64,000 nt of DNA from Melioribacter roseus (GTDB lineage Bacteria; Bacteroidota; Ignavibacteria; Ignavibacteriales; Melioribacteraceae). Where the stretch lies: the NCBI GenBank assembly GCA_020724265.1, contig DYHH01000010.1, positions 1-64,000 on the forward strand, given 5' to 3'. Shown piece after piece: positions 1 to 64,000 of this stretch; positions within the stretch are counted from its first letter, which is position 1, and each line of letters opens with the position of its first letter. Both the position numbers and the translations under genes were made by a program. Under the pieces are notes generated by a model, which was given only the letters and a program-made list of their open reading frames with translations, was not told the DNA's origin and made no database searches.

Positions 1-3
1 TAC

Positions 4-52
4 TGACATTTCTATTGAGTTATTTACATGACATTTTTAACGAGTTATTACA
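4..52. repeat. Two tandem imperfect 25-bp direct repeats
   Basis: Positions 4-28 and 29-52 are two head-to-tail copies of a unit that starts TGACATTT and contains GAGTTATT. They differ by three substitutions and one single-base gap. The bases TAC at 1-3 could be the end of a further copy lying outside the window. The rest of 1-263 holds no convincing gene; a short hairpin at 204-219 precedes a T run. The role of the repeat is unknown. Confidence 0.6.
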
Positions 53-263
53 CTAAAAAGGGTTTTACTTTCTCAATCATACAGAATTTTTAAAACAATT
101 TTCACTATTTGAAAATGAGTTTCAAAGGGTGATTTTTGTGCTCGCTATAATGTCTTTGAGCCTCCGGTTAATGCAAATGAAATTATTCGGCAAAGATTAC
201 TAAACTCTGTAAAAAGAGTATTTTTTGTATTAACTTTCACGCCAAATTACATGTCTATTTATT

Positions 264-1970
264 ATGCTAAAATCACTTCAAATTAAAGATTACGCACTCA
301 TCGAAAATATCAACGTAATTTTTAATTCCGGACTTAATATTATTACCGGTGAAACAGGCGCAGGTAAATCTATCCTAATTGATGCAATGAGTTTACTTTT
401 AGGAGAAAGAGCTTCAATAGATGTAGTCAGAAAGGGAAGTCAAAAATCAATAGTGGAAGGAATATTTGATGTAACCGGAAATAGGAAAGTAATAAACCTT
501 CTGAAAGAGAATGATATTGACTACATGGATGAAATGATTGTCCGTAGAGAAATTTCCTTAAAAGGTTCAAATAGATGTTTCATTAATGACACTCCCGTTA
601 CACTCAATTTAATAAAGGAACTGGGTTACTTTTTAGTTGATTTGCATGGTCAGCACGAACATCAATCACTTCTGCGAAAAGAAACTCATATTGAAATGAT
701 TGATGAATTTGCAGGATTGGAAAATGAACTAAACGAGTTTAGAAATTTATGCAAACAACTAAGAAATAAATTAAACGATTTAAATGAACTAAAGCATCGA
801 GAAAATCTTTTTAAAGAAAAGCGTGACCTTTATGAGTTTCAAATTAAAGAAATTGATGCTGTCGATCCTAAACCGGGCGAAGAAGATGAACTGGAAAAGG
901 AATTAAATATTTTAGAAAATTCCGAAAAATTACTTCAACTTACATCGGAAGTTTTTCTTGAACTATATGAAGCAGATGAATCTTTATATGATAAACTAGG
1001 TGAAATAAAAAATAAAATTACCGATCTAAGTAAAATTGATTCTTCCTTTATCGAAAAAAATAATGAAATACAAAGTGCGTTAACTTTGCTTAATGATGTA
1101 TCCGATTTTCTAAGGAGTTATAAAGATAACATCGATTTAGAATCAAACAAACTCAGTGAAATAAGAGAACGGCTGACTTCTTTTGTTATGCTCAAAAAAA
1201 AATACGGCGGTTCAATAGAAAAAGTGATTGAACATCGCAAAAAAATTGGAGAAGAGTTTAACTTAATTGAAGGATTTGAAGATAAGTTGAATTCTCTTTC
1301 AAATGAAATTGAAATTCTTAGAAAAGAGTGCGGTGATATTGCAGCTAAGTTAACATCAAAAAGAATTATGGCTTCAAAAGAAATTAAAAAAGGGGTCGAA
1401 GAATCATTAAAGTATCTCGGCATAAACGAAGCTAAATTTGAAACCATTTTTAATTATGACTTCTCTCAAAATGAAGATAACGATTATATTATTGTCAAAG
1501 GAAAGAAAACTAAGTTTACTAATAGGGGTGTTGATAAAGTTGAGTTTCATTTAACAACAAATTTGGGTGAAGATGTTAAACCATTGCAGAAAGTTGCTTC
1601 CGGCGGTGAAGTCTCAAGAGTTATGCTTTCGCTAAAAATGATTCTCGCTAAAAGTGATCGACTTCCACTTCTTATTTTTGATGAAATTGATACAGGTGTC
1701 AGCGGTAGAATTGCTCAAAAAGTCGGTCAATCATTAAAAGAATTATCGAAGCATCATCAGATAATTGCAATTACTCATTTACCCCAAATAGCAGGTTCGG
1801 CTGATCATCACTATTTTGTGATCAAGAAAGAGAAAGATAATCGTTCAACGACATCAATTAAAAAGCTTAATCCTGAGGAAAGAATTAGTGAAGTTGCAAA
1901 ACTCTTAGGGGGTGAAGTCATCACTGATGCAAATCTGAAAAGCGCTAAAGAATTGATGGATATCAAATAA
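264..1970 (+). CDS. recN: DNA repair protein RecN
   Basis: SMC-like ATPase that acts at DNA double-strand breaks before RecA-dependent repair. The 568-residue length is normal for RecN. The N terminus carries a Walker A motif (GETGAGKS, about residues 29-36), the middle is a long coiled coil rich in Lys and Glu (about 150-400), and the C terminus has the ABC signature (ASGGEVSR) followed by Walker B (LLIFDEIDTGVSG). No Shine-Dalgarno sequence is visible before the ATG, which is common in this group. Fifty-six bases separate it from the next gene. Identification is secure. No recognisable SOS box is seen upstream. Confidence 0.97.
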   Translation: MLKSLQIKDYALIENINVIFNSGLNIITGETGAGKSILIDAMSLLLGERASIDVVRKGSQKSIVEGIFDVTGNRKVINLLKENDIDYMDEMIVRREISLKGSNRCFINDTPVTLNLIKELGYFLVDLHGQHEHQSLLRKETHIEMIDEFAGLENELNEFRNLCKQLRNKLNDLNELKHRENLFKEKRDLYEFQIKEIDAVDPKPGEEDELEKELNILENSEKLLQLTSEVFLELYEADESLYDKLGEIKNKITDLSKIDSSFIEKNNEIQSALTLLNDVSDFLRSYKDNIDLESNKLSEIRERLTSFVMLKKKYGGSIEKVIEHRKKIGEEFNLIEGFEDKLNSLSNEIEILRKECGDIAAKLTSKRIMASKEIKKGVEESLKYLGINEAKFETIFNYDFSQNEDNDYIIVKGKKTKFTNRGVDKVEFHLTTNLGEDVKPLQKVASGGEVSRVMLSLKMILAKSDRLPLLIFDEIDTGVSGRIAQKVGQSLKELSKHHQIIAITHLPQIAGSADHHYFVIKKEKDNRSTTSIKKLNPEERISEVAKLLGGEVITDANLKSAKELMDIK

Positions 1971-2026
1971 AAAAGATAAAAAAATTATTACTTTAGCTTT
2001 TTGATTAATTAAAACGAGGAAAAAAC

Positions 2027-3076
2027 ATGAAAAAAATATACGTATCTCTACTTGTCTTCTTATTATTTATTTCACTATCAACCAAAGCTCAAAATTTGGA
2101 CGAAACTTTATCAAATCTTTCTTCCGATGCAGCATCATCATATGTAGCTCCTATTGTTAATGGTTTTGGCTCTAATCTTAATTCAGGTTGGTTTGCTTTT
2201 CCACCAGAACCTGTTAAGTTCGGATTTACTGCCCGCTTAAGAGTTGTTGGTACAGGTACTTTCTTTGCAAGTGATGACAAATCTTTTAGTGCAAGCGGAA
2301 ATTTTAGATATAATTCACAACAAGCTGATGCAATCCTTGCTAATTCCGGAATTACTCCCGGGAATCCGAATTATCAAGCAGCTAAAAACGAACTTCTTTC
2401 AAAAGAGTGGATGGTTTCTTTCAGCGGACCTACAATTATTGGTGATAAAGATGAATTTCTTCGAGTAAGGTTTGAAGGTGGTATGATTGCCGGACAGCAA
2501 ATTCAACCTTATGAAGAAGTTTTAGAAGATGTATATGGTTATTTAGATGGACTCCCACTATTTCCATCCGCAAATATTCAATTAACAGTTGGAACCATAA
2601 TGGGCACTAACTTGGTATTTAGATGGTTTCCTTCTATTGATATTCAAGATTTAGGGAAGTTCTCTTTTTACGGATTTGGTTTGGTTCATAATGTGAATGT
2701 ATGGATGAAGAATCCTTTACCGCTTGATTTAAGCGTTGCCGGTTTTTATCAAAAACTTAAAGTGGGAGATATATTTGAAAGTAATGCTACTCAATTCGGT
2801 TTATATGCTAGTAAAACTTTCGGAAGTGTTTTTGCTGTAACTCCCTATTTAGGTTTAACTACTGAATCCTCTACTACAACTGTTAGTTACGATTATAGAT
2901 TTGATACACCTGCCGGTCCTGAAACTGTAAATGTAAGTCTTGATTTAAAAGGAGAAAATTCATTCGGATTTACAACAGGACTTTCAATTAAACTTGCCGT
3001 AATTAATCTTAATGTTGATTATAAAGCTGCAAACAGCGGAACACTTACTGCAGGAATATCATTTGGAGTATTATAA
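2027..3076 (+). CDS. DUF6588-like outer-membrane-type protein
   Basis: A 349-residue exported protein with a clear Sec signal peptide (MKKIYVSLLVFLLFISLSTKAQ). The mature part is rich in alternating hydrophobic and aromatic beta strands, which suggests an outer-membrane beta barrel. It resembles the DUF6588 family of Bacteroidota by recollection of sequence style; no catalytic motif is seen. A GAGGAAA ribosome binding site precedes the ATG. It stands alone between recN and hemW and ends just before a GC-rich hairpin. Function is unknown. Confidence 0.75.
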   Translation: MKKIYVSLLVFLLFISLSTKAQNLDETLSNLSSDAASSYVAPIVNGFGSNLNSGWFAFPPEPVKFGFTARLRVVGTGTFFASDDKSFSASGNFRYNSQQADAILANSGITPGNPNYQAAKNELLSKEWMVSFSGPTIIGDKDEFLRVRFEGGMIAGQQIQPYEEVLEDVYGYLDGLPLFPSANIQLTVGTIMGTNLVFRWFPSIDIQDLGKFSFYGFGLVHNVNVWMKNPLPLDLSVAGFYQKLKVGDIFESNATQFGLYASKTFGSVFAVTPYLGLTTESSTTTVSYDYRFDTPAGPETVNVSLDLKGENSFGFTTGLSIKLAVINLNVDYKAANSGTLTAGISFGVL

Positions 3077-3085
3077 ATTTCTTCA

Positions 3086-3106
3086 AGGCCGGCTGCACGC
3101 CGGCCT
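3086..3106 (+). terminator. GC-rich hairpin after the outer-membrane gene
   Basis: A perfect 8-bp stem, AGGCCGGC with GCCGGCCT, closes a TGCAC loop ten bases after the stop codon. It stands out as pure GC in an AT-rich region. There is no T tract after it, so it is either a weak terminator, an mRNA 3'-end protector or an interspersed palindrome. Confidence 0.5.
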
Positions 3107-3162
3107 GCTAAAAACATCCGCATTATTAATTACTCTTCATCGATAATTACCTTTTATTGTGT

Positions 3163-3170
3163 TACATTTG
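3163..3170 (+). promoter_or_regulatory. Candidate Bacteroidota-type -7 box for hemW
   Basis: TACATTTG matches the TAnnTTTG -7 element used by the primary sigma factor of Bacteroidota and lies 32 bases before the hemW start. A matching TTG about 20 bases further upstream is not evident, so support is partial. Confidence 0.3.
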
Positions 3171-3202
3171 CAAATCTATCGATAAAAACAACCGATTAAT
3201 TA

Positions 3203-4330
3203 GTGAAGCAAACAGCGATTTACATTCACATTCCTTTCTGTGATCACAAATGTATTTATTGTGATTTTTATTCAATCATAAATTACGACAATCTTAATAA
3301 GTATCTTACAGCAATAAAAAAAGAAATTGAATTAAGACAGAAAGATTTTTCCGAGGACAGGGAAATAATATCCATTTTTTTTGGCGGGGGAACTCCATCA
3401 TTCATGACACCCGGATATATCGGTGAAATAATTAATTCAATCACTAAAAATTTTTCTGTTCGAAATGATGCAGAAATAACTTTGGAAACAAATCCCGGTA
3501 CGGTAAGCAAACAAAAATTGAAAGATTTTTTATCTGTAGGAATTAATCGACTTAGTATTGGAATACAATCATTTAATGATAATGAGTTAAAATTTCTTAC
3601 TCGAATCCATGATTCACAAACAGCAATTGAAACAGTGAATAGCGCAGCACAATCAGGTTTTAATAATATCAGTGTTGACCTAATATTTAATCTTCCAGAT
3701 CAAAGTAAAAAGATGTGGAAGAAAAATCTTGATATTTCAGTAAGTCTTCCAATTACACATATATCGGCGTATAGTCTTATACTTGAAAGGGGCACAATTC
3801 TTAATAAAATGGTTCTTGACGGTAAGGTTCAAATGCAGGACTCCGATCATGATGCTGAACTATATGAAACTACCATTGAATTATTAACAAACAATAGGTT
3901 CAGTCAATACGAAGTTTCAAACTTTGCAAAAGAAAATTATGAGTGTATTCATAATAATGCTTATTGGCGTTATAAAGATTATCTCGGTTTCGGTACCTCC
4001 GCTCATTCGTTTATAAACGGAAAAAGATGGTGGAATTATTCTTCATTAAATTTTTATTTGGAAAAAATGAAGAACGATAACCCGGTTGCGGGAGAAGAAG
4101 TTTTAACTAATAATCAAATGCATGATGAATATATTATGTTGGCTATGAGAAGCAATGGGTTAGACATTAATGATTATGAAAACCGTTTCGGTTCAATGTG
4201 GATTAATAAAGTGCAGAATGATCTCACCGAATATCAATCAAAAGGTTACTTATCAATAGATGATAATTTTATTAAATTTACTCCAAAGGGCTATACTCTT
4301 TGTGATGAGATAATAGGCAGACTTTTATAA
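3203..4330 (+). CDS. hemW: HemW-type radical SAM protein, heme chaperone
   Basis: Radical SAM protein of the HemW (formerly HemN-like) family, which binds and delivers heme and is often misnamed coproporphyrinogen III oxidase. The [4Fe-4S]-binding cysteines are C13, C17 and C20 in CDHKCIYCDF, followed by the FFGGGTPS glycine motif that contacts SAM. At 375 residues it has the HemW length, and it lacks the N-terminal extension of true HemN. The start is GTG; no upstream in-frame start fits, since the Cys motif is already near the N terminus. It sits 14 bases before the symporter gene. Confidence 0.9.
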   Translation: MKQTAIYIHIPFCDHKCIYCDFYSIINYDNLNKYLTAIKKEIELRQKDFSEDREIISIFFGGGTPSFMTPGYIGEIINSITKNFSVRNDAEITLETNPGTVSKQKLKDFLSVGINRLSIGIQSFNDNELKFLTRIHDSQTAIETVNSAAQSGFNNISVDLIFNLPDQSKKMWKKNLDISVSLPITHISAYSLILERGTILNKMVLDGKVQMQDSDHDAELYETTIELLTNNRFSQYEVSNFAKENYECIHNNAYWRYKDYLGFGTSAHSFINGKRWWNYSSLNFYLEKMKNDNPVAGEEVLTNNQMHDEYIMLAMRSNGLDINDYENRFGSMWINKVQNDLTEYQSKGYLSIDDNFIKFTPKGYTLCDEIIGRLL

Positions 4331-4344
4331 CAACCGGGAAAGAT

Positions 4345-5580
4345 ATGCGAAAAATCAAACTTCATTGGCAAATTCTAATTGGATTTATAGTCGGCACCTT
4401 AATCGGTTTATACCTTACCGATCATGTTCAATATGTAACATGGTTGGGAGAAGTTTTTCTACGGGCGCTTAAAATGGTGATTGTGCCGCTAATACTCAGT
4501 TCCATTATTTCAGGAGTAGCTAATATTGGTTCGGGGGAAAGTTTAGGTAGATTGGGATTGAAAACCATTACATATTATTTATCTACAAGCACATTAGCAA
4601 TTCTTATTGGATTAGTATTCGTCAACGTGTTGCAGCCCGGTGTCGGTTCCGATCTCGGATTAACGAAAAGTGTAGATGAATTAGCAATTGTAAAAGAATC
4701 ATTCGGCGATACTCTCATAAAAATAATTCCCACAAATATCTTCGAAGCATTTATTGAAGGTGATATGCTTTCGATAATTTTCTTCTCTATACTTTTCGGG
4801 TTTTTTGTTACTAAGGTTGATGAAAAGTACAGCACAAATCTAACTGAATTCTTCAATGCCACGTTTGAAGTTGTAATGAAAATTACAATGCTTGTAATCA
4901 GATTTGCACCGCTCGGAATCTTAGGAATTGTTGCCGGAATAGTTGCAGAGCAAGCCGGAGATACCGAAGCTCTATTAGATATTGTTGGAAGACTTGGTTT
5001 ATATATGGTTGCAGTTTTATTTGCTCTAATTGTTCATGCAACAATCACTTTACCCTTGATCTTAAAGTTTGTCGGAAGAGTCGATCCTTGGCTTCATTTT
5101 AAAGCAATGACAACTCCGTTGTTGACTGCTTTTTCTACTTCTTCCTCAAATGCAACTTTACCTTTAACAATGGACGCGGTTGAAAATCAAGCAGGTGTTT
5201 CAAACAAAATAACAAGCTTTACTTTACCGCTTGGTGCTACAATTAATATGGACGGTACCGCTCTGTATGAATGCATAGCCGCAATCTTTATTGCTCAAGC
5301 TTACGGAATTCATTTGGGATTTTTAGAACAAGTAATTGTTGTAGCCACAGCATTACTGGCTTCCATTGGTGCGGCAGGTATTCCTATGGCTGGTTTGGTT
5401 ACAATTACAATTATTCTTTCGGCTGTCGGACTTCCATTAGAAGGCGTTGGATTAATTTTATCAGTAGATAGAATTTTGGACATGTGCAGAACCACCGTCA
5501 ATGTTTGGAGTGATAGCTGCGGAGCGGTCGTTATTGCAAAAACGGAAGGAGAAATTTTAAATATTGAAAAAGGAGCTTAA
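4345..5580 (+). CDS. Dicarboxylate/amino acid:cation symporter (DAACS family)
   Basis: Inner-membrane secondary transporter of the GltP/DctA family, taking up glutamate, aspartate or C4-dicarboxylates with protons or sodium. The 411-residue protein has about eight membrane segments, the serine-rich re-entrant loop (STSSSNATLPLTM) and the NMDGTALYE motif of the substrate and cation site, all intact. The substrate cannot be told from sequence. It abuts proC with no gap (TAA then ATG), which suggests a glutamate-to-proline link and co-transcription. Confidence 0.93.
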   Translation: MRKIKLHWQILIGFIVGTLIGLYLTDHVQYVTWLGEVFLRALKMVIVPLILSSIISGVANIGSGESLGRLGLKTITYYLSTSTLAILIGLVFVNVLQPGVGSDLGLTKSVDELAIVKESFGDTLIKIIPTNIFEAFIEGDMLSIIFFSILFGFFVTKVDEKYSTNLTEFFNATFEVVMKITMLVIRFAPLGILGIVAGIVAEQAGDTEALLDIVGRLGLYMVAVLFALIVHATITLPLILKFVGRVDPWLHFKAMTTPLLTAFSTSSSNATLPLTMDAVENQAGVSNKITSFTLPLGATINMDGTALYECIAAIFIAQAYGIHLGFLEQVIVVATALLASIGAAGIPMAGLVTITIILSAVGLPLEGVGLILSVDRILDMCRTTVNVWSDSCGAVVIAKTEGEILNIEKGA

Positions 5581-6396
5581 ATGAATTCGGAAGATAGAAT
5601 TGCAATTTTAGGAGGCGGTAATATCGGGTTTGCTATTGCAAAAGGTTTATCCGAATCCGGCACTATAAAGAAAAATGAAATTTTAATAACAAGAAGAAAT
5701 AAACAAGCAATTGCCGAGGTTCGTAAAGACGGGTTTAATATATCAACAAATAATAAAGAAGCGGTTCAGAAATCTAAAGTAGTTATTATTGCTGTTACAC
5801 CTCAGCAGCTTAATTTATTAATCGATGAAATTAAAAATATAGTTAACCCGAGAAAGCATATAATATTTTCAATTGTATCAGGTGTTTCTATACGACAAGT
5901 AAAAAAATTATTGGGCAAAAATGTTCCTGTTGTAAGAGTAATGCCGAATACTGCGATAGCAATTCGTGAATCTATGACGTGCGTTTGTTCTGATGAAAAA
6001 GATAAACGTGCACGGGATCTTGCTGTTGATTTATTTAATAATTTAGGTGAATCGGTTATAATTAAAGAAGACTTAATGATTCCGGCAACTGCTTTGTGTG
6101 CATGCGGTACTGCTTTTTTCCTTCGTGCAATTAGGGCGGCTTCTCAAGGAGGTATTGAGATTGGCTTTCATGCCGAAGATGCTTTATTTATGGCTGCACA
6201 AACTGCATTAGGTGCGGCTGCTCTTCTTCTTAAAAATAAAAATCATCCTGAAAGGGAAGTTGATAAAGTTACGACTCCTATGGGATGTACCATTGCCGGA
6301 TTAAATCAAATGGAACATTCGGGCTTTAGTTCATCATTAATTAAAGGTATTACGGTATCGGCAGAAAAGGCGAGAACTCTATATTCAAATAATTGA
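5581..6396 (+). CDS. proC: Pyrroline-5-carboxylate reductase
   Basis: Catalyses the last step of proline synthesis, NAD(P)H-dependent reduction of pyrroline-5-carboxylate. The 271-residue protein has an N-terminal Rossmann glycine motif (GGGNIG, residues 11-16), the RVMPNT motif and a C-terminal P5CR dimerisation domain ending in the typical GMTxAGL-like stretch (here GCTIAGLNQ). The start codon follows the symporter stop directly. It is likely translated as part of the symporter-proC-MATE run. Confidence 0.92.
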   Translation: MNSEDRIAILGGGNIGFAIAKGLSESGTIKKNEILITRRNKQAIAEVRKDGFNISTNNKEAVQKSKVVIIAVTPQQLNLLIDEIKNIVNPRKHIIFSIVSGVSIRQVKKLLGKNVPVVRVMPNTAIAIRESMTCVCSDEKDKRARDLAVDLFNNLGESVIIKEDLMIPATALCACGTAFFLRAIRAASQGGIEIGFHAEDALFMAAQTALGAAALLLKNKNHPEREVDKVTTPMGCTIAGLNQMEHSGFSSSLIKGITVSAEKARTLYSNN

Positions 6397-6402
6397 TTTG
6401 TG

Positions 6403-7710
6403 ATGAATAAAAAAATTCTTCGGCTTGCAATCCCGAATATTCTAAGTAATCTTTCGGTTCCTATTTTAAGCTCTGTCGATACTGCGATTGTCGGGCATCT
6501 CGATAAAGTGTCCTACCTTGGCGCAATTGCTGTCGGATCGATGATCTTCAATTTTATTTATTGGGGATTCGGTTTTCTCAGAATGGGTACAACCGGTTTA
6601 ACAGCTCAAGCATTCGGAAGAAAGACCAACAACGAAATTATTCTTGTATTAGCACGTTCGCTTTCAGTCGCAGTTGCAGCAGCAATTTTAATTTTCGCGC
6701 TTCAGTACTTCATAAAAGAATTTAGTTTCCTTCTTGTAAAAGCTGAAGCCGATGTAGAAATGTATGCAAGAACATATTTCGATATTAGAATCTTTGCTGC
6801 ACCGGCAACTTTATCTTTGTATGCTTTTCACGGTTGGTTTTTAGGTATGCAGAATGGAAAGTATCCGTTGATTCTAACCTTGCTTGTGAATATTCTCAAT
6901 ATTGGTTTTAATTTTTTGTTCATTTATGGTTACGGAATGAACGTTGACGGTGTTGCATTAGGGACAGTTTGTGCACAGTATTTTGGATTAATAGCAGCAG
7001 TAATACTTTATCTAAAAAAGTATAAAAGCTTTACTGCGTCATTGGTAATAAAGAAAATACTTGATGTTGAACCGATTAAAAAATTCTTCTCGGTTAACTT
7101 TGATATCTTTGTTAGAACACTGTCATTAATTTTTGCATTCTCATTCTTTACTGCTGTCTCGGCTGATTTAGGGACGGAAATTCTTGCCGCCAATACAATT
7201 TTACTTCAGCTTTGGATGATACTTTCTTACGGTGTTGATGGCTTTGCGTTTGCCGCCGAAAGTTTGGTCGGAAAATATGTTGGTGCAAACAATAAAGAAA
7301 AATTAGTTCTTACTGTTAAGTATTCTTTTTATTGGGGTTTAGGACTTGGATTAATTCTATCCGTTATCTATTTCTTTTTTGATAGAGAAATTCTCTCTAT
7401 TTATACGGATAAAATCGATATAATAAATCTGGCTTCTGCTTATTTTTTGTGGACTTTAATTGCACCGATTTCAAATTCAATATGTTACATTTGGGATGGA
7501 GTTTTTATCGGTGCTACAGCAACCAAACCTATGCGAAATTCTATGTTGCTCAGTTTGTTGATTTTCTTTCTCCCGGTTTATTATTTAACCGTTGACAAAC
7601 TCGGTAATGATGCTTTATGGTTTGCAATGATTTCTTTTATGCTTGCACGCGGAGTTTTGTTGACAATATACGCACCAAAGTATATTTTCAGATTAGTTAA
7701 CAAAAGTTAA
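6403..7710 (+). CDS. MATE family efflux transporter
   Basis: Inner-membrane exporter of the multidrug and toxic compound extrusion family, driven by sodium or protons. The 435-residue protein has about twelve hydrophobic helices in two halves, with the DinF-like opening RLAIPNILSNLSVPILSSVD in which the last Asp is the conserved helix-1 acid. ATG at 6403 is chosen over the GTG one codon earlier. It follows proC by six bases, so it is likely in the same transcript. The substrate is not predictable. Confidence 0.9.
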   Translation: MNKKILRLAIPNILSNLSVPILSSVDTAIVGHLDKVSYLGAIAVGSMIFNFIYWGFGFLRMGTTGLTAQAFGRKTNNEIILVLARSLSVAVAAAILIFALQYFIKEFSFLLVKAEADVEMYARTYFDIRIFAAPATLSLYAFHGWFLGMQNGKYPLILTLLVNILNIGFNFLFIYGYGMNVDGVALGTVCAQYFGLIAAVILYLKKYKSFTASLVIKKILDVEPIKKFFSVNFDIFVRTLSLIFAFSFFTAVSADLGTEILAANTILLQLWMILSYGVDGFAFAAESLVGKYVGANNKEKLVLTVKYSFYWGLGLGLILSVIYFFFDREILSIYTDKIDIINLASAYFLWTLIAPISNSICYIWDGVFIGATATKPMRNSMLLSLLIFFLPVYYLTVDKLGNDALWFAMISFMLARGVLLTIYAPKYIFRLVNKS

Positions 7711-7740
7711 TCGTAACCATTTAAAACATAAGGGGGAATC

Positions 7741-8091
7741 ATGGATACCTCTCTATCAAAAGATGAAAGAATGTGGGGAATGCTATGTCATATTTCTGCA
7801 TTTGCATTTTTTATTTTTCCGTTCGGAAATATTATCGGACCTCTAGTAATCTGGTTAATTAAAAGAGATGTTTACCAGTTTGTTAATGAACAAGGAAAAG
7901 AATCACTTAATTTCCAAATCTCAATTACCATTTATGCGTTAGCAGCACTTTTGCTAAGCATAATTTTAATAGGCATACCAATATTAATTGCGTTGTTTTT
8001 CTTTAACTTTATAATGGTTGTCGTAGCCGCCATTAAAGCAAATGACGGTTATCATTATCGTTATCCGCTTTCTATTGAACTTATTCGTTAA
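7741..8091 (+). CDS. DUF4870 small membrane protein
   Basis: A 116-residue inner-membrane protein with three hydrophobic stretches and the DUF4870/Tic20-like pattern (LCHISAF, then GPLVIWLIKRD, then NEQGKESLNFQIS). The strong Shine-Dalgarno AAGGGGGAA sits six bases before the ATG. The family has no settled function. It lies 30 bases after the MATE gene and just ahead of the M14 peptidase. Confidence 0.85.
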   Translation: MDTSLSKDERMWGMLCHISAFAFFIFPFGNIIGPLVIWLIKRDVYQFVNEQGKESLNFQISITIYALAALLLSIILIGIPILIALFFFNFIMVVVAAIKANDGYHYRYPLSIELIR

Positions 8092-8105
8092 ATCTTGAGG
8101 TTATT

Positions 8106-10537
8106 ATGCTCCGTTTTTCTTTTACTGTGATTTTCTTTTTTCAATTAGTTTGTCCCTATTTTCTTCCGAAAATTATAAACAAGTTAAAGTTTCTCCTCAG
8201 CAAAGTACAATTAAACAAATTGTAGAATTAGGAATAGCTCTCGACCACGCCGATCGCACAAGTGATGGCAGCATTGCTTTCTTTGTTTCGGATGTTGAGT
8301 ATTTGCAAATGCAGCAGCTTAATATCCAGATGGATATTTTGATCGATGATTGGTATAAATATTATTCTGAACTTAAAAAGCTAACTCCTTCGGAGAAAGC
8401 CGAACAGCTTAATCAAACCGCAATGAATTATGGAGTGAAAAATTTCGAATTCGGAAGTATGGGAGGATATTATACTTTAAAAGAAATCTACAACAAAATT
8501 GAAGAACTATTGAATAATTATCCACACTTAGTCGGTGATTTGCAAATACTTGGTCAGTCTCATGAAGGAAGAGAAATTGTTTCATTTAAAGTTTCGGTTA
8601 ATCCGAATGTAGACGAAGACGAACCGGAAGTATTGTATACAGCCTTGCATCACGCACGCGAACCCGAAAGTATGATGCAGATGTTTTACTTTATTCAATA
8701 CCTTATTGATAATTACGAAACTAATGATGAAGTAAAATACTTGCTTAATAACCGTGCATTATATTTTATTCCGCTTGTTAATCCCGATGGCTATAAGTAT
8801 AACGAGGATATTCAACCACAAGGCGGCGGAATGTGGAGAAAAAATAGAAGTGTTAACAGCAATAATACTTTCGGTGTTGACTTAAATAGAAATTACGGAC
8901 CTTATGAGTATTGGAATGCTCCAAACGGTGGATCGTCTACCCAACCACATCAAGCAACTTACCGGGGACCCGAACCATTTTCTGAACCTGAATTAGTTGC
9001 TATAAAGAATTTTTTAAATAACAGAAATATACGTGCTTGCCTTAATTACCATACATATAGCAATCTGCTTATTTTCCCTTATGGTGCTATTCAAACTGAA
9101 ACTCCTGATTCAAATATTTTTAGAGAATTTACTGACGATATGGTTTCTAAAAATAATTATTTAGCCGGAACAGATATGCAGACAGTGAATTATTCTACAA
9201 GAGGCAACAGCGATGATTATATGTATGACGGTGAACCGGGAAGAGATAAAATATTTGCAATGACTCCGGAGGTCGGCGGTTTTGATGATGGATTTTGGCC
9301 TCCCGAACATCGAATTATTCCATTAGCCGAGGAAAATCTTTTTCCTAATTTATATTACGCTAATATTGTCGGTGGCTACCCTGCAGTTATTCATATGGTT
9401 ATTAGCAAGGAATTTCTTATACCCGGAGATCAAGTAAACATTTTTCCACTTGTCAGAAATAAAGGATTGGATGAATCCGGAAATTTTGATGTTCGGATTA
9501 AGTCATTAAATGAATTCGCTTCAATTGTATCGGAAGATATTCTAAGTTTCGAATCTTTAGAATCACAAAAGAATATTTTGTCAATGGGCTTTGTTGTTGA
9601 ATTTTCTAATATTATTTCTCCCGCAGCAATGGCATCATTTGAGTTTTCCGTTATTCAAGACAACCTGGTTCGTAGAAAAGATACTTTGAATGTTAGAATC
9701 GGCTATCAAAATATCCTGTTTGAAGATAATGCAGATAGCTTAGAATTATTTTGGGTATCGGAAGGAAATAACGACAAATGGGAAAAAACAAGTAAATATT
9801 CTGCGGTCGGTGATTATTCTTATACAAACAGTAAAGATGGTTTTTACTCAAATTCAAGTTATACTACATTAACACTTCGTGATGAAATTTCTTTGACAGG
9901 TTTTGGGAACGCTTTCCTTTGTTTTCAAACAAGATACCATATTGAAAATGCTTATGACGGAGGCTTCATAGAAATATCGTCTGATGGAGGAAGTTCATGG
10001 AACGTAGTTGGAGGAAATTTATCTCACCCTGCCGATGATGCTTTTAATCATCCTAATGCTGATATTAATTTTGGTGATCCGATATATTATGGTTCTCTTT
10101 TTTCGTGGAAACAGCAGGAAATTGATTTAAAAGATTTTGTTGATAATAATATTTTAATAAGATTCTCTTTTTGTTCGGATAACTATCGCGTAATTGACGG
10201 GTGGTATATCGATAATATAAAAATAATTGCATACGATTTATTGGCAAATGTTGATGATGATGAACTTGGTTACAAATTTTCATTGGAGCAGAATTATCCG
10301 AATCCGTTTAATCCGGTAACAACAATCAAATTTGGATTACCGGAAGATGGATTTGTTGATCTGCGGGTTTATAATATACTTGGACAAGAAGTTGCTAAAT
10401 TAGTAAACAAAGAGTTGAATGCGGGTTACCATCAAGTAAGCTTCGGAAACGATAATCTATCAAGCGGGATGTATATATACAGAATAAATGTAAAAGGAAA
10501 ATTTAATTCTGTGAAGAAGATGTTGCTTCTCAAATAA
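8106..10537 (+). pseudogene. M14 zinc carboxypeptidase with T9SS sorting domain, frameshifted in its signal peptide
   Basis: Secreted metallocarboxypeptidase. The long frame (8150-10537) has the zinc ligands HARE (about residues 168-171 from 8150), the substrate motif DLNRNYGP, the third ligand in NYHTYSN and the catalytic Glu in MTPEVGG. A beta-sandwich region with SSDGGSSW and a type A sorting domain (LEQNYPNPFNP to the C terminus) follow. The long frame has no ATG or signal peptide. An ATG at 8106 with a GAGG site at 8097-8100 opens in another frame and encodes MLRFSFTVIFFFQLV. One extra T in the six-T run 8136-8141 would join them into one normal signal peptide. The defect may be a sequencing error, a true mutation or a slippage switch. 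Confidence 0.85.
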
Positions 10538-10541
10538 TTTT

Positions 10542-10670
10542 GAGGCTGTAACAATAGTAAAATTTTTTATAGAATTGAAACACTGATACCCACGTCAAAG
10601 GACGGGCAGGCGCAGATTTAAACTGATTTCCACAGATTATTTATTTGAAATTTACTTTTAATACAGCCTC
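10542..10670. repeat. 129-bp intergenic element with 9-bp terminal inverted repeats
   Basis: GAGGCTGTA at 10542-10550 is matched exactly by TACAGCCTC at 10662-10670. The interior is unlike its AT-rich surroundings: it has a GC-rich patch (GACGGGCAGGCGCAG) and a segment related to CAGATTTAAACTGATTTCC next to CACAGATT, a style I associate with dispersed intergenic repeats. There is no coding potential. It fills most of the gap between the peptidase and the cyclase gene and could be a MITE-like repeat or a terminator remnant. Confidence 0.45.
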
Positions 10671-10766
10671 TTCCCCCGATTTTATATTATGTAATCAAAA
10701 AGACTTTACATCTGTTTTTTATTTCATTTATATTCCTTATAAAGTTATAACAAAATTGAGGTAACA

Positions 10767-11543
10767 ATGAATAGAATTGTATTAGTTCTTATAGCGTTCT
10801 TATTGACAATCAATTTATCCGCACAGGAAAGAAAGATAATTGACTTAACTTATGCTTTCGATGAAAACACAATCTTCTGGCCTACACAGGAGGGATTTCA
10901 GTTGATTGAAGATTTTCACGGAATGACAGACAAAGGATATTTCTATTCATCTTATGGATTTAAAACTGCCGAGCACGGAGGTACTCATTTGGATGCACCG
11001 ATTCACTTTTATGAGGGTAGATATACTTCGGATGAAATCCCGCTTGAAAAATTTATCGGACAAGCTGTTGTAATTGATGCATCGAAAGCATGTGCCGAAA
11101 ATAGAGATTACCTTTTCAGTATTTCCGATTTTGAAAAATGGGAAGCCGAGCACGGAAGAATTACGGATGAATCAATTATATTATTAAAAAGCGGTTACGG
11201 AAAATATTGGCCAGATAGAGAAAAATATATGGGAACTGCAGAACGCGGAGAAGAAGCAGTTGCAAAACTTCACTTTCCCGGGTTAAGCGAAGAAGGAGCA
11301 AAATGGTTGGTGATGCAACGAAAAATTAAAGCTGTTGGTATTGATACACCAAGTATAGATTATGGTCAATCGAAATATTTCAAAGCACATGTTGTTTTAT
11401 GTGAAGCTAATACTCCGATTTTAGAGAATGTTGCCAACTTGGATTTACTTCCGCCAAAAGGATTTGAAGTAATTGCCCTACCAATGAAAATTAAAGGCGG
11501 AAGCGGCGGTCCTACACGGATTATTGCTTTACTCGAGGAATAA
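10767..11543 (+). CDS. Exported cyclase-family (KynB-like) metal hydrolase
   Basis: Member of the PF04199 cyclase/kynurenine formamidase fold, metal-dependent amidases and lactonases. The family signature HxGTHxDxPxH is complete at residues 70-80 (HGGTHLDAPIH), and the C-terminal half keeps the GIDTPSIDYG motif. A Sec signal peptide (MNRIVLVLIAFLLTINLSAQ) places it in the periplasm or outside, unlike cytoplasmic KynB. A TTGAGG site precedes the ATG. There are no kynurenine pathway neighbours, so the substrate is open. Confidence 0.88.
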   Translation: MNRIVLVLIAFLLTINLSAQERKIIDLTYAFDENTIFWPTQEGFQLIEDFHGMTDKGYFYSSYGFKTAEHGGTHLDAPIHFYEGRYTSDEIPLEKFIGQAVVIDASKACAENRDYLFSISDFEKWEAEHGRITDESIILLKSGYGKYWPDREKYMGTAERGEEAVAKLHFPGLSEEGAKWLVMQRKIKAVGIDTPSIDYGQSKYFKAHVVLCEANTPILENVANLDLLPPKGFEVIALPMKIKGGSGGPTRIIALLEE

Positions 11544-11822
11544 CTTTTAGAAATGATTTATAACTTAAAAAATTTTATAGCTGTTTACTCCTAATTGGAA
11601 AGTAACTTTTTTTAGTATAGTCGTTTTCAGACTCTCAACAAGTTGTAATTCGATATACATATTTGTAGAATGATTTAGATGTATTGTTTTTATTTAGTGC
11701 GGAAATTGTAAAACTTTTATGTTTGCTATCAGATTGTTTCATCCCGGAATGAACTTATTAAAGATTTTTACAATCTCCCTTTTTTGTAGTTACTTTTATT
11801 TTGACTTTGTATTTTGTTAATC

Positions 11823-12980
11823 ATGTTTACTTTAAGTGAACTCATAGCAATAATATCAATAGTCATCTCGATAGTTTTTCTTTTTTTATTCTTGCAATTG
11901 CATGCCTTCGAAAACAGTCAAAGAAAAATTTTATTTTTTCTGATTTTAATCGGCTTATTTCTTTTAACAATCGATCTGTTTGTTTCGAAAGGTTTTTCAG
12001 AGATTACTTTATATCTAATTCCTTTTTCTTACGCAGTAATTTTTGCAATATACCCGTTGTTTTATATATACTTTCGGACATTTGTATATAGTAATGGTCA
12101 TATAAGTTTTTCTAACTCCTATAAACACTTCGTAATTACATGCAGTGCGCTATTTATACTTTTACTCTATTACATCCCGCTTAGCAATGAAGAAAAAGTA
12201 GAGTTTGCAATCAGCAAATTGGTCTATTTCGAAAATATTACAAAAGGGAACGAACTACTAATCATGATACTCTATATGCTATACTATTCTCAATTCTTTT
12301 TCTATTTATATAAACTATCAAATTTGATTAAGTCCCTTAATAGAGATCATAGAAAAAAACATTTTAGTCTTCGCATAAAGAGTTTCATTAAATTATTTGT
12401 AGCCGGAACAGTATGTTATGAAATTTTATTACTTGTAGTTTCTCAAAGATATTCGATTGATGTATATAATAGTTATGAACAATTATTCGGTTTTCTTTAT
12501 TTAGTTTTTATCGGGTTCCTTGGAGTAAATCATTCGAAATTTATTATCCAGGTTAAACTTTATCAATCATCGAAAGAGAAAACGATTGTACCGGGAAATA
12601 ATAATTCTATAAACACTGTTTCCTTTGCAGAAAAAAGTGAAATAATGAGATTAATTCAACAAGTAATTCGTGAAAGGAAACTATACTTAGACCCCAATCT
12701 GAAACTGGAGAATTGTGCAAGGAAACTTCACGTCCCGGCAAGAAAACTCTCTCAAGTAATTCACGAAACATATGGACAAAGTTTTACAAAGTTTATCAAC
12801 GATTTCCGTATTAACGAAGCGGTAAGAATTTTAAATACAAACAAGAATATTTCTTTCGAAGAATTAGGTTACAATGTAGGTTTCAATTCCCGCTCTACCT
12901 TCAACCGGGCTTTTAAGCTGCATACCGGGTTAACCCCACGTGAATATATTATCAAAAAAACAACCTTAACCGACAATTAG
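11823..12980 (+). CDS. Membrane-anchored AraC family regulator
   Basis: Transcription factor with an N-terminal membrane domain of about seven or eight hydrophobic helices (residues 1-240) and a C-terminal AraC/XylS DNA-binding domain (about 285-380) with two helix-turn-helix units ending in the typical GFNSRSTFNRAFKLHTG and TPREY motif. This layout is common in Bacteroidota and suggests a sensor of a membrane or extracellular signal. ATG at 11823 is preferred over an upstream TTG. The 279 bases upstream show no clear element. The adjacent propeller protein gene is a plausible but unproven target. Confidence 0.88.
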   Translation: MFTLSELIAIISIVISIVFLFLFLQLHAFENSQRKILFFLILIGLFLLTIDLFVSKGFSEITLYLIPFSYAVIFAIYPLFYIYFRTFVYSNGHISFSNSYKHFVITCSALFILLLYYIPLSNEEKVEFAISKLVYFENITKGNELLIMILYMLYYSQFFFYLYKLSNLIKSLNRDHRKKHFSLRIKSFIKLFVAGTVCYEILLLVVSQRYSIDVYNSYEQLFGFLYLVFIGFLGVNHSKFIIQVKLYQSSKEKTIVPGNNNSINTVSFAEKSEIMRLIQQVIRERKLYLDPNLKLENCARKLHVPARKLSQVIHETYGQSFTKFINDFRINEAVRILNTNKNISFEELGYNVGFNSRSTFNRAFKLHTGLTPREYIIKKTTLTDN

Positions 12981-13147
12981 TCCTAATTGTGTCAAAACCG
13001 TTTCTGCTTCAAACTTTGCTTGCATTAAAGTTATTTAAGATTATTTTCAAATAATGCATATCCGTTGATACTATTTAGGCAAAATGTCAATTATTTGTTT
13101 TCAATAATCACTGTAAAAAAATTGAGAAAATTTTGTGGAGATATAAA

Positions 13148-14764
13148 ATGAAAAAATCTGTGATCTATTTTATTCTAATCCTTTTTAATGGAATTTTCTT
13201 TCAGACATTCTGTCAAACTACTTGGGGTCAGGTAACACCAGCAGGTACTTATCCAAAGGATTGGGCAACGGCAGCCATAAATTCCGATGGTACAACTGTA
13301 ATTGCAGGGATTTATGGAAAAAGATTATACATTTCCCCAGATGGCGGAAGTAATTGGAGTGAAACTCAACCCGCAGGTGATTTTGATAAGAATTGGAAAA
13401 CAACATCAATTAGTTCTAATGGAACAATTATAATAGCAGGAGTATATGATGGGAGATTGTATTTGTCCTTAAATGGAGGTACTAGTTGGAGTGAAATTGC
13501 ACCACATGGAGAAAATGCAGATAAGTATTGGCAAACAACAGCCATGAGTTCTGACGGTTCAAGAATCATTGCCGGAATTGAAGGGGGGCGGTTATATATA
13601 TCAACTGACAGTGGAGAATCTTGGGATGAAACGACTCCAGAAGGGAATACATCGAAAAGTTGGTATACTTCAGCAATGAATGGAGATGGGAGCAAAATAA
13701 TTGCCGGCGTTTGGGAAGGATGGTTGCATATTTCCACCGATGGAGGTAGCAGTTGGGATGTTACAGATCCTATCCCTGATGATGAAGAAAAAAATAAATT
13801 TTGGAGCTCGGCTTCAATGAGCTCTGACGGATTAACAATAGTAGCTTCAATATATAATGGCAGAATGCTTATATCAGAAGATATTGGAAATAGCTGGACG
13901 GAAACTCAACCTGCGGGCGATGAGAATTATGCTTGGAATACAACTGCTATTAGCGGTGATGGTAATTATATCCTTGCCGGAATATTTGAAGGATATGCAT
14001 ATCTAAGTACAAATGGTGGTAATAGTTGGACTCAACAAGAAATCGGTGTTTCATCAATTATGAGATGGGCAACTTCATCAATTAGCTTGGATGGTTCAAA
14101 GGCGATTATTGGTTCATCACCAAGCGGACGTTTATATATGACAACTTCCCCGCTACCAGTTGAATTAATCTCATTTACGGGTAAACTTATTGATGAAAAT
14201 CATGTTTTACTAGAATGGCAAACCGCAACAGAAGTAAACAATTTCGGTTTTGATGTAGAGCGACGATCCTCGCCGCTTACGGAGTGGGAAAAAGTTGGGT
14301 TCGTGCAAGGTCACGGTACTACCAACTCACCAAAGAATTACGAATTTACGGATTCCGAATTGCCGAATTCTGATGAGGTAAGTTACAGACTAAAACAAAT
14401 TGATAACGATGGAACTTTTGCTTATTCAAAAACAATAACAGTTGATTTAACAACAATTACCTCTGTTGATGATGAAGTAATTTATAAATTTGCATTAGAG
14501 CAGAATTATCCGAATCCGTTTAATCCGAGCACGACATTTTCATTCACAGTCCCTTCGGATGTGAAAAGTCAAACGTCAGACGTGAAGTTGATTGTTTATG
14601 ATATTCTTGGAAGAGAAGTTGCAACACTCGTAAACCAAAAAATACATTCGGGTAATTATGAAGTTAAGTTTGAGGCAAGAAATCTATCAAGCGGGATGTA
14701 TTTTTATAGGATTGATATTGAAGATAGATATAGTGCTACGAAAAAGATGATTTTGTTACGATAA
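13148..14764 (+). CDS. Secreted seven-repeat beta-propeller protein with T9SS sorting domain
   Basis: A 538-residue exported protein. After a Sec signal peptide come seven repeats of about 45 residues, each built on W-x-x-x-x-P-x-G, then DG(S/T)xIIAG, then LYxSxDGGxxW, which should form a sialidase/BNR-like seven-bladed propeller (about residues 25-340). A fibronectin-like linker (PLPVELISFTGKL onward) and a type A sorting domain with EQNYPNPFNPS end the protein. The start is the ATG at 13148, which has a GGAG site and the signal peptide directly after it. No sialidase catalytic residues are evident, so it is probably an adhesive or binding surface protein. Confidence 0.88.
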   Translation: MKKSVIYFILILFNGIFFQTFCQTTWGQVTPAGTYPKDWATAAINSDGTTVIAGIYGKRLYISPDGGSNWSETQPAGDFDKNWKTTSISSNGTIIIAGVYDGRLYLSLNGGTSWSEIAPHGENADKYWQTTAMSSDGSRIIAGIEGGRLYISTDSGESWDETTPEGNTSKSWYTSAMNGDGSKIIAGVWEGWLHISTDGGSSWDVTDPIPDDEEKNKFWSSASMSSDGLTIVASIYNGRMLISEDIGNSWTETQPAGDENYAWNTTAISGDGNYILAGIFEGYAYLSTNGGNSWTQQEIGVSSIMRWATSSISLDGSKAIIGSSPSGRLYMTTSPLPVELISFTGKLIDENHVLLEWQTATEVNNFGFDVERRSSPLTEWEKVGFVQGHGTTNSPKNYEFTDSELPNSDEVSYRLKQIDNDGTFAYSKTITVDLTTITSVDDEVIYKFALEQNYPNPFNPSTTFSFTVPSDVKSQTSDVKLIVYDILGREVATLVNQKIHSGNYEVKFEARNLSSGMYFYRIDIEDRYSATKKMILLR

Positions 14765-14784
14765 AAGTTTTTTCGAGAAAGCTA

Positions 14785-14838
14785 ATAGGGACAACTTAAA
14801 TTTGAGATGAATCAACATGAGTTGCCCCTATGTTTTTT
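14785..14838. terminator. Bidirectional terminator between convergent genes
   Basis: Arms at 14785-14796 and 14820-14831 pair over 12 bases with one A-C mismatch (ATAGGGACAACT with AGTTGCCCCTAT). GTTTTTT follows on the plus strand. It lies between the propeller gene and the convergent RND pump gene and just touches the stop codon of the latter. Confidence 0.65.
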
Positions 14839-17800
14839 ATACTTTATTACTCACAAATCTGCGTTTTAAGTATTTCTTAATTCTTTCTCCGCCTCTTTCA
14901 AAAATTATATAAAGAATCGGAATAACCATTAATGTTAATAATGTTGTAGCTACTAACCCACCAATCACTGCTCTTGCAAGTGGAGACCAGGTTTCAGAAC
15001 CTGTACCAAATTCAACGGCTAAAGGTACCATACCAAGTATTGTAGTTAATGCTGTCATTAAAACCGGACGCATTCTTGCAGAGCAACCGGCTATTACAGC
15101 ATCATATAATTCCATCCCTTTTCTTTTTAATTGATTAATGTAATCAACAAGAACGATTCCGTTATTGACAGCTATTCCGACAAGCATTACTAATCCCACA
15201 AGAGCCATTACCGAAATTTTTGTCCCGGTTATAAAAAGGAAAATAAATACACCGATAACAGATAACGGAACGGTAAACATAATTATCAACGGATCAACAA
15301 GTGATTCAAACTGCGATGCCATAATCATATAAACAAGCAGAACAGCAGCGAGGAATGCAAGCATCAAGTAGAAGAATGCTTCCTGCTGATCTTCAGCAGT
15401 TCCTCCGATAATAACTTGATAATCGGATGGAATAGGAGTATCGGCAATAATTTTGTTTACTTCAGTTACCGCAGTTGAAAGATCAATACCTGATAAACCG
15501 CAGCCGACAGATACGTATCTATTTTGATTTTCTCTAAAAATTGTTGGAGTTGATTCTTCCTCTTGAATCTCTGCAATCTCTTTTAAGCTTACCATTTGTC
15601 CGGTTGGAATTGCAATTTGAATTCTTTCGAGAGATTCTTTTTGATTTCTGTACGATTTGTCAAATTGAACACGAATATCAAATTCATCACCTTTCTCGCG
15701 GTAACGTGATACAACTGTTCCTTGAATAGCAGTTGAAATATTACTTGCAACTTGTAATGATGATAATTTATAATCATTAATTACATCTTTGTTTAATTTA
15801 ATTTGCAGCTCAGGTGTTGTTTCCTTTATATTAAGTGATATATCGACAAGTCCGTCAACGTTTTCCATCTTTTCTTTTATCAAGTTAGCAATAGATATAG
15901 AGCCGTCGATATCAAATCCCATAACTTTTACTTCAATATCTTTTTCAGTAGTAAATGCACCGCCTTCTTGAAAGATATAAGTAATACCCGGGATATTATC
16001 CAGTTTTTCTCTAAGTTTATCTTGAATATCGAATTGCGATCTCTTGCGTTCTTCTTTTGGAGATAAACGTATGAATGCTTCAATTGTACTTGAAGTTGTT
16101 CCCCATGCACCAATACCTTCGCGCGCTCCGAAGAATAAGGTAATTGAATTAATTTCATCCGGTTCTAAAACTTCACTAATAATATCCTCTATTTGATATG
16201 CATATACTCTCGTTCGCTCAATCGGGTCGCCGGACGGAGTTTCAACTACTATATTTAAAATTCCTTGGTCAGTTTTCGGTAAGAATTCACCTCCGGAAAT
16301 GCTTGCAAGTACAATTGATAAGACTAACATTGCGGTTACAGATGCAAGTACTGTTTTTTTATAGTTCAACGCAATTTTTAAATTCTTTATATAATTTTTT
16401 TGTAAACCGATAAATATTTTCTCTAATCTGTCTTTAAATTTTCTGAATCTTAGTTTATTATCTTCTTCATTAGTTTTCAAAATATTAGCGGACATCATTG
16501 GTACCAATGTTAATGCAACAAGTAAAGAGACAACGAGACTGAAAGTAATTGTCAGCACCATATCTTTAAATAATTGTCCGGTAATATTCGGGACAAAAAG
16601 AACCGGCAGGAAAACACTTATTGTAGTAAGAGTTGAAGCAGTAATTGCCATCCCGACTTCAGTTGAACCTATCAGTGCTGCATCAGATTTTGAAGCCCCT
16701 TGTTCTCTATGACGATAAATATTTTCAAGTACTACAATAGAATTATCCACAAGCATACCTACAGCTAACGCTAATCCAGCCATCGAAATAATATTCAGTG
16801 TTAGATTTGAAGCAAATAAAACAGCAAAAGTTGCAATTACCGAAACCGGAATTGAGATACCCATAATAACACTACCACGCCAGTTTCTTAAGAAAATATA
16901 TATAACAAAGAAAGCGAGTATAAATGCAATCACCGCTGTATTTCGTAAGTTATTAACGCTTCTAGTTATAAATTCTGCCTGATCCCAGATCACGTTAAAT
17001 TTTGTCCCTTGAGGTAAATGCGATTCAATTTCGGGTAAAGCTTCTTTAATTTTTCTGCTTGTAAGAACCGTATTAGCATCGGATTGTTTTAATATTTGAA
17101 TCAGTACTCCCTCTCCAAAATCTGCACGAACTTCGGTTGTCGATTCTTTAAATCCGTCTTCAACTTCGGCAACATCTTTTACATAAACCGGAACATCACC
17201 TTTCAATGTTACAATTGTATTTTCAATTTGGTCAAGAGTTCTATATTCACTAAATACTCTTAGGTTATATGATTTATCTACGGTTTCAATTGAACCTGCG
17301 GGAATTAATCCGCTTCCTATTTGTATTGCCGTAGCAACATCGTTTGGTGAAAGATTATACGAAGCAAGTAAAGTAGGATTGAGACGAACATTTATTTGTC
17401 TTTGCAAACCTCCCATTGTTTGAACAGAAGCAACACCTTCAACACGTTCAACTAAAGGTTCGATTTTATCTTCGGCTAATCTTCTTAACTCTGCCGGTCC
17501 CAAATATTGCGAACTCAAATTGAGAAAGAGTATGGGACTCATGGAAGGATCAAATACGAATACTAAAGGCTCCGAAGCTTCCTGCGGAAGAAAATCACGT
17601 ATAAGATCTATGTTTTTTCTTATATCTATTTCCGCTTGATTCATTTCGGTTCCATACTTGAATTCAAGAGTGATTATTGAAACACCTCTCATCGACTGTG
17701 AACTTACCTTTTCAATATTCTTAACGGAAGAAACAGCTTCTTCGATAGGACGGGTAACAATATTCTCAATATCTTCCGGACCTAAACCGGTATAGTTTGT

Positions 17801-17944
17801 AATTACACCCGCAATAGGAAATTGAATATCCGGGAAGAAGTCAATCTTTAATTGTGAAAAAGAAAAAATACTGAAAAAGATCACTACTGCATAAATCATT
17901 GAGAGTGTGACCTGTCTTCTTATAGAAAATTTTGTAAGGATCAT
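14837..17944 (-). CDS. RND efflux pump inner-membrane transporter (HAE1/AcrB type)
   Basis: Proton-driven tripartite efflux pump subunit. The 1035 residues show the two-fold RND layout: helix 1, a large periplasmic porter domain, helices 2-7, a second porter domain and helices 8-12. The helix-4 motif GMLVDNSIVVLENIYRHRE carries the proton-relay Asp, and the second half keeps GIAVNNGIVLVDYIN. It is the last gene of a tetR-tolC-adaptor-RND operon, 14 bases after the adaptor. The protein resembles multidrug (HAE1) rather than heavy-metal pumps. The substrate is not predictable. Confidence 0.95.
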   Translation of the reverse strand: MILTKFSIRRQVTLSMIYAVVIFFSIFSFSQLKIDFFPDIQFPIAGVITNYTGLGPEDIENIVTRPIEEAVSSVKNIEKVSSQSMRGVSIITLEFKYGTEMNQAEIDIRKNIDLIRDFLPQEASEPLVFVFDPSMSPILFLNLSSQYLGPAELRRLAEDKIEPLVERVEGVASVQTMGGLQRQINVRLNPTLLASYNLSPNDVATAIQIGSGLIPAGSIETVDKSYNLRVFSEYRTLDQIENTIVTLKGDVPVYVKDVAEVEDGFKESTTEVRADFGEGVLIQILKQSDANTVLTSRKIKEALPEIESHLPQGTKFNVIWDQAEFITRSVNNLRNTAVIAFILAFFVIYIFLRNWRGSVIMGISIPVSVIATFAVLFASNLTLNIISMAGLALAVGMLVDNSIVVLENIYRHREQGASKSDAALIGSTEVGMAITASTLTTISVFLPVLFVPNITGQLFKDMVLTITFSLVVSLLVALTLVPMMSANILKTNEEDNKLRFRKFKDRLEKIFIGLQKNYIKNLKIALNYKKTVLASVTAMLVLSIVLASISGGEFLPKTDQGILNIVVETPSGDPIERTRVYAYQIEDIISEVLEPDEINSITLFFGAREGIGAWGTTSSTIEAFIRLSPKEERKRSQFDIQDKLREKLDNIPGITYIFQEGGAFTTEKDIEVKVMGFDIDGSISIANLIKEKMENVDGLVDISLNIKETTPELQIKLNKDVINDYKLSSLQVASNISTAIQGTVVSRYREKGDEFDIRVQFDKSYRNQKESLERIQIAIPTGQMVSLKEIAEIQEEESTPTIFRENQNRYVSVGCGLSGIDLSTAVTEVNKIIADTPIPSDYQVIIGGTAEDQQEAFFYLMLAFLAAVLLVYMIMASQFESLVDPLIIMFTVPLSVIGVFIFLFITGTKISVMALVGLVMLVGIAVNNGIVLVDYINQLKRKGMELYDAVIAGCSARMRPVLMTALTTILGMVPLAVEFGTGSETWSPLARAVIGGLVATTLLTLMVIPILYIIFERGGERIKKYLKRRFVSNKV

Positions 17945-17958
17945 AATTAGTCTCTTAT

Positions 17959-19065
17959 TTAATCAATTACTTTAACTTTTTGTCCTTCATCAACAATGTT
18001 TTGACCCACTATAATTAGCGTGTCTCCATTATCCAAACCTTTGGCGATTTCAATTCTTCCGTTGCTTGAAATCCCGGGTTCAACTTCTACTAAATCTGCT
18101 CTTCCTTCTTTGACTAAGTAAACATAATGCTTGCGAACAGGGGTTTGAATTCCTTTTTCTCTATCAATTATTACTTCTGTTTGTCGTAACAAAGCATTTT
18201 CAGGAATTACTATTGTATTTTCTTTTGCAATTACTTCAATATAAAATTCACCGAATAAACCAGATTTTAGTCTTGTATCATTTTCATTTAATTGTACTTC
18301 TATTTCGAGTGCTTTAGTGAAAGCATCAACCGACTGGTTTATTGAAGATACAACTCCGCTAAATTCAGAATTCGGGATGGAAGGAAATTTAATGGCTGTA
18401 TTTAAACCTCGTTTGATATAAGGAATATCTTTCGCAGTAACTTTTAATTTTGCTTTCATTCCTCCCGAACTAATCAAATGAATAACAGGTTGACCGGCGG
18501 GCACCATCTGATTTACTTCAAAATAAACTGCTGCAACAGTTCCGGGAAAAGGTGCTTTTATAAAACTGTTTTGATACTGTTCCTTCGCTTGTTTCATCAT
18601 TGCGGAAGCTTGTTCTAAACCAGCTTCGGCGGCTTGTTTTTGTGTAAGTATTTGATCATACTGCTGCTGACTCACTGCATTCTGTTTGAAGAGTCGTTCG
18701 GTTCTCTCAAAATCTTGTCTAATAAGATTTACTTGTGCTTCGGCATTTTTAAGTGAAGCTTCGGCAGCATCAATGCCTTGCTTAAGTAACTCATTATATT
18801 GAACAGCAAGAATTTGACCTTCTCTTACATTCTCGCCGACTTTAACATTAATTGACTCAAGTTTTTCTGAGATTTTACTGTAAAGTATTACGTCCTTTGC
18901 AGATGAAATACCGCCGGTAAGTTTTATTGATTTGGAGATTGATGCAGGTTTTATAACAAATACTTTTACCGGGACTTCTCTTTCTGTTTCAGTTTCATCA
19001 TCAGGCTGGCAGCCGATAAAAAGAAAGATAAACAGTAATAATATCATTGATAATTTTAATCGCAT
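17959..19065 (-). CDS. RND efflux periplasmic adaptor lipoprotein (MFP)
   Basis: Membrane fusion protein linking the RND pump to the TolC channel. It is a 368-residue lipoprotein with a lipobox (FIGCQ, acylated C19), split barrel-sandwich (lipoyl-like) segments around a short alpha-helical coiled-coil hairpin (about residues 95-170) and a beta-barrel domain before the C terminus. It lies 16 bases after the TolC-like gene and 14 bases before the pump gene, which fixes its role in this operon. Confidence 0.94.
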   Translation of the reverse strand: MRLKLSMILLLFIFLFIGCQPDDETETEREVPVKVFVIKPASISKSIKLTGGISSAKDVILYSKISEKLESINVKVGENVREGQILAVQYNELLKQGIDAAEASLKNAEAQVNLIRQDFERTERLFKQNAVSQQQYDQILTQKQAAEAGLEQASAMMKQAKEQYQNSFIKAPFPGTVAAVYFEVNQMVPAGQPVIHLISSGGMKAKLKVTAKDIPYIKRGLNTAIKFPSIPNSEFSGVVSSINQSVDAFTKALEIEVQLNENDTRLKSGLFGEFYIEVIAKENTIVIPENALLRQTEVIIDREKGIQTPVRKHYVYLVKEGRADLVEVEPGISSNGRIEIAKGLDNGDTLIIVGQNIVDEGQKVKVID

Positions 19066-19081
19066 TTTTCCCTCAAAGAAT

Positions 19082-20419
19082 TTATTCCCAAATTTTATTT
19101 AATTGTCCGATTGACTTAAGCAATGAAAGCTGAGTAATGTTATAATTATAGATGCCTTGTAAATATTGAGTTTTGCTGTTGTTGTATAAAAGCTGGGCAT
19201 TTAATACATCGAGCTGTGTGCTCATTCCTTCTGAGTATAAAAGATTTGATAATCGCAGACTTTCTTTCGATTGCTTAAGCGTTTCTTCATAACTTTTAAG
19301 ATTTTTTAATGACTCTTTATATGAATAGTAATTTTGTTCAACATCAATTGATGCTTGATCATTTGCAGCTTTTGCTGCAATCTTCATTTGATCTGTCCTG
19401 ATTTTTGCAATTTGATAGTCAAGAACTCTTCTTCCACCTTCAAAGAGAGGAAAGTTTACCGAAAGCATTACTGATTTAGATCTTATATAATCACTCCATG
19501 CAACATCTACATTATCAAGTTGTGCCTGATGTTGAATGCTGGCAGTTAGAACAATTGAAGGAGCAAATTGTCCGAGTGCGATTTTTTCTCCTTCTTCGGT
19601 TGCTTCAATTTGATGATAGAGTGATTTTAGATCACTTCTGAATTCTTTCGAGTAAATTAAAAGTTCTTCAAGTGTGCTGTTTGAAAATTCGTCAAGAATC
19701 ATACGTGTCGAAAGTGAATCACGAATTACTAATGAATCCTCTAAGTTAATATTCAAAATGAGTTTTAATCTTTGTGCGGATAAATGCCTATTTGACAAAG
19801 CTGATTCAAACTGCGGTAGAGTTGAATAATATTGTGCTTTTGCTCTTTGTAAATCTAATTCAGTTGCCGCCCCGGCATCATAAAATTTTTCAACTTGTTC
19901 AAGATTTGCTTTAGATACATCAACAGCTTCCTTAGCCGCATTAGCAATAGAGTTAGAAAGTATTACTCCGTAATAAGCCTGAAGTGCCGAATATACTGTC
20001 TCCTCTTCCTTACCTTTTAATTCCTCGGCTAAAGATTTTTTTATTTCTTTTTGAATGTTGTAATTAAAAAATCTCGAACCCCCTGTAAAAATCGGTAGAG
20101 TAAGGTTTAATGCATGCTGGAATGAATAATTTGTTCCGACAACAAAACGCTGTCCCATAAAAATGAAAACCGGTAGTTCAAGATTTTTAGTAAACATTCC
20201 TTGATAACCTACAGAGGGAAGAAAATTACTTAACGATTTCCATGTTTCAAGATTTTGAATTTCATAATCAAGCAGTGAATTTTTTAGCATTAGGTTTTCG
20301 TTCAGTGAACGGTCAATAACATCATCCCATTGCAGATAAATCACATTCTTCTGTTGGGCTAAGAGTGAAGCAGTGCACATCAATAAAAATAAAATTCCTT
20401 TTTTAATTACTGTACTCAT
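19082..20419 (-). CDS. TolC family outer-membrane efflux channel
   Basis: Outer-membrane exit duct of the tripartite pump. It has 445 residues with a signal peptide ending at LLAQQ and two outer-membrane efflux protein repeats of long helices, each with the usual A-x-x-x-L-D-(L/V) pattern (AGAATELDLQRAKAQY and GMSTQLDVLNAQLLYN). It lies between tetR and the adaptor with gaps of 14 and 16 bases, so the four genes are almost certainly one transcript. Confidence 0.94.
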   Translation of the reverse strand: MSTVIKKGILFLLMCTASLLAQQKNVIYLQWDDVIDRSLNENLMLKNSLLDYEIQNLETWKSLSNFLPSVGYQGMFTKNLELPVFIFMGQRFVVGTNYSFQHALNLTLPIFTGGSRFFNYNIQKEIKKSLAEELKGKEEETVYSALQAYYGVILSNSIANAAKEAVDVSKANLEQVEKFYDAGAATELDLQRAKAQYYSTLPQFESALSNRHLSAQRLKLILNINLEDSLVIRDSLSTRMILDEFSNSTLEELLIYSKEFRSDLKSLYHQIEATEEGEKIALGQFAPSIVLTASIQHQAQLDNVDVAWSDYIRSKSVMLSVNFPLFEGGRRVLDYQIAKIRTDQMKIAAKAANDQASIDVEQNYYSYKESLKNLKSYEETLKQSKESLRLSNLLYSEGMSTQLDVLNAQLLYNNSKTQYLQGIYNYNITQLSLLKSIGQLNKIWE

Positions 20420-20433
20420 TTATTTCTCCACAG

Positions 20434-21018
20434 TTACTTTTCAATGAAAAGATCTTTTTTCCACATAACGAAAAGGTTATCTAACTTTTTATTTATATTT
20501 TTTTTATTCAATCCGAATAAGATGTTCTGTAAAGCTACAAATGCAACCGAGCCGATAATTATATTTGCAAGAGAATCAATATCGGAATTCTTCGGAACAT
20601 AACCGGTTTCTTTCCCATGCTTAAGATATTTTTTGAAATATTTCATTTCATTTTCGGCTCGCTCAGTCTTTTTCTGAACTAACTCATCCGGGATTGTCAT
20701 TGTATTAAGGAAAGCAGAAAACTGAGCAAACGGTCTATATTTTTTCAGAAAAACTTTATAGATTCTAATTACGGCATAGATGTTTTCAAAAAAATCATTT
20801 TCTTCTTTGAAGAATTTCTTCTTTAGTTCATCACCAATACGAAATGTTTCTTCAATAAGTTCCTTTAATAGCGATTCTTTATCCTTGAAATAATAGTAAA
20901 GTACAGGTTTTGTGATACCGGCGGCTTCGCAGATCTCTCTAACCGAAACCGAGTCGTAGCCGGATTTGGAAAATAAGTCCGCTGCCGTTAGAAATATTTT
21001 CTCTTTTGTATTTATCAT
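20434..21018 (-). CDS. TetR/AcrR family repressor of the efflux operon
   Basis: A 194-residue regulator with an N-terminal TetR helix-turn-helix (residues 1-50, including SVREICEAAGITKPVLYYYFKDK) and an all-helical ligand domain. As first gene of the efflux operon it is expected to repress its own promoter and be released by a pump substrate. The palindrome TACCG-AA-CGGTA 68 bases upstream of its start is a fitting operator. The divergent antiporter gene could be co-regulated. Confidence 0.92.
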   Translation of the reverse strand: MINTKEKIFLTAADLFSKSGYDSVSVREICEAAGITKPVLYYYFKDKESLLKELIEETFRIGDELKKKFFKEENDFFENIYAVIRIYKVFLKKYRPFAQFSAFLNTMTIPDELVQKKTERAENEMKYFKKYLKHGKETGYVPKNSDIDSLANIIIGSVAFVALQNILFGLNKKNINKKLDNLFVMWKKDLFIEK

Positions 21019-21085
21019 TCTTTCATAATTTTTATAATAACTGTTTATTAGGACGATTGATAGTCAAAATCGTTCCGTAAAATTC

Positions 21086-21097
21086 TACCGAACGGTA
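21086..21097. promoter_or_regulatory. Candidate TetR operator in the tetR/antiporter divergent region
   Basis: TACCGAACGGTA is an inverted repeat with 5-bp arms and a 2-bp centre, the ACCGnnCGGT type seen for several TetR family repressors. A second inverted repeat, ACGATT at 21053-21058 with AATCGT at 21068-21073, lies between it and tetR. The whole 294-bp gap 21019-21312 otherwise shows no gene. Confidence 0.5.
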
Positions 21098-21312
21098 AGT
21101 AATCTAAAACTACATTTCGTCCTATTATAGAATAGTTAATAGATAGACGAATTCAGGAAATTAAACTGCCGGAGTTAATATTTTGAAAAATCTTGTTCCA
21201 CTGCATCGGCATCAAGCCTCGATTTTCTTTTTTCACTTATTCATATTACCTTTCCACTCGATTGTTTTTCTTTTCTATTTGTAAGTTAAAATTTTTCAAA
21301 AGGTTGCTCGGT

Positions 21313-23106
21313 TTGGAATTAAGCATACTTAATCTGCTTCTGGTATTATTTGTAGCTTGGATTGGCGGTCAAATTGCCGCCCGTTTAGGATATCCTTCTG
21401 TGTTGGGTGAATTAATCGCTGGGATAATATTCGGTCCTCCTTTACTGGGAATCCTTTACGGCAGCGATGCAATTAATGTTCTTGCAGAGCTTGGTGTGCT
21501 AATGATGATGCTTTATATAGGTATGGAAATTGACCCGCGTGAATTGGGTAAAGCATCAAAAGGGGGAGTTTTAGCTGCACTTGGAGGATTTATTGTTCCT
21601 TTTGCATTAGGTATGTGGATTGTAGTCGCATCGAATGGTACTACAATTGCCGGTGTTTTTGTCGGAATGGCAATGGGTGTTACCTCTCTTGCAACAAAAT
21701 CAAGAATACTTGTAGATCTAAAAATACTTGATACACGTATTGCACATGTAATGCTTGCCGGGGCTCTTGTAGCAGATACCCTTTCTCTTATTATATTTGC
21801 CGGAATTTTGAGTTTTGCTACTGCGGGAGAACTTGATTTATTAATGATATCTACAATTTCTGTTAAAGTTTTACTATTCTTTTTTGTTTCTTGGTTACTT
21901 GGACTAAAAGTTTTTCCATTCCTTTACAAATGGCTGAAGCAAAGAAATATTACCGGACGGACATTCAATGCAACATTAATTTTATTAATTGCTTTAGCTT
22001 TTGCCGAGTTAGCCCATCTTGCGGAACTTCATAGCATACTTGGTGCTTTTATTGCCGGGCTTGTCTTAAGAGAAGCTATAACAGTTAAGAAACTTTCACA
22101 TGAATTAACCGACCTTGTTAAAGATGTTTCTTTAGGATTTCTTGCACCAATCTTTTTTGTAACCGCAGGGTTTCAAGTCTCTCTAGATGTTTTACATTCT
22201 GATACAATTTTACTGGTAGGCACCATTGTTCTTGCTACTTTAGGGAAGGTTGTTGGTACAACCTTGTTTTATTTACCAAGCGGATATGGATGGCGTGAAG
22301 GTTTGACAATTGGCGCCGGTATGAATGGTAGAGGAGCGGTTGAAATTGTTATTGCCGGTATCGGGTTAAATGCCGGAATAATTTCCCAAGAGATTTTTTC
22401 TATCTTGGTTTTTATGGCAATTATTACTACTGCAACGGTTCCTGTCTTTTTAAAGATGGGTGTTGAATGGTTAGACAGAAGAAATGAATTAATTCGTTCT
22501 ACAATTGGTAAAGAGGATATTGTTATTGTCGGCGCAGGTTCACTTGCTCGATTATTTGCAAAAGCTTTGGTTTCTAAAAGACCGATAACAATGATCGACT
22601 CTAACGAAACAAATTGTAAAAAGGCTGCCGAGATGGGATTAAAAGCAAATTATGGTGATGCACTTGATGATATTATCTTGAGAGATGCCGGTATTGATAG
22701 CACGGGTACCTTGATTTCAATGACTCCAAACGCTGAAGTAAATGTTTTAATTGCCAAGCGATCTTATGAGGAATTTCTAGTTCCGCAAATTTTCTCTGCC
22801 ATTATTGATGAGCGTGAAAAGGGACTGATTAAACAATTGGAAGCAGTTGGCGGTAAACAATTATTCGATAGAAAGGTAAATATTTTGGAATGGGAAAATA
22901 TGATTAACAACGATCAAATTATTCTTGAACAGATTAAAATAGAAACCGGCAGCAAAACTGAATTGGAAAAGAAAATCCCTTCCAACGCTCTCCCAATGAT
23001 TATTGTTCGTGAAAATAAAAAATATGTCTATGATGGTTTCGAAAGCGTAAATAAAGGAGATTTGATTTTTACTTTATTTAGGAAATCCGATTCAAATACA
23101 AAATAG
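21313..23106 (+). CDS. CPA2 cation:proton antiporter with TrkA-N domain (KefB-like)
   Basis: Inner-membrane monovalent cation/proton antiporter. About twelve hydrophobic helices of the Na+/H+ exchanger fold (residues 1-390) are followed by a Rossmann-type TrkA-N nucleotide-binding domain (DIVIVGAGSLARLFAKAL, about 400-520) and a C-terminal TrkA-C-like tail. The opening WIGGQIAARLGYPSVLGELI is typical. The frame is open 120 bases further up, but TTG at 21313 with AAAAGG upstream begins the first membrane helix and is preferred. The ion could be K+ or Na+. Its promoter shares the intergenic region with tetR. Confidence 0.88.
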   Translation: MELSILNLLLVLFVAWIGGQIAARLGYPSVLGELIAGIIFGPPLLGILYGSDAINVLAELGVLMMMLYIGMEIDPRELGKASKGGVLAALGGFIVPFALGMWIVVASNGTTIAGVFVGMAMGVTSLATKSRILVDLKILDTRIAHVMLAGALVADTLSLIIFAGILSFATAGELDLLMISTISVKVLLFFFVSWLLGLKVFPFLYKWLKQRNITGRTFNATLILLIALAFAELAHLAELHSILGAFIAGLVLREAITVKKLSHELTDLVKDVSLGFLAPIFFVTAGFQVSLDVLHSDTILLVGTIVLATLGKVVGTTLFYLPSGYGWREGLTIGAGMNGRGAVEIVIAGIGLNAGIISQEIFSILVFMAIITTATVPVFLKMGVEWLDRRNELIRSTIGKEDIVIVGAGSLARLFAKALVSKRPITMIDSNETNCKKAAEMGLKANYGDALDDIILRDAGIDSTGTLISMTPNAEVNVLIAKRSYEEFLVPQIFSAIIDEREKGLIKQLEAVGGKQLFDRKVNILEWENMINNDQIILEQIKIETGSKTELEKKIPSNALPMIIVRENKKYVYDGFESVNKGDLIFTLFRKSDSNTK

Positions 23107-23266
23107 TTTAAATACCTAATGTTACCTTCATTTTTCTCCACCCGATTATTAAAGAACAAGAACCTTAAAACTTAACCATAATCTTGTAAAAATTTTCCGG
23201 ATTTGGAACTTTCCCAAAATTATTGAGGTTTTTATTCAAAAATAATGAGAAATGACCTCCTTAATC

Positions 23267-23297
23267 TTGACTTTTTTTTCCAGATTAGATAGGTTTA
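23267..23297 (+). promoter_or_regulatory. Candidate promoter of the suf operon
   Basis: TTGACT at 23267-23272 and TAGGTTTA at 23290-23297 are separated by 17 bases. The second element is one base from the Bacteroidota -7 consensus TAnnTTTG, and the first supplies the TTG of the -33 box. It lies about 30 bases before the sufB start. No clear IscR or SufR site is visible. Confidence 0.45.
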
Positions 23298-23327
23298 CAA
23301 CTCGAAAAAGAATTGAAAGGAGAATTA

Positions 23328-24809
23328 ATGTCTGATACGAAAATTAGGGTTGAAGACTTTGGTAGTGAAGAACAAGCGAAAACTATTGAATATCTTACTA
23401 AATCCGAATATAAATGGGGTTGGACTACCGATATTGAAGCAGATACCGCACCGAAAGGATTAAATGAAGATGCGATTAAATTTATCTCTGCAAAAAAAGA
23501 AGAACCTGAATGGATGCTTGAATGGCGGCTTAAGGCTTATAGAAATTTTCTAAATATGAAAGAACCACATTGGTTAAATGCAAAATATCCACCGGTTGAT
23601 TTACAGAACATAAGTTATTATTCTGCTCCGAAAAAGAAACCGACATTAAATAGTCTTGATGAAGCCGATCCGGAATTAATTGAAACATTTGAAAAATTAG
23701 GAATTCCTTTAGATGAGCAAAAGAGATTAGCCGGTGTTGCCGTTGACGCGGTTTTCGATTCGGTTTCGGTTGCAACAACTTTTAGAGAATCTCTTGCTGA
23801 ACAAGGGATAATCTTCTGCTCAATTTCTGAAGCTATAAGAGAACATTCTGATTTGATAAAAAAATATCTTGGTTCCGTTGTACCGCAAGGCGATAATTAT
23901 TTTGCCGCATTAAACTCTGCAGTGTTTACCGATGGATCGTTCGTTTATATTCCTAAAGGTGTAAGATGCCCGATGGAACTTTCAACTTATTTTAGAATTA
24001 ACGCTCAGGAAACCGGGCAGTTTGAAAGAACTTTAATAATTGCCGATGAAGGCAGTTATGTAAGTTATCTCGAAGGTTGTACAGCACCAATGAGAGATGA
24101 AAATCAACTTCATGCCGCTGTTGTTGAATTGATTGCTCTTGATGATGCCGAAATAAAATATTCGACTGTTCAGAATTGGTATCCCGGAAGTAAAGACGGT
24201 AAAGGCGGGATTTATAACTTCGTAACAAAACGTGGTGCATGCAGAGGTAAGAATTCAAAAATTAGTTGGACACAAGTTGAAACCGGCTCTGCAATTACCT
24301 GGAAATATCCGAGTTGTATTTTGCAAGGTGATAATTCAGTCGGCGAATTTTACTCTATCGCTGTTACAAATAATCATCAGCAAGCTGATACCGGCACAAA
24401 GATGATTCATCTCGGGAAGAACACAAAAAGTACAATAATCTCAAAAGGAATCTCAGCCGGTAAAAGTCAAAACACTTATAGAGGATTAGTGAGGATTGGT
24501 AAAAATGCTGAGAACGCAAGAAACTTTTCTCAATGTGATTCTATGTTGATGGGTGATAAATGCGGTGCTCATACTTTCCCGTATATCGAAGTTGATAATC
24601 AAACTGCACAAGTTGAACACGAAGCAACTACCTCAAAAGTTGGTGAGGATCAAATATTTTACTTGAACCAAAGAGGTATCGATGAAGAAGATGCAATAAA
24701 TCTTATTGTAAACGGATTCTGTAAAGAAGTATTTAACGAACTTCCAATGGAATTTGCCGTAGAAGCTCAAAAGCTTCTTGCAATTTCTCTTGAAGGTAGT
24801 GTTGGTTAA
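23328..24809 (+). CDS. sufB: Fe-S cluster assembly scaffold SufB
   Basis: Scaffold subunit of the SufBC2D complex on which iron-sulfur clusters are built from persulfide sulfur. At 493 residues it is the usual SufB length and is clearly SufB rather than SufD, with the long N-terminal region, the [21 protein letters not shown] segment and the conserved C-terminal core ([20 protein letters not shown], then [19 protein letters not shown]). The ATG at 23328 follows AAAGGAG. It is first gene of a seven-gene run of suf and related genes. Confidence 0.97.
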
Positions 24810-24840
24810 TAAATTGTTTGGGGAGTATGATTAAGAATAA

Positions 24841-24888
24841 GATTATGATTAAGAAGGAAAAATGAGAAAAGTATTCTTGATCGTAATC
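24841..24888 (+). other. Stem-loop in the sufB-sufC gap
   Basis: Bases 24841-24855 (GATTATGATTAAGAA) pair with 24874-24888 as a 15-bp RNA helix with two G-U wobbles and an 18-base loop. The 143-bp gap is the only sizeable one inside the suf operon. It may be a processing, stability or attenuation element that sets different SufB and SufC levels, or a degenerate repeat. Confidence 0.5.
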
Positions 24889-24952
24889 GTAATTTTTCTC
24901 TACAAAGTTTGAAAAGAATTTTAATAAAGAATATAAAAAGGAAAATCATAAA

Positions 24953-25711
24953 ATGATAAAAATCAAAAATCTGCACGCATCAGTTGAAGGAAATGAAATT
25001 CTTAGAGGAATTGATTTAGAAATAAATGCCGGTGAAGTTCATGCAATTATGGGACCAAACGGTTCGGGCAAAAGTACTTTAGCAAATGTTCTTGCCGGGC
25101 ATGAAGGATTTGAAGTTACAGAAGGAGAAGTAATTTTTGAAGGTAAAAAATTACTTGATATGGCTCCCGAAGAAAGAGCAAGAGATGGTGTATTTCTAGC
25201 TTTTCAATACCCGATTGAAATTCCGGGTATTAGCAACGCAACATTTCTGAAAACAGCTATTAATGAAATTAGAAAAGCTCACGATCAAGAAGAAATTTCA
25301 GCAAAAGAATTTCTTGAAAGAACAAGGAAATATGCAAAGTTGTTAAATATGCCGGATAATCTAATTAGTCGTTCCGTTAACTCCGGTTTTTCAGGTGGTG
25401 AAAAGAAGAAAAATGAAATTTTCCAAATGCTTATGCTTAATCCTAAACTCGCATTGTTGGATGAAACAGACTCCGGATTAGATATCGACGCCTTGAAAAT
25501 TGTATCTGAAGGTGTTAATCATTTCCGATCAAAAGAAAATGCAGTTTTGCTGGTTACTCACTATCAGAGATTACTCAATTATATAGTTCCGGATTTTGTT
25601 CATGTTCTTTCAAACGGTAAAATAATTAAATCCGGTGGTAAAGAATTAGCATTCGAACTTGAAGAAAAAGGTTATGATTGGATTAAAAACGAAGAACTGG
25701 AAACAGCTTAA
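24953..25711 (+). CDS. sufC: Fe-S cluster assembly ATPase SufC
   Basis: Cytosolic ABC-type ATPase of the SufBC2D scaffold. The 252 residues include Walker A GPNGSGKS (34-41), the SufC-specific signature SGGEKKKNE and Walker B LALLDETDSGLDID. ATP binding drives the conformational change that exposes the SufB-SufD interface. It is followed after 14 bases by sufD. Confidence 0.97.
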   Translation: MIKIKNLHASVEGNEILRGIDLEINAGEVHAIMGPNGSGKSTLANVLAGHEGFEVTEGEVIFEGKKLLDMAPEERARDGVFLAFQYPIEIPGISNATFLKTAINEIRKAHDQEEISAKEFLERTRKYAKLLNMPDNLISRSVNSGFSGGEKKKNEIFQMLMLNPKLALLDETDSGLDIDALKIVSEGVNHFRSKENAVLLVTHYQRLLNYIVPDFVHVLSNGKIIKSGGKELAFELEEKGYDWIKNEELETA

Positions 25712-25725
25712 GGAAGGAAATAAAA

Positions 25726-27063
25726 ATGTCGGATACAAATAAATTTGATCAAATTAAAGATTGGTATGTTTCTAACTTCACAAGATTTGAAAGTAAGTTA
25801 AACGGTCAATCAGAAACTTTTTTACACGATATAAGAAAAGAATCATTAACAAAATTTAAAGAGCTTCATTTCCCTACAATTAAAGATGAAGAATGGAAAT
25901 ACACTAACGTTGCCCCGTTACTTAAAGATAACTTTCAACTTCCGCAGTACTTAGGTAAAACCGTTATTGATGAAAAGTTTATTTATAATAATTCTTTTAC
26001 TGATTTTGATTATGACCGAATTGTATTTGTAAACGGGAAATACAGTCCCGAACATTCGATAATCGGCGAATTACCTAAAGGAGCTGTAATTAGTTCACTT
26101 GAAAGTGCAATTAAAAACTATCCGGAGTTGGTCAGGGAATATATCGGAAAACATACAAAAGTTGATAATGCATTTGTTGCGATGAATCTTACTTATTCAA
26201 CAGATGGACTTTTTGTATATCTGCCTAAAGGTCAAATGCTTGAAAGACCGCTTCAAGTATTTTTTGTTAGCGGAAGTGATGAAGATAAGGTCCTTTCAAT
26301 TCCTCGAAGTTTGATAATCGCTGAAGAGGGGAGTGCAGCTAAATTAATTGTTAATTATGTTGGAACTGGTTCTAATTCATATTTTACGAATACCTTGACT
26401 GAAATTCATACCGGAGCGAATTCCAATATTGATTACATAAAATTACAGGATGAAAAAAAGAATTCATTCCATATAGATCACACTTTCGTATATCAAGATA
26501 AAGGGAATATCTTTAATCACTATTCATTTGCGTTCGGAGCCGCTCTATCTCGCACCGATGTTAGCTCGGTTCTAGATAACGAAAATATAGAATGTCATTA
26601 TTATGGAATTTATCTCGGAACAGATAAACAGCATATTGATCATCATACTTTTGTTGATCATGCAAAACCGAATTGTATGAGTAATGAAGTTTACAAAGGA
26701 ATACTTGACGATCAATCCCGCGGAGTATTCAACGGTCAAATTATGGTAAGGCCCGATGCACAAAAAACAAATGCATACCAATCCAACAAAACAATTTTAC
26801 TTTCCGATAAAGCAAATATCGATACGAAACCTCAACTTGAAATTTTTGCCAATGATGTGAAATGTTCTCATGGCGCTACAATCGGTAAGTTGGATCAAGA
26901 AGCATATTTCTATATTCGTTCACGCGGGGTCGAAGATAAAATAGCTCAGTCCATGTTAATTCATGCATTTGCTGCAGATGTAATTGAAGCAGTTAATATA
27001 GAACCGATGAGAGATCAGCTCAATCATAAATTATTTGAAAAATTAAACAGGGTAGAAATATAA
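25726..27063 (+). CDS. sufD: Fe-S cluster assembly protein SufD
   Basis: Scaffold partner of SufB, needed for iron acquisition by the complex. It has 445 residues. The N-terminal helical part contains DEEWKYTNVAPL, a SufD hallmark, and the C-terminal beta-helix core contains DDQSRGVFNGQIMVRPDAQKT split over the conserved region, then ANDVKCSHGATIG with the conserved Cys and His. GGAAGG before the ATG is a good ribosome site. sufS follows at once. Confidence 0.96.
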   Translation: MSDTNKFDQIKDWYVSNFTRFESKLNGQSETFLHDIRKESLTKFKELHFPTIKDEEWKYTNVAPLLKDNFQLPQYLGKTVIDEKFIYNNSFTDFDYDRIVFVNGKYSPEHSIIGELPKGAVISSLESAIKNYPELVREYIGKHTKVDNAFVAMNLTYSTDGLFVYLPKGQMLERPLQVFFVSGSDEDKVLSIPRSLIIAEEGSAAKLIVNYVGTGSNSYFTNTLTEIHTGANSNIDYIKLQDEKKNSFHIDHTFVYQDKGNIFNHYSFAFGAALSRTDVSSVLDNENIECHYYGIYLGTDKQHIDHHTFVDHAKPNCMSNEVYKGILDDQSRGVFNGQIMVRPDAQKTNAYQSNKTILLSDKANIDTKPQLEIFANDVKCSHGATIGKLDQEAYFYIRSRGVEDKIAQSMLIHAFAADVIEAVNIEPMRDQLNHKLFEKLNRVEI

Positions 27064-27069
27064 TTGTCT

Positions 27070-28347
27070 ATGAAAGGTGATATAGAGTCCACCGTTACAA
27101 AATCAAAGAGTTATAAAAGAGCTTTTGATGTTTATAATGTTCGCAATGACTTCCCGATTTTAAATAGATTGGTTAACGGGCGACCTCTAGTTTATCTAGA
27201 CAATGCAGCAACTACTCAAAAACCCAAAGCGGTTATTGATAATCTGCGAAACTATTACGAAAGTGATAATGCTAATATCCACAGGGGTGTTTATTTCTTA
27301 AGTGAAGTTGCAACTGAAGCTTTTGAAACTGCACGACTTAAAGTAAAAGAATTTGTAAATGCACTCAGTGCATCTGAAATTATTTTTGTTAAAGGCGCAA
27401 CCGAAGCAATTAATTTGGTGGCAACATCCTTATGTCGTGCAGGTCATTTCAAAGATGGTGATGAGATTATTCTTACCGCAATGGAACATCATGCAAATAT
27501 TGTTCCCTGGCAATTAATCTGTAATAATAAACAGATGAAAATAAAAGTTATACCGATGAATGATAACGGTGAATTAGAACTTGATAAACTTGACAGCCTA
27601 ATAACCGAAAAAACTAAAATGATATCCGTTGTATATATATCTAATTCGCTTGGTACGATTAATCCGATTAAAGAAGTCGTAAAGAAAGCTCATTCGCATA
27701 ATATCCCGGTGTTAATTGATGGCGCTCAAGCTGCACCTCATCTTAAGGTTGATGTTCAGGAATTAGATTGTGACTTTTTCGTTTTCTCCGGACACAAAAT
27801 GTACGGACCAACCGGCATAGGAGTATTGTATGGTAAAACTGAATTCTTAAATATGATGCCGCCGTATCAAGGTGGCGGAGATATGATCAGAGAAGTAACT
27901 TTTGAAAAGACAACTTTTGAAGATATTCCGAATAAGTTTGAAGCCGGTACCCCTAATATTGCCGGGGGAATTGGTCTCGGTGCTGCAATTGATTATCTGA
28001 GCCAATTTGATTTTAACGAATTGACGGAATATGAAAATGAACTTCTTTTATACGGAACTGAAAAGCTCTCCGCAATTAAAGGTTTGAAAATTATCGGTAC
28101 AGCAAAAAACAAAGCTTCGGTTATTTCTTTTGTTATTGAAGGTATTCACCCTTATGATATCGGGACAATTGTTGATACTCACGGTATTGCTATAAGAACC
28201 GGTCATCATTGCACACAACCGATAATGAGAAGGTTTAATGTCCCGGCAACAGCAAGAGCTTCCTTCTCATTTTATAATACGAAAGAAGAAATTGACAAGT
28301 TAGCCGAAGGATTAAAAAAAGTAATAAAGATGTTTAAACAACAATAA
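27070..28347 (+). CDS. sufS: Cysteine desulfurase SufS
   Basis: PLP enzyme that takes sulfur from cysteine for cluster assembly. The PLP lysine is in SGHKMYGPTG (about K243) and the persulfide cysteine in TGHHCTQP (about C381), which matches group II (SufS/CsdA) desulfurases in having the short active-site loop. ATG at 27070 is chosen; a TTG two codons earlier, directly after the sufD stop, is also possible. No SufE or SufU gene, the usual sulfur acceptor, is found in this operon. Confidence 0.95.
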   Translation: MKGDIESTVTKSKSYKRAFDVYNVRNDFPILNRLVNGRPLVYLDNAATTQKPKAVIDNLRNYYESDNANIHRGVYFLSEVATEAFETARLKVKEFVNALSASEIIFVKGATEAINLVATSLCRAGHFKDGDEIILTAMEHHANIVPWQLICNNKQMKIKVIPMNDNGELELDKLDSLITEKTKMISVVYISNSLGTINPIKEVVKKAHSHNIPVLIDGAQAAPHLKVDVQELDCDFFVFSGHKMYGPTGIGVLYGKTEFLNMMPPYQGGGDMIREVTFEKTTFEDIPNKFEAGTPNIAGGIGLGAAIDYLSQFDFNELTEYENELLLYGTEKLSAIKGLKIIGTAKNKASVISFVIEGIHPYDIGTIVDTHGIAIRTGHHCTQPIMRRFNVPATARASFSFYNTKEEIDKLAEGLKKVIKMFKQQ

Positions 28348-28356
28348 GCAAACAAT

Positions 28357-28668
28357 ATGGATATAGGTAAATTAGAACAAGATATAATTCATCAATTAAA
28401 AACAGTATTCGACCCGGAAATCCCTGTTGATATATATGAACTCGGATTAATCTACGAAATTAAAATTGATGAAGAAGCAAACGTATATATAAAAATGACA
28501 TTAACATCTCCGGCATGTCCCGTTGCGGGAAGTCTCCCCGGTGAAGTTAAAGAAAGAGTTAAATCATTAAAAGATGTTAATGATGTTTATGTTGATTTAG
28601 TTTGGAATCCCCCTTGGGATAAAGATATGATGTCGGAAGAAGCAAAACTTGAACTTGGTTTTTTATAA
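28357..28668 (+). CDS. sufT: SufT-like MIP18 (DUF59) Fe-S maturation protein
   Basis: A 103-residue protein of the MIP18/DUF59 family, which helps mature or deliver Fe-S clusters. It opens with the typical DPEIPVDIYELGLIYEI and keeps the conserved Cys in TSPACPVAGSLP, and ends with VDLVWNPPWDKDMMSEEAKLELG as in SUF-linked members. It lies nine bases after sufS and 19 bases before the bacilliredoxin start, so it belongs to the operon. Confidence 0.92.
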   Translation: MDIGKLEQDIIHQLKTVFDPEIPVDIYELGLIYEIKIDEEANVYIKMTLTSPACPVAGSLPGEVKERVKSLKDVNDVYVDLVWNPPWDKDMMSEEAKLELGFL

Positions 28669-28687
28669 CAAAAAAAAGGAATTATCG

Positions 28688-29224
28688 ATGCACAATATAA
28701 ATGTAAAACCACCGATTTATGATCCCGAAGCAGTTCAGCCGATGCGGGATGAACTTATTTATGTAGGGTTTCAAGAATTAACAACACCCGAAAAAGTTGA
28801 AGAAGTTTTATCTCTTAACGATGATAAGCTTACCTTGCTTATGATAAATTCAGTTTGCGGTTGTGCAGCAGGAAGTGCAAGACCGGGTGTTACGCATTCG
28901 GTTATGCATAATAAAATTCCGGATAGATTAGTAACTGTATTTGCCGGTCAGGATAGAGATGCAACGGATTATCTTCGCGAAAAATATTTGACTAATATTC
29001 CTCCGTCTTCTCCGTTTGTTGCATTATTTAAAAACGGTTCGCCTGTTGTAGTTATGCCTCGTCATCACATTGAAGGCAGATCAGCACAAGAAGTCGCCCA
29101 AGCGTTGATGGAACTCTTTGATGAGTACTGCACAAAAGAAGGTCCGGCAATTTCGGAAGAAGCATACGGTAAACTTGTTCATGCACGTGCGTGTGGTTCA
29201 ACTATTCCGTTAAATGAGAATTAA
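28688..29224 (+). CDS. BrxA/BrxB-type bacilliredoxin
   Basis: A 178-residue member of the DUF1094/bacilliredoxin family, thioredoxin-fold proteins that in Bacilli remove bacillithiol from oxidised proteins. The active-site CGC is at C57-G-C59 in NSVCGCAAGSARPG. The ATG at 28688 has AAAAGGA seven bases upstream, so the frame's extension into sufT is not used. Its place inside a suf operon suggests a thiol or persulfide redox role tied to cluster assembly. Whether this organism makes bacillithiol cannot be seen here. Confidence 0.9.
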   Translation: MHNINVKPPIYDPEAVQPMRDELIYVGFQELTTPEKVEEVLSLNDDKLTLLMINSVCGCAAGSARPGVTHSVMHNKIPDRLVTVFAGQDRDATDYLREKYLTNIPPSSPFVALFKNGSPVVVMPRHHIEGRSAQEVAQALMELFDEYCTKEGPAISEEAYGKLVHARACGSTIPLNEN

Positions 29225-29230
29225 TACAAA

Positions 29231-29713
29231 ATGAAATTCAGTACAACAGAAGAATATGGAATACGATGCCTGATTCGCATTGCTAAATTTCATGAAGTAG
29301 GAAAAACGCTTACCATTCCTGAAATTAGCAAAGCCGAAGGAATCTCTCAGCATAATACTGCAAAGATCTTACGTGCACTTAGACTCGGCGGATTTTTAGA
29401 TAGCGAAAGAGGGCAGACCGGCGGTTATTCATTAACACGAAAACCCGAAGAGATAAAAATAAAAGAAGTATTGAATACTCTCGGTGGTAGATTATTTGAT
29501 TCTACATTTTGCGAATCTCATTCGGGTATGTCGGATATTTGCACACATACTATCGACTGTTCCGTACGCTCGCTTTGGAAAGTTATTCAAGATGCTGTTG
29601 ATACAGTAGTTAAAGATATTAGCCTGAAAGATTTGATCGGTTCCGAAAACGAAACATTTGTAAAGTTTAACGAAAATCTTGAATTGGTAAATTCATTTGA
29701 AAATGGGAATTAA
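29231..29713 (+). CDS. Rrf2 family Fe-S-sensing regulator
   Basis: A 160-residue Rrf2-type regulator with an N-terminal winged helix (residues 1-80, including ISQHNTAKILRALRLGGFLDSERGQTGGY) and three cysteines, C94, C104 and C110, spaced like the cluster ligands of IscR, SufR and NsrR relatives. Being the last gene of the suf operon it is the likely feedback regulator: with a bound cluster it would repress suf, without it suf would be released. No matching operator was recognised by eye. Confidence 0.9.
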   Translation: MKFSTTEEYGIRCLIRIAKFHEVGKTLTIPEISKAEGISQHNTAKILRALRLGGFLDSERGQTGGYSLTRKPEEIKIKEVLNTLGGRLFDSTFCESHSGMSDICTHTIDCSVRSLWKVIQDAVDTVVKDISLKDLIGSENETFVKFNENLELVNSFENGN

Positions 29714-29750
29714 AATGTAGAGACGTTACCAGCGTCTCTACATTGTTTTT
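29714..29750. terminator. Perfect hairpin terminator after the suf operon
   Basis: A 12-bp perfect stem, AATGTAGAGACG at 29714-29725 with CGTCTCTACATT at 29733-29744, closes a 7-base loop and is followed by GTTTTT. It serves the plus-strand suf operon and, being symmetric, could also end the convergent abiE transcript, whose stop codon lies inside it. GTAGAGACG arms are known from dispersed repeats in other bacteria. Confidence 0.75.
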
Positions 29751-30418
29751 AGTATAGCTGTAATTTCCTCTTTCAATACATTGAATTTTGTTTGATTATA
29801 AAATTCTCTTTCATCAGCATCTAAAAGTGAACCGAGAGTTACCTTAAAATCTCTTTCTTTGAATGAATCAATTATTGCAAGCATTTTTTCCAATTTGGAT
29901 TTTTCATTTGGTAGTGGAATTCCTCGTTTAAAAATGAAATCAATATCAAAGCAGTCACGTATAAGTTTTCTTGAAAGGAATGCTTCAATTTTGTTTTTCA
30001 TCATTTGTTCAAGTGTTAAACCTAAAACTTGAACCTGCTTATTCGTAAACTTCGAAAAAGCAATTTTCCTTTCATACTGAAAATCACTCTGATCCTTTCG
30101 GATTTCTATTTTAAGACTTCTCTTTGATTTTGGACTTTGTAATTGAAATAGAATTGTAAAGTTTTTATTTGCACTGTCAACAATTTTAAATTCTTTTGAA
30201 AAAGAAGCACTCAACAAATCAAAAAGTTTATTGTGGCTTGTATTCTGTTTAAGCCAGAAATCTAAATCGGTTGAATACCGGTTAAGGTTATGACATAAAC
30301 GAAGCATTGTACCTCCGCCAAAATAAATTTGCTCGAGTACTCTAATTGAGTTTAAGAATTCCAGAACTTCAATCTCGAAAATTTCTAAAGCTCGTAATTC
30401 CGGGTTAATCTTTGCCAT
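29738..30418 (-). CDS. abiEii: AbiEii-type nucleotidyltransferase toxin
   Basis: Toxin of a type IV toxin-antitoxin and phage-abortive-infection pair. The 226-residue protein has the nucleotidyltransferase core FGGGTMLR (GGGT at 34-37) and the acidic pair D51 and D53 in STDLDFW, then the AbiEii motif KNKIEAFLSRKLIRDCFDIDF. The active site looks intact. AbiEii enzymes are GTP- or NTP-dependent nucleotidyltransferases that stop growth. It overlaps abiEi by 34 bases. Confidence 0.9.
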   Translation of the reverse strand: MAKINPELRALEIFEIEVLEFLNSIRVLEQIYFGGGTMLRLCHNLNRYSTDLDFWLKQNTSHNKLFDLLSASFSKEFKIVDSANKNFTILFQLQSPKSKRSLKIEIRKDQSDFQYERKIAFSKFTNKQVQVLGLTLEQMMKNKIEAFLSRKLIRDCFDIDFIFKRGIPLPNEKSKLEKMLAIIDSFKERDFKVTLGSLLDADEREFYNQTKFNVLKEEITAILKTM

Positions 30419-30978
30419 AAGTTTTGTGCCGCTTTATTTGTTTTTGACAAGAACGAATCTATACCGGATTTATTCAGTTTATTAAAATCTATGGCTTCGA
30501 AATCGCAGTTGTATCTTCCTATTGCCGTAAGATAAATTGAGTCGGCAATTGCTTTTTCCGGTGTTGCAATAAAGAAGTTCTCGTTTTTATAGAAGCCGGA
30601 ATAATATTTTTCTTTAACCTTGGAGAACGAAAACTCGTAATCATTAATACGAAAATTTATTGTTCGTTTCAATCCGATTGATTCTATGTAATTTCTTGTC
30701 TGCTGTGTAGAAATATTATAATAACTCAATGCTGAAGTAAGAGAAATATAAGAAGGGGTTTGAAGCATATTCGCAATGCTAAATAATTCTTCTTCCGATA
30801 TTGTCCGCAGTTTTTGTGGAAGTAAAAAAAGATCGCGTTTCAGTCGAATCAATTTTTCCGCGTTCACATACCGCGAAGCTGTAACTTGTGCAGATTTTTT
30901 ACTGATAGCGAGTTCGCGTGCAATATCATCAGCATTTAGGTATAATGAATCAATATTTTGAAGTTTTATCAAATTCAT
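30385..30978 (-). CDS. abiEi: AbiEi-type antitoxin/autorepressor
   Basis: Antitoxin partner of the downstream nucleotidyltransferase. The 197 residues begin with a winged helix-turn-helix (LNADDIARELAISKKSAQVTA region, 15-60) and continue with the AbiEi core (PSYISLTSALSYYNISTQ, then ATPEKAIADSIYL). Characterised AbiEi proteins neutralise the toxin without direct tight binding and repress their own promoter by binding two inverted repeats. Two palindromes sit just upstream here. A -7 box five bases before the ATG suggests a leaderless mRNA. Confidence 0.9.
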   Translation of the reverse strand: MNLIKLQNIDSLYLNADDIARELAISKKSAQVTASRYVNAEKLIRLKRDLFLLPQKLRTISEEELFSIANMLQTPSYISLTSALSYYNISTQQTRNYIESIGLKRTINFRINDYEFSFSKVKEKYYSGFYKNENFFIATPEKAIADSIYLTAIGRYNCDFEAIDFNKLNKSGIDSFLSKTNKAAQNLWQRLTRNYEL

Positions 30979-30983
30979 AAATA

Positions 30984-31019
30984 CAAATATATAACAAAAT
31001 TGTTAAATATCTATATTTA
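30984..31019 (-). promoter_or_regulatory. abiE promoter with two adjoining palindromes
   Basis: On the minus strand TATATTTG (30991 to 30984) matches the Bacteroidota -7 box. Directly behind it lie the palindromes TAACAAAATTGTTA (30992-31005) and TAAATATCTATATTTA (31004-31019), with 6-bp and 7-bp arms. This is where an autorepressor such as AbiEi would bind. The ATG at 30978 is only five bases past the -7 box. Confidence 0.55.
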
Positions 31020-31088
31020 GGGATAGGATTCGTTATTATCGCTTATAAATGTTTCTCTAACACGGAAGTAAATTTGTAAACCTTCATT

Positions 31089-31817
31089 TTATTTTATCAC
31101 TCCGAAAGTTTCATTGAACTTTTCAATTTCTATAAGCGGATCCGGGTAGTAAGCAAAACAAAGCAGAGGATATAAACTTGAAAAGATTTTAGCACAAAAC
31201 GGAAGTAATGAATCGGTTGCTACTTTCTTTTTATCGAAATTCTTTAATTGAAGTAAAATGTATTTGTAATCATCGAGTTTGTTGACGTGTTTTTTTGCAT
31301 CGAAACTTTTTAATACTTCAGCCGGTTCTTTAGAATCCATATGATGAAGAGAGAATTTGTTATTAAGGTTATATTTTTCAAAAATTTTAATTATCTCGCC
31401 TTTATACCTTGCTAAATTCTGATTAAAATAAAGTTGATCACCAATTGTATTATTTAGAAATATTCCAAGATCGGTTCCATACGGATCAAAATATAGAAAA
31501 TACTCGCTGTCTAATTTGAATCTACCGAAGTGAATCAAAAAATAATTTTTATAGGGCGCACCTTTGGCGAACCGCATATCTTTATTAATCCGCATTAATG
31601 TTTGATTAAATTTTGGTTCGGTTCTGATTGAAGGATTCAACCTGTTAAGAATTGAAGATAATTCGATTACAAATAATCTTGCCGGTTCTACTAATACTTT
31701 CTGATAACTTTCTTTATTTTGGTGAAACCATTCGATGTTATTATTTTTTTCGAGGTCGGATAAAAAAGAAAATATTTCGTTACCGAATCCTAAAAAAACG
31801 GAATTAACTTTTCTCAA
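31089..31817 (-). CDS. DUF2461 family protein
   Basis: A 242-residue protein of the DUF2461 (TIGR02453) family, recognisable from the opening FLSDLEKNNNIEWFHQNKESYQ, then RINKDMRFAKGAPYKNYF and the late FDKKKVATDSLL region. It is cytoplasmic as far as can be seen and its function is not established. It starts at a TTG that overlaps the TGA stop of the upstream beta-barrel gene by four bases, so the two are translationally coupled. Confidence 0.82.
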   Translation of the reverse strand: MRKVNSVFLGFGNEIFSFLSDLEKNNNIEWFHQNKESYQKVLVEPARLFVIELSSILNRLNPSIRTEPKFNQTLMRINKDMRFAKGAPYKNYFLIHFGRFKLDSEYFLYFDPYGTDLGIFLNNTIGDQLYFNQNLARYKGEIIKIFEKYNLNNKFSLHHMDSKEPAEVLKSFDAKKHVNKLDDYKYILLQLKNFDKKKVATDSLLPFCAKIFSSLYPLLCFAYYPDPLIEIEKFNETFGVIK

Positions 31818-32461
31818 TACATAATCCCGATATTGATTGTTAAATAAAAATGGGCAATATCTTTTCGGAATTTATCTCTAAGATTTTCTACTCCTTTATC
31901 AAAGAGATGAATATAATAGTACCGTAAATTAACGCCGAGTAAGTTTGATTTGCTGACACCGAAATTTGCACCGAAACCGATATAACCTCCGGCGGCAAGT
32001 TTTGTCTGGGCTTCACCGAAGGCACTGAAAAATTCTTGTTCGTAAGGAGTAGTTAAAACGATAGTAGGTCCTATCCCAAAATTTATATATGGTCTTAAAG
32101 TTGATGTCAAATTATCAGAAAATAATCTATAGTGTAAACCTGCATTAATCGGTATTATAAAAACTCTATTGACCTTACCGACTGTAAAAGTATTTCCCCA
32201 AAAATCAATGTATTGAAATTCTCGCTCGTCTTTCGATTCTGAAAAAGAGAAATCCACAAACCCGGTAAGCTTACGGTCAAATTCTTTTCTGAAAAAAGTA
32301 CCGATACCGAATCCACCTTCACCGAACATTAAATCAACACCCCAAGAATTTGGCGGTAACTCAATATCCGGTACTTCGGGTGCAAGTTTCCCAATTGATT
32401 GTGAGAATGAAACTGAACTCAAAAAGATTATCAATAAAAGAATATGCTTAATTCTAAACAT
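31814..32461 (-). CDS. Outer-membrane beta-barrel protein
   Basis: A 215-residue exported protein with a signal peptide ending near VSFSQS and a mature part of alternating strands with glycine and aromatic residues (YRLFSDNLTSTLRPYINFGIG, AAGGYIGFGANFG, LTINIGIMY). The pattern is that of a small OmpA-like or OMP_b-brl barrel of Bacteroidota. It begins a two-gene transcript with the DUF2461 gene. No specific function can be given. Confidence 0.75.
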   Translation of the reverse strand: MFRIKHILLLIIFLSSVSFSQSIGKLAPEVPDIELPPNSWGVDLMFGEGGFGIGTFFRKEFDRKLTGFVDFSFSESKDEREFQYIDFWGNTFTVGKVNRVFIIPINAGLHYRLFSDNLTSTLRPYINFGIGPTIVLTTPYEQEFFSAFGEAQTKLAAGGYIGFGANFGVSKSNLLGVNLRYYYIHLFDKGVENLRDKFRKDIAHFYLTINIGIMY

Positions 32462-32566
32462 TCGAAATTCCTTTTCTCTTTGTTTTATACTAAAATTGGA
32501 TATTATATTTCAAAAATCAATGTAATGTTTCATCTTATAAAATTTTTTCTAAAAACGGGATAACTC

Positions 32567-33067
32567 ATGGCACAAAATATCGAATTAAAAATTAAACTGG
32601 ATGAATTTTCTGTTGTAACCGAAATTCTACACCTAAACAATATTAAGTTGGAAACCATTCTCAGGCAGAGAGATATTTATTACAAAAATAAAAACGGCTT
32701 ATTGAAACTTCGTATTTATAATGGCAGCGGCGAACTAATTTTTTATCAAAGAAACGAGGACGATAAAGATAGAGTTAGTAATTATCACCTGTTAAAAGTC
32801 GATCCGGGTTATGCCGAAGATTTTTTCTCAAAGCTTTTCGAAATTGAAGTAGAGGTAATTAAAGAAAGAAGATTATATCTTTATAAGAACACAAGAATAC
32901 ATTTGGACGAAGTTGATAAACTTGGTTCCTTCCTTGAACTTGAAACGGTGGTAAATACAAGTTTACATGAAGGGAAAAATGAATTTTTAGAAGTTGTACA
33001 ACTTTTGAAATTGGATTTGAACAAACAGATTAAAACATCATACAGAACATTGCTTCTTGAAAAATGA
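32567..33067 (+). CDS. CYTH domain protein (class IV adenylate cyclase-like)
   Basis: A 166-residue protein of the CYTH/triphosphate tunnel superfamily, similar to class IV adenylate cyclase and thiamine or inorganic triphosphatases. The N-terminal signature reads N-x-E-x-K-x-K (residues 4-10), so the first Glu of the ExExK metal site is Asn. The later strands keep LKLRIYNGSGELIFYQR and IHLDEVDKLGSFLELE. Its stop overlaps the AddB-like gene by four bases (ATGA). Activity is uncertain; substrate unknown. Confidence 0.82.
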   Translation: MAQNIELKIKLDEFSVVTEILHLNNIKLETILRQRDIYYKNKNGLLKLRIYNGSGELIFYQRNEDDKDRVSNYHLLKVDPGYAEDFFSKLFEIEVEVIKERRLYLYKNTRIHLDEVDKLGSFLELETVVNTSLHEGKNEFLEVVQLLKLDLNKQIKTSYRTLLLEK

Positions 33068-36000
33068 TTCTAACAAAAGAAAATATTTCTTCAATTGACT
33101 TACCCGGATTGATAGATGAAAAAATTAAATCGACTCAGACCAATGAACTGCTAATTATTGTTCCGACCAACCGGAAATTACGAGCGGTTAAAAAAGAAAT
33201 TATTGATCTTTCACCGGGACAAACTGTTGCAAAAATTAATATTGAAACCCTCGGTACGCTATCTCAAAAATTACTTGAGACAATTGAATTTTATATTCAA
33301 TTAAGTGAATCCGCATCATCGGTTTTGATAAAGAATGCCGCGGAGAGCGTCAATCTGAAATATTTTGTCAACTACCGTGGCAGTATACCCAATGGTACTT
33401 TAGACAGAATCAAAAACGTAATTTCGGAATATAAACGGCACGGTATTACACCGGAAAAACTTATTAGTGAGACCGAAAAACTTGAAGCTTCGGAAAAAAT
33501 AAAAGCTGAAGATATTGCGGAGATTTATTCTAATTATAAGAAACTTACTGCAAAGATTAATGCCCTCGAAATCGGCGATGTTTATGAAAAATTACTTGAA
33601 AATGATTTTTCTAATTCTTTCTATCAAAATTATGTTGAAGTAAAAAATATTGTTCTTCTCGGTTTCGATCAATTTTCTATTCCAGAGATAAAAATAATTA
33701 ACAAGCTTTCCGAAATTGTCGGAAACAAACTCTATATTGATTTTGATTATTATAAATCCAATTCATTGCTTTTTGGTCACCTCGAAGAAACTTACACTTT
33801 ATTAGAGCAATATGGGTTCATTAAAATTAATGATAACTCTGTTTATGAGTTTAACGAGTTCATTAAAATTGTTCGCGAAAGGTTGTTTCTCAACATTCAA
33901 AAGAAAAGTATTTCCCAATTCAAAAATGATATATCGATAATTAAAGGTAGATATACAGAAGAAGAAATCGAATTAATTGCCAAAAAAATTAAAACTCTTT
34001 TAATTAAAAACCGGGTAAAACCGCATAAAATTTGTGTAGTATTTAATTTGATCTCGGATTTTTCTCCTTTAGTCCGCGATGTATTTGAACGTTTTAGAAT
34101 TCCGTATAACTTAACAGATCGTACATCTCTTGATCAGTCACCGCCGATAATTTCAATAATTAATCTGTTGGAGATAGCTGGAAATGATTATTATTATAAA
34201 AATATTTTCCGTGCGCTAAGCGGCAGATTTTTATCAAGTTTGAATGTTGATGCAGTCAATTTAAATCTGGTTGCTTCAAAATTAAAAATCGTATCCGGTT
34301 ATCATAACTGGGTTCGCTCAATCGAAAATGAAATTGAAAATAATACCGATGACGACGAAAAAATAAATGTAGAGAAACTAAGACAAGCACTCAACGATCT
34401 TTTGAAAATCGAAGAAGTTCTTAAACCCTTTACGCAAAAACTGACACCTTCCGAGTTTTACAAAATACTTCTCAAGTTTATAACAAAATCAAATTTATCG
34501 TTATCTGTTCTTGAAGGACATCCAGATTATCGTGAAGAAGATATCGCTTCATTAACAACATTCACCGAAACGCTTGAAGAAATATTACTTTTAATTGAAA
34601 AGGAAAATAACAAAGAGAAGAAATACTCACTTTCATTTTATCTTGATCAGATTAAAACAGCATGTAGCTGGGCTCGATTTAATATTAAAGGTAGATCGGA
34701 TTACGGGGTGCTTATTACATCAATTGATGAAATAAGAGGACTTAGTTTCGACTATCTTTTTCTTGCCGGAATGAATGACGGAATATTTCCGACGCGATAT
34801 AAACCGGAGATTTTCTTTTCCGGTTCATTTTTGAAAAAAGAATCTATTCATCAAACAGAAGAGAGATATCATTTCTATCAAGCTCTTTCCGCATGGCGTA
34901 AGCAGCTTTACCTATCTTATTCAGCTATTAATGATGATAGAGAATTGGTTGAATCGAATTTTCTAAAAGATTTTTCAAGCTTATTTGAAACTTCGGAAAT
35001 TACAAGCAATTCATTTGAAAAAATCGCCTTTTCGGAAGAAGAAATACAAATAATTCTGGGAAGACAAATTTCCCTCGATTTGGAAAGCGATGTTATTTTT
35101 AAATCACGTAATATCGATAACCGATCCCTTAAACAGAAAATTGAAGTATCGAAACAAAGAATTAATTCACCTCATGAAGAATTTCCCTTCAACGGATTTA
35201 TTGGTTTAAACGATAAAGAAGAAATCAAAAATTCGCTTAAAAAGTTTGCAGACAGGGAATACTCAATAACTCAATTGGAAACTTATTCACGATGTCCCTT
35301 TAAATATTTTATGCAATATGTTTTAGGTGTCTCGGAAGTTAGTGAACCAACCGAAGAAGTTGAACCTGTTGAAATCGGTAGTATAATGCATAAGATATTA
35401 TTTGAGTTTTACACGGAATTAAGAACTCAGAAGATTATACTTCATAATTGCTCGGAAACGGATTTCAAAAAAGCAGAGAAAATTATTTTTGATATAGCCG
35501 AACAAAATATCAATTCACCTATTTTCTATTCAGAATTATCTTTTTATGAAAAAGAGAAAATAACAGGGATAAACGGAAATAAAAAAGAATCTATTCTATA
35601 TAAATTTCTCTTAAAGGAAAGAGAGAGTAATAATAATTCTGAACCGACGTATTTTGAAATTGCCTTTGGGAATATCAGATCAAAAATAAAGGATGAAACT
35701 TTATCCTCTGAGGAACCGGTTTTGGGAAATAGTATAAAATTTAGGGGTAAGGTTGACAGAATTGATATCGATACGGAAAATGAAACATTTGATATAGTTG
35801 ATTACAAATTAAGCTTGAGAAGCAAACCTACACAAAACGATATACAAGATGGAATATCGCTTCAGCTCCCATTGTATCTTTTTGCAGCAAAAAAACTTTT
35901 TGAAAAAAAAGAAATTTCACTTACTCCGTCCGAAGTCTATTTGTACTCGTTAAAATATAATGAAAAAGAATTCGGTAAAAACCGGATAACGTTAATTGAT

Positions 36001-36189
36001 CGAAAATCGGAAAACAAAAAAGAGGAAATGGATAAACTTTTCGAACAAACCCTAAACAAAATTGAACAATTTATCGAAAGCATAATAAAAGGGGAATTCC
36101 CTCTGACTTCATTAAAAGATCGAGAGAAAAAAATCTGCGGATATTGTGATTATAGAAAAATATGCAGGATAGACGAAACCGATTTATGA
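33064..36189 (+). CDS. AddB-like PD-(D/E)XK nuclease with Fe-S cluster motif
   Basis: A 1041-residue protein resembling the AddB/RexB subunit of the AddAB recombination nuclease. The N-terminal half is a degenerate helicase without a Walker A motif, the middle has SIDEIRGLSFDYLFLAGMND, and the C-terminal RecB-type nuclease has VDRID and DIVDYKLS (D910, D913-K915). Four cysteines (C744, C1025, C1028, C1034) match the nuclease-flanking [4Fe-4S] staple of AddB. The expected AddA helicase-nuclease is not within the window. Translation is coupled to the CYTH gene. Confidence 0.88.
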   Translation: MILTKENISSIDLPGLIDEKIKSTQTNELLIIVPTNRKLRAVKKEIIDLSPGQTVAKINIETLGTLSQKLLETIEFYIQLSESASSVLIKNAAESVNLKYFVNYRGSIPNGTLDRIKNVISEYKRHGITPEKLISETEKLEASEKIKAEDIAEIYSNYKKLTAKINALEIGDVYEKLLENDFSNSFYQNYVEVKNIVLLGFDQFSIPEIKIINKLSEIVGNKLYIDFDYYKSNSLLFGHLEETYTLLEQYGFIKINDNSVYEFNEFIKIVRERLFLNIQKKSISQFKNDISIIKGRYTEEEIELIAKKIKTLLIKNRVKPHKICVVFNLISDFSPLVRDVFERFRIPYNLTDRTSLDQSPPIISIINLLEIAGNDYYYKNIFRALSGRFLSSLNVDAVNLNLVASKLKIVSGYHNWVRSIENEIENNTDDDEKINVEKLRQALNDLLKIEEVLKPFTQKLTPSEFYKILLKFITKSNLSLSVLEGHPDYREEDIASLTTFTETLEEILLLIEKENNKEKKYSLSFYLDQIKTACSWARFNIKGRSDYGVLITSIDEIRGLSFDYLFLAGMNDGIFPTRYKPEIFFSGSFLKKESIHQTEERYHFYQALSAWRKQLYLSYSAINDDRELVESNFLKDFSSLFETSEITSNSFEKIAFSEEEIQIILGRQISLDLESDVIFKSRNIDNRSLKQKIEVSKQRINSPHEEFPFNGFIGLNDKEEIKNSLKKFADREYSITQLETYSRCPFKYFMQYVLGVSEVSEPTEEVEPVEIGSIMHKILFEFYTELRTQKIILHNCSETDFKKAEKIIFDIAEQNINSPIFYSELSFYEKEKITGINGNKKESILYKFLLKERESNNNSEPTYFEIAFGNIRSKIKDETLSSEEPVLGNSIKFRGKVDRIDIDTENETFDIVDYKLSLRSKPTQNDIQDGISLQLPLYLFAAKKLFEKKEISLTPSEVYLYSLKYNEKEFGKNRITLIDRKSENKKEEMDKLFEQTLNKIEQFIESIIKGEFPLTSLKDREKKICGYCDYRKICRIDETDL

Positions 36190-36233
36190 AGCAATCTTAT
36201 TGAAAGCCTAAACTAAATTTCTTATTTTTGAAC

Positions 36234-36265
36234 TGCCACTGCAAATAGCAGTGGCAATTTTTTTT
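36234..36265 (+). terminator. Intrinsic terminator after the AddB-like gene
   Basis: A perfect 9-bp stem, TGCCACTGC at 36234-36242 with GCAGTGGCA at 36248-36256, has a 5-base loop and is followed by eight T residues. It is a textbook rho-independent terminator and separates the nuclease operon from greA. Confidence 0.85.
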
Positions 36266-36289
36266 ATTAAAAGTAAAAAGGTGATTATT

Positions 36290-36760
36290 GTGTCAAACTT
36301 CATCTACCTGAGCAAAGAACGGCTAAGGGAAATAGAGCAAGAATTAAACGAATTAAAACTCGGCGGACGAAAAAAAATGGCTGAAAGAATTGCCGAAGCA
36401 CGTTCTCATGGCGATTTATCTGAAAATGCTGAATACGATGCTGCTAAAGAAGAGCAAGGTTTGTTGGAGTTGAAAATCAGCAAATTAGAAGAACTTCTTT
36501 CAAAAGCTCAAATAATAGACACAAACTCAATGCCGAAAGATAAAGTCCATATCTTGTCTGTAGTGAAAGTAAAAAACCTTAACAACAAAAAAGAATTTAC
36601 ATATAAACTTGTCTCTGCAGAAGAAGCAGATCTGCAGAAAATGAAAATTGCCTATACATCCCCTGTTGGCAAAGCTTTAATGGGTGCAAAGCTTGGTGAT
36701 ATTGTTACTGCTAATGTTCCGGCTGGTAAAATTAAATTTGAAATCCTGTCTATTGAATAG
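36290..36760 (+). CDS. greA: Transcription elongation factor GreA
   Basis: Rescues backtracked RNA polymerase by stimulating transcript cleavage. From the GTG at 36290 it has 156 residues, the standard length, with an N-terminal coiled coil bearing the acidic tip (ARSHGDLSENAEYDAAKEEQ) and a C-terminal FKBP-like domain ending in GDIVTANVPAGKIKFEIL. The frame extends 13 codons upstream, but that part lies in the terminator of the previous gene, and AAAAAGG precedes the GTG. Confidence 0.95.
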   Translation: MSNFIYLSKERLREIEQELNELKLGGRKKMAERIAEARSHGDLSENAEYDAAKEEQGLLELKISKLEELLSKAQIIDTNSMPKDKVHILSVVKVKNLNNKKEFTYKLVSAEEADLQKMKIAYTSPVGKALMGAKLGDIVTANVPAGKIKFEILSIE

Positions 36761-36782
36761 ATATTTCTTTTTATGATTTTAA

Positions 36783-36818
36783 TAAAAGGGGATTACGAGT
36801 ATTTCGTTTCCCCTTTTA
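36783..36818 (+). terminator. Hairpin after greA
   Basis: TAAAAGGGGA at 36783-36792 pairs with TCCCCTTTTA at 36809-36818, a 10-bp stem with a 16-base loop, just after the greA stop. No real T tract follows. It lies inside the frame that extends upstream of tilS and supports the internal ATG start of that gene. Confidence 0.5.
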
Positions 36819-36835
36819 ATCGTTTAAGTAAGTTA

Positions 36836-38197
36836 ATGAAGAAAAAAACAGAACAAAAAGTTATTAATTTTATTGATTCTCATGGCTTAATTGATGAGGG
36901 AGATAGAATACTAATATCACTTAGCGGCGGACCCGATTCCGTTTTCGCTCTTCATTTTTTTCATAAATACAAACGCAGATTTAAAATTGAGATTAATGCT
37001 GTCCACCTTAATCATAAATTAAGAGGAAAGGAATCAGATAAAGACGAAAAATTTTGCGAACAATTATGTACAAAATTGGGAATCGAGTTAATTACTTCCC
37101 AAGTTGATATAAAAAAGCTCAAAGAAAAAAGCAGAAAATCAATTGAAGAAATTGCAAGAGAGCAGCGATATAAATTTTTTGATTATACCGCTTCAAAACT
37201 TCACTCTTCAAAAATTATTACCGCTCATGTACGAAATGATAATACGGAAACAGTGCTTCTTAATTTGTCGAAAGGAACCGGGATAAAAGGTATATCCGGA
37301 ATTCCTGTTAAAAGAGGAAAAATTATTCGCCCGTTATTAATTCTTTCAAAAGAAGAAGTTTTGGCGTATTTGAAACAATCAAAATTGAAATTCAGAATTG
37401 ATAAATCAAATGAAGAGAATGATTATCAAAGAAATATTATTCGTAATAAAATTTTGCCTGTTATAATTTCGGAAATTAATCCGGCTTTCCACGATGCAGT
37501 ATTTAGAACTTCCCAAAATTTGAAAGTTCTTTCTGCATTTATAAATAAACAAGTAGAAGAATATTTTAATAAATATGTTGAATCCGGGGATAATTCAATA
37601 AAGGTTAGCAATTCTTTATACGAAAAAGTTGAATCACCATTCCTTGATGAAGTATTAAAACTAACGTTGGAAAAATTTTTACAATCGGAAGTTTCATCTA
37701 AAGACGTAGCTAAGCTAAAGGATTTGTATTATTTGCAAGTTGGAAAGGAAGTTAAGTTTAAGGAAAACCATTCTGCTTTAAGAGAGCGGAATTTTATTTT
37801 ACTTAAGAGAACAAAAAAAACTAATTTTACCGAAGCAAAAATTAAAGTCGGGCACAGTATTCAAATTGCTGATCATAAAATTTCGATTTGGAAAGTAAAA
37901 AACTCCAGATTTCTTGTTCATGAACCCGGTTGTGAATTCGTTTCAATGAATGTTGAAAATCCAACGTTTACAATTCGAAATTGGAAGGACGGTGATAAAT
38001 TCATTCCGCTGGGAATGAAAAATTTTAAAAAAGTATCTGATTTTTTAACCGATAAAAAAATTCCTTCTTCCCAAAGAAAGAAACAATTAGTATTAACTTA
38101 CCGTAATCAAATAGTGTGGCTTGTCGGTTTGAGAATCGACGAAAGATATAAAATAACAACTTCAACAAAACAGGCGATTAAAATATGTCTGAGTTAG
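36836..38197 (+). CDS. tilS: tRNA(Ile)-lysidine synthetase
   Basis: Makes lysidine at C34 of the AUA-reading isoleucine tRNA. The 453-residue protein has the N-type ATP pyrophosphatase P-loop SGGPDS (residues 30-35), the NAVHLNHKLRG and HVRNDNTETVLLNL motifs, and the TilS C-terminal domain (TIRNWKDGDKFIPLGM and KVSDFLTDKKIP). The frame is open to 36773 but the upstream part covers a hairpin; ATG at 36836 is preferred. It overlaps hpt by 13 bases, as tilS-hpt-ftsH often do. Confidence 0.94.
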   Translation: MKKKTEQKVINFIDSHGLIDEGDRILISLSGGPDSVFALHFFHKYKRRFKIEINAVHLNHKLRGKESDKDEKFCEQLCTKLGIELITSQVDIKKLKEKSRKSIEEIAREQRYKFFDYTASKLHSSKIITAHVRNDNTETVLLNLSKGTGIKGISGIPVKRGKIIRPLLILSKEEVLAYLKQSKLKFRIDKSNEENDYQRNIIRNKILPVIISEINPAFHDAVFRTSQNLKVLSAFINKQVEEYFNKYVESGDNSIKVSNSLYEKVESPFLDEVLKLTLEKFLQSEVSSKDVAKLKDLYYLQVGKEVKFKENHSALRERNFILLKRTKKTNFTEAKIKVGHSIQIADHKISIWKVKNSRFLVHEPGCEFVSMNVENPTFTIRNWKDGDKFIPLGMKNFKKVSDFLTDKKIPSSQRKKQLVLTYRNQIVWLVGLRIDERYKITTSTKQAIKICLS

Positions 38198-38745
38198 ATA
38201 TTACACAAGATTTCATTCAAGTTGGCAACGAAAAATTTGTACTTTACTTAAGCGAGGCAAAAATTCAAGAAAGAATAGATCAACTTGGTGAAGAAATTTC
38301 AAAGGAGTATAAAACAAAACTTCCGATTTTTATTGGTGTCTTGAACGGTTCATTTATGTTTATGTCCGATCTATTAAAAAGAATAAACTTTAATTGTGAA
38401 GTCGACTTTTTTAAACTATCAAGTTACGGCGATGAAAAGATTTCATCGGGTAAAGTAAAAATGCTGAAAGAACTGAATGCCGATGTAACCGACAGACATT
38501 TGATTATTGTCGAGGATATTGTTGATTCAGGGCTTTCAATTAGCTATATAGAAGAAATTTTTAAGGATCACAATCCGGCTAGTATGAAGGTTGTAACGCT
38601 ACTTTCAAAGCCGGAGAGCATCAAATATAAGGTCAAAATTGATTATATTGGTTTTGAAATTCCTAATAAATTTGTTATTGGGTATGGATTGGACTATGCC
38701 CAAAAATATCGGAACTTAAAATCAATTTATGTGTTAAGTGAATAA
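38185..38745 (+). CDS. hpt: Hypoxanthine phosphoribosyltransferase
   Basis: Purine salvage enzyme that joins hypoxanthine or guanine to PRPP. It has 186 residues with the PRPP loop IIVEDIVDSGLSI (about 107-119), the flexible loop KLSSYGDEKISSGKVKML and the base-site stretch KPESIKYKVKIDYIGFEIPNKFVIGYGLDY in the usual order. It lies in the conserved tilS-hpt-ftsH order. Confidence 0.95.
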   Translation: MSELDITQDFIQVGNEKFVLYLSEAKIQERIDQLGEEISKEYKTKLPIFIGVLNGSFMFMSDLLKRINFNCEVDFFKLSSYGDEKISSGKVKMLKELNADVTDRHLIIVEDIVDSGLSISYIEEIFKDHNPASMKVVTLLSKPESIKYKVKIDYIGFEIPNKFVIGYGLDYAQKYRNLKSIYVLSE

Positions 38746-38788
38746 GCACATAGTTTTTTAACAGATAAAGGATAATAGAAATAAATAT

Positions 38789-40879
38789 ATGGCAGACGAA
38801 AACAAAAAAAGAAATAACCTGCCGAGAGGCAAAAAACCTTCCGGCGGCGGACCCAATAAACCCGATGGTGATTTCGATTGGTCTAAGGTAATTAAGACTG
38901 TTTTCAGCTGGGGTGCTGTTATTATTGCTGCAGTTATTTTTATGCAGTTTATGAGAACCGATTCTTCAGCAGGCACCGAAATTACTTACGATGTTTATGA
39001 AAGATTGCTTTTGGGCGATAAGATAGCCGAACTTAAAGTTATCAAAACAGATATTAATGATTATAAAATTGACGGTCAGCTTAAAACTGAAGAAAGAATT
39101 TTAATCAATAATAATTATATACGGGTACAAAGATTTACAGTAATTCTTGTTGAACCTGTTCTTCAAAAACAGATTGAAAGATGGGAAGAACGGGAAATAA
39201 AGTTTACTTTCGTTAAAGAATCTAATGAGTGGCTCACAGTGCTTTTGGGATTATTGCCCTGGGTTCTAATTATCGCTGTTTGGATTCTTATTATGCGTCG
39301 TATGCAAGCCGGCGCCGGCGGTTCACGAGGTATCTTCAATTTCGGAAAAAGCAAAGCTAAATTAATTTCCGAAACATCCGCAAAAGTAACTTTTAAAGAT
39401 GTTGCCGGTGCAGATGAAGCAAAACAAGAATTGGAAGAAATTATTGAATTTTTAAAAGAGCCTTCAAAATTTCAAAGACTCGGCGGTAAAATTCCAAGAG
39501 GTGTGCTATTGTTAGGACCTCCCGGAACCGGTAAAACACTGCTTGCAAGAGCCGTTGCCGGGGAAGCCGGTGTTCCATTTTTTACAATTAGCGGTGCCGA
39601 CTTTGTTGAAATGTTTGTCGGTGTCGGTGCAAGTCGTGTCCGTGATCTTTTTGAACAAGGTAAGAAAAACGCACCTTGTATTATTTTCATTGATGAGATT
39701 GATGCTGTCGGTCGCCATAGAGGTGCAGGTTTGGGAGGCGGTCATGATGAACGTGAGCAAACTTTAAATGCATTACTCGTTGAAATGGATGGTTTCGAAC
39801 AAAACAGCGGTGTTATTATAATTGCTGCAACAAATAGACCTGATGTTCTTGATCCTGCACTATTAAGACCCGGACGCTTTGATAGACAAGTCGTTGTTGA
39901 TAGACCCGACGTAAAAGGAAGAGAAGGCATACTAAAAGTACATACACGTAAAATTCCTTTGGATCCTGAAGTTGACTTAAAAGTATTAGCAAAAGGAACT
40001 CCCGGTTTAGCCGGAGCAGAGTTAGCAAACCTTGTTAATGAAGCAGCTCTTCTTGCTGCCCGAAAGAATAAAAAGACTGTCGGCATGATTGATTTTGAAG
40101 AAGCCAAAGACAAAGTGATGATGGGAACCGAACGCAAAAGTATGATAATAACTGATGAAGAAAAGAAAACAACTGCTTATCATGAAATCGGTCACGTATT
40201 AGTTGCAAGAAAAATCCCGGAAGCCGACCCTGTTCATAAAGTAACTATTATCCCGCGCGGAAGAGCTCTGGGTGTTACTACTTATCTTCCCGTAGATGAA
40301 AAACATACTTATGCCCGCGATTACCTTGAAGCGATGATTACTTATGCATTAGGAGGACGTGCTGCTGAGAAAATAGTTTTTGATCGTTTTACCACAGGTG
40401 CAGGAAATGATATTGAGAAAGCAACAAAAATTGCACGTAAAATGGTATGTGAATGGGGTATGAGCGAAAAGCTTGGTCCTCTTGCATATGGTCAAAATGA
40501 AGAAGAAATTTTCCTAGGTAGAGAAATAACCAGGCACCAAAATTATAGTGAAAAAACTGCTCGGGATATTGATGACGAAGTAAAAAGAATAATTCTTGAC
40601 GCTGAAAAAAGAGCAGAAAAAATATTGAGTGATAATATCGATATGCTTCACAAACTATCCAAAGAACTACTTGAGAGAGAAATCCTGGATTCCGAAGAAA
40701 TCGATAAAATAATAAACGGTGAAGACCTTCCTCCGCTGCGAAAGGAAACACCAAAAGAAGAAAAACCGGTTAAGGAAGAAGAAATTCCCGACCATGTAAA
40801 AGAATTACTAGAAAAGAAGAAAAAACGCTCAAACGATTCCTCTTCAGAAAACAAAGATTCCAAAAATGACGGCGATTGA
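38789..40879 (+). CDS. ftsH: ATP-dependent zinc metalloprotease FtsH
   Basis: Membrane-anchored AAA+ protease that degrades misassembled membrane proteins and regulatory substrates. Two membrane helices flank a periplasmic segment (about residues 35-165). The AAA domain has Walker A GPPGTGKT (243-250), Walker [12 protein letters not shown] and the SRH region, and the protease has the zinc motif HEIGH (465-469), with Ile where Ala is more usual. The 696-residue protein ends in a charged Lys/Glu/Ser tail. It overlaps the next gene by 14 bases. Confidence 0.97.
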
Positions 40880-41534
40880 TAGAGGATCGATTGATTATAA
40901 AAGTGAGCTGTTTAGGAAAGGTATTCATCTTTGTTCTCTTTCGATACCGGTAATTTACTATTTCATTACAAGGGAACTTGCATTAATTATTTTGGTTCCC
41001 TTAGTCATAATATCACTAACGATGGACCTTTATAGATATCATAATCCTTCCTTTGGTAATTTTTTCTACAAAATTTTCGGTTTTCTTTTACGTGAGCATG
41101 AAAAAGATCACGCCAAACGAAATCTTAACGGAGCAACTTATGTCTTAATTGCTGCAGTACTCACAGTTCTTATTTTTCCAAAAGTTATTGCAGTTACGGC
41201 ATTTGCAATATTAATTATTAGTGATATTTCAGCCGCATTAATTGGTCGACGTTTTGGTAAAATTAAATTTCTATCAAAAAGTTTGGAAGGGACTTCCGCT
41301 TTTTTCATAACGGCATGTATTGTTATTTTATTAGCTCCTAAGGTTGCCGGTTTACATATTGAATATCTTATTGGATTTGCTGCGGCATTTATTGGTGCAA
41401 TTGCCGAAAACATTTCGTACGGTTATGCCGATGATAATTTAACAGTTCCTCTTTCAATAGGAATTACTATGTGGATATTATATGCCGTTTTGCTCCCGAA
41501 TTTGGATTTAGTGTTAAGCGGAGTTCCTAATTGA
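40866..41534 (+). CDS. Diacylglycerol/polyprenol kinase family membrane protein
   Basis: A 222-residue inner-membrane protein of the SEC59/DGK1/VTE5 family, CTP-dependent kinases of lipid alcohols. About six membrane segments are seen, with the family motif [18 protein letters not shown] followed by [10 protein letters not shown] and a late [20 protein letters not shown]. The likely substrate is diacylglycerol, a polyprenol or phytol; sequence alone does not decide. It starts inside the end of ftsH, so the two are coupled. Confidence 0.87.
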
Positions 41535-41588
41535 GAAACTTTATTTTTCTGTCAATGTATAAACTGTCAAAACAAACCTAAGAACGCT

Positions 41589-42683
41589 ATGAAAGCTCTA
41601 TACTCTTTATTGCTTATTACATCCATAATAATTTCAAGTTTAATTTTGCAATCATGTGATGCAAAAAAACCGGCTGTCGGAGAAGAAGATATTATCTATG
41701 TGGTTGCCGATTCTTCAGAATATTATGAATTAGAAGCGGCACTTCTTCAAGTTTTCGGGAAAATAATTTATACACCCCAGCCTGAAAATTTGTTTGATAT
41801 TCAAAGAGTAAGTGTAAACAGACTTGACGAGGTAAAAAACAAAAAGAATATTATTATAACGGCTCCGTTAAATTCCGGTTCGTACACATCCCAGTACATC
41901 AATTCGATACTTGATTCAACAGTGAAAAATTTGATTGCATCGGAAAGTGATTTTGTAATTAACAAATATGATATGTGGGCTCGTGATCAACTTGTTAGTA
42001 TACTTTCAGCTCCCGACATTGAAAAATTAAATCAGCAAATATTGTCCAATCACGAAAATCTACTATATTATTTTCAAAAAATATCCGATAGAAGATTGTT
42101 CCAAAGTTTATATAACGAGAAGTACGAACAAAAAGATATTGAAGCAAAATTGTTGGACCAATATGGCTGGATAATTTATGTACAAGCAGATTTTGTACTT
42201 GCACAAGATAGTCCCGAAGATAAATTTGTATGGTTAAGACGTGCACCGGGTTCAGATATGGAAAGATGGATATTTGTTCATTGGATTGATAACGCATCCC
42301 CGAATTTTTTGGAAAAAGATTCAATCTATGCTCAAAGAAATAAAATGACTTCAAAATATTTTGTTACAATAGATAATTCTTCATGTGTCGAAATTGCGGA
42401 TAGCTATATAAGTACTAAGGAAGTAAATTTCTTAGGAAGATATGCATTGATGACTCAAGGTTTGTGGCGTATGGATGATAAATCAATGGGCGGTCCTTTT
42501 ATTAATTATACTTTCTATGATGAAGCTTCTAAGAGAATTTATATGCTGGACGGTTCTATTTATGCTCCGAAGTATTATAAGAAACGATTACTGCAGCAAG
42601 TAGATGTTTTACTTCAGTCTTTTATGACAAAAGATCAATTATCGGAAGACAAAATTGATGATTTACTTAGCCGGTTGAAATAA
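41589..42683 (+). CDS. DUF4837 family lipoprotein
   Basis: A 364-residue lipoprotein with lipobox LQSC (acylated C23). The sequence matches the DUF4837 family of Bacteroidota, with VVADSSEYYELEAALLQVFGK at the start of the mature domain and a central WLRRAPGSDMERWIFVHW. The family has no known function. It lies 54 bases after the lipid kinase gene and converges on a small minus-strand gene. Confidence 0.82.
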   Translation: MKALYSLLLITSIIISSLILQSCDAKKPAVGEEDIIYVVADSSEYYELEAALLQVFGKIIYTPQPENLFDIQRVSVNRLDEVKNKKNIIITAPLNSGSYTSQYINSILDSTVKNLIASESDFVINKYDMWARDQLVSILSAPDIEKLNQQILSNHENLLYYFQKISDRRLFQSLYNEKYEQKDIEAKLLDQYGWIIYVQADFVLAQDSPEDKFVWLRRAPGSDMERWIFVHWIDNASPNFLEKDSIYAQRNKMTSKYFVTIDNSSCVEIADSYISTKEVNFLGRYALMTQGLWRMDDKSMGGPFINYTFYDEASKRIYMLDGSIYAPKYYKKRLLQQVDVLLQSFMTKDQLSEDKIDDLLSRLK

Positions 42684-42700
42684 TCATAAAAGATTATTTT
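42678..42700. terminator. AT-rich hairpin between convergent genes
   Basis: AAATAATC at 42678-42685 pairs with GATTATTT at 42692-42699 around a 6-base loop, ending in T residues. It covers the stop codon of the DUF4837 gene and precedes the convergent minus-strand gene. The stem is weak, so this is a tentative terminator. Confidence 0.4.
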
Positions 42701-42714
42701 AATTATAACATACT

Positions 42715-43140
42715 TTAGAATCTATACGATAATCCAACCGAAAAAGTTTTATCCGGTATATTAGTATTTGAATTTTTTATCCCGAAATGAAGATCAACAG
42801 GAATTTTTTCCTTAAACTCACGAATCTTATTAGTATACGATTCTTTCTCGGAATTTAATAATCTTTGGATTGATGATTTTGTAGAATCGGTGTCCTCATC
42901 TGTAGAAGTATACTTTTTGTATAATGTATAACCGATAATTGCCGCAACCGCAACACCTGCTACAATATATATGGTATCATCGCTTCCGCTATCGGACGAT
43001 GGCGAGGTTGTCCCGCCCCCCGGTTTATCAGCAGATATTTTGAAAGGTACCTGAGCTTGAGTGTTAGTATATGAAGAAAAATTAAATGCTAGTCCAAATA
43101 CTATTAGTATTATTGAAATATTTTTGCTTAATGATTTCAT
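42715..43140 (-). CDS. Small exported protein of unknown function
   Basis: A 141-residue protein with a signal peptide ending near TNTQAQ, a Gly/Ser/Asp-rich linker, one membrane-spanning segment (IYIVAGVAVAAIIGYTLYKKY, about 57-77) followed by a charged stretch, and a C-terminal strand ending in SVGLSYRF, the terminal Phe being typical of outer-membrane proteins. I do not recognise the family. It is monocistronic and convergent with the DUF4837 gene. Confidence 0.7.
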   Translation of the reverse strand: MKSLSKNISIILIVFGLAFNFSSYTNTQAQVPFKISADKPGGGTTSPSSDSGSDDTIYIVAGVAVAAIIGYTLYKKYTSTDEDTDSTKSSIQRLLNSEKESYTNKIREFKEKIPVDLHFGIKNSNTNIPDKTFSVGLSYRF

Positions 43141-43204
43141 CTTCTATCCTAAAAATTTTGTTACCAATATATAAAATTACTTCACATCAACAAGGCGAAA
43201 ATTA

Positions 43205-45088
43205 TTATAATAATTGATTCATTTGCTCGATTATGGATTGAGGTATTCTTTGTTCAGGGTAGTTGTTAATCAGCATTAAATATATATTTTTCGCTTTTTC
43301 AATTTCTTTGAATTGTAATTCATAAGCAATACGATAGACCATCATGTTTGCTATAAATCTTCTAATTGTACTCTCATAATGTCCGGGATTTTTACTGAAT
43401 CTAATATTTATCATAGTAGGATCTGCATCGACATATTCTGATGGTGATTTAACAACTTTGAAAAATAATTCCATCGGGACAAGTGAAAAACCTTGTGGCA
43501 ATTGAAATTCACCTCTTTGCATTTCATTTTGAAATAATTCGGGAGTAATGTAAAAATCTCTCTCATTAATGTTTTTTTCAACTAAAGCGGTCATTAAAGC
43601 TCTGTAATTTCTTTCAAGAAAATTGGGATCAAATGGTTCATCTCGTTCAAACGGCTGCAGAGCTTTTAAGAATGATTCAATTTCGGGTTTTATATTAACC
43701 GTAACTTCCGGCATATTTTTTTCAAGTTGAATGAAATACCAAGAACGGCGTAATAATTCTTTGTCAATAATATTTACATCGTCACGGTAGCCTTCTACAT
43801 ATTGAAAATAATAACTTGGTGCGATAAGGTAATCCCACATATAACTAAATATAATGCTTTCGTTGTCCGACAAATCAAGAACAGTTTTTGTATAATCTTC
43901 AAATACATATATTCTGCTTTGATCTACTTTTGTATAATTGAATGACAACATAATAATCGGTATCAGCAACAAAGTATATACATACTTCGTAGAGATCTTT
44001 TTGATTATATGAATTAAAATTCCTATTGATAGAAAAATCAAAGAGATATAAGCCAAAAGAAAATATGCATCAATATCTGCAATATCATAATTAATTGAAT
44101 AAAGAAGTGTTGCTACAAAGTTTATTAGAAAAAAAGAAAATAAAATTTTTGATAGTCTATATAAATATGGAATACCAATTATAGAAGTTACTAAACCAAC
44201 ATAAGCTAATTCCGAGGGCAATGTGCTGATAAAATATTCAAATTGTTTTTTTACTGCCTCAATTGACGAAAATATCCAAACCTGGTATTGTTTGCCGCTA
44301 ACATGACGGAAAAACCTCTCCCAGTCGACTGGATTTCCCCAATTTAATACCGGGTCTTGCGCTGCTCTTATGGGAAGATATAGATACAGCAAAACTAAAA
44401 TCGGCGTGAATATGAGCAGCATCTTTAGAATAATAATAAATGCAGGTTTATTAAATCTGTTTTTATAAAAAAACAAAAATGCAATTCCGGGAATTATCAA
44501 GATTGTTGTCATATGATTGGAAAAGCCTAATGCAAGAAACACAGCGGTTAAGTACCAATATTTACTATCACCGGTAAAATATGCTTTAACTGTGAACAAA
44601 AGAATAAAACTCAACAATAAAAGATGTAGGGAATAAACTTCTACGGAAGTGCTTTGAAACCAAAATGTTTTGCTCAACCCAATCATCCAGCCGATTGTAA
44701 TTGAGATTGTTATTTTCTGACTTTCATCTAATTCGATAGAGAAATTTTTCTTTTTCTTCTTTTTAGAGTTCTCGTCGGTAATTTCGAGATTATCTAGAAC
44801 GAAGTATGAAAGCTTTACTAATAGGTAAACTGATATTGCACAATAAACAGCGGCTAATAAGTTTAGTGCGTAAATAGTATTTACAAAGAACAATATCTTG
44901 GAAAAAATAAATCCGATAATTGTATACAGGGGATATCCGGTCGGATGTGCGATACCTAATGTAGCTTGAACTGTTGCCAATTCACCAACATCAAGATGGA
45001 TAACAGTTACAGCTAACGTGGAGATATAAATTAAAATAATTATCAATGCCGCTAATTCGGCAAAAAATTTTTGAAATAATTTCACCAA
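43205..45088 (-). CDS. DUF2723 polytopic membrane protein
   Basis: A 627-residue integral membrane protein with about eleven helices in the first 400 residues and a soluble C-terminal part. The opening HLDVGELATVQATLGIAHPTGYPLY, with its acidic residue after helix 1, and the LYLPIRAAQDPVLNWGNP motif are diagnostic of DUF2723, a GT-C-like family related to protein O-mannosyltransferases. A polyprenyl-sugar-dependent transferase is a reasonable guess; the acceptor is unknown. It starts immediately after the glnE stop codon. Confidence 0.87.
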   Translation of the reverse strand: MVKLFQKFFAELAALIIILIYISTLAVTVIHLDVGELATVQATLGIAHPTGYPLYTIIGFIFSKILFFVNTIYALNLLAAVYCAISVYLLVKLSYFVLDNLEITDENSKKKKKKNFSIELDESQKITISITIGWMIGLSKTFWFQSTSVEVYSLHLLLLSFILLFTVKAYFTGDSKYWYLTAVFLALGFSNHMTTILIIPGIAFLFFYKNRFNKPAFIIILKMLLIFTPILVLLYLYLPIRAAQDPVLNWGNPVDWERFFRHVSGKQYQVWIFSSIEAVKKQFEYFISTLPSELAYVGLVTSIIGIPYLYRLSKILFSFFLINFVATLLYSINYDIADIDAYFLLAYISLIFLSIGILIHIIKKISTKYVYTLLLIPIIMLSFNYTKVDQSRIYVFEDYTKTVLDLSDNESIIFSYMWDYLIAPSYYFQYVEGYRDDVNIIDKELLRRSWYFIQLEKNMPEVTVNIKPEIESFLKALQPFERDEPFDPNFLERNYRALMTALVEKNINERDFYITPELFQNEMQRGEFQLPQGFSLVPMELFFKVVKSPSEYVDADPTMINIRFSKNPGHYESTIRRFIANMMVYRIAYELQFKEIEKAKNIYLMLINNYPEQRIPQSIIEQMNQLL

Positions 45089-47875
45089 TTACCCGATTAA
45101 ATTTCTTAAAAGAATTGTATTGACATTCAGAATAGAATGCAACTTATTTAGAAAAATTTCCGAATCTTTGTAACCGAGATAAGATGCCAATAATTGAATT
45201 TTATCTTTGTCACCCGGCAGAATTGATTTGCTTTGATTAAATAAATTCTGCAAACCAATCTGAACGTTCTTTATAAATATAAAGTTTTCTTTAAAAATAT
45301 TTTTGTCTGTTGTAGTCTGCTTTAATTCAATGCTATCAATTTTATTAATGCAGCCGGTATCGATGCATTTTAAGTATAAATCAGAATTTATTAAAAGCAT
45401 CGAACTAATTATTGCATCAATTTCGGTAAGAGCTCCTGAGCTTGTTTTAAGATTAATCTTAACTCTATCCGGGTAAGAGATGCTGCTCTTCTTACGGACC
45501 ATATCTGAAATTTCTTTAATGATTATTTCTTTGCTCAACTCGGATACTTTTACTTCGAGATTTTCTATAAATTTATTAAATAAACTGTTTGAGCCGTCAA
45601 TAAATCTTAATTTCGAAAGTGCTTGAAATTCCCACACCCTCATTCGTGTATTAATGTATTTTTTATAACCGTCCAAATCCCAAACAAGTTGTGCACTTTT
45701 TCCTTCCGGGCGAAGTCTGCAATCAACCGGGAACGGGTTTAATCTTTTGCGTAATTCGTTTAACAAATTTTGAAAATCTCGTTCAACTTGTTGATATTTT
45801 TTTAAGTTGTCGACAACCAATATCAAATCAATATCTGATCCGTAATTAATTTCGTCATTTGCAAAACTTCCTAAAGAAGCTATAAAAAATTCATATTTCT
45901 CATTTACTCCTTTTAAGGCAAGTTTTACTTCTAACTCAATTTTCCTTCTCAATAAGATTGAGAATTCAGGATATTCGATAACACCGCAGGAATGTTGAAC
46001 AGAAAGAATAAAGAGAATTTCTGTTAAACTTGTTTTCGCATCATCAATTTTAACCGGCTGAAAAACTTGCTTACTTAAGAATAAGTCGGTTATTTTTTTT
46101 GATGTTGCCATTAGATCAATTGCTCTTTGATTGAATTGACAAACATTTAGAAAACTATTAAAGAATAATTTATCTGTAAAGGTTCTATACCAAACGGATG
46201 TAAGCGTCACATTTTTGATAACTCTAACAAAATTTTCCAACACCAAGTCGGGATCAACAGCAGTTTTTAGAAAATCAATTAGATTCGTCTCTATCTCTTC
46301 AAATAACTTAGTTGTTGCCTTATCGAATTGCCTATCACCAATTAATCCCATACCCATTGCGAGATATTTAATATTCGCTTTAGCTTTTGAATAGTTATTA
46401 AATTTAATTTCTTGATAATAATCGATTTCTTCATCAACAGCAGTTCCGACAATATCATCATAAATTTTACGAATGTTTTTGCGGTATTCATCTACCTGGT
46501 TTTGTAGTTGTTCAACTGAATCAAAGTTTAGTAATGAAGCCAGCTTCTTCTTATCATCATAAGAATCGGGGAGTAAATGAGTTTGGGTATCATTCATCAA
46601 TTGAGCAAAATGTTCAATTCTTCTAAATAAAACGTATCCTTTATATAATACGTCATATTCTTCGCTGCTTATTAAATCTCTTTGCAATAATTCACTTAAT
46701 GCTTCCAATGTATTGGAACTCCTTAATTCAGGAAATTTACCGCCGTTCATTAATTGAAGAACCTGAGTGCAGAATTCAATATCTCTAATGCCACCGGGGA
46801 TAAGCTTAATGTTCCTATCATCATTAAGGCGCATTTCAATAGATTTTTTCATTTTTTGAACGGTATTAATAACGGAAGAATGGAGTGTTTTAGGGTAAAT
46901 AAATCCCTCTAAGTAATTCTTAAATTCATTAAATAAATCCTTACTCCCGGCAATAAAACCAAGTTTAATAAGCATCTGACGTTCCCAATCTTCACCGCGT
47001 GTTTCGTAATATCTTAAATAATCTCTTATAGTTCTGCACAGCATTGAATTTCTTCCGTCGGGACGAAGTCGAAAATCAACTCGATAAAGATAACTTTCGG
47101 AAGTTACCGCTGACGCCTCTTTAATAAACAATTGAACAGATTCGGTAATTATTTCATGATAGCTCTTTTTTATTTCAGGCAGCTCTTTGTTTTCTTTATA
47201 AAATAAAATCAAATCGATATCGGAACTGTAGTTAAGTTCGTTACCGCCTAATTTACCGAGTGAGCACAAAGCAAATTGAGTTATCGGTTGTATTGAGTAT
47301 TTGTTATGGATTTCTTTATAACAAATATCCAACAGTACGGAAGAGAGTACTTTTGCAAGAATTGATAATTGTTGAGTTGTATTTTGCAAATCATGAAATC
47401 CAAGAATATCTGCAGTACCTATTTTCAGAAGATATTTTCTTTTAAAATTCCTTAACATTTTTGTCTTGGATGCAAACGATTTGAACCCGCTTAAAGAATT
47501 TTCTATTTCATTTCGTAATTCATTTTCATTTACCTGATTTAAAAGTATTTCTTGATTAAAGAGAGTGTAAAGGTATTCGGGGTTACGTACGATAATATCC
47601 GTCAAATAATTACTTAATGAACTTACCGCGCAAACAACTTCAACGTGATGTTCGTATTTTAGTGAATCGAGCAGAAATGATTTTTTATCAAATAGTGAAG
47701 ATAGTATTCTAAGTAAATTTGATTCGGAGGAATTATCGAAATGATATTTATTTGAAAAGGATTCGAATCTAAAAAAAACTTTATCGAATTCTTCACTGCT
47801 TAAAAATCCTTCAGAAACATGAATCAAGAAATCATTAAAGGAATCGGATAGTTGATATGTTTTTGAGCTATTCAT
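45089..47875 (-). CDS. glnE: GlnE-like glutamine synthetase adenylyltransferase
   Basis: Two-headed nucleotidyltransferase that in other bacteria adenylylates and deadenylylates glutamine synthetase. At 928 residues it has both catalytic units: the N-terminal one with GKLGGNELNYSSDIDL (D219, D221) and RLRPDGR, and the C-terminal one with GSFANDEINYGSDIDL (D681, D683) and DCRLRPEGKSAQLVWDLDGY. The second lacks the usual GKLGG. PII, the classical controller, is encoded across the divergent promoter behind secA. glnA and glnD are not in the window. Confidence 0.9.
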   Translation of the reverse strand: MNSSKTYQLSDSFNDFLIHVSEGFLSSEEFDKVFFRFESFSNKYHFDNSSESNLLRILSSLFDKKSFLLDSLKYEHHVEVVCAVSSLSNYLTDIIVRNPEYLYTLFNQEILLNQVNENELRNEIENSLSGFKSFASKTKMLRNFKRKYLLKIGTADILGFHDLQNTTQQLSILAKVLSSVLLDICYKEIHNKYSIQPITQFALCSLGKLGGNELNYSSDIDLILFYKENKELPEIKKSYHEIITESVQLFIKEASAVTSESYLYRVDFRLRPDGRNSMLCRTIRDYLRYYETRGEDWERQMLIKLGFIAGSKDLFNEFKNYLEGFIYPKTLHSSVINTVQKMKKSIEMRLNDDRNIKLIPGGIRDIEFCTQVLQLMNGGKFPELRSSNTLEALSELLQRDLISSEEYDVLYKGYVLFRRIEHFAQLMNDTQTHLLPDSYDDKKKLASLLNFDSVEQLQNQVDEYRKNIRKIYDDIVGTAVDEEIDYYQEIKFNNYSKAKANIKYLAMGMGLIGDRQFDKATTKLFEEIETNLIDFLKTAVDPDLVLENFVRVIKNVTLTSVWYRTFTDKLFFNSFLNVCQFNQRAIDLMATSKKITDLFLSKQVFQPVKIDDAKTSLTEILFILSVQHSCGVIEYPEFSILLRRKIELEVKLALKGVNEKYEFFIASLGSFANDEINYGSDIDLILVVDNLKKYQQVERDFQNLLNELRKRLNPFPVDCRLRPEGKSAQLVWDLDGYKKYINTRMRVWEFQALSKLRFIDGSNSLFNKFIENLEVKVSELSKEIIIKEISDMVRKKSSISYPDRVKINLKTSSGALTEIDAIISSMLLINSDLYLKCIDTGCINKIDSIELKQTTTDKNIFKENFIFIKNVQIGLQNLFNQSKSILPGDKDKIQLLASYLGYKDSEIFLNKLHSILNVNTILLRNLIG

Positions 47876-48070
47876 CGAAAAATTTCACGATCAATTCAGT
47901 ACACCCTAAATTTCTACATTTTTAAATAAGTTGCATTGTGATAAATTAATGAAACAAATAACAAAAACTATTTTATAACTAAGGCATAAATTTAGTCTAA
48001 AATGAGTCAAATTGCTTTTCGCAAGCCCTTTATTTAATTTTACTTTTTCGATACAAAACGGAGATTTTGG

Positions 48071-51000
48071 ATGCTTTCAGGTTTGATGAAAAAAATTTTC
48101 GGTGACAAAAACACTAAAGCCGTTAATGAAATACTACCAATTGTTGAACAAATAAATCAAGAGTACGAAAAACTTACAAACCTTACCGATGATCAACTAA
48201 AAGAGAAAACCGCTGAATTCAAATTACGAATCCAGGAATATGTAGGTGAAATCAAAAAACGGATTGAAGAGCTCAAGGTTACTCTTCAGGATGATGAGAT
48301 AGAAGATAAGAACACTATCTACGATGAACTGGAAGATTTAGAAGATGAACTTCATGAAAAGTATCAAGAAATCCTAAACGAAATTTTACCGGAAGCATTT
48401 GCAGTAGTAAAAGATACCTGCAGAAGGTTGGTGGGCAAGGAATGGATTGCAGCCGGTAATAAAATACATTGGGATATGATTCCCTATGATGTTCAGTTAA
48501 TTGGCGGAGTGGTTCTCCATCAAGGGAAAATAGCGGAAATGGCTACCGGTGAAGGCAAAACTTTAGTTGCTACAATGCCAATTTACCTTAATGCACTAAC
48601 CGGTGAAGGTGTTCATATTGTTACAGTAAACGATTACCTTGCTCAGCGAGATAGCGAATGGATGGGGGAAATTTTTAAGTTTCATGGATTAACAGTCGGA
48701 TGTATCTTAAATACAATGACACCCGAACAACGCAAAGAAATTTACGCTTGCGATATTACTTACGGAACAAATAATGAATTCGGTTTTGATTATTTGCGCG
48801 ACAATATGGCAATCTCTAAAGAAAATTGTGTTCAACGCGGTCATAATTATGCTATTGTTGACGAGGTGGATTCAGTTTTAATTGATGAAGCAAGAACACC
48901 TCTTATTATTTCCGGTCCGGTTGAAGTTGATGATCATAAATTTCATGAAATGAGACCTCTCATCGAAAGATTATTTAGAAAACAATCAGGTCTGGTCGCC
49001 TCGCTTGTCCAAGAAGCCGAAGAACTTTTAAAAGATTCCGATAATAAAGCAAATCTTGAAAAAGCAGGAATTGCAATATTGCGAGCACACCGCGGATATC
49101 CGAAACATAAAAGATTACTAAAACTGCTATCGGAACCGGAATACAAAAGATTGCTTCAAAATACTGAACTGGAATTTCTTCGTGAAAAAGGCAGGAGAAT
49201 GCCGGAAATTGATGCTGAACTTTACTTTGCAATCGAAGAAAAGCAAAATACAATTGATCTTACGGAAAAAGGAAGAGAAGAATTATCAAGAGGTTCGTCT
49301 GAAGGGAAAGAATACTTCGTTCTTCCCGATTTAGGTACTGAAATAAGTAAACTAGAAAATGATACTTCTTTAAGTGAAGATGAAAAAATAACTAAGAAAG
49401 ATGAGTTGTACCAAACCTACAGTGAAAGAAGTGATAGAATACATACAATCAACCAATTATTAAAAGCTTATACTCTCTTCGAAAAAGATGATGAATATGT
49501 TATAACCGAAGACGGAAAGATTGCAATAGTTGATACATTTACGGGCCGTATCCTTCCCGGAAGAAGATATTCCGACGGACTTCACCAAGCAATTGAAGCC
49601 AAAGAAAATGTGAAGGTAGAAAGAGATACTCAAACTTTGGCTACAATTACACTTCAAAATTATTTCCGGTTATACAATAAACTTGCCGGGATGACCGGTA
49701 CAGCTGAAACCGAAGAAGGTGAATTTTATGAAATTTATAAACTGGAAGTTGTTGTAATTCCTACCAACAAACCGGTTGTTAGAGACGATGAAGATGACGC
49801 AATTTTCAGAACAAAGAGAGAAAAATATAATGCCGTTATAGATAGAATTAAAGACCTCAGAGAAGCTCAACGTCCGGTCCTTGTTGGTACTACAAGCGTT
49901 GAAGTTTCTGAAACTATAAGTAGAATGTTAAAACGGCAGGGTGTTCCTCACAATGTTTTGAATGCTAAGCAACATAAACATGAATCTGAAATTGTTGCAC
50001 ATGCAGGTCAGCCCGGAGCCGTTACTATTGCAACCAACATGGCTGGTAGAGGTACGGATATTAAACTTGGAGCAGGTGTCAAGGATCGGGGAGGACTTTT
50101 TATTTTAGGTACCGAACGCCATGAATCAAGAAGAATTGATAGACAGCTTAGAGGACGTGCGGGGCGTCAAGGTGATCCCGGTACTTCCAAATTTTTTATA
50201 TCTCTCGAAGATGATTTGATGAGATTATTCGGCAGTGATCGTGCTGCTTCGGTAATGAGTAAAATTGGTTTGGAAGATGGTGAAGTTATACAACATCCGC
50301 TTATAACCAGATCGGTTGAAAGAGCACAGAAAAAGGTTGAAGAAAATAACTTCGCAATTAGAAAAAGATTACTCGAATATGATAACGTGATGAATCAGCA
50401 GCGCGAAGTAATTTATGCAAAAAGAAGACAAGCTCTCGAAGGAGAACGATTAAAAGGTGAGGTATTTCAGTACCTCGAAGAATTCGTTGATGATTTACTT
50501 GAGCAGCATTATGATAATGCAGAAATTAATGCAATTCACGAAGCATTGCTTCAAAACTTATTGGTTGATTTTAAAATTAATCCCGATACTTATGAATCAC
50601 TTGGCAGAGACGGATTGAAAGAAAAAATTCTCGAAGCAGCAAAAGAATTTTACAAACGTAAAGAAGAAATGCTTGGAGCCGAATTGATGGCTCGTCTTGA
50701 AAGATATGCAGTATTAAGCGTAATCGATGAAAAATGGAAAGAACATCTTCGTGAAATGGATGATCTTAAAGAAGGTATCGGGTTAAGAGCTTACGGACAG
50801 AAAGACCCTCTAATTGAGTATAAAGCAGAAGGTTTTAAATTATTCGTTCAACTATTAGATAGATTAAGAAACGATATAATATCTTTCTGTTTTAAGTTTT
50901 TCCCGGCTCAACCGGATGAAGTACAACAAAGAAAACAAAGACCGCAACAAAGAATCACTACAATTAAAGATTCGGTTACTAATCTTGGTTTGCAAGGAGG

Positions 51001-51136
51001 CAGGCAGCAGCAAGATGAAGGCGGTAGACGAGGAAAAGCTCAACCGGTTGTTAGACAAGAAGAGAAAGTCGGGCGTAACGATCCTTGTCCTTGCGGAAGC
51101 GGAAAAAAATATAAACATTGCCACGGCAGAGCATAA
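48071..51136 (+). CDS. secA: Preprotein translocase ATPase SecA
   Basis: Motor of Sec-dependent export. The 1021 residues carry the first Walker A in [11 protein letters not shown] (GEGKT 160-164), [19 protein letters not shown], the second nucleotide-binding domain with [11 protein letters not shown], and the C-terminal zinc motif [14 protein letters not shown]. It exceeds E. coli SecA by over 100 residues because of a charged insertion at about 300-470, typical of the FCB group. The divergent gap to glnE is 195 bases. Confidence 0.97.
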
Positions 51137-51484
<348 letters not shown>

Positions 51485-51491
51485 AAAACTT

Positions 51492-53627
51492 ATGATAACA
51501 ATAATTAAAAAATATAGTCCGGTAATTTTACTTCTATTTCTGCCTGCTTGTAGTTTGTGGAATAACTTCACCACCTTTTTTAATCTCTATTATAACACCC
51601 GTGAATTATACTATGAAGTACAAGAAGATATGGCAAATCTTACAAAAGATCCCTTCCAGCTAAAAGAACCGGCTGCTACTCCGCAAATCAAAAACAAATT
51701 AACAAAACTACAAGAGAAAACATCAAGAATACTTCAACACCAATCCGAATCTGCTTTTTTTGATGATGCTGTTTTTATCAGTGGTTGGGCATTTTACACT
51801 AACGGCGATTACTTACGTGCAATAAGAAAATTTCAAGAATTACTTTCTCTTGGTAACGAAGATTATGAACTTTTAGCAAATATGTATATTGGTAAAAGCG
51901 AATTGCAAATAAGAAATTTTGCATCCGGAATTGCCATACTGCACGAGGTAAGAGATTCTGCTGTAGCTCAGGATAATAAAGATATTCTCAAAGACGTCTA
52001 CAAAACAATAATAGGTTACCATATTGATCGCCAAGAATATGATATCGCTGTCAATCAAGCGAAAAAGTTAATCGAAATCTCTAACGATAACAAATTGAAT
52101 GCCCAGGTAGCGTACCGGATTGGATTGATCTATTTAGAAAACGATAATGAAGAAGAAGCTATTTCGGCTTTTGAATCAGTTCTTAATTATTCGCCAGATT
52201 TCACAACGGAATTTGAGAGTAGATTTGAAATTGCCAAATTAATGAAGAAGCTTGGAAACATCGAAGAAAGCCGAAGTATGTTTAATAGACTTTATAATGA
52301 AGGAAAATATTCTACTTATTGGGGTGATGTTTATTATGAGCTAGGATTGATTGAGTATGAGGATAATAATTTTGATAAAGCATTCGATATGTTTTCTAAT
52401 GTAAATGTTTTATACCCTACAAGTAAAGGAGCAATGGAAGCCCAATTGATGATGGGCGAGATTATGAGAAATGTTTATGCTGATTATGATTCCGCTAAAG
52501 TCTATTATGATAAGGTAAAAGGGAGTAATACAACCCCTGAAATAAAAGCCAAAGCCGAACAATATTCACAGTCAATTATGAGGTATATTTCTTTAAAAGA
52601 AAATATTATTAAGACAGAAAGACAAATAACCTACAAACTCGAACCTCAAGAATTTGCCAGAGATTCACTCGCCTATTTGAGATTTCTTGCTAAATCGAAA
52701 GATGAAAATCGAGAGGATTTTTCTCCAACTTCATTTATTGACACGACCCAATTAGCATTATCCGATACTTCCGGTATTTCAGATACAACAGGAATAGTTC
52801 CCAGTGATACACTTTTTGCTCAAACAACATACGACTTCTCCTTTGATGATGATTATGTTATTGAACAACAACCTGTATATCCTCAAATCAGTCTCGATTC
52901 ATTAGAATCAAAAATAGCTACACATTATTTTACTTTAGGCAATCTTTTCTTTACAGATATGATGCGACCGGATTCTGCTTACTTTTATTATAATTTAATA
53001 TTGGAAAATTATCCGAACTTTACTCATAAACCGAGGGTATTGTTTGCATTAGGGACTTATTATGAAACCAATGATCAAGTAGAGAAAGCAAAAGAACTTT
53101 ATTCAATAGTATACGATGAATATAAAACTCATCCGATTGCAAATGAAGCAGCTAAAAAACTTAGTAAACCCTTGCTAAGAACGGAATCAGATCCCGCCCT
53201 TGAAGATTACTTGTTAGCGGAAGAATTGATTGAAATTTCGGATTATGACTCTGCAATTTTCTTATTAGATGAAATTATTCAGAAGTACCCCGAATCCGTT
53301 TACAAAGCAAAATCTCTTTATACAATCGGATGGTTATACGAAAATGAAGTTGGACAACCTGATTCAGCTATTTCATATTATCAAAAATTGCTCGAAGAAT
53401 ACCGTTACAGTGATTTTGCATTAGTAGTTATTGACAAGGTTAATATCTTTAATGCTGAACAGGAAAAGATTTTAAGAGAGAAAAAAGAAGCAGAGAAACT
53501 TTCCACTCAAGCTGCACCATTAAGTGATCATGTTGATCAAAGCGATACAACGAATATTCCGGGTGCACAAATCGAAAACCTTGAAGAACTTTCTGAACCT
53601 GTTGATACAACAAGACTCAAAGAGTAA
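51492..53627 (+). CDS. Tetratricopeptide repeat lipoprotein
   Basis: A 711-residue lipoprotein (lipobox LPAC, C20) made of many TPR helices in two blocks, about residues 90-380 and 460-670, split by a low-complexity Ser/Thr/Asp linker. It resembles gliding- or cell-division-associated TPR lipoproteins of the group (BamD/YbgF-like repeats such as AKELYSIVYDEYKTHPIANEAA), and likely serves as an envelope scaffold. It starts eight bases after the PII gene and ends nine bases before the AlbA_2 gene. Confidence 0.85.
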   Translation: MITIIKKYSPVILLLFLPACSLWNNFTTFFNLYYNTRELYYEVQEDMANLTKDPFQLKEPAATPQIKNKLTKLQEKTSRILQHQSESAFFDDAVFISGWAFYTNGDYLRAIRKFQELLSLGNEDYELLANMYIGKSELQIRNFASGIAILHEVRDSAVAQDNKDILKDVYKTIIGYHIDRQEYDIAVNQAKKLIEISNDNKLNAQVAYRIGLIYLENDNEEEAISAFESVLNYSPDFTTEFESRFEIAKLMKKLGNIEESRSMFNRLYNEGKYSTYWGDVYYELGLIEYEDNNFDKAFDMFSNVNVLYPTSKGAMEAQLMMGEIMRNVYADYDSAKVYYDKVKGSNTTPEIKAKAEQYSQSIMRYISLKENIIKTERQITYKLEPQEFARDSLAYLRFLAKSKDENREDFSPTSFIDTTQLALSDTSGISDTTGIVPSDTLFAQTTYDFSFDDDYVIEQQPVYPQISLDSLESKIATHYFTLGNLFFTDMMRPDSAYFYYNLILENYPNFTHKPRVLFALGTYYETNDQVEKAKELYSIVYDEYKTHPIANEAAKKLSKPLLRTESDPALEDYLLAEELIEISDYDSAIFLLDEIIQKYPESVYKAKSLYTIGWLYENEVGQPDSAISYYQKLLEEYRYSDFALVVIDKVNIFNAEQEKILREKKEAEKLSTQAAPLSDHVDQSDTTNIPGAQIENLEELSEPVDTTRLKE

Positions 53628-53635
53628 TAATTAAG

Positions 53636-54289
53636 ATGACCCGTAAGCAATTAATTAAATTAATTGAAGAAGGGGAAAACTTAAACGTTGAATTCAAACA
53701 AAGGTTTTCTTCCGAAGAAAAAATTGCAAAAGAAATGCTTGCCTTTGCAAATACAAAAGGCGGAATAATAATTTTCGGTGTTGAAGATGATGGAAAAATA
53801 TGCGGTGTACATAGCGAAAAGGGGGAAGCAGAGTTAATTAAAACCGCCGCCGAAAAATTTTGTGAACCACCGCTTGAATATAGTATTGAATTTCTTAACA
53901 TAGGCAGCGATGAACTGGTAATTGTTCATATACCTGAATCAGAGAATAAACCTAACAGAATTCAGGATTTTGAATCTAAAATTAACTTAAATACGGCTCA
54001 AGTCTATGTCCGAGTAAACGAAAAAAGTGTTTTAGCAAGTAAAGAGATGATAAAGATTTTGCAATCGAAGACAAATGAAACATCATTAGTTAATTATACT
54101 ATCTCCAAGAATGAAAAAATTGTATTCGAGTTATTGGAAAATAAAGATTCAGTTACGGTAAAAGAGTTAGCCGGTAAAGCAAATATATCAAATCGAAGGG
54201 CATCTCGTACTTTAATTAATATGGTACGTGCAAATTTACTTTTTCTTCATCATAAAGATAACGGAGAGGAATTTTTTACTTCTGTCTAA
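53636..54289 (+). CDS. AlbA_2/Schlafen-like domain regulator
   Basis: A 217-residue protein with an N-terminal AlbA_2 (Schlafen AAA_4-type) domain, seen in NVEFKQRFSSEEKIAKEMLAF split over the conserved E-K pair, then ANTKGGIIIFGVEDDGKICG, and a C-terminal winged helix (about 150-215, KELAGKANISNRRASRTLINM). Such proteins are thought to be nucleic-acid-binding regulators. It ends two bases from the stop of the convergent methyltransferase gene. Confidence 0.82.
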   Translation: MTRKQLIKLIEEGENLNVEFKQRFSSEEKIAKEMLAFANTKGGIIIFGVEDDGKICGVHSEKGEAELIKTAAEKFCEPPLEYSIEFLNIGSDELVIVHIPESENKPNRIQDFESKINLNTAQVYVRVNEKSVLASKEMIKILQSKTNETSLVNYTISKNEKIVFELLENKDSVTVKELAGKANISNRRASRTLINMVRANLLFLHHKDNGEEFFTSV

Positions 54290-54291
54290 AA

Positions 54292-54828
54292 TTACAATGT
54301 GTCGAAAATTCTTCTTAACTCGAAAATCGAAACTCCGTAAGCTACTGCAACATTTAAACTCTGTTTGATACCGTATTGCGGAATCTCAATTGAAAAATCA
54401 CATAGATCAATTAACTCCTGTTGGACTCCTGTAATTTCGTTACCGATTATTAAGCAAAGAGGGAAAATATTTTTAGATAAAGAATGATGGGATTTGCTTT
54501 TATTTGTTTGTTCAAGTGCGCAAATTTTGTATCCCTTTGCTTTGTAATCATTTATAATTTCAACTGGATTCTTAACGTATTCCCAGTCGACGCTGTCTTG
54601 TGATCCTAAAGCAGTTTTTAGAACTTCTTTTTTCGGGGGATGAGGTGTGTAGCCTGTAGCTACCAATTTTTCTATCATAGCTCCATCAGATGTACGAAAA
54701 ATAGAACCTACATTATAACTGCTTCTTATGCTGTCAAGAACAACAACAACAGGAAGTTTGTTTACCTTGTGCAAAGTATCAAGAGTACTCCGGTTGCGTG
54801 ATATTTCAGTATGCGATAATTTTTTCAT
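54292..54828 (-). CDS. TrmH/SpoU family RNA 2'-O-methyltransferase
   Basis: A 178-residue SPOUT methyltransferase that places 2'-O-methyl groups on tRNA or rRNA. The three motifs are present: LDSIRSSYNVGSIFRTSDG, LIIGNEITGVQQELIDLCD and IPQYGIKQSLNVAVAYGVS. It lacks the N-terminal RNA-binding extension of RlmB and is closer to short TrmH/TrmL-like members; the target base is not predictable. It is last in a run with the XRE regulator and guanidinium exporter. Confidence 0.9.
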   Translation of the reverse strand: MKKLSHTEISRNRSTLDTLHKVNKLPVVVVLDSIRSSYNVGSIFRTSDGAMIEKLVATGYTPHPPKKEVLKTALGSQDSVDWEYVKNPVEIINDYKAKGYKICALEQTNKSKSHHSLSKNIFPLCLIIGNEITGVQQELIDLCDFSIEIPQYGIKQSLNVAVAYGVSIFELRRIFDTL

Positions 54829-54834
54829 TCGAGA

Positions 54835-55152
54835 TTATCTGCTGGTCAATCTTAACCCTATAACGCCGGTAATGATTAGTAAAATAAATAATATTCTCAA
54901 AATTTCTTTTGATTCATTAAAGAATATAATACCGTAGATAGCAACACCTACTGCACCGATCCCGGTCCAAACAGCATAAGCCGTTCCAACCGGAATATAT
55001 TTAACACCGAAAGCAAGAAAAACATAACTCAGTATCATTGTGATAACGGTAAAAATACTTGCCCGTAAATTTGTAAATCCTTCACTGTATTTTAAACCAA
55101 CCGCCCAACATATTTCAAATACGGCAGCAATAAGAATGTATCCCCATGCCAT
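54835..55152 (-). CDS. gdx: SMR family guanidinium exporter (Gdx/SugE)
   Basis: A 105-residue four-helix small multidrug resistance protein. It matches the SugE/Gdx branch rather than EmrE: FEICWAVGLKYSEGFTNL with the essential Glu in helix 1, then PVGTAYAVWTGIGAVG. Gdx proteins export guanidinium in exchange for protons. No guanidine riboswitch can be placed, because the gene follows the upstream membrane protein gene by only four bases. Confidence 0.9.
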   Translation of the reverse strand: MAWGYILIAAVFEICWAVGLKYSEGFTNLRASIFTVITMILSYVFLAFGVKYIPVGTAYAVWTGIGAVGVAIYGIIFFNESKEILRILFILLIITGVIGLRLTSR

Positions 55153-55156
55153 TTAG

Positions 55157-55633
55157 TTACCCGTTTTTATAAAAGTATAAAAGTGAACCTGAATAGGCAG
55201 AGAAAGCCGTGTAAATCAATAATGGAAAGAAAATCAATCCCGAAAAATTTCCCGCATAATAAATTGCATAGATAATAAAAGTTGCAAAGATCACAACCAT
55301 CCATGAAAAAGAAGCAGCGTCTTTCATATTACTTTGTTGTTTCTCGTCAAACTTTTCATCCGCAGTTTTACTTTTATGAGCTAAGCCTGTCAACACAAAA
55401 GCAACCAAAGCGGGGAGAAGCAATAATTCAAAAATGTGAGATGTTAGAATTTCATCTCCCATGATAATGGTTAATACAAAACCAGCTGAACTGCAGATAA
55501 GTAAAACAATATTTGTAACTTGAAAAAGTTTTTCACTCATAATAAGCTTTTTCGCAAATGAAGAATTTGAAAAAACCCATGCTCCGAGAAATAGTAAAAC
55601 AAGTATAAAAAGGAGTATAAATTTTACTTCCAT
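55157..55633 (-). CDS. Small multi-pass membrane protein of unknown family
   Basis: A 158-residue protein with about five hydrophobic helices, broken by a charged loop (HKSKTADEKFDEKQQSNMKD, about 86-105). I do not recognise the family. The ATG at 55633 has GGAGGGTG just upstream and lies inside the end of the XRE gene, overlapping it by ten bases, so the pair is translationally coupled. XRE regulators paired this way with a small membrane protein are common; the membrane protein may be the regulated partner. Confidence 0.75.
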   Translation of the reverse strand: MEVKFILLFILVLLFLGAWVFSNSSFAKKLIMSEKLFQVTNIVLLICSSAGFVLTIIMGDEILTSHIFELLLLPALVAFVLTGLAHKSKTADEKFDEKQQSNMKDAASFSWMVVIFATFIIYAIYYAGNFSGLIFFPLLIYTAFSAYSGSLLYFYKNG

Positions 55634-55866
55634 TTCACCCTCCACCGGATTTTATTATTCTGACCGTCGATTAAATAAAATATATCTTCTACACTTGTAT
55701 CAAAGAATTTAGCTATTTTAAGTGCAAGAAATGCCGATGGAATAAATCTTCCTTTTTCGATTGAAATAATTGTTTGCCGAGAGACACCGACTGCATTTGC
55801 CAATGCTTCTTGAGATATCCCCCCTCGCTTTTCGCGAAAATTTCGTAGATCGTTTGCTAATTTCAT
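55624..55866 (-). CDS. XRE family helix-turn-helix repressor
   Basis: An 80-residue Cro/CI-type regulator consisting of little but the HTH (GGISQEALANAVGVSRQTIISIEKG, about 15-39) and a short C-terminal strand, like the YozG/YgzD type. A perfect 12-bp inverted repeat lies directly before its start codon, which fits autorepression. It begins a run XRE, membrane protein, gdx, trmH with overlaps or gaps of under eight bases. Confidence 0.9.
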   Translation of the reverse strand: MKLANDLRNFREKRGGISQEALANAVGVSRQTIISIEKGRFIPSAFLALKIAKFFDTSVEDIFYLIDGQNNKIRWRVKWK

Positions 55867-55867
55867 A

Positions 55868-55895
55868 ATTATTGTAAAGTATGCTTTACAATAAT
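55868..55895. promoter_or_regulatory. Perfect palindromic operator at the XRE start
   Basis: ATTATTGTAAAG at 55868-55879 is mirrored by CTTTACAATAAT at 55884-55895 around TATG. It ends one base before the XRE start codon (55866-55864), so a bound repressor would cover the transcription or translation start. The minus strand also holds TACTTTAC, near the -7 consensus. No Shine-Dalgarno fits between palindrome and ATG. Confidence 0.65.
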
Positions 55896-55938
55896 AATTT
55901 AGTCAAAAATCAGAGTCAAGTAAAATTTACAAAAAAAA

Positions 55939-56361
55939 TTAATTCTTATAATTTTCCTCAGATTCCCACTCAAAAAGCTTTCCGTCTTTGAAAAAATAGG
56001 TTATTTCACCGTAATACCATTGTGAATATTTACCCCAATTTTGATTATTGACGGTAATACTATCCGGTTCACCCCAGCTATCCAGCATCATTTCTTCTGT
56101 CATCCCGGTCCAAACCTGCCCCATTGCAACTTTAGCGCCGTCTTCCTGACCATAGCGAAGAACATATAATTCTCTTAGCTCGCTTTGTAGTTTTTGTTGA
56201 AGTGAATCCCTTAATTTTTTGAGTTCATTTATCTCGTCTCTTAAATCTTCATTCAATTCTTTAGATATCTTTTTTGTTGTCTGTAGTGAATCTTTCTTTA
56301 CCGGCTGGGTTTGCCCAATTATAATAGAGTACATTATTATTAATGTGAGAATATATTTCAT
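55939..56361 (-). CDS. Exported protein with coiled coil and BamE/SmpA-like domain
   Basis: A 140-residue protein with a signal peptide (MKYILTLIIMYSIIIGQTQ), a Glu/Lys/Leu coiled coil (about 25-65) and a C-terminal domain with VWTGMTEEMMLDSWGEPDSI and a late YYGEITYFFKDGKLFEWES. This is the pattern of SmpA/BamE-like domains, in which G-M-(T/S) is followed by a GxPD turn. The ATG at 56361 follows AAAAAGGAA; the longer frame upstream overlaps rlmN and lacks a signal peptide. The function is unknown. Confidence 0.75.
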   Translation of the reverse strand: MKYILTLIIMYSIIIGQTQPVKKDSLQTTKKISKELNEDLRDEINELKKLRDSLQQKLQSELRELYVLRYGQEDGAKVAMGQVWTGMTEEMMLDSWGEPDSITVNNQNWGKYSQWYYGEITYFFKDGKLFEWESEENYKN

Positions 56362-56407
56362 TTGAGTTCCTTTTTGAAAATTGTTCAAATAATAAATTGA
56401 TAAATTT

Positions 56408-57472
56408 CTATGAAGCTTTAATTGCAAGCTGACCGCATGCGGCTGCAATATCATCACCCTGTGTGTTTCTTACAAATACCGTTATTCCGTTATCTCTTAA
56501 TTGATTTGCAAATTCCTCAATTAAATTAGCTGCTGTTGGTTCAAGTTGACCGGAAAATCCGTCGGGGTCCATATGTTTAATTGAGTTAAATGGAATTAAG
56601 TTTAGTTTAGACGGAATTTGCTTGCAAAGATGAGTCAATGCTTTTATGTCCTCCGATCTATCGTTAATTTCTTTCAGCATTGTGTACTCAAATGTAATTC
56701 TTGTTTTTGTTTTTTTAGCGTAATACCTAAGTGCATCAAAATTTTCTTTAAGCGGATATTTAATATTAATCGGCATTATTTTATTCCTAATATCATCAAA
56801 GCAAGAATGAAGCGACAGAGCAAGTTTAATTCTTATATCGTTGTCTGCTAACTCTTTAATTTTGGGAGGTATGCCTGCTGTTGAAATTGTAATTCGGTTC
56901 CTGCTTAAACCTGTATTTAATTCATTTGTAAATATTTTTATTGAGTCAAGTGTGTTCTTAAAATTCAATAAAGGCTCACCCATTCCCATATAAACAATGT
57001 TGGTTATAAATTTTTTGCCGTATTCTTTAGCTGCAAGTAAATATTGATCCACGATTTCACCTGCTGATAAATTTCTTTTATAACCCATTAATCCTGTTGC
57101 ACAAAATTTGCAATCTAACGGACAACCGACTTGAGTTGAAATGCAAAGCGTATTTCTTTCTTTCTCTGGAATTACTACCGATTCAATAACTTTGTCGTCA
57201 TAAGTTCTGAACAAATATTTTTTTGTTTTTGTTGAGGGCGAATCTTGATAATCAAATAAATCCAAGCTTATAAGCGATGTTGATGTTTTTAATCTTTCTC
57301 TTAACTCTTTAGGAAGATTTAGCATGTTATCATATTCAAATTCGAGATGATTAAAAAGCCAATTAAAAACTTGTTCACCACGGAATGGTTTTTCACCAAT
57401 TGATGAAAAATAATCTTTCATCTGCTGAAGAGTCATTCCTTTTAATTCTATTTTTTCTTTTTGTTTTAACAT
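56408..57472 (-). CDS. rlmN: Dual-specificity RNA methyltransferase RlmN
   Basis: Radical SAM enzyme that methylates C2 of A2503 in 23S rRNA and A37 of some tRNAs. It has 354 residues with the cluster motif CPLDCKFC (C117, C121, C124), the MGMGEPLLN motif, and the C-terminal catalytic Cys in DDIAAACGQL (C346) that carries the methylene intermediate. ATG at 57472 is preferred to the TTG seven codons upstream. It is divergent from the acyl-CoA dehydrogenase gene. Confidence 0.96.
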   Translation of the reverse strand: MLKQKEKIELKGMTLQQMKDYFSSIGEKPFRGEQVFNWLFNHLEFEYDNMLNLPKELRERLKTSTSLISLDLFDYQDSPSTKTKKYLFRTYDDKVIESVVIPEKERNTLCISTQVGCPLDCKFCATGLMGYKRNLSAGEIVDQYLLAAKEYGKKFITNIVYMGMGEPLLNFKNTLDSIKIFTNELNTGLSRNRITISTAGIPPKIKELADNDIRIKLALSLHSCFDDIRNKIMPINIKYPLKENFDALRYYAKKTKTRITFEYTMLKEINDRSEDIKALTHLCKQIPSKLNLIPFNSIKHMDPDGFSGQLEPTAANLIEEFANQLRDNGITVFVRNTQGDDIAAACGQLAIKAS

Positions 57473-57629
57473 CGCTGCAAATATAAGAAACAAAACAGTG
57501 TTAAGGTATTTTTATTGAAATTTCTATAAACATTAATTAGTTTGAAAAGCGGTGATTATTGATAATTCGGACAAAAATTCTTTTCTACTATAAATAAATA
57601 AAAAACCTCACAAAAGTACGGAGTAAATA

Positions 57630-58772
57630 ATGAATTTTGAATTCACCGAAGAACAACAAATGATACAGCAAACCGCACGGGAATTCGCTCAGAACGAAAT
57701 TGCACCTTCTTCTGTTGATCGAGATAAGAATGCAGAATTTCCAACCGAAATTGTGAAGAAACTTGGTGAACTTGGTTTTATGGGAATGATGGTTTCGCCT
57801 GATTACGATGGTGCGGGGTTAGATACTATTTGTTATGTACTTGCAATGATCGAAATTTCTAAAATTGATGCAAGCGTTGGTGTAATTATGTCTGTTAATA
57901 ATTCACTTGTCTGTGCGGGGCTTGAAAAATACGGCTCTGATCATATCAAGGAAACATATTTAAAACCCCTTGCAAGAGGAGACAAACTTGGTGCATTTGC
58001 TCTTTCGGAACCGGAAGCAGGAAGCGATGCTACACAGCAAAGAACTACCGCTGAAAAAGAGGGTGACTATTGGATTCTTAACGGAATGAAAAATTGGATT
58101 ACTAATGGTCTATCGGCTGATTACCATATTGTTATGGCTCAAACCGATAAGGAAAAAGGGCATAAAGGAATTACAGCTTTTGTTGTTGAAAAGGGTTGGG
58201 AAGGTTTCGGGCACGGACAGAAAGAAGATAAACTCGGTATTAAGAGTTCCGATACTTGTTCGTTAACTTTTGAAAATGTAAAAGTACCGGAAGAAAATGT
58301 TATTTGGGAAGTCGGCAAAGGTTTTAATTTTGCAATGAATATTCTTAACGGCGGGCGTTATGGTATTGCATCCCAGGCTATTGGAATTGCTGAAGCGTCA
58401 TTAGAAGCAGCAACAAAATATTCAAAACAAAGAAAAGCTTTCGGTACCGAAATTGCCAATCATCAGGCAATACAATTTAAGTTAGCCGATATGGCAACTA
58501 AAATTGAAGCTGCCAAACTGTTAACATTACAAGCCGCCGGAATGAGAGATGCCGGTAAAAAATATGTTAAAGAAGCCGCAATGGCTAAATTGTATTCTTC
58601 ACAAATTGCCGTTGAATGTGCCCTCGAAGCAATTCAAATTCACGGCGGTTACGGGTACGTTAGAGAATACCTGGTTGAAAGATATTTACGTGATGCAAAA
58701 ATTACAGAGATTTACGAAGGTACTTCCGAAATTCAAAGAATTATAATTGCCAGAGAACTTTTAAGAGATTAA
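57630..58772 (+). CDS. Acyl-CoA dehydrogenase
   Basis: FAD enzyme that oxidises acyl-CoA to enoyl-CoA. At 380 residues it has the usual three-domain fold, with the signature [13 protein letters not shown], the FAD and ETF region, [23 protein letters not shown] and the catalytic Glu in YEGTSEIQR (E363), as in short- and medium-chain enzymes. Butyryl- or another short-chain CoA is the best guess. No other beta-oxidation or ETF genes are next to it. Confidence 0.94.
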
Positions 58773-58773
58773 T

Positions 58774-59052
58774 ATGCCGAAACTCGTTTCTGTTGAACCT
58801 CGTGATTCAAGAAAAATTTTTCTTAAATATGATGACGGAGTTGAAGGACAAGTTGATTTAACAAAAACTATCGAAAGAAATGTTTTTGATGATTTAAATG
58901 ATCTTAAAGAATTCTCAAAAATTTATTTTAATGAAAACACAGACGAACTCTGCTGGCCATGCGGAGTTCGGATGTGTACTAATGCATTATATAGACAGGT
59001 TTCGCTTCTCTCGTTAATGGATCGATTAAAAATAAGTATCGATAATGTTTAA
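58774..59052 (+). CDS. DUF2442 family protein
   Basis: A 92-residue protein of the DUF2442 family, seen from KLVSVEPRDSRKIFLKYDDGVEGQVDL split at the start, VFDDLNDLKEFSKIYFN and DELCWPCGVRMCTNALY. Members are small cytoplasmic proteins, often in toxin-antitoxin-like contexts, with no proven function. It starts one base after the dehydrogenase stop and overlaps the YidD-like gene by eight bases. Confidence 0.82.
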   Translation: MPKLVSVEPRDSRKIFLKYDDGVEGQVDLTKTIERNVFDDLNDLKEFSKIYFNENTDELCWPCGVRMCTNALYRQVSLLSLMDRLKISIDNV

Positions 59053-59494
59053 TAAATTTTTTTTAACAATCATATTTATTACTGCAGTTAATCTCTCCGC
59101 ACAAATAGAAACTTATAAATGGCAACCGAATGAAGTTGATTATCGATTGAACATACCTGTTGCTAAAGAATACAAAATAATTACTTCTAATTTTTCTACT
59201 TTATTAATTTCATTTTGTCAAGCTGTATATTACTCTGTCTTTTCGGAATATGACGGTGATAATTGTCCGTTTCATCCCTCGTGCTCTGCTTTTTTTGTTG
59301 AATCGGTTGAGCGGACAAATATTATCGAAGGTGGCTTAATGTTTGCCGATAGATTTACACGCGATATAAATTTCTTTAAAGGATATAACAGTTATCCGCT
59401 TCATTTTACCGGTAGATTTTATGATCCGGTTTACAAATACAAACTTCTTCCTCTCACAGAATTAGTTGAATTAATAAAATCAGAAAATGATTAA
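59045..59494 (+). CDS. yidD: Exported YidD-like protein
   Basis: A 149-residue protein with the YidD (PF01809) core: ISFCQAVYYSVFSEYDG in place of the usual LIxxYQxxISP, then NCPFHPSCSAFFVESVER (C74, C80) and a late FYDPVYKY. Classical YidD is about 80 residues, lies beside yidC and rnpA and acts at the inner face of the membrane. This one has a Sec signal peptide (MFNKFFLTIIFITAVNLSAQ), lacks the third conserved Cys, and is overlapped by two TPR membrane genes. Its role is probably different and is not known. Confidence 0.82.
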   Translation: MFNKFFLTIIFITAVNLSAQIETYKWQPNEVDYRLNIPVAKEYKIITSNFSTLLISFCQAVYYSVFSEYDGDNCPFHPSCSAFFVESVERTNIIEGGLMFADRFTRDINFFKGYNSYPLHFTGRFYDPVYKYKLLPLTELVELIKSEND

Positions 59495-60353
59495 ATCTTT
59501 TTTCTCCCGACTAATTATTTTTTCGATGATTCTGACAATTGTTAATCAAGCACAGGATAATGTTTTTTTAAGCATCGAAAACAGATTGAGATTTGGTGAT
59601 TTTCTTTTTTGTGATAATGATTATCTCCGTGCAATCGATGAATATAAAATAGTACTTAAGAATAAAGAAAGTGATATGCTTAAATTCAAAATCGCCTTAG
59701 CATATCAAGAATTAAAAAAATATAACGAATCGGAAAATTCATTCAAAGAATTATTTTCGAGTCAACAATTTGCAAATGAGGCAAAGTTCGAATACTTCAG
59801 AACACTTTATCTTTCTGACAATTTTGAAATGATGGATAAACTGATAAAGGATGATTCATTTATTGATGCATCCACAAGTAAAGAGATTAAAAAGCTGTAC
59901 AATTTGAAGCATCTTTACTCGCAGTTTCACATTGAAGATTCATCGGATTTCTTTGATCCTTTCAATGATAAGGAAAGTGTTGAACTCCTTAAATATTTTA
60001 TTAGAAAACAAAATATTGAAAATAAAAGTCCGGCGTTTGCTGCGGTTCTAAGCGCAGTTGTTCCGGGATTAGGGAAAGTTTATACTGAAAATTATGGAGA
60101 CGGAATAACAGCCTTCTTATTAACCGGGGTACTTACATTTTTAGCAATAGATAATTTTAATGCCGAACATGACTTTAGAGGTTGGTTGTTTACCGGTTTA
60201 GCCGCATATTTTTATTCAGGAAATATATACGGCTCGGCAACCTCGGCTCAATTATTTAATGCCGGTGCACGAATAACATTCGATAACGATTTGCAATTAT
60301 TTCTAAATAAGAATAACCACTTTATTCCTAATAATAATTTGTTTTGCAAGTAG
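59487..60353 (+). CDS. TPR protein with C-terminal PGxGxxYxxNY membrane domain (copy A)
   Basis: A 288-residue exported protein with a signal peptide ending near NQAQD, TPR-like helices (about 25-165), then a hydrophobic domain that begins LSAVVPGLGKVYTENYGDG (P193) and contains YFYSGNIYGS (Y243). The next gene encodes a paralogue with the same order. The PGxGxxY motif recalls TM2 or DUF5683 domains. The start overlaps the YidD-like gene by eight bases, so the products are probably made together. No function is known. Confidence 0.78.
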   Translation: MIKSFFSRLIIFSMILTIVNQAQDNVFLSIENRLRFGDFLFCDNDYLRAIDEYKIVLKNKESDMLKFKIALAYQELKKYNESENSFKELFSSQQFANEAKFEYFRTLYLSDNFEMMDKLIKDDSFIDASTSKEIKKLYNLKHLYSQFHIEDSSDFFDPFNDKESVELLKYFIRKQNIENKSPAFAAVLSAVVPGLGKVYTENYGDGITAFLLTGVLTFLAIDNFNAEHDFRGWLFTGLAAYFYSGNIYGSATSAQLFNAGARITFDNDLQLFLNKNNHFIPNNNLFCK

Positions 60354-60385
60354 TTGAAGACTCTGAGTCTGCTTTTATAAAAAAA

Positions 60386-61216
60386 ATGAAGAATACCATT
60401 TACATATTAATCCTATTTATTTGCCAAATAACTTTTGCAACTGATGAACTTGCACGGCAATATGAATATGCCGATAAACTTTTCAATAAAGAAAATTACT
60501 TTGAAGCAATTACAGAATTTAAGCGCTTATCTTTCTTTGATGAAAAAAATGTTTATGCTTATGAATCAAATTACAAAATAGGTATTGCCTATAAATACGG
60601 CGGATTTTATGATAATGCTATTCAATATCTATCACACTCAATAAGAGAGACAGAAAATTTTGAGAAAAAAATACAATCACAATTTCAAATTATAAGATGC
60701 AATATTCTTCGTAAAACAACCGATAGGGCTTTGCAGTTACTTAATCAGTTAGAAGAAGATTCGAAGTATGAAAACTATAAAAATGAGATTTATTACTGGA
60801 AAGGTTGGAGTTTTATGATTTCCGATCGGTGGGATTCAGCCTCGCAATCTTTTGCAAATATTTCGGAAGATCATGAATTAAAAATATTATCCGAGCAAAT
60901 ATATAATGAAAAATATTCGGTTACTTTTGCACGTGTAATTTCTTATATTTTGCCCGGTGCGGGACAATTTTATACCGGTAATTATCTCTCCGGGTTTATG
61001 TCTATTGCATGGAATGTTTTGTGGGGATATTTAACTATAAACTCATTTATCGAAAACCGTGCCTTTGACGGTGTTGTAATAGGTTCTTTGCTTTGGTTGA
61101 GATTTTATAGTGGTAATATTCAAAATGCCGAGAAACTTGCTGTACAAAAAAATATTGAAACTGCAAATACTGCACTACTATACTTAATGGAAAATTATAG
61201 AGGTGAAAAACCGTGA
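60386..61216 (+). CDS. TPR protein with C-terminal PGxGxxYxxNY membrane domain (copy B)
   Basis: A 276-residue paralogue of the preceding product. Signal peptide MKNTIYILILFICQITFA, TPR helices (about 20-165), and a hydrophobic domain starting ISYILPGAGQFYTGNYLSG (P190) with RFYSGNIQNA later. The ATG at 60386 is chosen because it begins the signal peptide; a TTG 14 codons earlier overlaps copy A. Its stop overlaps the GTG of the ACT gene by four bases. Function unknown. Confidence 0.78.
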   Translation: MKNTIYILILFICQITFATDELARQYEYADKLFNKENYFEAITEFKRLSFFDEKNVYAYESNYKIGIAYKYGGFYDNAIQYLSHSIRETENFEKKIQSQFQIIRCNILRKTTDRALQLLNQLEEDSKYENYKNEIYYWKGWSFMISDRWDSASQSFANISEDHELKILSEQIYNEKYSVTFARVISYILPGAGQFYTGNYLSGFMSIAWNVLWGYLTINSFIENRAFDGVVIGSLLWLRFYSGNIQNAEKLAVQKNIETANTALLYLMENYRGEKP

Positions 61217-61641
61217 AACTTACCGAAGAACAAATCAGAAAATTAACCATTGAAGCTATCAATGAATTAGGAGAAGACGCAACTCCCCAAAAAGTTAAAG
61301 CGATAGTAACTAAAGCAATTGAAAAATTTCCGGCAGATGATTCACGTCCGCTCAGCAATGAATTAGCCGAAGGTAGAGTAATTATTACTTCATTCGGTTT
61401 AAATGAACCGGGAATAGTTGCTGCAATCACAAAAAGTTTGAGCGAAGCAAAATGCGATATTCAAGATATCAGCCAAAAACTGATGGAAGAATTTTTTACA
61501 ATGATTATGATTGTCGATATTACAAACTCACCCAAAGATTTTAAAGAGCTTCAGCAAGAATTAAAAGATGTAGCAGAAAAACTTAATATAAAAATCTATC
61601 TTCAGCATGAAGATGTTTTTAGAATGATGCACAGATTGTAA
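61213..61641 (+). CDS. ACT domain protein (UPF0237-like)
   Basis: A 142-residue protein with an N-terminal helical extension of about 50 residues and a C-terminal ACT domain pair (VIITSFGLNEPGIVAAITKSLSEAKCDIQDISQKLMEEFFTM, split across the fold). It resembles UPF0237/GcvR-like ACT proteins, which bind amino acids, and such genes are typically next to UPF0210 genes as here. Start is GTG overlapping the previous stop (GTGA). The ligand is unknown. Confidence 0.85.
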   Translation: MKLTEEQIRKLTIEAINELGEDATPQKVKAIVTKAIEKFPADDSRPLSNELAEGRVIITSFGLNEPGIVAAITKSLSEAKCDIQDISQKLMEEFFTMIMIVDITNSPKDFKELQQELKDVAEKLNIKIYLQHEDVFRMMHRL

Positions 61642-61693
61642 TAAATAATTCCGCATCAAAGCGGTTCATTTTCTCACTTAATTTTCAATATAT

Positions 61694-63055
61694 ATGAACT
61701 ACGAATTCGATGAAATATTAGAAACTATCAAAATGACGGAGATCGAACATTTCGATATTCGTACAGTAACTTTAGGAATTAGTTTACGTGATTGTGCCGA
61801 TAGAAATCTTGAAATCACAAAACAAAAAATTTATGATAAGATTCTTAAGTACGGCAGAAACCATGTTAAATATGCTAATGAAATTGAAGCTCGATACGGA
61901 ATAGCAATTGCTAACAAAAGAGTTTCAATTACTCCTATCTCAATTCCATTCGATTATCTAAACGCGGAAGAGTTTGTTGAAATTGCAAAAATATTAGATA
62001 AAGCTGCCGAGGATATAGGAATTGATTACATTGCCGGATATTCTGCTCTCGTTCAAAAAGGAATGACTAACGGTGAAAGAGAATTAATAAATTCAATTCC
62101 TTACGCACTATCACAAACTAAAAGAGTATGCTCAAGTGTTAATACAGCATCAACCAAAGCGGGAATTAATATTGATGCTGTTAATATGGTAGCTAAAGCA
62201 ATCAAGAAAACAGCCGAGTTTACAAAAGATAATGATTCAATTGGCTGTGCTAAATTTGTTGTGTTTGCAAATGCTGCCGAAGATAATCCATTCGTTGCCG
62301 GTGCATTTCATGGAATTACCGAACCCGAAGTTGTTTTGAATGTCGGAATCAGTGGTCCCGGTGTAGTTCTCGATGCTATTAAAAGTGCAGGGCATGTTGA
62401 TTTAAGTGAACTTGCCGAAGTCATTAAGAAAACAGTATTTAAAATCACTCGTGCCGGTGAATTAATTGGTAGAGGGGTTGCAAAACTACATGGTATTCCA
62501 TTCGGAATTGTTGATGTATCATTGGCACCAACGCCTGCCGAAGGTGATAGCATCGGTGATATTTTAATCGCAATGGGAGTCGAAGATGTTGGTGCACCCG
62601 GAACAACTGCAGCTCTTGCTATGTTGAATGATTCGGTTAAGAAAGCCGGATTAATGGCAAGTACTGCAGTCGGAGGTTTGAGCGGTGCTTTTATCCCTGT
62701 TAGCGAAGATCAAGCGATGATCCGTGCAGTTGAAAGAGGAAATCTATCTTTGGAAAAATTGGAAGCAATGACAGCCGTCTGTTCTGTTGGATTGGATATG
62801 GTTGCAGTACCAGGTGATACATCAACCGAAAATATTGCCGGAATTATTGCCGATGAATGTGCAATCGGCGTTATAAATGATAAAACAACAGCAGTACGCA
62901 TTATCCCGGCTTATGGTAAATCAGTCGGTGATTATGTTGATTACGGAGGTTTACTCGGAAGAGCACCGATTATGGAAGTCCGGAAAATTAGCGGCGCAAA
63001 ATTTGTAAATAGAGGCGGTAGAATTCCCGCACCAACAAGAAGTTTAACAAACTAA
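61694..63055 (+). CDS. PFL family protein (UPF0210/DUF711)
   Basis: A 453-residue protein of the UPF0210 family, with a fold related to pyruvate formate-lyase and ribonucleotide reductase barrels but without a known reaction. Diagnostic stretches are [39 protein letters not shown] (here [10 protein letters not shown]) and [28 protein letters not shown] near the end. It pairs with the upstream ACT gene across 52 bases that contain a small CCGC-GCGG hairpin. Confidence 0.9.
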
Positions 63056-63070
63056 ATAACGGAGAATATT

Positions 63071-63679
63071 GTGAAGAATAAAGGACTAATGATAGGCTGC
63101 GGTATCGGAGCCGTTTTAGTAGTTATCATTATCGGTTTTGTTTTATGGGGTGTTAGTATTTACAATAGTCTTATTACTCTTGAAGAAGGTGTTAATCAAA
63201 GTTGGGCACAAGTTGAAAGTCAATATCAAAGAAGAGCTGACTTAGTTCCAAATTTAGTTAATACCGTAAAAGGCGTTGCTGAATTTGAAAGAGAAACTTT
63301 TACTGCAGTTACCGAAGCACGTGCAAGAGTAAATCAAATTAATTTTACACCCGAAATGTTAGAGAATCCAAATGCATTTCAACAATTTCAAAGCGCTCAA
63401 GGTGAACTTAGCAGTGCGTTATCCCGCTTGCTTGTTACAGTTGAAAATTACCCGCAGTTAAAGGCAAACGAAAACTTCTTACAACTTCAGGCTCAATTGG
63501 AAGGGACGGAAAATCGAATTGCTGTGGAAAGAATGAAATTCAATCAAGCTGTGCAGGGTTACAATACAAGAATCAGAAGATTCCCGGCTAATTTTATTGC
63601 CGGAATAACCGGCTTTAATCAAAAACAATATTTCCAAGCAGCAGAAGGTGCTGATGAAGTTCCGAGAGTTGAATTTTAA
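63071..63679 (+). CDS. lemA: LemA family membrane protein
   Basis: A 202-residue protein with one N-terminal membrane helix (about 5-30) and a helical-bundle LemA domain: NSLITLEEGVNQSWAQVESQYQRRADLVPNLV, then a coiled region and the conserved YNTRIRRFPANFIAGITGF near the C terminus. The start is GTG with CGGAG upstream. LemA genes commonly precede TPM-domain genes, as here. The function of the pair in envelope quality control is only suggested in the literature I recall. Confidence 0.93.
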   Translation: MKNKGLMIGCGIGAVLVVIIIGFVLWGVSIYNSLITLEEGVNQSWAQVESQYQRRADLVPNLVNTVKGVAEFERETFTAVTEARARVNQINFTPEMLENPNAFQQFQSAQGELSSALSRLLVTVENYPQLKANENFLQLQAQLEGTENRIAVERMKFNQAVQGYNTRIRRFPANFIAGITGFNQKQYFQAAEGADEVPRVEF

Positions 63680-63681
63680 TT

Positions 63682-64000
63682 ATGAATCATTATTTCTGCA
63701 CAACACATAAAAAATTAAACCTTCGAGGTAAGCGAAGTCGCAAAAACGGACTATATCCTCGAAGGTTGCTAGTTTTGCTGTTCATAATATCGATGTTCCT
63801 ATCAATTTCATCTGCCCAAGAACAATTTCCCAAATTAAACAGATATGCTACCGATTTGACGAATACAATTTCCGCAAATCAATTAGAGTATCTTAACCGG
63901 GACTTAAAAACATTTGACGACACAACATCAAATCAACTTGTATTTCTTATGTTAGCTTCATTAAACAATTACCCGGTTGAGATGTTTGCTTATGAAGTTG
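63682..64000 (+). CDS. TPM domain protein, 5' part (runs off the right edge)
   Basis: The frame is open from the ATG two bases after the lemA stop to the end of the window. After a hydrophobic signal segment ending SISSAQE comes the start of a TPM domain (YATDLTNTISANQLEYLNRDLKTFDDTTSNQLVFLM region), expected downstream of lemA. The first 28 codons are odd: they are basic and most of them lie in a 50-bp inverted-repeat element. TTG at 63766 or 63775, after GAAGG, may be the real start. Incomplete. Confidence 0.8.
   Translation, partial: MNHYFCTTHKKLNLRGKRSRKNGLYPRRLLVLLFIISMFLSISSAQEQFPKLNRYATDLTNTISANQLEYLNRDLKTFDDTTSNQLVFLMLASLNNYPVEMFAYEV
63718..63767. repeat. 50-bp palindromic element between lemA and the TPM gene
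   Basis: AACCTTCGAGG at 63718-63728 is matched perfectly by CCTCGAAGGTT at 63757-63767. The 28-base interior holds a second small hairpin, GCGA-TCGC at 63732-63741. The stem is GC-richer than its surroundings. It falls inside the frame of the TPM gene before its hydrophobic signal segment and looks like an inserted mobile palindrome or an intercistronic hairpin. Confidence 0.65.

Follow-up and report, generated by a model that had tools for sequence, protein, structure and literature searches.

The window, as we call the whole 64,000-nucleotide stretch of Melioribacter roseus DNA analysed here (genome G000, contig DYHH01000010.1, positions 1 to 64,000), encodes a zinc carboxypeptidase on its forward strand, where all features of the gene described below also lie. 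A gene caller would report a peptidase frame of 795 codons without internal stops, starting from a TTG at 8150 (8150-10537). It contains a zinc carboxypeptidase M14 domain (8486-9340; Pfam PF00246, E 4.3e-64, 217 bits against a cut-off of 21.6), an InhA-like MAM domain (9842-10258; PF20773, E 9.6e-9) and a T9SS type A C-terminal sorting domain (10295-10522; PF18962 and TIGR04183, both above their cut-offs). Residues 105-402 of the M14 part align to carboxypeptidase T (3v38_A, E 3.5e-55), the best solved match, and the M14 domain retains the HHARE, NRNYG and HTYS motifs, which we take to be catalytic or zinc-binding motifs of M14. While the M14 domain and these motifs are common to carboxypeptidase T and the window gene, the latter adds a MAM-like domain and a T9SS tail, and its signal peptide is out of frame. 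The C-terminal sorting domain is also common to T9SS type A cargo, and a SprA homologue in G000, scoring above the family cut-off, agrees with the presence of a T9SS. Unlike such cargo, the window sequence as given cannot make an in-frame N-terminal signal peptide. An Rfam search of positions 7500-11000 gave no match.

The peptidase frame, which opens after a TGA at 8096, offers no common start codon before the TTG at 8150. The first ATG lies 70 codons in, and there is no in-frame Sec signal peptide in this frame as given, which bears out the initial annotation in describing a long peptidase frame that lacks both a usable ATG and an export signal. Another frame starts at an ATG (8106-8108) downstream of a GAGG (8097-8100), likely the ribosome-binding site of the original start, and ends after 39 codons at a TAG (8223-8225; whole frame 8106-8225). 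It reads MLRFSFTVIFFFQLVCPYF... and runs through a run of six Ts (8136-8141). Its first 12 codons encode the first part of a signal peptide, and the remainder is an out-of-frame reading up to the TAG. The second part of the signal peptide (SISLSLFSS; 8141-8167, its end placed by eye) lies in the peptidase frame. The coordinates first reported for the GAGG, the ATG, the T run and the stop all hold.

We compared this gene start with that of the M14 orthologue of a same-genus relative, G001 (locus L010, also recorded as L039), which has 83% amino-acid identity to the window's enzyme. All 19 bases of window positions 8090-8108, which include the GAGG and the ATG, are the same in G001 (AAATCTTGAGGTTATTATG). 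The G001 signal peptide, MFRFVFSVMFFFLISLSLFSS, runs in-frame into the ENYK of the enzyme. In a blastn alignment against G001, the T run of the window carries a one-base deletion; this run has eight Ts, in frame, in G001 and six in the window. Since the signal peptide of G001 is in-frame with its enzyme, the run in the window is missing one base. The comparison of sequences thus confirms that the break in the signal-peptide frame with respect to relatives is real and not due to chance.

A search of the family identified the M14 body in 26 of 79 genomes, with 29 matches including the window's own. One of the 28 other copies is cut by a contig end, and all 27 with a readable N-terminus have an in-frame ATG, homologous to that at 8106, followed by a hydrophobic signal-peptide core. 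The same holds for 12 of 12 copies from elsewhere in the order, outside this family, which have an in-frame ATG and a signal peptide; signal peptides were called by a hydropathy rule and by eye, without a dedicated predictor. We also read the N-termini of 22 orthologue loci, a set that leaves out L039 (the same record as L010), L042 (whose N-terminus is as in L011), L043 and L044 (other proteins, whose match lies in a different part) and L045 (an N-terminal sequence gap). L040 repeats the family member G080, with the same N-terminus, and L041, a named record, was read but enters neither count. As all readable orthologues have an in-frame start, the break in the window is a singleton: it is found in one genome, and the homologues (27 family and 12 other-family copies) are intact. 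Orthologues that start at the TTG at 8150 and lack the signal peptide were looked for and did not occur. TTG 8150 was rejected as the native start, given that the 22 orthologue loci and the 27 readable copies start upstream of it with a signal peptide. Reinitiation or coupling was likewise rejected, because the short frame does not stop until 8225, which is past TTG 8150. The proposal that the signal peptide had been shifted out of frame is therefore upheld, both by the same signal peptide being in-frame in orthologues and by the one-base deletion relative to G001.

At a threshold of E 1e-30, the M14 gene is absent from 53 of the 79 family genomes, including those of the same-genus relatives G002 and G003. 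This absence indicates that loss of the gene is tolerated. The adjoining DUF4870 gene is kept in all four genomes of the genus that were compared and the M14 gene in only two of them (window 8091-10766, compared with L168 of G002 and L167 of G003). Judging from this distribution, the M14 gene is a patchy, dispensable neighbour of the DUF4870 gene. The intergenic stretch just 3' of the peptidase gene (10532-10672) resembles other intergenic stretches, with approximately 73-80% identity over some 130 bases in several G001 contigs. It also matches contig C21 of G000 (92% over 49 bases), and pieces of it occur in L080 and L085, so that it is possibly a member of a short dispersed repeat family.

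The enzyme body contains no further lesion in its 795 codons. In an ungapped alignment with G001, dN/dS is 0.06-0.16 over the first 640 codons, indicating purifying selection; values for the final 155 codons (dS 1.5) deserve less confidence in this alignment. At the non-coding rate relative to G001, approximately 14 frame-breaking indels are expected in an unconstrained body over the window's branch, and none was seen. This difference suggests that the loss, if real, is recent, and would place it within roughly the last fifth of the window's branch as a crude estimate. An intact, conserved body would fit equally with an error in the sequence of a working gene.

We also considered the quality of the assembly. 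Nine G001 contigs were compared with the window over 41,701 aligned columns, of which 39,637 bases were coding and 1,990 non-coding. Indels of a length not divisible by three numbered 11 in the coding DNA and 23 in the 1,990 non-coding bases. The only uncompensated frameshift among the coding ones is that at 8136, while the other ten (59071-59930) fall in two divergent genes, in each of which they offset one another. The alignment of these two adjacent genes (59045-60353) with G001 is poor and interrupted by numerous small indels that compensate one another, a pattern not shared by the rest of the window, and the two genes may be evolving fast. Two further apparent coding indels relative to G001 were set aside because they lie upstream of the likely gene start, that at 56376 in both genomes compared and that at 21200 as judged on the window side only. 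No frameshift was confirmed relative to G002 in 154 orthologue pairs (approximately 57,000 residues), a comparison that is blind to about the first 20 codons. The one candidate at G000 C52:109.9 kb turned out to be a conserved leader that is non-coding and precedes the real ATG. The spectra of A/T run lengths agree between samples of G000 (851 kb) and G002 (1.2 Mb) and the nine G001 contigs. The normal spectra and the scarcity of frameshifts indicate that the assembly has no general homopolymer problem.

Four explanations were weighed for the break, with weights set by judgement and without computation. We consider it about an even chance that the sequenced strain or population carries a recent, isolated one-nucleotide deletion in a gene that most members of its family lack. 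The gene would normally encode a secreted M14 carboxypeptidase in which a Sec signal peptide precedes the M14 domain, with a MAM-like domain and a T9SS sorting tail behind it. Loss of a single base at the T run, within the core of the signal peptide, would have disrupted this arrangement. Ribosomes initiating at the conserved ATG would then terminate after 39 residues, leaving an intact enzyme frame without a start codon that carries a signal peptide. Considering the early stop together with the lack of a signal-peptide start in the enzyme frame, no exported enzyme should be made. We infer that the deletion is present in cells, that it is recent and that it would abolish export. The case does not differ in kind from the singleton frameshifts and recent pseudogenes classed by the GeneTack survey, with one lesion in one genome and an intact body (PMC3711429). 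That survey, which covered genomes up to 2013, expects homology-confirmed singleton frameshifts to be sequencing errors more often than real indels (PMC3711429), an expectation that counts against a recent deletion. An isolated sequencing or assembly error, with the run truly one base longer and the gene normal, is a serious contender to which we give rather less than an even chance. A single-base lesion at a homopolymer is in line with such an error, as are the conserved body, the lack of a second lesion and the absence of any of the expected indels. Against this, the assembly has no excess of such errors, with the caveat that the G002 comparison does not cover the gene starts. Six Ts are also a short run for modern reads, which likewise counts against an error.

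A third explanation is that slippage of RNA polymerase or the ribosome at the T run restores the frame and yields some exported enzyme. In its favour, the enzyme body is conserved, the junction coincides exactly with a T run and the change needed is -1. Two studies report that transcriptional slippage grows with the length of the run and is nonzero at shorter runs (PMC5574713, PMC1088944), which counts in favour of recoding. According to the latter, selection against slippage is evident at nine As or Ts in a large proportion of genomes (PMC1088944), but there are only six Ts here. Furthermore, the in-frame heptamer is C TTT TTT and not X XXY YYZ, and the RNA is not unusually structured (fold z-score of -1.45 downstream and -0.91 for the whole region). 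Neither a slippery heptamer nor a long A/T run with a stimulator was found at the site. The frame transition is not conserved either, as no relative among the 27 family copies and the 12 of other families has this arrangement. We regard recoding as improbable. The least probable explanation in our judgement is a homopolymer phase switch, in which changes in the length of the T run turn export of the enzyme on and off. A break in a homopolymer within a gene for a secreted protein would suit a switch, as would a run length unlike that of G001 (six against eight). However, the tract is short, and phase-variable homopolymer loci usually have longer ones; a long hypermutable tract was not found at the site. 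None of the 27 readable family copies is in the off state, and their longest T run in the first 75 nucleotides ranges from 3 to 8 with the frame unbroken. T runs of at least six are also ordinary: among 50 signal-peptide-like ORFs sampled from G000, 8 have one in their first 75 bases, and 747 kb of ORFs, with overlapping ones included in the count, contain 388 runs of exactly six Ts. The signal peptide is in-frame in 22 of the 23 T9SS-tail frames of the 851 kb G000 sample, the sole exception being the window gene, which speaks against G000 having a set of such switches. A second apparent exception, at C41:91324, was dismissed: this T9SS-tail gene did not pass the hydropathy rule, but its signal peptide, whose N-region is longer, is recognisable by eye. 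Poly-T phase-variable surface genes such as sabA of Helicobacter pylori (PMC2715451) likewise have a frame-shifting homopolymer close to the 5' end of the gene for a surface or secreted protein. In contrast to such genes, the tract in the window is short, no off state is seen in relatives and, with one genome per species compared, no length variation is known within the species. We thus consider it very doubtful that the genus controls the export of a surface carboxypeptidase by a slow genetic switch, with six Ts as the off state, other lengths as the on state and this population caught in the off state.

Of the three possibilities raised by the initial annotation, a fresh mutation and a sequencing error thus survive, while the homopolymer on/off switch is not supported, considering that the tract has six Ts, that G001 is in-frame with eight, that 27 of 27 copies are on and that such runs are common. 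The locus lends no support to a new switching mechanism. The locus matters mainly for annotation: a gene caller will use an internal start and drop the export signal, or flag a pseudogene, even though the enzyme encoded here in relatives is an exported one. Provided that the deletion is real, the gene would be a clean case of a secreted enzyme lost by breaking only its export signal.

What the first reader, a model, noticed from the sequence alone, without database searches (positions are those of the whole stretch)
59045..61216. Exported YidD-like protein coupled to two paralogous TPR membrane proteins
Three genes overlap or nearly touch. The YidD-like protein has a Sec signal peptide, an extended length and lacks one conserved Cys, and it is not beside yidC or rnpA. 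The two following proteins share one layout: signal peptide, TPR helices, then a hydrophobic domain with PGxGxxYxxNY and YSGNI motifs. Together they look like a dedicated envelope module in which a YidD fold has been moved to the periplasmic side. I know of no described function for such a set.
Basis: partly seen in the sequence, partly recalled or inferred. Interest (0 to 1): 0.62.

Follow-up and report, generated by a model that had tools for sequence, protein, structure and literature searches.

The report
Exported YidD–TPR membrane protein module
A small protein normally found on the inner side of the bacterial cell membrane has a second, exported version that travels with one or two dedicated membrane partners, in some species as a single fused gene, which points to an undescribed assembly or sorting machine of the cell envelope.

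Summary
Window 59045-61216 (+) encodes an exported YidD-like protein (P1) and two paralogous TPR proteins with a C-terminal PGxG membrane domain (P2, P3). P1 is not the housekeeping copy: the same genome has a standard yidD between rnpA and yidC. Of 58 near-complete genomes of the order, 57 have the standard copy and 55 the exported one. P1-P2-P3 is contiguous in all 40 genomes compared. P2-profile scans gave 15 strong hits elsewhere in Bacteroidota (11 families among the linked ones). In 14 of them an exported YidD is adjacent or in the same frame; eight were predicted from P2 alone. Four are natural YidD+TPR+PGxG fusions. Exported and standard YidD separate on one branch (99/98), differ at a diagnostic residue (Asp/Glu before Arg, 51/51 against 0/24) and in net charge (median -2 against +7). 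Outside the order the upstream gene is often a weakly LolA-like protein or a PEGA lipoprotein. This is a new YidD subfamily and envelope module. Its likely role, helping proteins or lipoproteins mature on the periplasmic side, is inferred, not shown. No description was found in the open literature searched.

The parts
59045..59494 (+). P1, exported YidD-like protein, 149 aa
   Evidence: AlphaFold2 model mean pLDDT 83
59045..59101 (+). P1 signal peptide, predicted cleavage A19|Q20
   Evidence: sequence; hydrophobic core in all 43 order homologues and [AGS]Q site in 43/43; Q after the site fits the Q-rule, 77% in Ignavibacterium album (PMC5837995)
59222..59380 (+). YidD domain (residues 60-112) with C74, C80, D102-R103 signature and D107 in place of the third Cys
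59487..60353 (+). P2, TPR plus C-terminal membrane domain (PGxGK type), 288 aa
   Evidence: model pLDDT 92.3
59487..59552 (+). P2 signal peptide, predicted cleavage A22|Q23
   Evidence: sequence
59574..60011 (+). P2 TPR solenoid (residues 30-175)
   Evidence: aligns to TPR chains such as BamD, YbgF, YfgM, Z 10-12.6
60030..60311 (+). P2 PGxGxxY membrane domain (residues 182-275): helices 182-199, 203-225, 229-275
   Evidence: below-cut-off DUF5683 match
60386..61216 (+). P3, paralogue of P2 (PGxGQ type), 276 aa from ATG 60386 (TTG at 60344 also possible)
60917..61213 (+). P3 PGxGxxY membrane domain (residues 178-276)
58774..59052 (+). DUF2442 protein, overlaps the P1 start by 8 bp; neighbour in 13 of the order loci compared, not in relatives outside the order; not counted as part of the module
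61213..61641 (+). ACT-domain protein, overlaps the P3 stop; order-level neighbour, not part of the wider module

Best explanation
P1, P2 and P3 form one functional unit of the cell envelope. Shown or strongly supported: P1 is a separate, exported subfamily of YidD, distinct from the housekeeping copy; P2 and P3 are paralogous exported TPR proteins that end in a PGxGxxY membrane domain; the two kinds of protein stay together across Bacteroidota and can be fused in one chain, so they act in the same compartment. Inferred: the TPR parts sit in the periplasm and form a scaffold anchored in the inner membrane by the PGxG domain; the exported YidD domain lies against the outer face of that membrane and docks on the scaffold; together they receive or hold clients emerging from the Sec/YidC machinery or on their way to the outer membrane, and hand them on. 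Where a LolA-like protein or a PEGA lipoprotein is encoded directly upstream, these would be the carrier or the client. In mode of action this would resemble a trans-side translocon chaperone pair such as PpiD-YfgM more than cytosolic YidD.
For: Second copy with canonical yidD retained. Contiguity in 40/40 genomes. Linkage kept where all other neighbours differ: outside the order the ACT-DUF711-LemA string is absent except in G533. Out-of-sample test: eight genomes found only with the P2 profile (G151, G519, G533, G570, G579, G590, G621, G630) all have an exported YidD adjacent or fused. Fusions L086, L112, L116, L118 carry one N-terminal signal peptide before YidD, TPR and PGxG. Exported and canonical YidD lie on opposite sides of one branch, 99/98, 100% of bootstrap trees, with sub-branches that follow module architecture. 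Acidic residue before Arg in 51/51 exported against 0/24 canonical. Net charge of the domain -2 against +7, as the positive-inside rule predicts for relocation. Signal peptides with Q-rule sites. Joint absence of P1, P2 and P3 in G012, G015 and G043. LolA-like partner: the profile's only significant PDB hit is a LolA, 2w7q, E 2e-4; PEGA above cut-off in five upstream lipoproteins.
Against: No activity, client or interaction has been measured. Signal peptides were judged by hydrophobicity and cleavage motif, not by a trained predictor. TPR is a generic fold, so resemblance to BamD or YfgM says little. The LolA likeness is weak and the partner is absent from the window's own cluster. Exceptions: G538 has a lone PGxG domain without YidD, and in G036 YidD (L084) and P2 (L121) lie on different contigs. 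YidD's own biochemical role is poorly understood, so function by analogy is thin.
Confidence: 0.5

Rival explanations
1. The trio is an envelope complex, but its task is not protein maturation: the exported YidD is only a membrane-binding adaptor, and the TPR/PGxG proteins organise the inner membrane or periplasm (lipid transport, peptidoglycan or stress sensing).
For: PGxG domain weakly resembles DUF5683/TM2/DUF6677 families of unknown task; LemA and TPM-type genes follow in the order.
Against: LolA-like and PEGA lipoprotein partners point to protein or lipoprotein traffic; LemA/TPM neighbours are limited to the order and G533.
Confidence: 0.3
2. P1 is the housekeeping YidD with a mis-called signal peptide, and the neighbours are unrelated.
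For: P1 passes the TIGR00278 equivalog cut-off, so automatic annotation would name it YidD.
Against: Canonical yidD present in the same genome and 57/58 order genomes; separate branch; charge and signature shifts; fusions.
Confidence: 0.02
3. Gene order is merely inherited within one lineage; the three proteins act separately.
For: Within Ignavibacteriales a much longer string of genes is also conserved.
Against: Linkage persists in 14 genomes elsewhere in the phylum with other neighbours and four fusions; joint absence of P1, P2 and P3 in G012, G015 and G043.
Confidence: 0.04
4. Exported YidD acts on other cells' membranes (the family was once labelled haemolytic) and P2/P3 serve its secretion or immunity.
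For: Exported location; membrane-active family by old annotation (from memory, not tested).
Against: Near-universal in the order (136/146) and conserved in sequence; covalent fusion to a membrane-anchored TPR protein.
Confidence: 0.04

Closest known systems
YidD (PF01809 / TIGR00278), the membrane protein insertion efficiency factor next to rnpA-yidC
   Same: Domain recognised above curated cut-offs; CxxxxxC core, Y....S helix, G...R..R segment and DP motif kept
   Different: Signal peptide and a linker before the domain; acidic residue before the conserved Arg; net negative instead of strongly positive; third Cys lost in the window; different partners; separate branch
DUF5683 (PF18935), Bacteroidota PGxG membrane proteins
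   Same: PGxGxxY membrane motif and hydrophobic C-terminal part
   Different: Below Pfam cut-off (best 24.8 against 26.7 bits, L088); the PGxG proteins of L096-L102 show no YidD nearby
PpiD-YfgM (periplasmic translocon-associated chaperone pair)
   Same: Would work alike: periplasmic TPR scaffold at the outer face of the inner membrane; TPR fold alignable (8zht_B Z 10.5, rmsd 4.9, 146 aligned)
   Different: No sequence relationship shown; no PPIase part; YidD domain instead; TPR resemblance is generic
LolA lipoprotein carrier
   Same: Upstream partner in L081, L082, L083, L117, L120 gives 2w7q (LolA) as only significant PDB match (E 2e-4)
   Different: Partner not found beside the window trio; below Pfam/NCBIfam cut-offs

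Membership tests
YidD (PF01809/TIGR00278) | Domain score above curated cut-off | tested here: met
   37.8 (cut-off 27) and 41.9 (cut-off 40) bits
YidD (PF01809/TIGR00278) | First two conserved cysteines, CxxxxxC | tested here: met
   C74 and C80 invariant in 41 rows
YidD (PF01809/TIGR00278) | Third cysteine, RC | tested here: not met
   Asp in window and all order homologues aligned; kept in L081-L083, L086, L112, L116-L118, L120
YidD (housekeeping, cytosolic side) | Short, positively charged, no signal peptide | tested here: not met
   149 aa with signal peptide; net charge median -2 against +7
YidD (housekeeping, cytosolic side) | Gene between rnpA and yidC | tested here: not met
   Canonical copy occupies that place in the same genome
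YidD (housekeeping, cytosolic side) | Raises efficiency of inner membrane protein insertion | not testable with these tools
   needs experiment
TPR superfamily (P2, P3) | TPR helical repeats | tested here: met
   P2 model pLDDT 92 aligns to TPR chains over residues 25-179, Z up to 12.6; single-repeat Pfam scores of the window proteins are below cut-off. P3 by homology to P2
DUF5683 | Score above Pfam gathering cut-off | tested here: not met
   17.9 and 12.9 bits against 26.7
BamD/YfiO | BamD profile score above cut-off | tested here: not met
   TIGR03302 10.6 bits against 81.4 for window P3, no hit for window P2
LolA (upstream partner in relatives) | Profile match to LolA | tested here: inconclusive
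   E 2e-4 to 2w7q, best stretch 33 positions; Pfam LolA 13.6 bits against 23.6

The most novel reading that the evidence does not exclude
A widespread Bacteroidota complex in which the YidD fold works from the periplasmic face of the inner membrane on a TPR/PGxG scaffold, coupled to a LolA-like carrier or a PEGA lipoprotein: a trans-side counterpart of the cytosolic YidD/YidC insertion step, or a dedicated lipoprotein sorting branch.
Probability: 0.35. Interest if true: 0.75.

Novelty: new variant of a known kind. Interest (0 to 1): 0.6.

Why it matters
YidD is nearly universal yet its mechanism is unclear. An old branch that moved to the other side of the membrane, kept its core and acquired fixed partners (even fused) is a natural experiment: it shows which residues belong to the fold and which to work on the cytosolic side, and it offers defined partners with which to look for the activity. 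It also shows that the TIGR00278 'equivalog' label would misname a second family, and gives a lead on the role of PGxG membrane domains of unknown function.

Tried and rejected
Housekeeping copy with false signal peptide: rejected. Apparent 436-aa YidD frame in G036: not a fusion; the YidD part reads as an ordinary exported YidD. Many phylum hits of the P1 profile at E 1e-10 to 1e-6 look like canonical YidD, not members; hits of the P2 profile weaker than about 1e-11 that were inspected are other PGxG proteins without YidD nearby (L096-L102). LolA-like proteins of L081 and L083 resemble each other only marginally by pairwise BLAST (E 5e-4). Aligning the fusion with separate P1 and P2 rows for a joint fold misaligned P2 onto YidD, so no fusion model was made. 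PDB searches found no relative of YidD by sequence or by Foldseek (second look), which does not exclude one; the PGxG domain was barely tested by those searches because TPR fills the list. Literature on exported YidD or DUF5683: nothing relevant; the primary YidD paper (PMC3187451) is not held.

Full report
Observation. The three frames, their overlaps and motifs are as described. P1 (59045-59494) is above the curated cut-offs for YidD. P3 most likely starts at ATG 60386. P2 and P3 are paralogues over TPR and membrane parts. The window lies in a 3.77-Mb genome; the 18 loci of named genomes found with P1 are Ignavibacteria, Melioribacteraceae or MAGs labelled Bacteroidetes, so the order is taken to be Ignavibacteriales.

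Not the housekeeping gene. The genome has a 69-aa canonical YidD exactly between rnpA and yidC (G000:C3). In 58 genomes of the order at 95% completeness or more, 57 have a canonical hit of about 100-114 bits and 55 have the second, exported type, mostly 33-52 bits; three have only the canonical one (G012, G015, G043) and one draft only the exported one (G036). P1 relatives are found in 136 of 146 order genomes.

Export. Of 43 P1 homologues of the order examined, all have a hydrophobic N-terminal core and an [AGS]Q cleavage-like site, and 40 have Lys/Arg near the start. Gln after the signal peptidase site is the rule in Bacteroidetes and reaches 77% in Ignavibacterium album (PMC5837995). The YidD domain changed from strongly basic (median net +7, 24 canonical sequences, range 4 to 9) to slightly acidic (median -2, 51 exported, range -6 to 6), as expected when a domain leaves the positive inner face. 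The exported rows are dominated by the order; those outside it range from -3 to +6, so the shift is graded. These are rule-based arguments; no trained signal-peptide predictor was available.

A separate subfamily. A 60-column tree of 75 YidD domains puts exported and canonical on the two sides of one branch (99/98; 100% of bootstrap trees). The alignment is short and some rows are long-branched, so inner order is unsure, but sub-branches follow module architecture: fusions together, LolA-type together, PEGA/single-P2 together, Ignavibacteriales with G533. The residue before the first Arg of R..R is Asp/Glu in 51/51 exported and 0/24 canonical sequences (five canonical rows not resolved by the pattern have Lys or Arg there by eye). 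The third Cys is kept in the fusion and LolA-type branches and replaced by Asp or Glu elsewhere.

Linkage. Coordinates of P1, P2 and P3 hits could be compared in 40 genomes (38 of the order, two outside): all are on one contig and strand, in order, within 250 bp. Inside the order the trio sits in a long conserved string acyl-CoA dehydrogenase - DUF2442 - P1-P2-P3 - ACT - DUF711 - LemA - TPM-type, so order-level linkage alone would be weak evidence. Outside the order this context is gone except in G533, yet the link holds: L081, L082, L083, L086, L088, L089, L095 and L112, L113, L115-L119. Eight of these 14 genomes were found with the P2 profile only and then checked for YidD, a blind test that all passed. 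Exceptions: G538 has a lone PGxG domain, perhaps decayed; G036 has YidD and P2 on different contigs (L084, L121). G012, G015 and G043 lack all three genes.

Fusions. L086 (400 aa), L112 (443), L116 (427) and L118 (398) join exported YidD, a TPR-like stretch and the PGxG domain in one frame with a single N-terminal signal peptide. Free P2 has its own signal peptide, which the fused P2 lacks; this is what shared periplasmic location predicts.

Upstream partners outside the order. Type A: a 230-249-aa exported protein (L081, L082, L083, L117, L120), in four of them preceded by a 130-aa small membrane protein. Its profile has one significant PDB match, the lipoprotein carrier LolA 2w7q (E 2e-4, best stretch 33 positions); Pfam and NCBIfam LolA models match below cut-off. 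Type B: a lipoprotein with a PEGA domain (L086, L095, L112, L115, L118 above cut-off; L119 similar by eye). Both point to lipoprotein or outer-membrane traffic, but neither occurs beside the window's trio.

Structure. P1 model: mean pLDDT 83, helices at 50-70, 80-90, 93-107, 110-116. P2 model: mean pLDDT 92, TPR solenoid to about residue 175, then helices 182-191, 195-199, 203-225 and 229-275 that make up the PGxG membrane domain. The TPR part aligns to many TPR proteins including BamD (3qky Z 11.5, rmsd 2.4, 122 aligned), YbgF and PpiD-YfgM (8zht_B Z 10.5, rmsd 4.9, 146 aligned), values usual for helical repeats. No solved relative of YidD was found.

Mechanism. Shown: an exported YidD subfamily, its separate history, its genetic and covalent tie to TPR/PGxG proteins. 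Inferred: an inner-membrane complex facing the periplasm that assists maturation or hand-over of membrane proteins or lipoproteins. In E. coli, YidD is listed as a putative insertion factor contacting SecYEG (table in PMC8082313, citing Yu et al. 2011) and lies in rpmH-rnpA-yidD-yidC (PMC10502375; K-12 record). I give the existence of a periplasmic functional module about 0.9, and the biogenesis/hand-over role about 0.5.

Novelty. No paper in the searched open library describes an exported YidD, this gene set, or a DUF5683 function. I class it as a new variant of a known kind: a new subfamily of YidD with a new location, signature and partners.

Noticed in passing
L120 (G072:C54:45500-55500): An Ignavibacteriales genome carries a second, divergent module of the LolA type (small membrane protein, LolA-like, exported YidD, P2, P3) besides its ordinary trio on C79; possibly acquired.
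   Followed up: partly
window 61213-63999: ACT-domain gene, DUF711 gene, LemA and a TPM/YgcG-type gene follow the trio closely and are conserved as a string across the order.
   Followed up: partly
L086 3654-4124, L112 2480-3037, L118 2892-3374, L115 2812-3333, L095 6165-6653: PEGA lipoprotein with a hydrophobic GWFWGN-like segment lies directly upstream of exported YidD in several families.
   Followed up: partly
L082 1456-1869, L081 7614-8015, L117 1998-2402, L120 2787-3179: Uncharacterised 130-aa small membrane protein family (no Pfam match above cut-off) upstream of the LolA-like gene.
   Followed up: partly
L096, L097, L098, L099, L100: Another PGxG family (PGxGE, about 310-400 aa) with a long insert between hydrophobic parts, three of them next to a 1032-1066-aa exported protein; no YidD nearby.
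   Followed up: no
L114 about 3944-4237 (G538): Lone PGxG domain of the fusion type with no YidD part in frame, perhaps a decayed fusion gene.
   Followed up: partly
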